A stretch of 24,641 nt of DNA from a virus. The stretch spans positions 1 through 24,641 of the IMG/VR virus record IMGVR_UViG_3300030102_002225; one strand, written 5' to 3'. The position numbers and the translations under genes are program-made. Shown one piece after another: positions 1 through 24,641 of the stretch; positions within the stretch are counted from its first letter, which is position 1; each line of letters begins with the position of its first letter. The notes below the pieces were generated by a model that saw only the letters and a list, made by a program, of their open reading frames with translations, made no database searches and had not been told where the DNA came from.

Positions 1-2
1 CC

Positions 3-1028
3 CTTCCCTGGAACGGCTACACCGTCGCCTCTACATTCTCCGGTGCCGGGGGCTCCTGCCTCGGCTACAGGATGGCCGGGTATCGCGTCGCCTACGCCCT
101 CGAGTTCGTTGCCGAAGCGCAACGCTGCTACAAAGCGAACCATCCCAACAGTTATCTCGACGGCACCGACATACGGCAGCTAAAGCCAGAGCAGCTCCTA
201 CAACGCGCCGGAGTGGCAAAGGGCGACCTAGACATTCTCGACGGTTCTCCGCCCTGCTCAGCGTTCTCTACGGCAGGCGCTCGCGAAAAGAACTGGGGCA
301 AGGTCAAGTCGTATTCCGACCGCGCGCAACGCGTTGATGACCTTTTCTACGAATATGCCCGGATCCTCGAGGGTGTCCAACCGAAGGTCTTTGTTGCCGA
401 GAACGTCAGCGGTTTAATCAAAGGCACCGCTAAGGGTTACTTCAAACGGATCCTGCAGGCTCTTCGTGATTGCGGCTACGACGTCACCTGCCGCGTTCTC
501 GACGCCCGATGGCTCGGTGTGCCGCAGATGCGCAAGCGCACGATCTTCGTCGGCGTCAGAAACGACTTAAAGCTGCCGCCCGCTCATCCAAGTCCCTTCC
601 CTTACAGCTACAACGTCGGCGACGCCCTCGTGCCTACACCGCCTGACACCGAAGCTAAGTGGCTCAAGGAAGACACCGAAACCTATCGGTTTTGGTCGCA
701 GACGAAAGCAGGCGAAACGCTTGGAGATACCTGCAAGCGTCTAACAGGCAAGAACAGCTTCTTGACGCACTGCAAGCAATCGCCCCGCCTACCCGCAAAC
801 ACCATTACGCAGGGCACGCAACAGCTTTATCACTGGACAGAACCTCGAACCCTCACCCTCGGGGAGCTTCGCCGCATCGGCGGATTCCCTGATGATTTCA
901 TCCTCACCGGCACGTTTTCACAACAGTGGGAACGTATCGGTCGTGCTGTTCCTCCGTTAATGATGGCTCAGGTTGCTAAAACTATTGAGCAAGAGATCTT
1001 GTCAAAAATCGGTGGAGATACCCGCTAG
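3..1028 (+). CDS. C5-cytosine DNA methyltransferase, 5' end outside window
   Basis: Transfers a methyl group from S-adenosylmethionine to carbon 5 of cytosine in DNA, probably to protect phage DNA from host restriction or to mark it. The open frame runs to the window edge. Before the first ATG (72) it already reads TFSGAGGSCLGYRMAGY, the SAM-binding motif I, so the gene starts upstream and the ATG at 72 is not the true start. Later motifs are in order: the catalytic Pro-Cys motif DGSPPCSAF (Cys codon 255-257), the ENV motif (about 399-407), the QMRKRTIFVG motif (about 526-555), and the C-terminal IGGFPDD and GRAVPP motifs. The usual motif X asparagine (GNAVPP) is arginine here. About 342 residues are visible, close to full size for the family. 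The stop overlaps the next methyltransferase gene. The target sequence cannot be read from the gene. Confidence 0.93.
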   Translation, partial: LPWNGYTVASTFSGAGGSCLGYRMAGYRVAYALEFVAEAQRCYKANHPNSYLDGTDIRQLKPEQLLQRAGVAKGDLDILDGSPPCSAFSTAGAREKNWGKVKSYSDRAQRVDDLFYEYARILEGVQPKVFVAENVSGLIKGTAKGYFKRILQALRDCGYDVTCRVLDARWLGVPQMRKRTIFVGVRNDLKLPPAHPSPFPYSYNVGDALVPTPPDTEAKWLKEDTETYRFWSQTKAGETLGDTCKRLTGKNSFLTHCKQSPRLPANTITQGTQQLYHWTEPRTLTLGELRRIGGFPDDFILTGTFSQQWERIGRAVPPLMMAQVAKTIEQEILSKIGGDTR

Positions 1029-1665
1029 TTGGACATTTGAAACGTCGGATGTAGCAGCCGGCTTTGATAATCACGTCCGCGAACAGCTTCCCTGGTACGA
1101 CTTAGCAACCGCCGCGATCACTCACATCGCACGGCATTACATCCCGAAAGGCGGGCTGGTCTACGACATCGGTTGCGCTACCGGCAACATCGGTCGCAGC
1201 CTCGAGGCAACGCTAAAAGCTCGTGACGCTCGACTCGTCGGCATTGATCCTTCCGACGAGATGCGGAAGATCTACAACGCCCCGGGCATCTTCGTCTGCT
1301 CCCCGGCGGAGTCCTACGAATATGAGCCCTTTGACCTAGGCATCTCGTTCTTGACGCTGATGTTCGTCGAGCCGAGCAAGCGCCGTCAGTTCGTTCTCGA
1401 CCTGCTTGATAAGTGCCGACCCGGTGGCGCGATCATCATTTTCGACAAGCTTGAAACGGCACACGGTTACTTCGGCACCGTGATGACTCGTTTGACCCTC
1501 GCAGGTAAATATGAGGCCGGTGTAAACGCTCAGGAGATAATTGAGAAAGAATTGTCTCTTGCCGGAGTGCAAAGACCCATAACATTGGAGCAACTACCCG
1601 GCGCTCCCTATCAGTGGTTCCGTTTCGGTGATTTCGCCGGTTACATCCTCGAGAAACCGATCTAA
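1012..1665 (+). CDS. CmoA-like SAM-dependent methyltransferase
   Basis: Class I methyltransferase. Motif I is VYDIGCATGNIG, followed by the acidic ribose-binding turn VGIDPSDEM. The layout (FDNHVREQLPWYD before motif I, then the LMFVEPSKR and RPGGAIIIFDK segments) resembles the CmoA/SAM-binding family that acts in wobble-uridine tRNA modification. Close phage relatives have unproven substrates, so I claim only the fold. The start is uncertain. The frame is open upstream with TTG at 973 and 985 and GTG at 1012, and none has a good ribosome site. I chose GTG 1012 because recognisable similarity begins just after it. It overlaps the cytosine methyltransferase gene in another frame, and its TAA shares one base with the next ATG (TAATG), which suggests coupled translation with the terminase genes. 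Confidence 0.8.
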   Translation: MEIPASWTFETSDVAAGFDNHVREQLPWYDLATAAITHIARHYIPKGGLVYDIGCATGNIGRSLEATLKARDARLVGIDPSDEMRKIYNAPGIFVCSPAESYEYEPFDLGISFLTLMFVEPSKRRQFVLDLLDKCRPGGAIIIFDKLETAHGYFGTVMTRLTLAGKYEAGVNAQEIIEKELSLAGVQRPITLEQLPGAPYQWFRFGDFAGYILEKPI

Positions 1666-1982
1666 TGGCTAAATCGACAAAGATCGAAGTTGATATGCGG
1701 GTCAACCGAGTCGCTCGCCTCTTAGCGAACGGGGCGGTGCGCTCGGAGATCGTTCAATACGCTACGAACGAGTGGGGGGTGTCGGATCGGCAGACAGACA
1801 ACTACATCGCGAAGGCGAGAGAGCTGATCCGCGCTGACTGGGAGATCGACCGGCGCAGTTTCACTGCGGAGATCCTTGCCCAGCTTTCGAGCATTCAGAA
1901 AGAGGCCAGGAAGACCGGCAACCTCAGCGTCGCCCTAGGTTGCGTCAATCAAGCCGCGAAGGTCGCGCGGTTGTTTGAATGA
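1665..1982 (+). CDS. Terminase small subunit (TerS)
   Basis: A 105-residue, helix-rich protein directly upstream of the large terminase. Residues about 10-50 form a helix-turn-helix-like segment (RLLANGAVRSEIVQYA, then WGVSDRQTDNYI), the kind that recognises the packaging start on phage DNA. The C-terminal half is helical and charged, as expected for the ring-forming part of TerS. The ATG overlaps the previous TAA by one base, and its own TGA overlaps the TerL ATG by four bases (ATGA), typical of coupled terminase subunits. Size and position fit TerS well. The assignment rests mainly on context and the HTH pattern, because TerS sequences diverge strongly. Confidence 0.82.
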   Translation: MAKSTKIEVDMRVNRVARLLANGAVRSEIVQYATNEWGVSDRQTDNYIAKARELIRADWEIDRRSFTAEILAQLSSIQKEARKTGNLSVALGCVNQAAKVARLFE

Positions 1983-3304
1983 GCATCCTGGCGTCAGTCC
2001 CGGGGGGCTCGATCCTCTCCGCTATCGAGTCCGCAACGCCCTTCACCGAGGCTGATCTGCGCGGATACGTCGATGGGCTAGCCGAGGGGCTAACAGGGCC
2101 CCAGCGCGAGGTGTGGGAGGCAAACAAGCGGTTCAAGCTGCTGTGCTCCGGTCGTCGTTTCGGTAAGACCTACCTGTGCATCACTCGGCTGATCTGCTGG
2201 GCGATGGAAAAGCCCGGGAGCCTGTGCTGGTACGTCACCGCGAACTATCGGATGGCGAAGCAAATCGCATGGCGTCAACTCAAGGCGATGGCCCCTGAGG
2301 AGCTGGTCGTTAAGCGGAACGAGTCGGACCTCTCGATCGAGTTCGCCAACGGCAGCCTGATCGCTCTGCGGGGCGCGGATAACGAGGACAGCCTGCGGGG
2401 TGTAAGCCTTTCGGCGCTTGTGATCGATGAGGCCGCATACGTCAAGCAGACGGCTTGGGAGATGGTCCTACGTCCTGCCCTATCAGACCAAAACGGCCCG
2501 GCCTGGTTCATTACTACCCCGGCAGGTCTTAACTGGTTCCACGACCTGTGGGAGCAGGCTCAGGAGCAAGCGGACTGGGACACCTTCTCCTTTACGACGA
2601 TTCAGGGCGGCAATGTTTCGGCGGAGGAGATCGAGGCCGCGCGGAACACTCTCGATGAACGCACCTTTAGGCAAGAATACCTAGCAAGCTTCGAGACGCT
2701 CTCGGGTCGGGTCTACCCCGGGTTCGATGACGAGAACATCAGCGAAGACGTTAAGGACACCGGCGGGCCGATCTACTGGGGCACTGACTTCAACGTCAGC
2801 ATCATGGCCGGCGTTCTCGGCAGCAGGGTCGGCGACACGCTTCATATCTGGGACGAGCTCGCCGTCAAGCAGTCGAACACCGACGAGGTATGCGCGATGC
2901 TTCGCGCTCGGTTCCCTGATCGGCAGATCATCGCCTATCCGGACCCAACCGGCTCAGCTCGTAAGACGTCCTCAGCCGGGCGTACAGATCACGACATCAT
3001 CCGTCGCTTCGGCTTCAGCTGTATAAGCCCGAAGGCTCCGTGGGCCGTGAAAGACAAAATTAACGCGACAAATTGGATGATCCGAACGGCGAAAGGCAGT
3101 CTGCGTCTATTCGTACATCCCCGCTGTAAACACACAATCAAGGCTCTAAAAAACGTGACCTACAAGCAAGGTGCGGAAGACTATGTGATCGACAAGTCGG
3201 CAAACATCGAGCACTGGACTGACGGGCTCGGCTACCTAATCCTCGGCGCGTTTAATCCTCTGCACGAACGCGCTGGACGGGGCACTGGCATCAGGCTTTA
3301 CTAA
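1979..3304 (+). CDS. Terminase large subunit (TerL), ATPase plus nuclease
   Basis: The motor that pumps DNA into the prohead and cuts the concatemer. N-terminal ATPase: Walker A SGRRFGKT (residues 57-64), Walker B LVIDEA (147-152) with the catalytic Glu, and a coupling motif FITTP (177-181). C-terminal RNase H-like nuclease: acidic residues in YWGTDFN (Asp 270), WDELAV (Glu 293) and AYPDPTG (Asp 322), with a further DGLGYLI motif near the end. At 441 residues it is a normal length with no break. It starts at an ATGA overlap with TerS. Codon choice is C/G-rich at third positions, like the two methyltransferase genes and unlike the portal gene that follows 27 nt later. Confidence 0.96.
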   Translation: MSILASVPGGSILSAIESATPFTEADLRGYVDGLAEGLTGPQREVWEANKRFKLLCSGRRFGKTYLCITRLICWAMEKPGSLCWYVTANYRMAKQIAWRQLKAMAPEELVVKRNESDLSIEFANGSLIALRGADNEDSLRGVSLSALVIDEAAYVKQTAWEMVLRPALSDQNGPAWFITTPAGLNWFHDLWEQAQEQADWDTFSFTTIQGGNVSAEEIEAARNTLDERTFRQEYLASFETLSGRVYPGFDDENISEDVKDTGGPIYWGTDFNVSIMAGVLGSRVGDTLHIWDELAVKQSNTDEVCAMLRARFPDRQIIAYPDPTGSARKTSSAGRTDHDIIRRFGFSCISPKAPWAVKDKINATNWMIRTAKGSLRLFVHPRCKHTIKALKNVTYKQGAEDYVIDKSANIEHWTDGLGYLILGAFNPLHERAGRGTGIRLY

Positions 3305-3331
3305 ACTGATTGCGATGGGCGGGTTCTAGCT

Positions 3332-4786
3332 GTGTACTCAGGCTTTTCTGGTCGCCAACGTGTTGGCAACGTTACGACGGTTGAAAGCCCCAACACGGCT
3401 TACGTCAATATGGAGCCGCATTGGCTGCTGATCGAGGCGTTGATGCAGGGCACCTATGGCGTAAGAAAGAAACACCGAAAGTATTTGCCACAAGAGCCGA
3501 GAGAACTTGATGAGTCATATGACAACAGGTTGATGCGTTCAACGCTTGCGCCTTATTACGTCAGGCTTGAGCGAATGCTGGCGGGCATGTTGACCCGCAA
3601 GCCCGTCCGTCTTGAAGACGTCAGCGATGTCGTCACTGAGCAGCTATTTGACGTTGATTTGCAGGGCAATGACCTGAACGTTTGGACATACGAAACTGCT
3701 CGCAAGTGCATCCGCTACGGCCACGTCGGCGTCTTGGTTGATGCTCCTAAGGCTGGTGACAATGGGCGGCCTTACTGGACCCAATACACGCCACGGGACA
3801 TTTTAGGCTGGCGCAGTGAAATCAAGGACGGCAAGCAGAAGTTGACGCAGGTGCGCCTGATGGAGGAGATAACCGTGCCTGATGGGCTGTACGGCGAGAA
3901 GCAGGTACAGCAGGTGCGTGTGTTGACCCCTGGCGCTTTTGAAATACATCAAAAGGACAAGAAAGGCGACTTTGTTCTTATTGATGAAGGGACGACGAGC
4001 TTGACCGAGATCCCGTTTGCTGTTGCCTATTCAAACCGCGTCGGTGTTCTTGAATCGCGTCCACCGCTTGCAGATATTGCCGAGCTGAATCTCAAGGCGT
4101 ACCAGGTGCAAAGCGATTTGGACAATCAGCTGCATATCAGCGCCGTTCCGATGCTGGCAATCTTCGGGTTCCCGCAGTCAGCAGAAGAGATCAGCGCAGG
4201 CCCAGGCGAAGCGATGGCGCTTCCTGAAGGTGCCTCGGCACAGTACATCGAGCCATCAGGCAACAGCTACAGCGCACAGTTCCAGCGGCTCGAACAGATC
4301 GCCAGCCAGATCAATGAGCTTGGCCTTGCTGCTGTGTTAGGTCAGAAGCTCAGCGCAGAGACAGCAGAGTCAAAGCGGATCGACCGCAGCCAGGGCGACT
4401 CCACGATGATGGTGATCGCTCAGCAAATGCAGGATTTAATCGACAACTGCCTGCAGTTTCACGCTAAATATATGCAGCAGCCGCAAGCCGGTAGCAGCTT
4501 TGTCAATCGTGATTTCTTGGGCGACCGCCTTGAGCCACAGGAGATACAAGCGTTGCTGCAGCTCTACAGCGCAGGCACGATCACACAGGAAACGCTGCTC
4601 AAGCAACTTTCAGTTGGCGAAGTCCTTGGCGATGACTTTGACGTTGAGCAAGAACTGGACGCGACACAATCCGGCGGGCTGATCGAAATGCAGCAGCCTG
4701 AACCTGAGCCTGCGCCTGAAACAGAGGCCACAATGCCAGAAGCAGAAGAGGGGCAAGAGGATGAGCTGGATGAGCAGGCTGCGTAG
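3332..4786 (+). CDS. Portal protein (DUF4055 type)
   Basis: Forms the dodecameric ring at one capsid vertex through which DNA enters and to which the neck attaches. The sequence matches the DUF4055 portal pattern: an N-terminal SPNTAYVNMEPHWLLIEALM segment, a GRPYWTQYTPRDILGWR stretch, LNLKAYQVQSDLDNQLH, a GPGEAMALPEGASAQYIE segment, then the long helical LEQIASQINELG region. GTG 3332 is the first possible start after the in-frame TerL stop, and it keeps the conserved N-terminus, so I prefer it over ATG 3410. The last 50 residues are very acidic and rich in Glu, Pro and Gln, and the final 26 nt overlap the next gene. 484 residues is normal for the family. Confidence 0.92.
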   Translation: MYSGFSGRQRVGNVTTVESPNTAYVNMEPHWLLIEALMQGTYGVRKKHRKYLPQEPRELDESYDNRLMRSTLAPYYVRLERMLAGMLTRKPVRLEDVSDVVTEQLFDVDLQGNDLNVWTYETARKCIRYGHVGVLVDAPKAGDNGRPYWTQYTPRDILGWRSEIKDGKQKLTQVRLMEEITVPDGLYGEKQVQQVRVLTPGAFEIHQKDKKGDFVLIDEGTTSLTEIPFAVAYSNRVGVLESRPPLADIAELNLKAYQVQSDLDNQLHISAVPMLAIFGFPQSAEEISAGPGEAMALPEGASAQYIEPSGNSYSAQFQRLEQIASQINELGLAAVLGQKLSAETAESKRIDRSQGDSTMMVIAQQMQDLIDNCLQFHAKYMQQPQAGSSFVNRDFLGDRLEPQEIQALLQLYSAGTITQETLLKQLSVGEVLGDDFDVEQELDATQSGGLIEMQQPEPEPAPETEATMPEAEEGQEDELDEQAA

Positions 4787-5039
4787 GCCAAATCCAAACC
4801 GCAAACAGCTGCTGTTCTTCACTCAAGATCAGCTAAAGGAAAACTACTTTGCTGTCGTCCGAATCACTTGGTTTGCTGCCGGTCAGATCTGTGCAATCAC
4901 TGAGTCTGTTGTGTACCAAAGCGACCTCGAAGCAGTTGCTGAGTTCTCTGGAATTATTGGGGAAGCTTTGCGGGGTGGTGCTGACGTTTCGGTGGTTTGT
5001 ATTGCGTCATCTAAGGATGTTGGTTTGGAGCCAGCATGA
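4761..5039 (+). CDS. Small protein of unknown function between portal and MuF-like gene
   Basis: A 92-residue protein I do not recognise. It begins inside the portal gene in another frame (26 nt overlap) at an ATG preceded directly by a purine-rich AAGAGG, a short-spaced ribosome site lying within the portal's acidic tail codons. It ends with an ATGA overlap into the head morphogenesis gene. The N-terminus is basic (RLRRPNPNRK). The middle has aromatic and hydrophobic beta-like stretches and no clear transmembrane helix or signal peptide. Its place between portal and MuF-like protein, with coupled overlaps on both sides, suggests a virion or head-assembly role, but nothing in the sequence proves it. 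Confidence 0.75.
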   Translation: MSWMSRLRRPNPNRKQLLFFTQDQLKENYFAVVRITWFAAGQICAITESVVYQSDLEAVAEFSGIIGEALRGGADVSVVCIASSKDVGLEPA

Positions 5040-6226
5040 GCGAACCTGAAGCCTTTTACAGACAGGCGATTGACCTGAACCGATACAGCAACCACGTCGC
5101 GCTCAATGTCATGCGGGCGTACAACGACATCGTGATTGATGCGTTGCAGAAGCTTGATGATGTGGGCACGCTGAACCCAAGGGAAGCCGCCAGGCTTAAT
5201 GCTTTGTTGGCTCAGGTGCGCGAAAGTCTTGATACGTGGGCAGGTGATACCTCGGTTTATGTAGTTCAGGAGCTGAACGGTTTGGCCCGGCTCCAAGCTG
5301 ATTTCATATCGGGGCAGATCAAGGATGTGGTGAAGCCAAGCCTGGCTAATACTGTCCGCACTGTTGAGATCACCCCGGATTTTGCGCGGTCTGTTGTGTT
5401 GGCTGATCCGACCGACATCAGCGCGGCTGTGCTGCAGCCAAGCCTTGAGCAGCAGATAAGCGGTCAGTTTCCTGGTCTTGTGAGTCTTGATGCTAGAAAA
5501 GGCGCGGCGTTGATTTTGCCAGACGGCAAAAAGCTTGGCTCAGCGTTCCGGCAGCTGGCTGAAAAATCTGCCGATAAGTTCCGTGTCACCGTCAGGAATG
5601 GCCTGCTGACAGGTGAAAATATGCGTGACATGGTCAAACGCCTGCGGGGTAACTTGCGTTTTGCAGATAACGCAGGGATTAGTCAAACCATTGCAAAAGG
5701 CGGTGAGCTGACAACTGTTACTGATGCACAAATCAGAACGTTGATACGAACTTCAATCACACGTCTGACAAGCACTGTCAACGAGCAAATGTATATCGCC
5801 AACCGGCACCTAATAGACAAGTACCGTTATAGAGCAACTTTGGATTTGAACACCACTGCGATTTGCCAGTCCTTAGATGGCAAGGTATTTGAGTTTGGCA
5901 AGGGTCCAATGCCAGAGCAGCACTATGGCTGCAGGTCAACCATCGTGTTTGTGACAAAGACTGAAGCCGAAGGTGATTTCCGGTCGCGGGAAAAGCGCGC
6001 CGCACTTGGTGGCCTTGTCCCCAACGACATGACATACCCAGAATGGATTGCAACTCAATCAGTCGCTGCTCAGGAAAAGGCATTTGGGGGCAAGGGCAAA
6101 GCGCGGTTGTTCAGAAGCCTGCTAAGCAAAGGAGAAACACCGAAAACCGCTTTTGCCAAGTTCGTCAGAAGTGATGGGTCGGAGGTAACTTTGAAGGACT
6201 TGCTCGCTAGGTACGGTGCCCCTTAA
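5036..6226 (+). CDS. Phage head morphogenesis protein (SPP1 gp7 / Mu F family)
   Basis: Minor head protein of the Mu gpF/SPP1 gp7 family, which associates with the portal and is carried in small numbers inside the capsid. The N-terminal two thirds is helical. The diagnostic domain lies around nt 5,860-5,945: ICQSLDGKVF, then MPEQHYGCRSTIVF, that is Cys-x4-Asp-Gly...His-x2-Gly-Cys-Arg-Ser. The paired Cys and His in this motif are characteristic. The start is an ATGA overlap with the preceding gene. At 396 residues it is a standalone MuF-like protein with no obvious C-terminal toxin or protease fused. Its last codons overlap the start of a tiny downstream gene. Confidence 0.88.
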   Translation: MSEPEAFYRQAIDLNRYSNHVALNVMRAYNDIVIDALQKLDDVGTLNPREAARLNALLAQVRESLDTWAGDTSVYVVQELNGLARLQADFISGQIKDVVKPSLANTVRTVEITPDFARSVVLADPTDISAAVLQPSLEQQISGQFPGLVSLDARKGAALILPDGKKLGSAFRQLAEKSADKFRVTVRNGLLTGENMRDMVKRLRGNLRFADNAGISQTIAKGGELTTVTDAQIRTLIRTSITRLTSTVNEQMYIANRHLIDKYRYRATLDLNTTAICQSLDGKVFEFGKGPMPEQHYGCRSTIVFVTKTEAEGDFRSREKRAALGGLVPNDMTYPEWIATQSVAAQEKAFGGKGKARLFRSLLSKGETPKTAFAKFVRSDGSEVTLKDLLARYGAP

Positions 6227-6347
6227 ACGCGGTAGCAGCAAGCAAGTCATCTCTGAAAACATCCGCAGGCTGATGCGTGAGGGCAAAAGCCGGTCACAGG
6301 CGGCAGCGATTGCGTTCAAGGAAGCCGGGAAACGGCGCAAGCGTTAA
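6216..6347 (+). CDS. Tiny basic protein, DUF6496-like
   Basis: A 43-residue protein read from GTG 6216, overlapping the end of the head morphogenesis gene by 11 nt. It starts MPLKRGSSKQVISENIRRLM, continues with a SRSQAAAIAFKEA helix, and ends in KRRKR. The order (MPLK-G-S-K-x-VISENI, then REGKSRSQAAAIA) matches a small family common in phages that I recall as DUF6496. Strongly basic and probably two short helices. Function unknown. The GTG start follows from the conserved N-terminus. An AGG lies only 4 nt upstream, so initiation may depend on coupling. First of a run of six very small genes before the scaffold gene. Confidence 0.72.
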   Translation: MPLKRGSSKQVISENIRRLMREGKSRSQAAAIAFKEAGKRRKR

Positions 6348-6375
6348 TCTTTTGTTGTACCCACCTGTTTGTTCA

Positions 6376-6486
6376 ATGGCACTGCACAGCAAGTACAAGT
6401 TCACGGAGCAGGGCGCTGAGGCCAAACCCAAGGCGACGGCCAAGAAAAAGTCCGCTAAAAAGGAAGCACCTACGGAGGCTGACTGA
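6376..6486 (+). CDS. Tiny Lys-rich protein of unknown function
   Basis: A 36-residue frame, MALHSKYKFTEQ followed by a Lys/Ala-rich stretch (PKATAKKKSAKKEA), ending TEAD. Its TGA shares one base with the next ATG (TGATG). The same frame is open upstream from ATG 6277, but that part shadows the preceding gene, so I use ATG 6376. No Shine-Dalgarno sequence is visible before it. Composition is like a histone tail or nucleic-acid-binding linker, but this is only compositional. Support comes from tight packing with the following two genes. It could be non-coding. Confidence 0.5.
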   Translation: MALHSKYKFTEQGAEAKPKATAKKKSAKKEAPTEAD

Positions 6487-6566
6487 TGCCTAGCGGACCT
6501 GGCACCTACGGCTCAAAGATGGGCCGTCCTCCTAAGAAAAAGAAGAAGGGAAGCAAGAAAAAGTAA
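6486..6566 (+). CDS. Tiny basic peptide (26 aa)
   Basis: Reads MPSGPGTYGSKMGRPPKKKK and ends in a run of Lys, Gly and Ser. ATG overlaps the previous TGA by one base and its TAA overlaps the next ATG by one base, so it sits exactly between two reading frames with no spare sequence. The GTYGSKMGRPPKK pattern resembles small peptides I know from other phage head regions, where they have no known role. Very basic. Too short for statistical support, so the case rests on the stop-start coupling on both sides. Confidence 0.5.
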   Translation: MPSGPGTYGSKMGRPPKKKKKGSKKK

Positions 6567-6805
6567 TGGCACGGAAGCTGCGGCGCGTTCCGAAGGACAA
6601 GGCTACCGGCCTTCCTAAGAAGTACCTCTCGGGTGCGAAGAACCGCGCTGCGAAGGCCCGTGAGATCAAGCGAACCGCTGAGGCTTACAAGGCTGGCGAG
6701 TTCATCGACATCAAAGCCGTTTCTAAATCGAGGACTGAGCAAGGTGGCCCCAAAAAGAAAGCCCGCAAGAAAGCCACTCGACGAAAAAATAAGAGAGTCT
6801 CTTAA
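6566..6805 (+). CDS. Small basic protein, N-terminal-half match to DUF5824-like proteins
   Basis: A 79-residue, very basic protein. Residues about 6-30 read RVPKDKATGLPKKYLSGAKN, then a Lys/Arg/Ala-rich helix AKAREIKRTAEAYKAGEF. The VPKD-TGLPKKYLSG element is the usual N-terminal signature of a small phage family that I associate with DUF5824. The expected C-terminal signature (KGQGAYLSSGSR) is not in this frame. It lies just downstream in the +1 frame, in the overlapping gene at 6744. Either these are two genes, or a formerly single protein is split by a frameshift. The start is a TAATG overlap with the previous frame. Confidence 0.65.
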   Translation: MARKLRRVPKDKATGLPKKYLSGAKNRAAKAREIKRTAEAYKAGEFIDIKAVSKSRTEQGGPKKKARKKATRRKNKRVS

Positions 6806-7007
6806 GCAGAAAGCCAAAAACAGCCGCTTTTTCCAAGCTGAGCTGACTGAGGTGTATCGCAAAGGGCAGGGCGCTTATCTGTCGAGCGGTTCTCGTAATG
6901 TGTCGATGGAGGCTTGGGCTATGGGTCGGGTCAATGCCTACATGAAGGGTGGCAAGGCTCGAACGGTTGATGCTGCGATCTACGCCCGCTACAACAAAAA
7001 ACGATGA
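6744..7007 (+). CDS. Small basic protein, C-terminal-half match to DUF5824-like proteins
   Basis: An 87-residue protein starting at GTG 6744, with GAGG at about 6729-6732 upstream. It begins MAPKRKPARKPLDEKIRESL, continues QKAKNSRFFQAELTEVYRKG, then QGAYLSSGSR and AWAMGRVNAYMKGG. The KAKNSR, VYRKGQGAYLSSGSR and AWAMGRVN blocks are a clear conserved signature that I know from small proteins encoded near phage head genes. The first 62 nt overlap the preceding gene in another frame. The frame is also open further upstream (GTG 6633), but that part shadows the other gene. TGA overlaps the next ATG by four bases. Function unknown, probably virion-associated. Confidence 0.75.
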   Translation: MAPKRKPARKPLDEKIRESLKQKAKNSRFFQAELTEVYRKGQGAYLSSGSRNVSMEAWAMGRVNAYMKGGKARTVDAAIYARYNKKR

Positions 7008-7282
7008 GCATTCAGCATCCTCAAGGCGGACGGTTTGAGGGTTACGGCAAGCCCAAGAAAACCCCTGATCATCCCAAGTACGCAGCCGCCGTTGTCATCA
7101 AAGAGAATGGCCGTGATCGCTTGATTCGTTTCGGCTTGCAGGGAGCAAAGCGTTTCCCCGAGCGCAAGGGTGAAAGTAAGGCTGCAGCGGAGGCACGGAG
7201 CAACTGGAAGAAACGCCACGCGCAAAACATTCGCCGTGGACCCACATCTGCCGCCTACTGGGCGAATAAATTTCTTTGGTAG
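7004..7282 (+). CDS. Small conserved basic phage protein
   Basis: A 92-residue protein. Notable blocks: YAAAVVIKENGRDRLIRFGL, then GAKRFPERKGESKAAAEARS, and the C-terminal WKKRHAQNIRRGPTSAAYWA plus NKFLW. The pattern RFG...RR-x-W-x-ARH-x-N...SAAYWANK-W recurs in small proteins of many phages. No function is established that I know of. Rich in Lys, Arg and aromatic residues, no membrane segment. It starts at an ATGA overlap with the preceding gene and is followed by a short intergenic stretch with two overlapping inverted repeats before the scaffold gene. Last of the six-gene cluster of small proteins. Confidence 0.78.
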   Translation: MSIQHPQGGRFEGYGKPKKTPDHPKYAAAVVIKENGRDRLIRFGLQGAKRFPERKGESKAAAEARSNWKKRHAQNIRRGPTSAAYWANKFLW

Positions 7283-7313
7283 TAGATTTGGCGTGAAATC
7301 TAGCCCGTGGCTA
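7283..7313 (+). promoter_or_regulatory. Two overlapping inverted repeats upstream of scaffold gene
   Basis: TAGATTT (7283-7289) pairs perfectly with AAATCTA (7296-7302) across a 6-nt loop, and TAGCC (7301-7305) pairs with GGCTA (7309-7313) across a 3-nt loop. The stems share TA at 7301-7302, so full formation of both at once is excluded. They fill the gap between the stop at 7282 and the scaffold ATG at 7318. No T-run follows, so this is not an intrinsic terminator. It could be an RNA processing or translation-control element. Confidence 0.4.
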
Positions 7314-7317
7314 ATTC

Positions 7318-7995
7318 ATGTCTGAGGAAAACACTGCCCCCGTGGGGCAAGATGTTGACGCACAAAAATGGCAAGCAGAGCTTGACGCAATGCGTCGAAA
7401 AAATGCCGAGCTGCTGAAAGAGTACAAAGACTTCAAGGAATCGGTCAAAAGTGTTCCTGACGGTGTTGATGTTCAGGAGCTGCTTGAGTTCAAGCGGTCT
7501 GTTGAGCAGAACAAACTTGAATCAGAAGGCAAGTACACCGAGGCGCGTCAGGCTCTTGAGCAGCAGTTTCGCGAAGCTGCTGAAGCCAAGGACAAGCGGA
7601 TTGCTGAGCTTGAAGCACGAGTCCGCGAGCTTGAGCTGATTGCACCTGCGAACACAGCATTAGCCGATGTTGTGCATGATCCGAGCATCGTATTCAAAGC
7701 AGACCTGCTGAAGCCGGATCAAATTGAGCGCGAAGCTGACGGCACGGTTGTTGTTGTTAATGGTTACGAGCGCAAGCCCATCAACGAGTGGGCCAAGACC
7801 TTGCCTAGCTACATGCAGAAAGCTCCTAAGCCAATGGGCAGCGGTGCGCCTTCAGGACGCAGTGTGAGTGGCGATATTCCACCAGGGACAAAGAATCCTT
7901 TTGCCAAAGAGTCCTACAACCTCACAGAACAGTCGCGGCTTTATCGCACGGACCGGGATATGTATGAGAGGTTGAAAGCTGCTGCTAGCCGTTAA
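7318..7995 (+). CDS. Probable capsid scaffolding protein
   Basis: A 225-residue acidic protein placed directly before the major capsid gene. Residues about 15-110 are almost continuous charged helix with heptad-like spacing (KWQAELDAMRRKNAELLKEY, then EAAEAKDKRIAELEARVREL), that is, a coiled coil. A short beta-like part follows (DGTVVVVNGYERKPINEWAK), then a Gly/Pro/Ser-rich linker and a helical C-terminus (YNLTEQSRLYRTDRDMYERL). Coiled-coil core plus short helical tail before the capsid gene is the usual scaffold architecture. No protease signature is seen. Start at ATG 7318; the leader lacks a strong ribosome site and contains small hairpins. Confidence 0.75.
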   Translation: MSEENTAPVGQDVDAQKWQAELDAMRRKNAELLKEYKDFKESVKSVPDGVDVQELLEFKRSVEQNKLESEGKYTEARQALEQQFREAAEAKDKRIAELEARVRELELIAPANTALADVVHDPSIVFKADLLKPDQIEREADGTVVVVNGYERKPINEWAKTLPSYMQKAPKPMGSGAPSGRSVSGDIPPGTKNPFAKESYNLTEQSRLYRTDRDMYERLKAAASR

Positions 7996-8067
7996 TATGT
8001 TCACTAAGGCAAAGCCGTGCTGAGCCAAACCGGGCCGTGCCCACACCGTAAACATCTTTTTTGAGGA
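7972..8067 (+). promoter_or_regulatory. Leader of the capsid gene: possible promoter and ribosome site
   Basis: The 78 nt between scaffold and capsid genes is one of the largest gaps in the head module. A possible bacterial promoter is TTGAAA (7972-7977) with TATGTT (7996-8001) at 18 nt spacing. GCCGTGC occurs twice (8014-8020, 8034-8040) exactly 20 nt apart, the second inside a small GGGC-CGT-GCCC hairpin. A T-run (8057-8062) is followed by GAGGA (8063-8067), a good Shine-Dalgarno 6 nt before the capsid ATG. The ribosome site is solid. The promoter is speculative. Confidence 0.35.
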
Positions 8068-8073
8068 TCTGTC

Positions 8074-9096
8074 ATGGCGACTCTTCGCTCTGACATCATC
8101 ATCCCCGAGGTATTTACGCCTTACGTCATTGAGCAAACCACTCAGCGTGATGCCTTTCTGGCTAGCGGTGTGGTGCAGCCGATGGCTGAGCTAAATGCTG
8201 CCGAGGATGGTGGTGATTTCGTTCAAGTGCCTTTCTACAAGGCCAACCTGTCAGGCGATTTTGAGCGTCTGACGGATAGCTCTTCCCTGACCCCTGGCAA
8301 GATCAGCGCCGACAAGCAAGTCGCCGCTGTCCTGCACCGTGGCCGTGCCTTTGAGTCACGCGACCTGGCTGCACTGGCTGCCGGTTCTGACCCGATGGCT
8401 GCTATCGGTAACAAGATTGCTGACTACATTGCTAACCAGCGTCAGAAGGACCTGCTGTCCTGCCTGGCTGGAATCTTTGGCGCTGTTGGTGACACCAGCT
8501 CCGCATCTTTCGCAGCCTTGGCTGTTGACGGTGCTTCTGGCGACACCCCCACCCAGCTGACTGCACGTCAGATCGTTGAAGGCCAGTCCCTGCTGGGCGA
8601 CCAAGGCGACAAGCTGGCTGCAATCGTTGTTCACCCTAAGGTGTACTACGACCTGAAAGAGCGCCGTGCTCTGGACATGATCTACGACGATGCAGGCCAG
8701 CCTGACACCGCCGCAGCTCAAGGTTCACTGGCTAACGCCTTTGGTTCCGTTGCCATCCCCACCTTCATGGGAATGCGTGTGATCGTGTCTGCTGATGTGC
8801 AGACTGCTGGCTCCGGTGCTTCCACCGAATATGCCAGCTACATGTTCACCCAAGGTGCCGTTGGCTCCGGTGAGCAACTAGGACTCCAGACAGAAACTGA
8901 CCGTGACATCCTCGCCAAGAGCGATGCCATGTCAATTGATCTGCACTACGTGTACCACCCGATTGGTTCATCGTTCTCCACTTCAGTTTCCAACCCCACA
9001 CGGGCACAACTGGAAACCGTGGGCAACTGGACCAAGGTGTACGAGACCAACAACATTGGCATCGTGCGGATTACCACCACCAGCGCACTTGACTGA
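8074..9096 (+). CDS. Major capsid protein (Gp13-like, HK97 fold)
   Basis: Forms the icosahedral shell. The N-terminus IIIPEVFTPYVIEQTTQRDA, then FLASGVVQPMAEL, GGDFVQVPFYKAN, LTPGKISADKQVAAVLHRGR and LAALAAGSDPMAAIGNKIAD follow the pattern of the Gp13-like major capsid family, with the later IVVHPKVYYDLKERRALDM and GMRVIVSADVQ segments. No N-terminal delta domain is evident, which fits a separate scaffold gene upstream. 340 residues is normal. Codon use is uniform and C-rich compared with nearby genes, consistent with high expression. GAGGA at 8063-8067 gives a good ribosome site. The decoration gene follows 15 nt downstream behind a near-perfect Shine-Dalgarno sequence. Confidence 0.93.
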   Translation: MATLRSDIIIPEVFTPYVIEQTTQRDAFLASGVVQPMAELNAAEDGGDFVQVPFYKANLSGDFERLTDSSSLTPGKISADKQVAAVLHRGRAFESRDLAALAAGSDPMAAIGNKIADYIANQRQKDLLSCLAGIFGAVGDTSSASFAALAVDGASGDTPTQLTARQIVEGQSLLGDQGDKLAAIVVHPKVYYDLKERRALDMIYDDAGQPDTAAAQGSLANAFGSVAIPTFMGMRVIVSADVQTAGSGASTEYASYMFTQGAVGSGEQLGLQTETDRDILAKSDAMSIDLHYVYHPIGSSFSTSVSNPTRAQLETVGNWTKVYETNNIGIVRITTTSALD

Positions 9097-9097
9097 C

Positions 9098-9103
9098 GGA
9101 GGT
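9098..9103 (+). promoter_or_regulatory. Strong Shine-Dalgarno of the decoration gene
   Basis: GGAGGT lies 8 nt before the ATG at 9112. It is the strongest ribosome binding site at a gene start in the window, as expected for a capsid decoration protein made in hundreds of copies. Confidence 0.8.
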
Positions 9104-9111
9104 AACTAACC

Positions 9112-9477
9112 ATGGCATCCATTTTTGAGGCAACAGCAGGCACTCTGATCGGCCCTACCGCGGGTGGATCAGTGACCCAGGCCACCAGCAAATCGACTGG
9201 TGTCACCCTCAACACTGCAACCGGTGTGATCACTTGTGATGACGCCACCCTGAACGCAGGTGTTGAGGTTTCTTTCACTGTCACCAACAGCACTATCGCA
9301 GCGACTGACGTTGTGATCGTGAACCACGCTTCCGGCGGCACCGCTGGTAGCTACTTGGTGCAGGCCAACAGCATCGCTGCTGGATCTTTCAAGATCACCA
9401 TCAGCAACGTTTCTGCTGGCAACCTTGGTGAGGCAATCGTCCTCAACTACGTGGCTCTGAAGGGCGCAAGCTCCTGA
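9112..9477 (+). CDS. Probable capsid decoration protein
   Basis: A 121-residue protein directly after the major capsid gene, with a strong GGAGGT ribosome site. Rich in Ala, Gly, Thr, Ser and Val and predicted all-beta. Blocks such as VEVSFTVTNSTIAATDVVIV, SYLVQANSIAAGSFKITISN and LGEAIVLNYVALKG follow the repeated sandwich pattern of small virion surface domains that coat HK97-type capsids. Residues 1-15 (MASIFEATAGTLIGP) could be an anchoring arm. No membrane or signal segment. The same kind of domain also occurs in phage fibres, so the decoration role is inferred from position and expression signals. Confidence 0.78.
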   Translation: MASIFEATAGTLIGPTAGGSVTQATSKSTGVTLNTATGVITCDDATLNAGVEVSFTVTNSTIAATDVVIVNHASGGTAGSYLVQANSIAAGSFKITISNVSAGNLGEAIVLNYVALKGASS

Positions 9478-9638
9478 TGGGTCTTTTCGCTTTCAAGCGA
9501 ATGCGGGAACGTGAGGCTGCTGCGCAAGTGGTGGCCTCCACCCCCAAACGCAAGACTTCTACTGTGACGCCCGATGGCAGTAACAATCGACGCAACAGCG
9601 GGCGGCGCAAACGCCAACAGCTACATAACGCTGAGTGA
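9477..9638 (+). CDS. Small basic protein overlapping the next gene
   Basis: A 53-residue frame starting at a TGATG overlap with the decoration gene. It begins MGLFAFKRMREREAAAQVVA, continues with Lys/Thr/Ser (STPKRKTSTVTPDGSNN) and ends RRNSGRRKRQQLHNAE. The MGLF-F-KR-RE helix followed by a basic, disordered tail resembles short conserved peptides encoded between capsid and connector genes in related marine phages. The last 65 nt overlap the following connector gene in another frame. It could bind DNA or RNA or be a minor head component; nothing proves this. Confidence 0.6.
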   Translation: MGLFAFKRMREREAAAQVVASTPKRKTSTVTPDGSNNRRNSGRRKRQQLHNAE

Positions 9639-10134
9639 GGCTAATACGTTCGTAGAGGCAATGATCTCCAGCACGGATGTGTCTAAGTGGACCACCGGCA
9701 CTGATGACACACGCAACCGGGCGCTTGCAGCAGCAACGCAACGTCTGGACCGTGAAAGGTTTATAGGGGCAAGGGCAACGGATACGCAAGCACTGCAATG
9801 GCCGCGTACTGGCGTGCGAAAGCCAGATACCTACGTCAATACGTACGCCACTGGCTTCCCATTCAGGATTTCTGAGGATTACTTCACCGATGAAGAGATC
9901 CCAAATCAAATCAAGCGGGCACAGATTGAGCTTGCTGTTTATCTGCACAACAACACGGACGGCATCAGCCTCAGTGGGTTGAACGATTACAAGAGCGTCA
10001 GCATTGGCAGCATTAGCGTCACACCTGACAAGGCCGGTGCAGTCGGTGCAGACCATGTTCCGCCGATGTTTGAAAGGTACTTGACTGGTCTTAGAATTAG
10101 TGGACCAGGCAACATTGCTATTAAACGGAGCTGA
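9574..10134 (+). CDS. Head-tail connector / adaptor protein (DnaT-like fold)
   Basis: A 186-residue neck protein. The pattern GGANANSYITLSEANTFVEA, then ALAAATQRLDRERFIG, DTQALQWPRTGVRKPD and EIPNQIKRAQIELAVYL fits the phage family often annotated as DnaT-like ssDNA-binding, which is really a head-tail adaptor of the gp6/gp15 type that sits under the portal. The ALQWPRTGV and EIPNQIKRAQIELA motifs are the most recognisable. It is the first of five consecutive connector and tail-joining genes. Its ATG lies inside the preceding small gene in another frame. Ribosome site weak, so coupling is likely. Confidence 0.82.
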   Translation: MAVTIDATAGGANANSYITLSEANTFVEAMISSTDVSKWTTGTDDTRNRALAAATQRLDRERFIGARATDTQALQWPRTGVRKPDTYVNTYATGFPFRISEDYFTDEEIPNQIKRAQIELAVYLHNNTDGISLSGLNDYKSVSIGSISVTPDKAGAVGADHVPPMFERYLTGLRISGPGNIAIKRS

Positions 10135-10136
10135 CC

Positions 10137-10367
10137 ATGTACGGAGACCTGAAAGGCGGCTTCGAGTTCATCTCAGACACCGCTGAACACACTGGTCGGT
10201 TTTGCTTGATTTACTTCAAGGAAGACACTGTGATCAGTGCCATCACTGTGCAGAACGCAACCGGCAACAGCTTGGCCGGTGAGACTTTTGTGGCTGACAC
10301 CAAGCTGTCGGGCATCGTGACCAGCATTACGCTGACCAGCGGCGCTTGCCTTGCTTATCGCGTCTGA
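10137..10367 (+). CDS. Small conserved protein, probable virion component
   Basis: A 76-residue predicted all-beta protein. The N-terminus FEFISDTAEHTGRFCLIYFK, a DTVISAITVQNATGNSL middle and the GIVTSITLTSGACLAYRV end form a compact beta pattern. Small proteins of this shape are common beside the capsid and connector genes of marine phages, and I suspect a head spike or decoration, but I know of no proven role. It follows the connector gene after 2 nt and shares one base with the next ATG (TGATG). Confidence 0.7.
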   Translation: MYGDLKGGFEFISDTAEHTGRFCLIYFKEDTVISAITVQNATGNSLAGETFVADTKLSGIVTSITLTSGACLAYRV

Positions 10368-10723
10368 TGGCACTCGCTGATTCGCTGGGCAAGGTTGCAA
10401 CCAACGTCCTGAAGGCGTTGGGTGCTGACGTGACGATCCGTTATGTCACCAGCGGCAGCTACAACACCACGACTGGTTTAAGCGGTGAAACTACCAGCGA
10501 CACCAACGTCAAAGGTATGGTCCAGGCAGTTGCAAAGTCTGAGGTCAACAGCCTGATCGAAGCGCAGGACAAGCGCCTTATCGTTTCTGCGGAAGAGTTG
10601 GCCACAGCCCCTGGGACCAAAGACCGGGTTGTAATCAGTTCTGTTGTGTATCAAATCATTTCAGTCAACACGGTTGAGCAGGACAACACGGCGATCACTT
10701 ATGAGCTGATCCTGAGGGGCTGA
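10367..10723 (+). CDS. Head closure / neck protein (inferred)
   Basis: A 118-residue protein from ATG 10367, which overlaps the previous TGA by one base. The frame is open slightly further upstream, but that part belongs to the preceding gene. An N-terminal helix (LADSLGKVATNVLKAL) is followed by beta strands (VTIRYVTSG, VKGMVQAVAK, RLIVSAEELA, DRVVISSVVYQIISV, ITYELILRG). The short beta-barrel shape between connector and tail terminator fits head closure (Hc1-like) proteins, where DRVVI-x-x-x-VYQI resembles the usual D-x-x-x-ING-x-x-Y turn. Sequence similarity in this class is weak, so position carries most of the weight. Confidence 0.68.
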   Translation: MALADSLGKVATNVLKALGADVTIRYVTSGSYNTTTGLSGETTSDTNVKGMVQAVAKSEVNSLIEAQDKRLIVSAEELATAPGTKDRVVISSVVYQIISVNTVEQDNTAITYELILRG

Positions 10724-11106
10724 TGGCTAAAAAAGAAATCACGATTCTTCAGATCGGTGATTACTGCGAGAGCAAGGTTCAAGAACTTGTCAAAGAAGCA
10801 GGCGTCAAGCTGCGCAACCGAGTTGTTGAGTTGAGCCCTGTTGGTGAAGTCAACGGCGGAACGTTCAAGTCAAATTGGCAACCGCCTGTTTATGTTGACA
10901 AAGGGCTGACCGCCAGGATCGTCAACAATACACAGAATTACGGGGAAGCCATCACTTATGGCGAAAACACGCCGCCATCCTGGGGCCCGCCAGGCTCGTT
11001 CAAATCACGTTTTGGTTTGCCGCAAGGCTGGCCTACTTTGCTTGCTGGCAAAGACGTGCAAAACGCTATCCCTAGCATGTGGAACAGGATTGTCAGTAAG
11101 CCATGA
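10723..11106 (+). CDS. Tail completion / HK97 gp10-like neck protein (inferred)
   Basis: A 127-residue protein between head closure and tail terminator genes, which is where HK97 gp10-like proteins normally sit. It has an N-terminal helix (QIGDYCESKVQELVKEAGVK), the pattern RNRVVELSPVGEVNGGTFKS with an NWQPPV strand, then RIVNNTQNYGEAITYGENTP. The sequence Leu-Ser-Pro-Val...Gly-Gly-x-x-Lys-Ser-x-Trp followed by Asn-Asn-x-x-x-Tyr is the signature of this group. TGATG start, ATGA stop-start with the next gene. Confidence 0.78.
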   Translation: MAKKEITILQIGDYCESKVQELVKEAGVKLRNRVVELSPVGEVNGGTFKSNWQPPVYVDKGLTARIVNNTQNYGEAITYGENTPPSWGPPGSFKSRFGLPQGWPTLLAGKDVQNAIPSMWNRIVSKP

Positions 11107-11522
11107 GCAGTACATATAACGACATCAGGGCTGCGATTGAAGCACGCATTGCCACAGAGATGGCAAGTTCACCCGCGTACCAGGTGAGCTATGAGAACGT
11201 GCCGTTCACCCCACCAAATAACTCAACTTGGATTAAGGTGCAGATCCGGTTTGGGGAGAACGCTTATGCGACGTTGCTTGGCCCTACAACCGGCAGCAAT
11301 CGCCAGGCAGGCATTCTTGTAATTGGCATCTTTAGCCCTATTGGCGTGGGAACCGGCGACAACTTTACACTGGCTGAACGCTTGAAAGACCTGTTTGACC
11401 GGAAGATTGTCAGCCAGATTATTTTTGACGCAGCCAACGGCCCGGCAATCGTCGAAGCTGGCGCACCTGAATCCTTTTTTCAAACAGAGCTAGCCATAAC
11501 ATTCAATGCGTTCGTACAATGA
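11103..11522 (+). CDS. Tail terminator protein (DUF4128-like)
   Basis: A 139-residue protein that should cap the tail tube and join it to the neck. It has an N-terminal helix (YNDIRAAIEARIATEMA), then WIKVQIRFGENAYATLLGPT, SNRQAGILVIGIFSPIGVGT and LAERLKDLFDRKI, ending in ELAITFNAFVQ. This mixed alpha/beta order, with the R-x-x-G-x-L-x-x-x-I-x-x-P-x-G-x-G-x-G core, is characteristic of lambda gpU-like terminators and of DUF4128. ATGA overlap with the upstream gene, 26 nt gap to the tail tube gene. Confidence 0.8.
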   Translation: MSSTYNDIRAAIEARIATEMASSPAYQVSYENVPFTPPNNSTWIKVQIRFGENAYATLLGPTTGSNRQAGILVIGIFSPIGVGTGDNFTLAERLKDLFDRKIVSQIIFDAANGPAIVEAGAPESFFQTELAITFNAFVQ

Positions 11523-11548
11523 GCTGAGCCAACTACCGTACAAACGTT

Positions 11549-12292
11549 ATGGCAACCACTCTGTCCGGTACGTCCGGCGCCCTTTATTACAAGCCTGCTG
11601 GCACTGACAGCACGTTCACTGCATCGAACGTGACTAATGCCAGCAACAACATCATGGTGGGAACCTACCGAAACTTTAAGGTCAACGACAAGGTTTCGTT
11701 TGGTACCGGCACTGGCGGCACTCTGCCTGCTGGGCTTTCTGCCAGCACGGATGTGTTCATCAGAACCTATACCGCATCAACCGGCATCGCTACGTTTTCT
11801 GCCACAGCTGGCGGCACTGAGCTTGCTTTAACTGATGATGGCACGGATGGAACCACGCCGTTCACCATCAAGTTTGCTGAGTTTCAAGCGGTTGGAGCTG
11901 TTCGTGAATGGTCCTTTGAGATCACTCGCGATGAAATTGACGTGACCACTATTGGTCAAACCCTTGGTCAAAATGCACCGTTCAAGACCTACATCACCGG
12001 CTTTGCTGATGGTGAAGGCTCTGCCACCATCTACACCACTGACGACGATACCACTATTGCGTCACGCTTAGTGGAAGACGTGATCCAGCGGATTCAGACC
12101 GGCGTGCAGTTCAAGCTGTACATCGACCGCGTTGTCTCTTCTGGTTCTGTTGATGAAACGGCAAGCCGTTCCATCACGATGGAAGCTGTGCTGACTTCTG
12201 CCAGCTACTCCGTCAACCCAGATGATGCTCAGCAGATTGAAGTTTCATTCCGGCCTTCTGCTGTGCCAACTTTCGATCTTGCTAAGACCTGA
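11549..12292 (+). CDS. Major tail tube protein with an inserted domain
   Basis: A 247-residue structural protein in the tail tube position, just before a terminator and the tail chaperone. The tube core is visible as SGALYYKPAGT near the N-terminus and FAEFQAVGAVREWSFEITRD then EIDVTTIGQTLGQNAPFKTY in the middle, with IQTGVQFKLYIDR and a final EVSFRPSAVPTFDL. Between the first core strand and the AEFQAVGAV strand there is a Gly/Thr-rich insert (about residues 23-110, with NFKVNDKVSFGTGTGGTLPA and STDVFIRTYTASTGIATFSA). This probably folds as a separate beta domain on the tube surface. No strong ribosome site. Confidence 0.85.
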   Translation: MATTLSGTSGALYYKPAGTDSTFTASNVTNASNNIMVGTYRNFKVNDKVSFGTGTGGTLPAGLSASTDVFIRTYTASTGIATFSATAGGTELALTDDGTDGTTPFTIKFAEFQAVGAVREWSFEITRDEIDVTTIGQTLGQNAPFKTYITGFADGEGSATIYTTDDDTTIASRLVEDVIQRIQTGVQFKLYIDRVVSSGSVDETASRSITMEAVLTSASYSVNPDDAQQIEVSFRPSAVPTFDLAKT

Positions 12293-12314
12293 TCGTTTGT
12301 CACCCGTTTGTTTG

Positions 12315-12340
12315 GCCCTGGCTTGCGCTGGGGCTTTTTT
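12315..12340 (+). terminator. Intrinsic terminator after the tail tube gene
   Basis: GCCCTGGC (12315-12322) pairs with GCTGGGGC (12327-12334) around a TTGC loop, eight pairs with two G-U, followed directly by six T residues. It lies 23 nt after the tail tube stop and inside an otherwise co-directional structural operon, so it probably attenuates rather than blocks transcription. Confidence 0.8.
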
Positions 12341-12375
12341 CATGAGTACTATCTGTTTACTGTTCACAGGTTTTT

Positions 12376-12729
12376 ATGTCTTCTAGTGCAAGCGGACGCG
12401 CACTTGATCGCCTTAAGAAAGCTGCAAATCTGACGCCAGTGAAGCGTATTGTGGTCCTGAGTAATGGGGATGAGTTTGTATTTTGGTCGACGCCTTTGAC
12501 CATGGCAGAGCGTGAGCGGGCTCAAAAGCAGGCCAATTCAGACGATGCCAATCAGTATGCTTTGCAGCTTTTGGTCAACAAAGCCACTGACGAAAACGGT
12601 CAGCGGATGTTCAAAGCTGGCGAACTTGCTGAGCTGAAAAATGAAGTGCGTGACGAAGACCTCCAGTCTTTGATGGTTGCCCTGATTACTGGCGAAGGCA
12701 ATGTCACTGAGGATGAGGCAAAAAACTAA
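12376..12729 (+). CDS. Tail assembly chaperone, short form (gpG-like)
   Basis: A 117-residue protein between the tail tube and tape measure genes, the standard place for the lambda G/GT chaperones that coat the tape measure before tube assembly. It has a basic N-terminus (RALDRLKKAANLTPVKRIVV), a beta segment (NGDEFVFWSTPLTMAERERA) and a helical acidic C-terminal part (ELAELKNEVRDEDLQSLMVA) ending in DEAKN. The last codons GCA AAA AAC TAA contain the slippery heptamer A_AAA_AAC right before the stop. It is separated from the upstream gene by a terminator. Annotate together with the frameshifted long form. Confidence 0.85.
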   Translation: MSSSASGRALDRLKKAANLTPVKRIVVLSNGDEFVFWSTPLTMAERERAQKQANSDDANQYALQLLVNKATDENGQRMFKAGELAELKNEVRDEDLQSLMVALITGEGNVTEDEAKN

Positions 12730-12911
12730 GCAAGCTCTTCAAGGATGATTGGCCTTTGAGAGTGCAGATGCGTGTGGCCCGTGAACTGGGTTACACGCTT
12801 TCTGAGCTTTCAAGCAAGATGTCCCGCGAAGAGCTGCAGCTTTGGTGCCTGTTGTTTGAGGTAGAGGCTGAGGAGCAGCAGGAGATGCGCCGGAAAGCCA
12901 AGCGGCGGTAG
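12376..12911 (+). CDS. Tail assembly chaperone, long form by -1 frameshift (gpGT-like)
   Basis: If the ribosome slips one base back at A_AAA_AAC (12720-12726), translation goes on from 12726 in the -1 frame for 61 codons to TAG 12909-12911, giving about 178 residues. The added domain begins LSKLFKDDWPLRVQ, has a helix MRVARELGYTLSEL, then SKMSREELQLWCLLFEVEAE and a basic end (MRRKAKRR). The LSKMSREELQLW-LLFEVE pattern is typical of gpT-type extensions in siphophages. The extension has no good start of its own. Known systems use this mechanism to make a small amount of GT that binds the tape measure. Confidence 0.85.
12720..12762 (+). promoter_or_regulatory. Programmed -1 ribosomal frameshift signal
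   Basis: The slippery heptamer A AAA AAC occupies 12720-12726 in the correct register, ending at the last sense codon before TAA. After an 8-nt spacer (12727-12734) a stem-loop can form: CTCTTCAAGG (12735-12744) with CCTTTGAGAG (12753-12762), ten positions with one G-U and one C-T mismatch, loop of 8 nt. Heptamer, spacer and stem match the canonical arrangement. Confidence 0.85.
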
Positions 12912-12937
12912 ACTTAGCGTGACTCGGTGAGATTCTT

Positions 12938-15232
12938 GTGGCGGGCCAGGTTGTAATTGAACTTACCGCGCAGGACAAGATCTCAGGTGTTCTGAGCAAG
13001 ATCAATGGTGAAGCTCGAAACCTGCAAAAGAATCTTGGTGGGGCGGTTAAAAATGTAGGCAACAGCTTTAAGGGCCTTCAGGCCAAAGCTGTAAACCTGC
13101 AAAGCGCATTAGGTTCCTTAGCGATTGGTGCAGTTGTTAAAGGGTTTGCTCAGGCTGGCGTAGAGGCAGACCGCACCGCAAAACGGTTGAAGTTCCTGGG
13201 TGATCAGTTTGGGGAAAGTGCCAAGCTGCAGCAGTTCGCCAATGAAGCTGCGGAGAAGTTTACGTTGGGCCAAACAGATGCTGCCAATGCGGTGGGCGAT
13301 TTGTTTGGCCGCTTGCGGCCTATGGGCGCATCTTTGGATGACATCAAAACCGTTTTTAACGGGGTGAATGTTGCCGCAAGGCAAATGAACCTCAGCACGG
13401 CTGACACTGAAGGTGTCATGCTGCAGTTAAGCCAGGCACTGGGTTCAGGAAAGCTCCAAGGGGATGAGTTCAGGAGCATCATGGAGCGGCTGCCAAAAAT
13501 CGGCCAAGCCGTTGCCAAGTCAATGGGTGTAACTGTTGGTCAGTTAAAAGACCTCAGCAGCCAGGGCAAGCTCACAACCGATGTAATTATCAAGGCGCTT
13601 AAAGGCATCGAGAAGCAAGGCTTCCCAGAGTCGGATGGCGTGCGTCAGTTTAATAAAGCGATGTCAGATTTATCAACGACAATCGGGCAGCGTTTAACGC
13701 CTATTCTTGATCCGATCTTGAAAGGCATCGCTGGATTGGTTGGCAAGTTTTTGGAGCTGCCTGAGCCGGTTCAAGCTGCTGTTATCGGGTTTGGTGCTGT
13801 TGCCACGGCTTTTGCCGCGATTGCGCCTTTGCTTCCAATCATTGCTACTGGCATTGGCGCCGTTGTCGCTGTGCTGACGGGCCCTGTTGGCATTGTCGCT
13901 GGCATTACTGCGGTTGTCGCCGCTTTTGTGACCATGAAAGGAAAGGCCGAAGAAACAAAAGAGCCTATGTCGCAAATCGCTTCTGAGGCCGACAAAACCA
14001 AAACCGCCATAGAAGCTGCAGCTAGAGCTAAGCAGGAATTTATTGACAAAACCAAACAACATATAAGTGCATTAGAGGAAGAGTTATCTCAAATCAAACA
14101 AGCAGAGCAATCTTATGAGAACACGATTAAAATTACCGATGCTCGCTTAAATGCAGAGAGAGAAATAAATAGCTTACAAGGTCAGATTCTTGAGAGTGCA
14201 TACGAGCAGGCAGGTACAGCTCGAGAACGGCTCAATATCGCAAAACAAATTTATGAAAATGAGCTCCAGGGTGCAAAGATTGCTTATGAGCAAACGTTAA
14301 ACAGCATTGAGGCAGAAAAGCAGCGGCTTGAGTTCCGCAGGCAAACGGCAGAAGTTGAGGCTCAAATTATTCAGGCAAAAGGTGAGCTAGCAGCGGCTGA
14401 AGCAAAAAGCGCTGAAAAAGCTGAGTTGATTCTTGAAAAAACAAAGAAAGCAGTATCAGCGCAACAAGAAAACGTTCGTGTTATTGAGGGGCAAATCGAC
14501 GCTCAAAGTGAAATTGCTGAGCACCAAATTACGGCGGCCAACGCAGTGTTAAGGCAAAACGAACTCACGGCAAAGCAAAATTACGAGCAAAAATTAGTCA
14601 ATGACCAATTAGTTAAAGGTAAAACCGAAGCCCAAAACTTGGGGAACAAGATTCTAGAAAGCCATGGGCATACGGATAGGCTGAAAACTGCAACAGGGGA
14701 AGTTTCTACAAATGCTGCAAACGCAGCAGGCAATTTCATCCGAGTTGCCACTGCGGCGGATCAAGCCGCTGCTGCTATTAACCGCGCAGCCGCTGCGCAA
14801 AGATCTTTGAATGCTGCACGATCACAGAGCAGCTCAAATTCAGGGCCTGTCCAGCAGGCCGCAGGCGGTTACAACCTTGGTTCGTTTACACCTTTTGCTA
14901 AGGGCGGAGTTGTCAGAGGCCCCACGCTTGGCCTCATCGGTGAAGGCGGCGAGCCTGAATACATCATCCCGCAGAGTAAGGCGGCTGGCTTTGCGGCTAA
15001 CTTCCTTTCAGGCAAGCGTGGCGCAGGCGCTATCCCAGGCTTTGCAGAAGGCGGTATGGCCGTTCCTTCATCGGCAAGCGTCAACATTCAGACTGGCCCA
15101 GTCACCCAAATGGATGGGCAGAACTTCGTTACCACTGCTGAGCTAGGCGCAGCCGTTGAGGCAGGCGTGGTACAGACTTTAGACATGCTGCGCCGCGATC
15201 AAATGACCCGAGCAAGCATGGGGCTTAACTGA
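12938..15232 (+). CDS. Tape measure protein
   Basis: Sets tail length and is ejected ahead of DNA. 764 residues. N-terminal part: AQDKISGVLSKINGEARNLQ, then the tape measure N-terminal domain (about residues 75-230) with FGRLRPMGASLDDIKTVFNG, LQLSQALGSGKLQGDEFRSI and ERLPKIGQAVAKSMGV. About 274-334 is a hydrophobic Ala/Val/Ile/Gly stretch, a probable membrane-active segment. About 350-570 is a long charged coiled coil, noticeably more A-rich in DNA than its surroundings. The C-terminus carries the common GGVVRGPTLGLIGEGGEPEY motif. GTG start at 12938, 26 nt after the chaperone extension. At about 0.15 nm per residue, the tail would be roughly 115 nm (inference). No lytic domain seen. Confidence 0.93.
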   Translation: MAGQVVIELTAQDKISGVLSKINGEARNLQKNLGGAVKNVGNSFKGLQAKAVNLQSALGSLAIGAVVKGFAQAGVEADRTAKRLKFLGDQFGESAKLQQFANEAAEKFTLGQTDAANAVGDLFGRLRPMGASLDDIKTVFNGVNVAARQMNLSTADTEGVMLQLSQALGSGKLQGDEFRSIMERLPKIGQAVAKSMGVTVGQLKDLSSQGKLTTDVIIKALKGIEKQGFPESDGVRQFNKAMSDLSTTIGQRLTPILDPILKGIAGLVGKFLELPEPVQAAVIGFGAVATAFAAIAPLLPIIATGIGAVVAVLTGPVGIVAGITAVVAAFVTMKGKAEETKEPMSQIASEADKTKTAIEAAARAKQEFIDKTKQHISALEEELSQIKQAEQSYENTIKITDARLNAEREINSLQGQILESAYEQAGTARERLNIAKQIYENELQGAKIAYEQTLNSIEAEKQRLEFRRQTAEVEAQIIQAKGELAAAEAKSAEKAELILEKTKKAVSAQQENVRVIEGQIDAQSEIAEHQITAANAVLRQNELTAKQNYEQKLVNDQLVKGKTEAQNLGNKILESHGHTDRLKTATGEVSTNAANAAGNFIRVATAADQAAAAINRAAAAQRSLNAARSQSSSNSGPVQQAAGGYNLGSFTPFAKGGVVRGPTLGLIGEGGEPEYIIPQSKAAGFAANFLSGKRGAGAIPGFAEGGMAVPSSASVNIQTGPVTQMDGQNFVTTAELGAAVEAGVVQTLDMLRRDQMTRASMGLN

Positions 15233-15741
15233 TGGCCAATTACGACGTCCTTTGTTTTCTGGAGTATTACGCTGACCGTTCTAACGTTTTGAGCGGTTCT
15301 AACAGGAACCCGACTTACCAGTGGCAGAACTTCTACCAAAACGTCCAGACCCTTGGCTCTGCTGACACTAACGCGCAAGGCGATTACAGGTATCTTGCTT
15401 TTGATGTTGATGGATTTGGCTCCACGGACGCATCTTCAATCAACGATCTTTCTATTGAACTTGCTGCTACCGCAGAAATCATAGATATTACTGACTCCGC
15501 TCTCGGGGCAGATAACTTGGTCATTGCAAGCCTTTACGTCCAGAGTGCTGGCAGTGACGCCTTCGATACTTCAAGTGCCCAGCTGATCAGCCGCTATATC
15601 GGCAGCATTGAGGGGGCGTCCGTAACTGAAACAACTGTGTCCTGGACTGTCAACCCAGCGATCAACAAGTTGAACCCACAAGTGCCAAGCCGTAAAATCA
15701 CGGCAAACATGGTTGACAAGAACAACAAATTGTATGTCTGA
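15232..15741 (+). CDS. Distal tail protein candidate, DUF1833-like
   Basis: A 169-residue beta-rich protein right after the tape measure, with a TGATG overlap. N-terminus MANYDVLCFLEYYADRSNVL, middle LAFDVDGFGSTDASSINDLS, end ISRYIGSIEGASVTETTVSW then INKLNPQVPSRKITANMV. The final part resembles DUF1833 tail proteins, where a beta layer ends in P-R-K near the C-terminus. Proteins here usually form the ring that joins the tail tube to the tip. The identity is an inference from position and fold pattern. The stop codon lies inside the start of the next small gene. Confidence 0.62.
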   Translation: MANYDVLCFLEYYADRSNVLSGSNRNPTYQWQNFYQNVQTLGSADTNAQGDYRYLAFDVDGFGSTDASSINDLSIELAATAEIIDITDSALGADNLVIASLYVQSAGSDAFDTSSAQLISRYIGSIEGASVTETTVSWTVNPAINKLNPQVPSRKITANMVDKNNKLYV

Positions 15742-15961
15742 CACCGTTGTCTTGATTGATATGACTGTCGTCTGCCAGGACGGCGTTGTGAGGGAAGGCG
15801 GTTCGCTTGTGGTGCGCGATGGTCAATACGTATTTCTTGATGCTGATAGCGTTGCCTTAGAGGGCGATCGCGTTGTTACTGAGCTGAGAAGCAGCGTGGC
15901 TCCAATGAGCCCAGACAGGCTTAGCATGATCACAGCAGAATATGGACCTCTCCTGAGCTAA
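15734..15961 (+). CDS. Small acidic protein in the tail tip module
   Basis: A 75-residue protein from ATG 15734, overlapping the previous gene by 8 nt. Sequence starts MSDTVVLIDMTVVCQDGVVR, continues with GGSLVVRDGQYVFLDADSVA, and ends SMITAEYGPLLS. The pattern is mostly short beta strands. The same frame extends slightly upstream to 15713 but that part shadows the previous gene. One-base stop-start overlap (TAATG) with the tip gene. I do not recognise it. By position it may be a small tip or baseplate subunit. Confidence 0.65.
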   Translation: MSDTVVLIDMTVVCQDGVVREGGSLVVRDGQYVFLDADSVALEGDRVVTELRSSVAPMSPDRLSMITAEYGPLLS

Positions 15962-18021
15962 TGGCTGTTTCCGTATTAGACGCAAATAAATTTTTTCGGG
16001 ACAGAAAAAAGTTTCTGGCGCAAGTATTGCGTGGTAGAACCAAAAAAATCAACTCTAAAAACGCAGAACAGAAAAAATCCTCCCTATGCACATCGCAAAC
16101 ACGTAGCGATGAGGACATCAATGCAAGCAAGAAACCACGCAAAGCTAGTTCTACAGGGCAGGAGCAATCACTCGCAGCACCTGGGGATATTGTTCCAATC
16201 GTATTCTGCAAGCGTTCAACAGATGGCCCGCAGTCATTTGAGGTTGGCGGTGTTTGGATGCAGCCATCCAAGGCTAAGCAGGGTTCTTACAACTTCGTTG
16301 GCATTTTCCTTTACCCTTTAAGTCAAGGCGAGATTGTTTCAACCCCATCGGCTCCGACTGTTTATGTCGGCGACACCTCTTTGACTGCGCGGGGCGGAAC
16401 GATTCCAACGCTGACCAATTATTACAGGTCAACAGCCACAATGGCTGCGGCGCCAAACGTTTGCCCAATTACAAGCGGTAAGATTTTCTGCCATCCTGAT
16501 GCCAATAGCTTTATTGGGCATACAAGCGTAAAAGGCAAGCATTTGAAGTATTTTCCAGATCATAGTGTTTTTTATTACAATGAATTTGGTTTAACTATTG
16601 GCTCTGGGGATACAACAAATACTACATTTGAAATCGATGGCGCAGATGTAAGAATTTTTGAAGTTGAGGATGGCACTGATAGAACAAGTGCATACTGGAC
16701 AAATCTAGGTGTTTCGCCTTCATCAATAACTTTCAGAGAAAATAACACGGATTTTTCGCCATTCACTGGACGCGCTGTTGGCACTATATTTAACGAAGCT
16801 TTGAGCGTTGCACCGCTTGGTCAATATCTTGCCCCTTTTGCTACGGGCTCGACGTTTGTCGGCGCTTCTGCAGCAGATAAAGTCGTTGCCTGGGAGCGAA
16901 CATCTACCGTAAACAATCAAACAGATACTTCTAAAGCAGCAACAGACACCACCCTTACTGGCGTAGTCCATGAATATCACCTATCGCCTGTTAGTGACCC
17001 GACAAATTTTGGTTCCTCTTATGATTTTACGGATTACGCGGATATCACTTTTTTAGAGATCCAGGGAGACATATACGACGAAAGTGATACCTCAAAAGGT
17101 GAGTACAAAATCAGCACTCGTCAACTGTCTGTGCTTATTGAGCAAGGCGTGAAGGTGCCTTTGTATAGCGCAGGGACCCCAGGCACAACGGGTGCAAGCC
17201 ACCATTTCGTAGACCTTGCGATGCATTTATTCGCAATAAACAAGCGCTTAGTCGCAGGCACTACCGCAGATATATCCTCGCCGATTGACACCTCTAACCT
17301 TCAGGCGCTATCCACGTTTCACACAAACTTTGGGCTGTTCTTCAACGGAATTATTGAGCAAAGCGTGAACATCATTGATTTTATCTCAACGATGTCACCC
17401 TTCTTTTTCCTGGCCTTTGTCTCTGAAAATGGAAGGTACGCCTTCAGACCTCTTTTGCCTCTCACGAGTGGCAATGAAATCGATACAACTGCCTTGACCC
17501 CTACCGCTACTTTCACTGACTCGGATATTATTGCAGGCAGCTTTAGTAAAGAATACGTTGAAGGTGAAGAGCGTAGAGATGTTCGGGTTTCAGTGGTTTT
17601 CAATGAATCGACTAAAAAAAGAGTAGGTATGCAAAAATCAAATTTAGTCAGGTATTCAGGCGTTGGAAGTGACGCAAGGCTCGTTCAGTATGACCTTACT
17701 GATTGTTGCGTGAGAGGGGTTCAGGCCAATAAGTTCGCGAAACTGCAACTTGCTATCCGAAAACATTCAACGCATACAATTTCGTTTAATGTTCCACTTT
17801 TGACAACCAGCCTTTTAATCACAGACATCATCAAAGTTCAGCGAGTCAGGAAAAATAACGTTGGCGACGATAGAACAGAAACTGATCACTATCAGGTTAC
17901 AGCTATCAGCCATTCAAGCGATGGGGTTACGACTATTTCAGCCATGCACTTTCCGTTAGATGGGTCAAATGTTGCCAAAATCAGCGACGATGTTGTCAAC
18001 GGCAACTTCGACATCAACTAA
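15961..18021 (+). CDS. Tail tip / baseplate hub protein (J-like, inferred)
   Basis: A 686-residue protein and the largest one between tape measure and fibre, in the place of the tail-tip attachment protein. The first 60 residues are charged and Lys-rich (NKFFRDRKKFLAQVLRGRTK). After that comes a long beta-rich part with VGIFLYPLSQGEIVS and YVGDTSLTARGGTIPTL, a ring-like middle (SVNIIDFISTMSPFFFLAFV), and a late region with GSFSKEYVEGEERRDVRVSV and NKFAKLQLAIRKHSTHTISF, typical of gpJ-like tip proteins. The DNA of this gene is more A/T-rich than its neighbours. TAATG overlaps at both ends. No peptidase motif is visible. Confidence 0.72.
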   Translation: MAVSVLDANKFFRDRKKFLAQVLRGRTKKINSKNAEQKKSSLCTSQTRSDEDINASKKPRKASSTGQEQSLAAPGDIVPIVFCKRSTDGPQSFEVGGVWMQPSKAKQGSYNFVGIFLYPLSQGEIVSTPSAPTVYVGDTSLTARGGTIPTLTNYYRSTATMAAAPNVCPITSGKIFCHPDANSFIGHTSVKGKHLKYFPDHSVFYYNEFGLTIGSGDTTNTTFEIDGADVRIFEVEDGTDRTSAYWTNLGVSPSSITFRENNTDFSPFTGRAVGTIFNEALSVAPLGQYLAPFATGSTFVGASAADKVVAWERTSTVNNQTDTSKAATDTTLTGVVHEYHLSPVSDPTNFGSSYDFTDYADITFLEIQGDIYDESDTSKGEYKISTRQLSVLIEQGVKVPLYSAGTPGTTGASHHFVDLAMHLFAINKRLVAGTTADISSPIDTSNLQALSTFHTNFGLFFNGIIEQSVNIIDFISTMSPFFFLAFVSENGRYAFRPLLPLTSGNEIDTTALTPTATFTDSDIIAGSFSKEYVEGEERRDVRVSVVFNESTKKRVGMQKSNLVRYSGVGSDARLVQYDLTDCCVRGVQANKFAKLQLAIRKHSTHTISFNVPLLTTSLLITDIIKVQRVRKNNVGDDRTETDHYQVTAISHSSDGVTTISAMHFPLDGSNVAKISDDVVNGNFDIN

Positions 18022-18398
18022 TGGCTACTTTCCCTTCACTAACCCCAAATTCCCGGTCACTGACTTTGGGCGACTTCCCTGGTGCACGCCATGAAGGAGT
18101 GTCCGGAGTTGGCGTCAGCTTTCTTTTTAGCTCAACAGACCTAATCGGGCAGGTGCTCAGCCTTCGGTATTTTTCAATCACAGAAGAGCAGCAAACCTCA
18201 ATTACAGACCATTTTGTCGGCCAAGAGGGTGGCTTGATTCCTTTTGATCTGCCGAGTGCGGTGTGGTCGGGATATACAACGGTGCCAGTGAGTTCTTCTG
18301 ACTATCAATGGAGGTATGCAGGTGCGGTGCAGGTCGATCCCGGCGGGACAACAGGACGTTTTAATGTCACCGTAGAGCTAGTCGCTGTCCCTATTTAG
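18021..18398 (+). CDS. Minor tail protein, paralogue A (gpM-like, tentative)
   Basis: A 125-residue beta protein. Its order, FPSLTPNSRSLTLGDFPGAR, then SFLFSSTDLIGQVLSLRYFS, ITEEQQTSITDHFVGQEGGL, IPFDLPSAVWSGY and a final RFNVTVELVAVPI, follows the layout of lambda gpM-like minor tail proteins: strands, a helix that positions an E-E motif, then a Gly-rich turn and a Pro-Phe-x-x-P pocket. It is a clear tandem paralogue of the next gene. It starts at TAATG after the tip gene and is separated from the next start by 2 nt. Likely connects tip and fibre. Confidence 0.62.
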   Translation: MATFPSLTPNSRSLTLGDFPGARHEGVSGVGVSFLFSSTDLIGQVLSLRYFSITEEQQTSITDHFVGQEGGLIPFDLPSAVWSGYTTVPVSSSDYQWRYAGAVQVDPGGTTGRFNVTVELVAVPI

Positions 18399-18400
18399 CA

Positions 18401-18907
18401 ATGGCAAGCATTTTCCCTGAAATATCCCCAAACGTCCGTGTTTATTCCAACGGTGGATTTGTAACGGCTGATCGAACTGCTGCCAGTGGCGCTTATACAG
18501 GATTTCGCAGAGGCAGTAGGCAAGTTGGTCAGACGCTTCAAATGCAGTTCAAATATCTGACAGAGGAAAAGATGAATGAAATTAAAACGCACTATTTAGA
18601 AAGAAAGGGCTCATTTGATTTTTTTCTTGCCTCTGCGTCTATGTGGGGCGATTACGCCGGCCACCCTCCAGTCCCTTTGCTCGGCGACACCGTTTGGCGG
18701 TTTGCAAGTCCGCCTCTGGTAACTGATGTCTCTTTTGACCGTTTTGACGTTTCTGTTGACCTCATAAGCCACGCAGTGCTGCAGGGAGATATTTTCGGGG
18801 CATCTGTTGACGCGACAACTGCTGCAGCTGCTGCGGCTGATTACATCTATGATGGAAAGCAGGCTTCAACAGTCCACGCATACAACATTGACGCTGGGGC
18901 ATCATGA
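18401..18907 (+). CDS. Minor tail protein, paralogue B with C-terminal extension
   Basis: A 168-residue paralogue of the preceding gene: IFPEISPNVRVYSNGGF, GFRRGSRQVGQTLQMQFKYL, TEEKMNEIKTHYLERKGSFD, FFLASASMWGDY and a final FDRFDVSVDLISHAV align with it block by block. It then carries an extra Ala/Asp-rich segment (FGASVDATTAAAAAADYIYD) and ends in a short tail of about 20 residues, absent from the paralogue. The extension could be a fibre attachment peptide, because the next gene (ATGA overlap) is the tail fibre. Role inferred. Confidence 0.62.
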   Translation: MASIFPEISPNVRVYSNGGFVTADRTAASGAYTGFRRGSRQVGQTLQMQFKYLTEEKMNEIKTHYLERKGSFDFFLASASMWGDYAGHPPVPLLGDTVWRFASPPLVTDVSFDRFDVSVDLISHAVLQGDIFGASVDATTAAAAAADYIYDGKQASTVHAYNIDAGAS

Positions 18908-20799
18908 CCATTCAACTAACCACATTGATGCAACAGCGGCGGGATACTGCCGCGAACTGGACGAGCAATAATCCAACGCTGAGAGACGGTGAAATTGGTT
19001 ACGAAAAAGATACTGGATACATAAAAATCGGGGATGGTTCAACAGCTTGGACCTCGCTTGCTTATATCGATGGAACAAAGGTCAGCGCATATCCGCTGGC
19101 GACTGTTGACATCGCGGACGACGCGATTACTGCCGCAAAACTTGCTGACACCTCTGTCACTGCTGGGTCTTATACAACTGCAGATATCACGGTTGATGCT
19201 CAAGGCCGAATCACTGCGGCTAGCTCGGGGACGATTGGCACTAGCGAAATTTCTGATGGTTCTATCACCTCAGCCAAGCTTGACACAAACATTGACATCG
19301 CCGGAACGCTAGATGTTACTGGCGTTGGCACTTTTGACAGCAACGTAACAATCGCCGGAAACCTCACAGTCAACGGCACGACCACAACGGTCAACAGCAC
19401 AACGCTGACTGTTGATGACAAGAACATTGAGCTTGGCAGCGTTGCTACGCCAACTGATGTGACCGCCGACGGTGGTGGCATCACGTTAAAGGGCGCGACT
19501 GATCACACCATTGTTTGGACAAACAGCACGGACAGCTGGGATTTTTCTGAACACGTCAACATTGCTAGCGCCAAAGAGTTTCGCATTGCGGGGACAAAGG
19601 TTCTGGATGCCACAAGCTTGGGGAGTGCTGTTGTCACCTCAAGCCTGACAAGCGTTGGCACGATTGCCACAGGCGTTTGGAATGGCACGCCGATCGCAAC
19701 TGCTTACATCGCAGACGATGCTGTCACTGCTGCCAAACTGGCAGACACTGCCGTAACAGCAGGCAGCTATACAGCGGCTGATATTACTATTGATGCGCAA
19801 GGGCGAATCACCGCAGCCGCAAACGGTGCAATCTCTACGGCGGAGATTACTGATTCTGCTGTCACGACAGCAAAGATCAATGATGACGCTGTAACTGCTG
19901 CCAAGTTAGCGGACACTTCTGTAACGGCTGGAAGTTATACGGCAGCTGACATCACGGTTGATGCGCAAGGACGCATAACGGCTGCATCTTCTGGAACAAT
20001 CAGCACTGGTGAAATCGCTGACTCTGCTGTTACGACGGCAAAGATCAACAATGACGCTGTTACTGCTGCGAAGTTGGCAGATACATCAGTTTCGGCTGGA
20101 AGTTATACCAACGCCGACATCACAGTTGATGCCCAGGGCAGGATTACGGCTGCTGCCAACGGTTCTAGCGCTACCGGCACAGTAACGAGCGTCAACATCA
20201 CTGGTGGTACTGGCCTGTCGGCAACAGGTGGGCCGATTACAACTAGCGGTTCAATCACTGTTGATCTTGATAACACTTCTGTCACGGCAGGCAGTTACAC
20301 GGCAGCCGACATCACGGTTGACGCCCAGGGTCGCATTACAGCGGCAGCGTCCGGAACTATTAGCACGTCTGAAATTGCAGACGATGCCGTTACTGCGGCA
20401 AAGCTTGCCGACACTGCTGTAACTGCTGGCAGTTACACATTGAGCAGCATCACAGTTGATGCGCAGGGAAGAATCACCTCCGCATCCTCTGGGTCTGCTG
20501 GCGTCCCGCAAAACTCTCAAACCTCGGCATATACTTTGGTTGCTGGTGATGTTGGCAAACACGTCAACATCACAACCGGCGGCGTCACTGTTCCTTCTGG
20601 GGTGTTTTCTGTAGGAGATGCGGTCAGCATTTACAACGACAGTTCGTCAGATCAAACAATCACACAGGGGTCATCCGTCACTCTGCGCCTGGCTGGTGAT
20701 GGCACCACCGGAAACAAAACCCTCGCGAACTATGGGCTTTGCACTGTTCTCTGCGTAACCTCTAATGAATTTGTAATTGCTGGAACAGGGCTGAGCTGA
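18904..20799 (+). CDS. Tail fibre with Mtd-N-like head and repeated shaft
   Basis: A 631-residue fibre. Residues about 10-60 (MQQRRDTAANWTSNNPTLRD, then YIKIGDGSTAWTSLAY) match the N-terminal domain seen in Bordetella major tropism determinant and many phage fibres. The middle is built of about 38-residue units (DDAVTAAKLADTSVTAGSYT then AADITVDAQGRITAASSG), five complete plus one partial, interrupted by a distinct region (NLTVNGTTTTVNSTTLTVDD, ATDHTIVWTNSTDSWDF). The C-terminal part (SQTSAYTLVAGDVGKHVNIT, then VGDAVSIYNDSSSDQTI) is a common cyanophage fibre tip. Probably trimeric and host-binding. ATGA start, TGATG stop-start with the Gly-rich gene. Confidence 0.85.
   Translation: MTIQLTTLMQQRRDTAANWTSNNPTLRDGEIGYEKDTGYIKIGDGSTAWTSLAYIDGTKVSAYPLATVDIADDAITAAKLADTSVTAGSYTTADITVDAQGRITAASSGTIGTSEISDGSITSAKLDTNIDIAGTLDVTGVGTFDSNVTIAGNLTVNGTTTTVNSTTLTVDDKNIELGSVATPTDVTADGGGITLKGATDHTIVWTNSTDSWDFSEHVNIASAKEFRIAGTKVLDATSLGSAVVTSSLTSVGTIATGVWNGTPIATAYIADDAVTAAKLADTAVTAGSYTAADITIDAQGRITAAANGAISTAEITDSAVTTAKINDDAVTAAKLADTSVTAGSYTAADITVDAQGRITAASSGTISTGEIADSAVTTAKINNDAVTAAKLADTSVSAGSYTNADITVDAQGRITAAANGSSATGTVTSVNITGGTGLSATGGPITTSGSITVDLDNTSVTAGSYTAADITVDAQGRITAAASGTISTSEIADDAVTAAKLADTAVTAGSYTLSSITVDAQGRITSASSGSAGVPQNSQTSAYTLVAGDVGKHVNITTGGVTVPSGVFSVGDAVSIYNDSSSDQTITQGSSVTLRLAGDGTTGNKTLANYGLCTVLCVTSNEFVIAGTGLS
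19117..20493 (+). repeat. Array of 38-codon repeats in the tail fibre
   Basis: Complete 114-nt units at 19117-19230, 19714-19827, 19882-19995, 20050-20163 and 20380-20493, plus a partial unit (20272-20355) lacking the first 10 codons. Units 2, 3 and 4 start exactly 168 nt apart. The protein sequences are nearly identical (D-A-x-T-A-A-K-L-A-D-T...A-Q-G-R-I-T) but codons differ between units, so they are old duplications kept by selection on the protein. Confidence 0.9.
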
Positions 20800-21590
20800 T
20801 GGGCATGATGAACATGATGCTCGCCATTGGCGGGGCAGGGGCAGAATTTGATATCAGCTATGCAATCCTTGCTGGTGGTGGCGCTGGCAACGGCCCAACT
20901 GCTGCGGGTGGCGGTGGCGGTGGCGAGCTTTTGCAAGGCACTCACACCGTGACAGTTGGAAGCACATTTACCGTCACTGTTGGAGCAGGTGGCACGGCAA
21001 AAAATAGTAGTAACGCGGGGAACACAGCTGCGGGAACGTCTTCGATTTCATCAATAGACACAGCAACTGGAGGTTCTGGTGCCATTGGCTTTGGTGGCGG
21101 ATCAAGTGGAAGACAAGGCGCAAGTAGCGGCAGCGGAAACGCTGGCGGAGTTGGAGCATCAGGCGCTGCTTATGGTGGCGGTGGTGGAGGTGGAGACACT
21201 GGAGTGGGCTCACCTTTCAATACCAGCACTTTCAGAGGCGGCAACGGCGGCACAGGGACTGCAATCACTATTTTCAACAACTTGGCAGTCGGAGGCGGCG
21301 GTGGCGGCTCTGCGATTCTTGCTAATGGAGGAAATGGCAGCAGTGGTGGTGGCAACGGAGGAAAAGATGCTTCTGGCACGGCTGGAGCTGCAAACAGAGG
21401 TGGCGGCGGCGGTGGCGGTTATGACACCAACGGCGGCAAAGTTAGTGGAAATGGAGGAAGTGGCCGTGTGATCATTCGATATGCAGACTCTGAAGCGGCA
21501 GCATCAGCAACAACTGGTAGCCCCTCGATCACAGTTTCAGGCGGTTATCGCACCTACGATTTCACCGGCTCAGGAAGCATTACGTTCTGA
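20799..21590 (+). CDS. Glycine-rich adhesin-like protein
   Basis: A 263-residue protein with long Gly runs (GGGAGN, GGGGGG, YGGGGGGGD, GGNGGTG, GGGGGGS, RGGGGGGGYD) separated by short beta segments. A start such as AEFDISYAILAGGGAG, then VTVGSTFTVTVGAGG, and the C-terminal VIIRYADSE and YRTYDFTGSGSITF match the Gly-rich domain found in phage adhesins and tail fibre partners, where polyglycine II sheets make the receptor-contact tip (as in T4-type gp38 adhesins). Gene directly follows the fibre (TGATG) and precedes a possible helper gene. I infer that it caps or decorates the fibre and contributes to host recognition. Confidence 0.78.
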   Translation: MGMMNMMLAIGGAGAEFDISYAILAGGGAGNGPTAAGGGGGGELLQGTHTVTVGSTFTVTVGAGGTAKNSSNAGNTAAGTSSISSIDTATGGSGAIGFGGGSSGRQGASSGSGNAGGVGASGAAYGGGGGGGDTGVGSPFNTSTFRGGNGGTGTAITIFNNLAVGGGGGGSAILANGGNGSSGGGNGGKDASGTAGAANRGGGGGGGYDTNGGKVSGNGGSGRVIIRYADSEAAASATTGSPSITVSGGYRTYDFTGSGSITF

Positions 21591-21961
21591 TGGCACACTT
21601 TGCACTGATTGAAAATGGCATTGTCCAGCAGGTGATCGTTGTCAACAACGATGTGATTGAAGACAGCAACGGAGATGAGCAGGAATCTTTAGGCGTTGCC
21701 TTTTGCCAGTCTTTGTACGGGGCCGACACCACATGGGTGCAAACCTCGTACAACGCGACATTCCGCAAAAATTACGCAGGCATTGGCCACAGTTACGACA
21801 CAGGCCGCGATGCTTTTATTGAGCCTCAGCCTTTTGCAAGCTGGACATTGAATGAAACTACCTGCCGGTGGGAACCGCCTGTTGCATACCCGTCAGACGG
21901 CAACCCGCATGAATGGGACGAAGCGTCAACATCTTGGGTGCAGGTCAACACTGGCGAATAA
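21590..21961 (+). CDS. Conserved cyanophage protein next to adhesin
   Basis: A 123-residue protein that starts at a TGATG overlap with the Gly-rich gene. Sequence: MAHFALIENGIVQQVIVVNN, GVAFCQSLYGADTTWVQTSY, NATFRKNYAGIGHSYDTGRD, FASWTLNETTCRWEPPVAYP, ending in EWDEASTSWVQVNTG. The order H-F-A-x-x-E-x-x-x-V-x-x-V-I-V-V, C-x-S-L-Y-G, F-R-K-N-Y-A-G-I-G and F-x-S-W-T-L-N is one I know from many marine cyanophage proteins of unknown function, often beside fibres. Possibly a fibre chaperone or small tip subunit. Rich in Trp and aromatics, no signal or membrane segment. Confidence 0.78.
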   Translation: MAHFALIENGIVQQVIVVNNDVIEDSNGDEQESLGVAFCQSLYGADTTWVQTSYNATFRKNYAGIGHSYDTGRDAFIEPQPFASWTLNETTCRWEPPVAYPSDGNPHEWDEASTSWVQVNTGE

Positions 21962-21984
21962 ACTGCGTCAAAGGTTTGAGTTTG

Positions 21985-22176
21985 ATGCAACGCCCTGACC
22001 CGATGATCGCCTCCAAGCCGGGAGCGTCTGATTTGCCTGCGATGCGGGCTCGGACCATGTGGCTAGAAGAATTGTATTTTCTCGATGGCCGCGATCAGAT
22101 CTCCCATCCCCAATATGGCCTGTTTACGGGTTTGGCTTTGAAGTATCAGAACCTGGATTCAACTGACGGCATCTGA
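21985..22176 (+). CDS. Small conserved protein of unknown function
   Basis: A 63-residue protein, MQRPDPMIASKPGASDLPAM then RARTMWLEELYFLDGRDQIS and HPQYGLFTGLALKYQNL. ATG 21985 is preceded directly by an in-frame TTG, and the frame is open further upstream in the previous gene's shadow, so the start is not certain. The GASDLPA and MWLEELYFLDGRD blocks look like a conserved small phage family. No function known to me. One-base overlap with the next ATG (TGATG). Confidence 0.62.
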   Translation: MQRPDPMIASKPGASDLPAMRARTMWLEELYFLDGRDQISHPQYGLFTGLALKYQNLDSTDGI

Positions 22177-22301
22177 TGGCGAAGTCACTTAGTGGGAACG
22201 AGTTTGTTGTCGGTAAACCAAAACGGACCACGCAAGGAGCTGGCAAGCACAGTCGCCCTAAACGAGGCAAAAAGAGATACCGTGGCCAGGGAAAACGCTA
22301 A
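22176..22301 (+). CDS. Tiny basic protein ending in YRGQGKR
   Basis: A 41-residue, very basic protein: MAKSLSGNEFVVGKPKRTTQ, then GAGKHSRPKRGKKRYRGQGK and a final Arg. The order M-A-K-S-x-x-G-N/T-x-F-x-V-G-x-P-K-x-T-x-Q-G and the KKRYRGQG end form a small conserved family that I recall from marine cyanophages and related phages. Function unknown; the charge suggests nucleic acid or ribosome contact. Starts one base inside the previous stop. Its end lies in a GGGAAA/TTTCCC inverted repeat that runs up to the next start codon. Confidence 0.72.
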   Translation: MAKSLSGNEFVVGKPKRTTQGAGKHSRPKRGKKRYRGQGKR

Positions 22302-22312
22302 CCCTCTTTCCC
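22289..22312 (+). promoter_or_regulatory. Inverted repeat covering the start of the secreted protein gene
   Basis: GGGAAA (22289-22294) and TTTCCC (22307-22312) form a perfect 6-bp stem with a 12-nt loop, ending at the base before ATG 22313. The left arm lies in the last codons of the upstream gene. Such a stem would hide the ribosome site unless the upstream gene is being translated. Confidence 0.4.
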
Positions 22313-22678
22313 ATGCTCAAAGCTTTTCTTGTGAGTGGTGTCGCCGCTTCTGCGGCAGCTGCGCTGGCATCTCCTGCTCTCGCAGGAACCTACTTGAACG
22401 TTGAAAACAACGCTGGATACCAAGACGGGTATCAAGGCTCGACCACAGATCTGCACGTTGGCTACGAAGGTGGCGATGGCGTTTATGGCTTCTACCTGCA
22501 GGGGGGTCCTGCCATTGTCTCCCCTGATGGTGGCGACGTTGACATGGAACTGTCTGGCAAGGTTGGTGGCAGCGTGCAAGTTGCTGAAGATCTCAGCATC
22601 TATGGCGAGCTGAGCTTCATCACGGCAGAAGATGATCCTTCTGTTGGCACCAAGCTGGGTGCTAAGTGGAACTTCTGA
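22313..22678 (+). CDS. Secreted outer-membrane-barrel-like protein
   Basis: A 121-residue protein with a clear Sec signal peptide: MLKAFLVSGVAASAAAALAS then PALA, cleavage expected after Ala 24. The mature part is made of alternating short amphipathic strands (TYLNVENNAGYQDGYQGSTT, DLHVGYEGGDGVYGFYLQGG, MELSGKVGGSVQVAEDLSIY, ELSFITAEDD) and ends in an aromatic KLGAKWNF, the C-terminal Phe typical of outer membrane barrels. Close relatives are frequent in T4-like cyanophages and in host Synechococcus. It could insert in the host outer membrane or periplasm, but no role is proven. Closed by a strong terminator 39 nt downstream. Confidence 0.82.
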   Translation: MLKAFLVSGVAASAAAALASPALAGTYLNVENNAGYQDGYQGSTTDLHVGYEGGDGVYGFYLQGGPAIVSPDGGDVDMELSGKVGGSVQVAEDLSIYGELSFITAEDDPSVGTKLGAKWNF

Positions 22679-22717
22679 GCTATAACTAACTCAGCTTCCT
22701 CACACGTTGCTGCAATA

Positions 22718-22744
22718 GGCTCCCGAAAGGGGGCCTTTTGTTTT
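22718..22744 (+). terminator. Intrinsic terminator after the secreted protein gene
   Basis: GGCTCCC (22718-22724) pairs with GGGGGCC (22729-22735) around a GAAA tetraloop, with one G-U pair, extended by an A-T pair, followed by TTTTGTTTT. Strong rho-independent terminator closing the long + strand run that begins before the tip and fibre genes. Confidence 0.88.
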
Positions 22745-22757
22745 ATCTGCAATCACC

Positions 22758-22994
22758 ATGCAAAAGCTCTTCAATGTGATGTCAGTGGCCGCATTCACCA
22801 TGAGTGCTGGCATGATCGCTGGATCGGTGTTGCTCTACACCCGTATTCCATCGCTCACAAAGTATTACATGAGCGAGCTGACGCTAGAGATGACTAAGGT
22901 TGTCACCAACATGGTGCCTAGCCAGATTGATGCGGCGCTGCCTGAGCTGCCGACGACTACAGGTCCAGCGTTGCCGATCAAGTCACCATTTTAG
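22758..22994 (+). CDS. Small membrane protein, one transmembrane segment
   Basis: A 78-residue protein, MQKLFNVMSVAAFTMSAGMI then AGSVLLYTRIPSLTKYYMSE. Residues about 8-27 form one hydrophobic helix, with a mostly polar, helical rest (LTLEMTKVVTNMVPSQIDAA) and a Pro-rich end. Similar short membrane proteins are common in marine cyanophages, function unknown. A holin or antiholin role is possible but there is no lysin nearby and only one segment, so I do not call it one. It follows the terminator, so it needs its own promoter or read-through. Its last 17 nt overlap a gene on the opposite strand. Confidence 0.68.
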   Translation: MQKLFNVMSVAAFTMSAGMIAGSVLLYTRIPSLTKYYMSELTLEMTKVVTNMVPSQIDAALPELPTTTGPALPIKSPF

Positions 22995-23292
22995 TGTTGG
23001 CGGTTGGATCGTCGGTATGTGCCTCAGGCCCGAAGCCTTCACTCTTGATTTTTGCCATATCAAGTTTTGGCGCGGGTGCCTCTTCTTTTTGCTCAAACGA
23101 CGCAAGCCAGTCACGTAGCGCCTGCCCTGTTGGTGTTCCCTTAGGCCAGCGCACGAATTTCAATAGCGCCTTCGTATCCGTAAACATCATTGCGGACCTG
23201 CCGGACATGCAGACGTAGACAACAGGCGGACCCTCACGCTGCCTGGTCCGTTCGACCCAAAGCTGCCCTGCTGTAAACCGTTCTGACTTCAT
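22978..23292 (-). CDS. Conserved cyanophage protein on the minus strand
   Basis: A 104-residue protein read from ATG 23292 down to TGA at 22978. It begins MKSERFTAGQLWVERTRQRE, then PPVVYVCMSGRSAMMFTDTK, ALLKFVRWPKGTPTGQALRD, WLASFEQKEEAPAPKLDMAK. The PPVVYVCMSGR-x-A-M-M-F and FVRWPKGTPTG blocks look like a conserved family in marine phages, but I cannot name it. AGGA lies 9 nt before this ATG on the minus strand. The start codon shares two bases with the start of the + strand neighbour (CATG, 23290-23293). The C-terminus is charged and disordered. It converges with the small membrane protein gene with a 17-nt overlap. The frame stays open to 23499 upstream but that part mirrors the + gene. 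Confidence 0.72.
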   Translation of the reverse strand: MKSERFTAGQLWVERTRQREGPPVVYVCMSGRSAMMFTDTKALLKFVRWPKGTPTGQALRDWLASFEQKEEAPAPKLDMAKIKSEGFGPEAHTDDPTANTKMVT

Positions 23293-24067
23293 GCCGGAGA
23301 TTCCTGAGATCGGAGTAAACGCAATCGGCGTTCCAACAATCACGGTAGGCCGTCCGATACCGCCCCCTGTCTTGCCGACAGCACCGCCTGTTACGTCGGC
23401 AAGGTTCCCGGTCATCGATATGCCCGGATGCGTTAGGGCAAGGATTGCCGCAGGGAACGGTGCGGAAACGTTTGAGGAGGATCCGAGCGGGAACGTCACC
23501 CTGTGCAGTGGCCCCGTCCCTATCTTCGAGGCTCCTGACTACAGGCCGCGCGACTTCACGTGGGTAGAACCACCAAAGGCAGACATAAAAAAGCCGGAGG
23601 TGGCGACTCCGGCTCAAGGAACGCACTCTCTTCCGCCGGGTCCCAACCCCGACCCCCTGAGGTTGCCTAAGGATCCACCCTGCCCGCCCTTTGGATCAAA
23701 AGAAATCGGATCGTTTAATAAATTAGGGACAAAGGTTCTTGCCGGTTACGAGCTGCAAGACGGCAAGTGCGTAAAGCTTTGGGATCCGGTGCCTATCGGG
23801 CAGGTGATCAACAACTATGTGCCTGATGCGGGTCCAACAGCATCAGTTGCGTTGACTGCTGCATTTGCAACGACTGTGGCGATCTTTGCTAAGCCGATTG
23901 CGTCAATGCTGCAAAAGCTGGCAAAGCCTTTGACAAAGAAGGTGGTGAAGAAGGTTAATCAGAAGCTTGGCCGTAAGGTAAAACCGGAATCTTTACAGCA
24001 GCGGCGGGTGATTCAGCGTCACCGGAATCAAGCCATTCGCGATCTGAGGCGGGCTTTAGGTAAATGA
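23291..24067 (+). CDS. Proline-rich protein with basic C-terminus
   Basis: A 258-residue protein. N-terminus MPEIPEIGVNAIGVPTITVG, then a Pro-rich region (PPPVLPTAPP and further PP pairs), a Cys pair (IDMPGCVRAR; TLCSGPVPIF), and another Pro block (HSLPPGPNPDPLRLPKDPPC). After LAGYELQDGKCVKLWDPVPI comes a hydrophobic helix (about SVALTAAFATTVAIFA) and a strongly basic end (AKPLTKKVVKKVNQKLGRKV, later RHRNQAIRDLRRALGK). I recall proteins of this plan from marine cyanophages, possibly structural. Starts at a CATG shared with the minus strand gene, with no visible Shine-Dalgarno sequence. Its last 113 nt overlap the next minus strand gene. Confidence 0.75.
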   Translation: MPEIPEIGVNAIGVPTITVGRPIPPPVLPTAPPVTSARFPVIDMPGCVRARIAAGNGAETFEEDPSGNVTLCSGPVPIFEAPDYRPRDFTWVEPPKADIKKPEVATPAQGTHSLPPGPNPDPLRLPKDPPCPPFGSKEIGSFNKLGTKVLAGYELQDGKCVKLWDPVPIGQVINNYVPDAGPTASVALTAAFATTVAIFAKPIASMLQKLAKPLTKKVVKKVNQKLGRKVKPESLQQRRVIQRHRNQAIRDLRRALGK

Positions 24068-24641
24068 TTTTATGCGTGTGATCCTGCACAGGCTTGGGCT
24101 TTAGGACTACATCAGCACAGATGGCATAAAACGGCGAAGACTTAGCAAAACCGTAGCCTTCGCGTTTGGCTTCAGCGCAAGCCTTAAGCCGTCCCATCTC
24201 GTAGTTTAACCGCTTGTCGGCGAGAGCTTGCTCGTAAAGTGCGACCTGCTTCTTTGCTGCCTGCTTACAAAGCTCAATCGGGCCCCGGTCGAGTGGAATC
24301 GAGAAGGTTGCTGTGATGCCGAAGTTGTTGCTGAAGTTTTGCCGATACCCGGTCCTTTGCGGTTTGTAGTAGAGCACTTTGCCTGGATTATCTGGAATGC
24401 CATCCGGTCCGTCGAGCCCTGTCTCTGGGTCAACTAAGCCAACATTGTCACTGTTGTCATAAACAGGCTCTTGATAATACTGATTGTCTGGATTGCCAAA
24501 AGAATGCGTCGAAGACGCAAAGGGGGAGATGTTTAGCGTTGCCGAATCACATTGAATCTGCGATCCGTAGCTGTGCTTCATGTACTGCCCTGGCGTAATT
24601 TGCACGGCCTGGTTTACTACTGAGCCGCTACTATTCGATAC
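23955..24641 (-). CDS. Minus-strand accessory protein, 5' end outside window
   Basis: Read from the window end down to TAA at 23955, about 228 residues visible. The frame continues past a GTG at 24605 to the edge with no stop (VSNSSGSVVNQAVQITPGQY), so the true start is outside. Then YGSQIQCDSATLNISPFASS, GKVLYYKPQRTGYRQNFSNN, FGITATFSIPLDRGPIELCK, and a helical part (QAAKKQVALYEQALADKRLN, then MGRLKACAEAKREGYGFAKS with a CADVVL end). Beta-like first half plus coiled second half with spaced Cys residues. I recall a similar protein next to the preceding one in marine cyanophages. The convergent 113-nt overlap is unusual; function unknown. Confidence 0.75.
   Translation of the reverse strand, partial: VSNSSGSVVNQAVQITPGQYMKHSYGSQIQCDSATLNISPFASSTHSFGNPDNQYYQEPVYDNSDNVGLVDPETGLDGPDGIPDNPGKVLYYKPQRTGYRQNFSNNFGITATFSIPLDRGPIELCKQAAKKQVALYEQALADKRLNYEMGRLKACAEAKREGYGFAKSSPFYAICADVVLKPKPVQDHTHKIIYLKPASDREWLDSGDAESPAAAVKIPVLPYGQASD

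Follow-up and report, generated by a model that had tools for sequence, protein, structure and literature searches.

Organisation of the tail module

The window analysed here is the whole of a 24.6-kb viral record (IMGVR_UViG_3300030102_002225, positions 1-24,641). The phage is marine and its relatives are aquatic phages. The tail module holds the following features:

11549-12292, plus strand: major tail protein, as expected on the upstream side (phrog_1407, E 2e-7)
12376-12729, plus strand: putative short tail assembly chaperone G, 117 aa, with its stop TAA at 12727-12729 (open reading frame; phrog_20784; phrog_344; fold similar to 2ob9)
12726-12911, plus strand: putative T extension in the -1 frame, 61 codons and TAG at 12909-12911 (open frame; pN/pS; phrog_337)
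12938-15232, plus strand: tape measure protein, as expected on the downstream side (PF20155, E 2e-35)

The order of the module, from the major tail protein through G and the -1 extension to the tape measure protein, places the overlapping pair where a G/GT pair is expected. The assignment of G as a tail assembly chaperone is supported by the agreement of gene order, predicted fold and frame arrangement, the E-values themselves being modest. Its strongest match is phrog_20784 (E 2.5e-37), a family with no assigned function, and the match to the tail assembly chaperone family phrog_344 is weaker (E 6e-4); the latter family is matched by 16 of 23 G homologues, with a modest significance (best E 4.5e-5). 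The structure model of G, which is of medium confidence (mean pLDDT 73), has as its best solved-structure match the HK97 tail chaperone 2ob9 (E 1.5e-3, probability 1.00, TM 0.46-0.49). Sequence searches of the PDB found no chaperone.

The isolates closest by G are mostly Synechococcus phages, and the terminase is closest to that of cyanophage S-2L, with Vibrio phages next. Several other elements of the window may be recorded. A terminator-like hairpin followed by a T run lies between the major tail protein and chaperone genes (12314-12335) and may reduce the transcription of the genes downstream. The translation of ORF 72-1028, judged by eye only, resembles a cytosine-5 DNA methyltransferase. 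A 168-base tandem repeat (19850-20153) is located within ORF 18904-20799, whose translation repeats a AVTAAKLADTSVTAGSYT-DITVDAQGRITAA motif and is fibre-like by appearance.

The slip site and its conservation

Three elements surround the end of the G reading frame:

12709-12713, plus strand: Shine-Dalgarno-like GAGGA, 5' of the slip site, a possible stimulator (GAG codon bias)
12720-12726, plus strand: putative slippery heptamer A_AAA_AAC in the -1 register (sequence; AAAAAA[C/A/T] in register in relatives)
12727-12729, plus strand: 0-frame stop adjoining the heptamer, TAA here and TAA, TAG or TGA in the relatives compared

The preliminary description had proposed that A_AAA_AAC sits in the correct register before the stop of the chaperone and that the -1 frame adds a 61-codon domain with gpT-like features, and each of these points was borne out. 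The end of G reads gcA_AAA_AAC_TAA, which puts the heptamer in the X_XXY_YYZ register of ORF 12376-12729 with TAA as the next codon, and the -1 frame is open from the slip to the TAG. The heptamer is not rare in the window, where five copies of AAAAAAC are observed and 5.9 are expected, and a second in-register heptamer, in the terminase gene at 3148, opens only 24 codons. This frequency is at chance level, and the case for the slip site is built on position and conservation. Upstream of the heptamer, 53 of 56 Glu codons at the place of GAGGA are GAG, against 42% elsewhere in G; that GAGGA stimulates slippage is a guess. In E. coli, A_AAA_AAC slips less than A_AAA_AAG.

Close relatives were taken from viral contigs, with duplicates removed before counting; a search of the genome_contigs set found no relatives there. 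As the relatives are mostly metagenomic contigs that share ancestry, the following locus counts do not represent independent events. AAAAAA[C/A/T] is found in register, with a stop immediately after it, in 74 distinct loci, and the heptamer of lambda, GGGAAAG (G_GGA_AAG), followed by TAG, occupies the same place in six further loci. The extension has 61 codons in 66 loci and 58, 59 or 62 in a few. The heptamer and the extension are thus kept together in relatives, the test that the preliminary description had itself suggested. AAAAAAC, TAA and a -1 extension are arranged in the same way in the isolate KBS-S-2A, which bears out the concern that gene callers would lose the C-terminal part. A chance heptamer ahead of an unrelated open frame would agree with the ordinary frequency of AAAAAAC in the window, but this explanation is rejected by the conservation in 74 distinct loci together with the selection on the -1 frame described below, and we regard its probability as negligible.

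Variants of the junction were also encountered. Two loci without the pattern, one with a deletion in T (L013) and one with an indel in G (L130), look damaged or misassembled. In the S-H1 group, AAAAAAC is followed by one codon and then the stop, and an in-register CCCAAAG occurs in S-2L. In the MED4-184 group (67 loci; L292-L371 and L086), T is in the -1 frame at a non-canonical AAAGGAATCY, with no canonical heptamer. The junction of this group is conserved as AAAGGAATC[CT]_TAA_[AG]GGGGG.

The -1 frame evolves as protein

Read in the -1 frame, the stretch from the slip to the first in-frame ATG has a pN/pS of 0.45 and the remainder one of 0.29, with no stops; the values for the other frames are 0.86-1.66. 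These values indicate that the T sequence is constrained as protein in the -1 frame, with purifying selection setting in immediately past the slip. The gpT-like character noted earlier is consistent with its match to the tail protein family phrog_337, which was found in 14 of the 14 homologues tested.

The in-frame ATG at 12768 raises the alternative that T is started independently as a separate 47-aa protein, the heptamer being kept for other reasons. This ATG is retained in 54 of 57 close relatives. In the stretch 12759-12770 the Arg codon AGG is strongly favoured just 5' of it (32 of the 54, against ~7% of Arg codons elsewhere), giving an SD-like GAGG or AAGG that might permit a second, internal start. 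Against an independent start, the -1 frame is conserved at the protein level 5' of the ATG as well; moreover, KBS-S-2A lacks the ATG, as do the L073, S-H1, MED4-184 and AG-345-A17 groups, all of which have T, and in the window it lies at the foot of a hairpin, HP2. We therefore consider this explanation very unlikely.

A selected RNA structure downstream of the slip site

Three structural elements were evaluated 3' of the heptamer, where a stimulatory RNA structure is common at G/GT sites but not obligatory:

12730-12765, plus strand: local hairpin HP1, near the stem-loop of the preliminary description, weak and poorly kept (folding, shuffles)
12770-12798, plus strand: 12-bp hairpin HP2, conserved and covarying (alignment pairing, shuffles)
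12732-12809, plus strand: candidate long-range stem AAGCUC (12732-12737) / GAGCUU (12804-12809) around HP2 (RNAalifold, 32 close relatives; best-stem search)

The stem-loop named in the preliminary description (12735-12762) lies near a predicted local hairpin, but its role as a stimulator was not upheld. HP1 folds at -12.2 kcal/mol, with a z of -1.25 against dinucleotide shuffles, of which 20 in 200 fold as well, and of -2.85 against synonymous shuffles. Its pairing is maintained in only 63% of cells across 57 relatives, several close relatives being without the hairpin, and HP1 was rejected as the stimulator on the grounds of this weakness and poor maintenance.

HP2 is far better maintained. 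Across the 57 relatives 87.9% of cells pair, falling to 19-47% when the partner is shifted by 1-3 columns, and the two-sided changes exceed those of all 500 shuffles; examples of the covariation are Val GTA opposite Tyr TAC and Ile ATA opposite Tyr TAT. HP2 begins 43 nt past the heptamer, which would be too far away for it to work by itself at the mRNA entry site. It probably sits inside a larger fold. The long-range stem that could enclose it has moderate support per sequence (46% of sequences at p < 0.05), and it competes with an extended HP2 hairpin, which is favoured by the minimum-energy fold of the window. In another clade, an outer stem of 8-11 bp with a different sequence lies in nearly the same place (UGCGUCAA/UUGACGCA, GCUGUGUC/GACACAGC), a register-specific count giving it weak support over the whole set.

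The first 99 nt past the slip, compared with synonymous recoding, have a mean z of -3.45 in the family of the window and of -4.09 in the S-H1 group, against -1.4 to +0.2 for control stretches in the same loci; for the family of the window the controls span -1.05 to +0.2. RNAalifold over the 57 sequences found no single fold common to all, distant relatives carry other strong folds downstream, and a search of Rfam found nothing relevant. On these comparisons the downstream structure looks selected, with HP2 as its best-conserved part and candidate stimulatory folds that compete.

Proposed mechanism

We propose that programmed -1 ribosomal frameshifting of the lambda G/GT type takes place at 12720-12726. 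The heptamer, its register, the stop, the extension, the conservation of these elements and the purifying selection acting on the -1 frame, together with the conserved structured RNA downstream, make this almost certain. Most ribosomes would terminate at the TAA at 12727 and release the 117-aa chaperone G, and a minority would slip back by one base on A_AAA_AAC and read 61 further codons, yielding a G-T fusion of 178 aa. If the proteins behave as in lambda, G would bind the tape measure protein, with T recruiting the major tail protein. We infer both the slippage in the cell and these roles of the two products.

The fusion could also be thought to arise from mRNA edited by slippage of the RNA polymerase on the A run rather than from the ribosome, given that a run of six or seven A is present at the junction in most members. 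Such a run is short for efficient transcriptional slippage. In addition, six loci have GGGAAAG instead of the run, a C interrupts it in most members with the codon register kept, and a structure downstream of the site is selected, all of which make polymerase slippage extremely unlikely.

The predicted direction of the shift differs within the family

In 31 distinct loci whose G is ~55-68% identical to that of the window (e.g. L129, L373-L377), T is in the +1 frame, and ATG AAA AGC or CTC AAA AGC precedes it in all of them (in L375, around 2833). In the more distant, marine AG-345-A17 group (L132-L211), T is in +1 at TTR AAA AGN in 71 of 71 distinct loci. With this group included, 94 of 102 distinct +1 loci have a +1-frame stop directly 5' of the slipped AAA as placed by our script, and the shift must thus fall at or after the AAA codon. 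The +1 loci can be accounted for by a putative slip from AAA onto the AAA that overlaps it, with GCN read next; at these, the MED4-184 and the S-2L sites the slip mechanism is putative. The predicted fusion is colinear across the junction, as seen when KBS-S-2A (-1; DVKN-LKQELKKDN) is aligned with L375 (+1; DMK-ALKAELKKDN). Downstream of the slip, the 31-locus +1 clade has some structure (z -2.09), and no selected structure was detected in the AG-345-A17 group (z -0.26) or in the MED4-184 group (z -0.17, from four rows only).

A tree of G and T from which the junction was left out has two changes of direction, and a single change occurred in 0 of 200 bootstrap trees; an AU test did not reject a single +1 clade (p 0.144). 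The predicted direction of the shift has thus changed at least once in the family, two changes being placed on the best tree and one being compatible with the AU test. It is likely, in our view, that within one chaperone family of aquatic phages the direction flipped between -1, at A_AAA_AAC or G_GGA_AAG with structured RNA, and +1, with a P-site Lys at AAA_AGC, the fusion remaining colinear. If this is true, selection acts on the fusion and not on the decoding route.

Discussion

The present analysis corrects a gene model that automatic annotation cuts short, and the family concerned counts hundreds of metagenomic members. Related loci allow -1 and +1 routes to nearly the same product to be compared in nature, with and without RNA structure, so that the requirements of frameshift signals in the hosts of these phages can be tested. 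A limited search of the open-access literature found no paper describing a frameshift for this cyanosiphovirus group, and what a specialist might not know is the apparent switch of direction inside a single family whose product stays colinear.

The likeness to lambda G/GT in the preliminary description holds, and the element appears to be of the ordinary G/GT type, with a conserved heptamer, selection on the -1 frame, a chaperone family and fold, and the tape measure gene next to it. As in the lambda gpG/gpGT -1 frameshift (Levin et al, 1993; Xu, Hendrix and Duda, reviewed in PMC5009743), a short chaperone gene is flanked by those of the major tail protein and the tape measure protein, with a slip near its 3' end and a -1 extension carrying a T domain, and the GGGAAAG of lambda itself is present in six relatives of the window. 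The window differs in having A_AAA_AAC rather than G_GGA_AAG, a stop directly after the heptamer, a short T of 61 codons and, downstream, RNA structure that appears to be under selection. Cyanophage KBS-S-2A (HQ634187) shares AAAAAAC, TAA and the -1 extension, with a G homologue 74% identical over 97 aa; it differs in that its G is annotated only as "hypothetical protein" and its T is unannotated. Among solved structures, HK97 gp13 (2ob9) comes closest to the predicted fold of G, but with 16% sequence identity, an E of 1.5e-3 and a model of medium confidence. Frameshifts of the +1 type are found in tail or coat genes of the Listeria phages PSA, A118 and A500 and of HSTV-2 (PMC5009743), which resemble the present family in that the direction of frameshifting in structural genes varies among phages; the Listeria phages slip at CCC_UGA or CCC, whereas the +1 relatives described here would do so at AAA_AGC. 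Atkins et al (2016; PMC5009743) state that the shift serving this purpose in tailed phages is -1, -2 or +1, depending on the phage, so that neither the element of the window nor the occurrence of other directions is new in kind.
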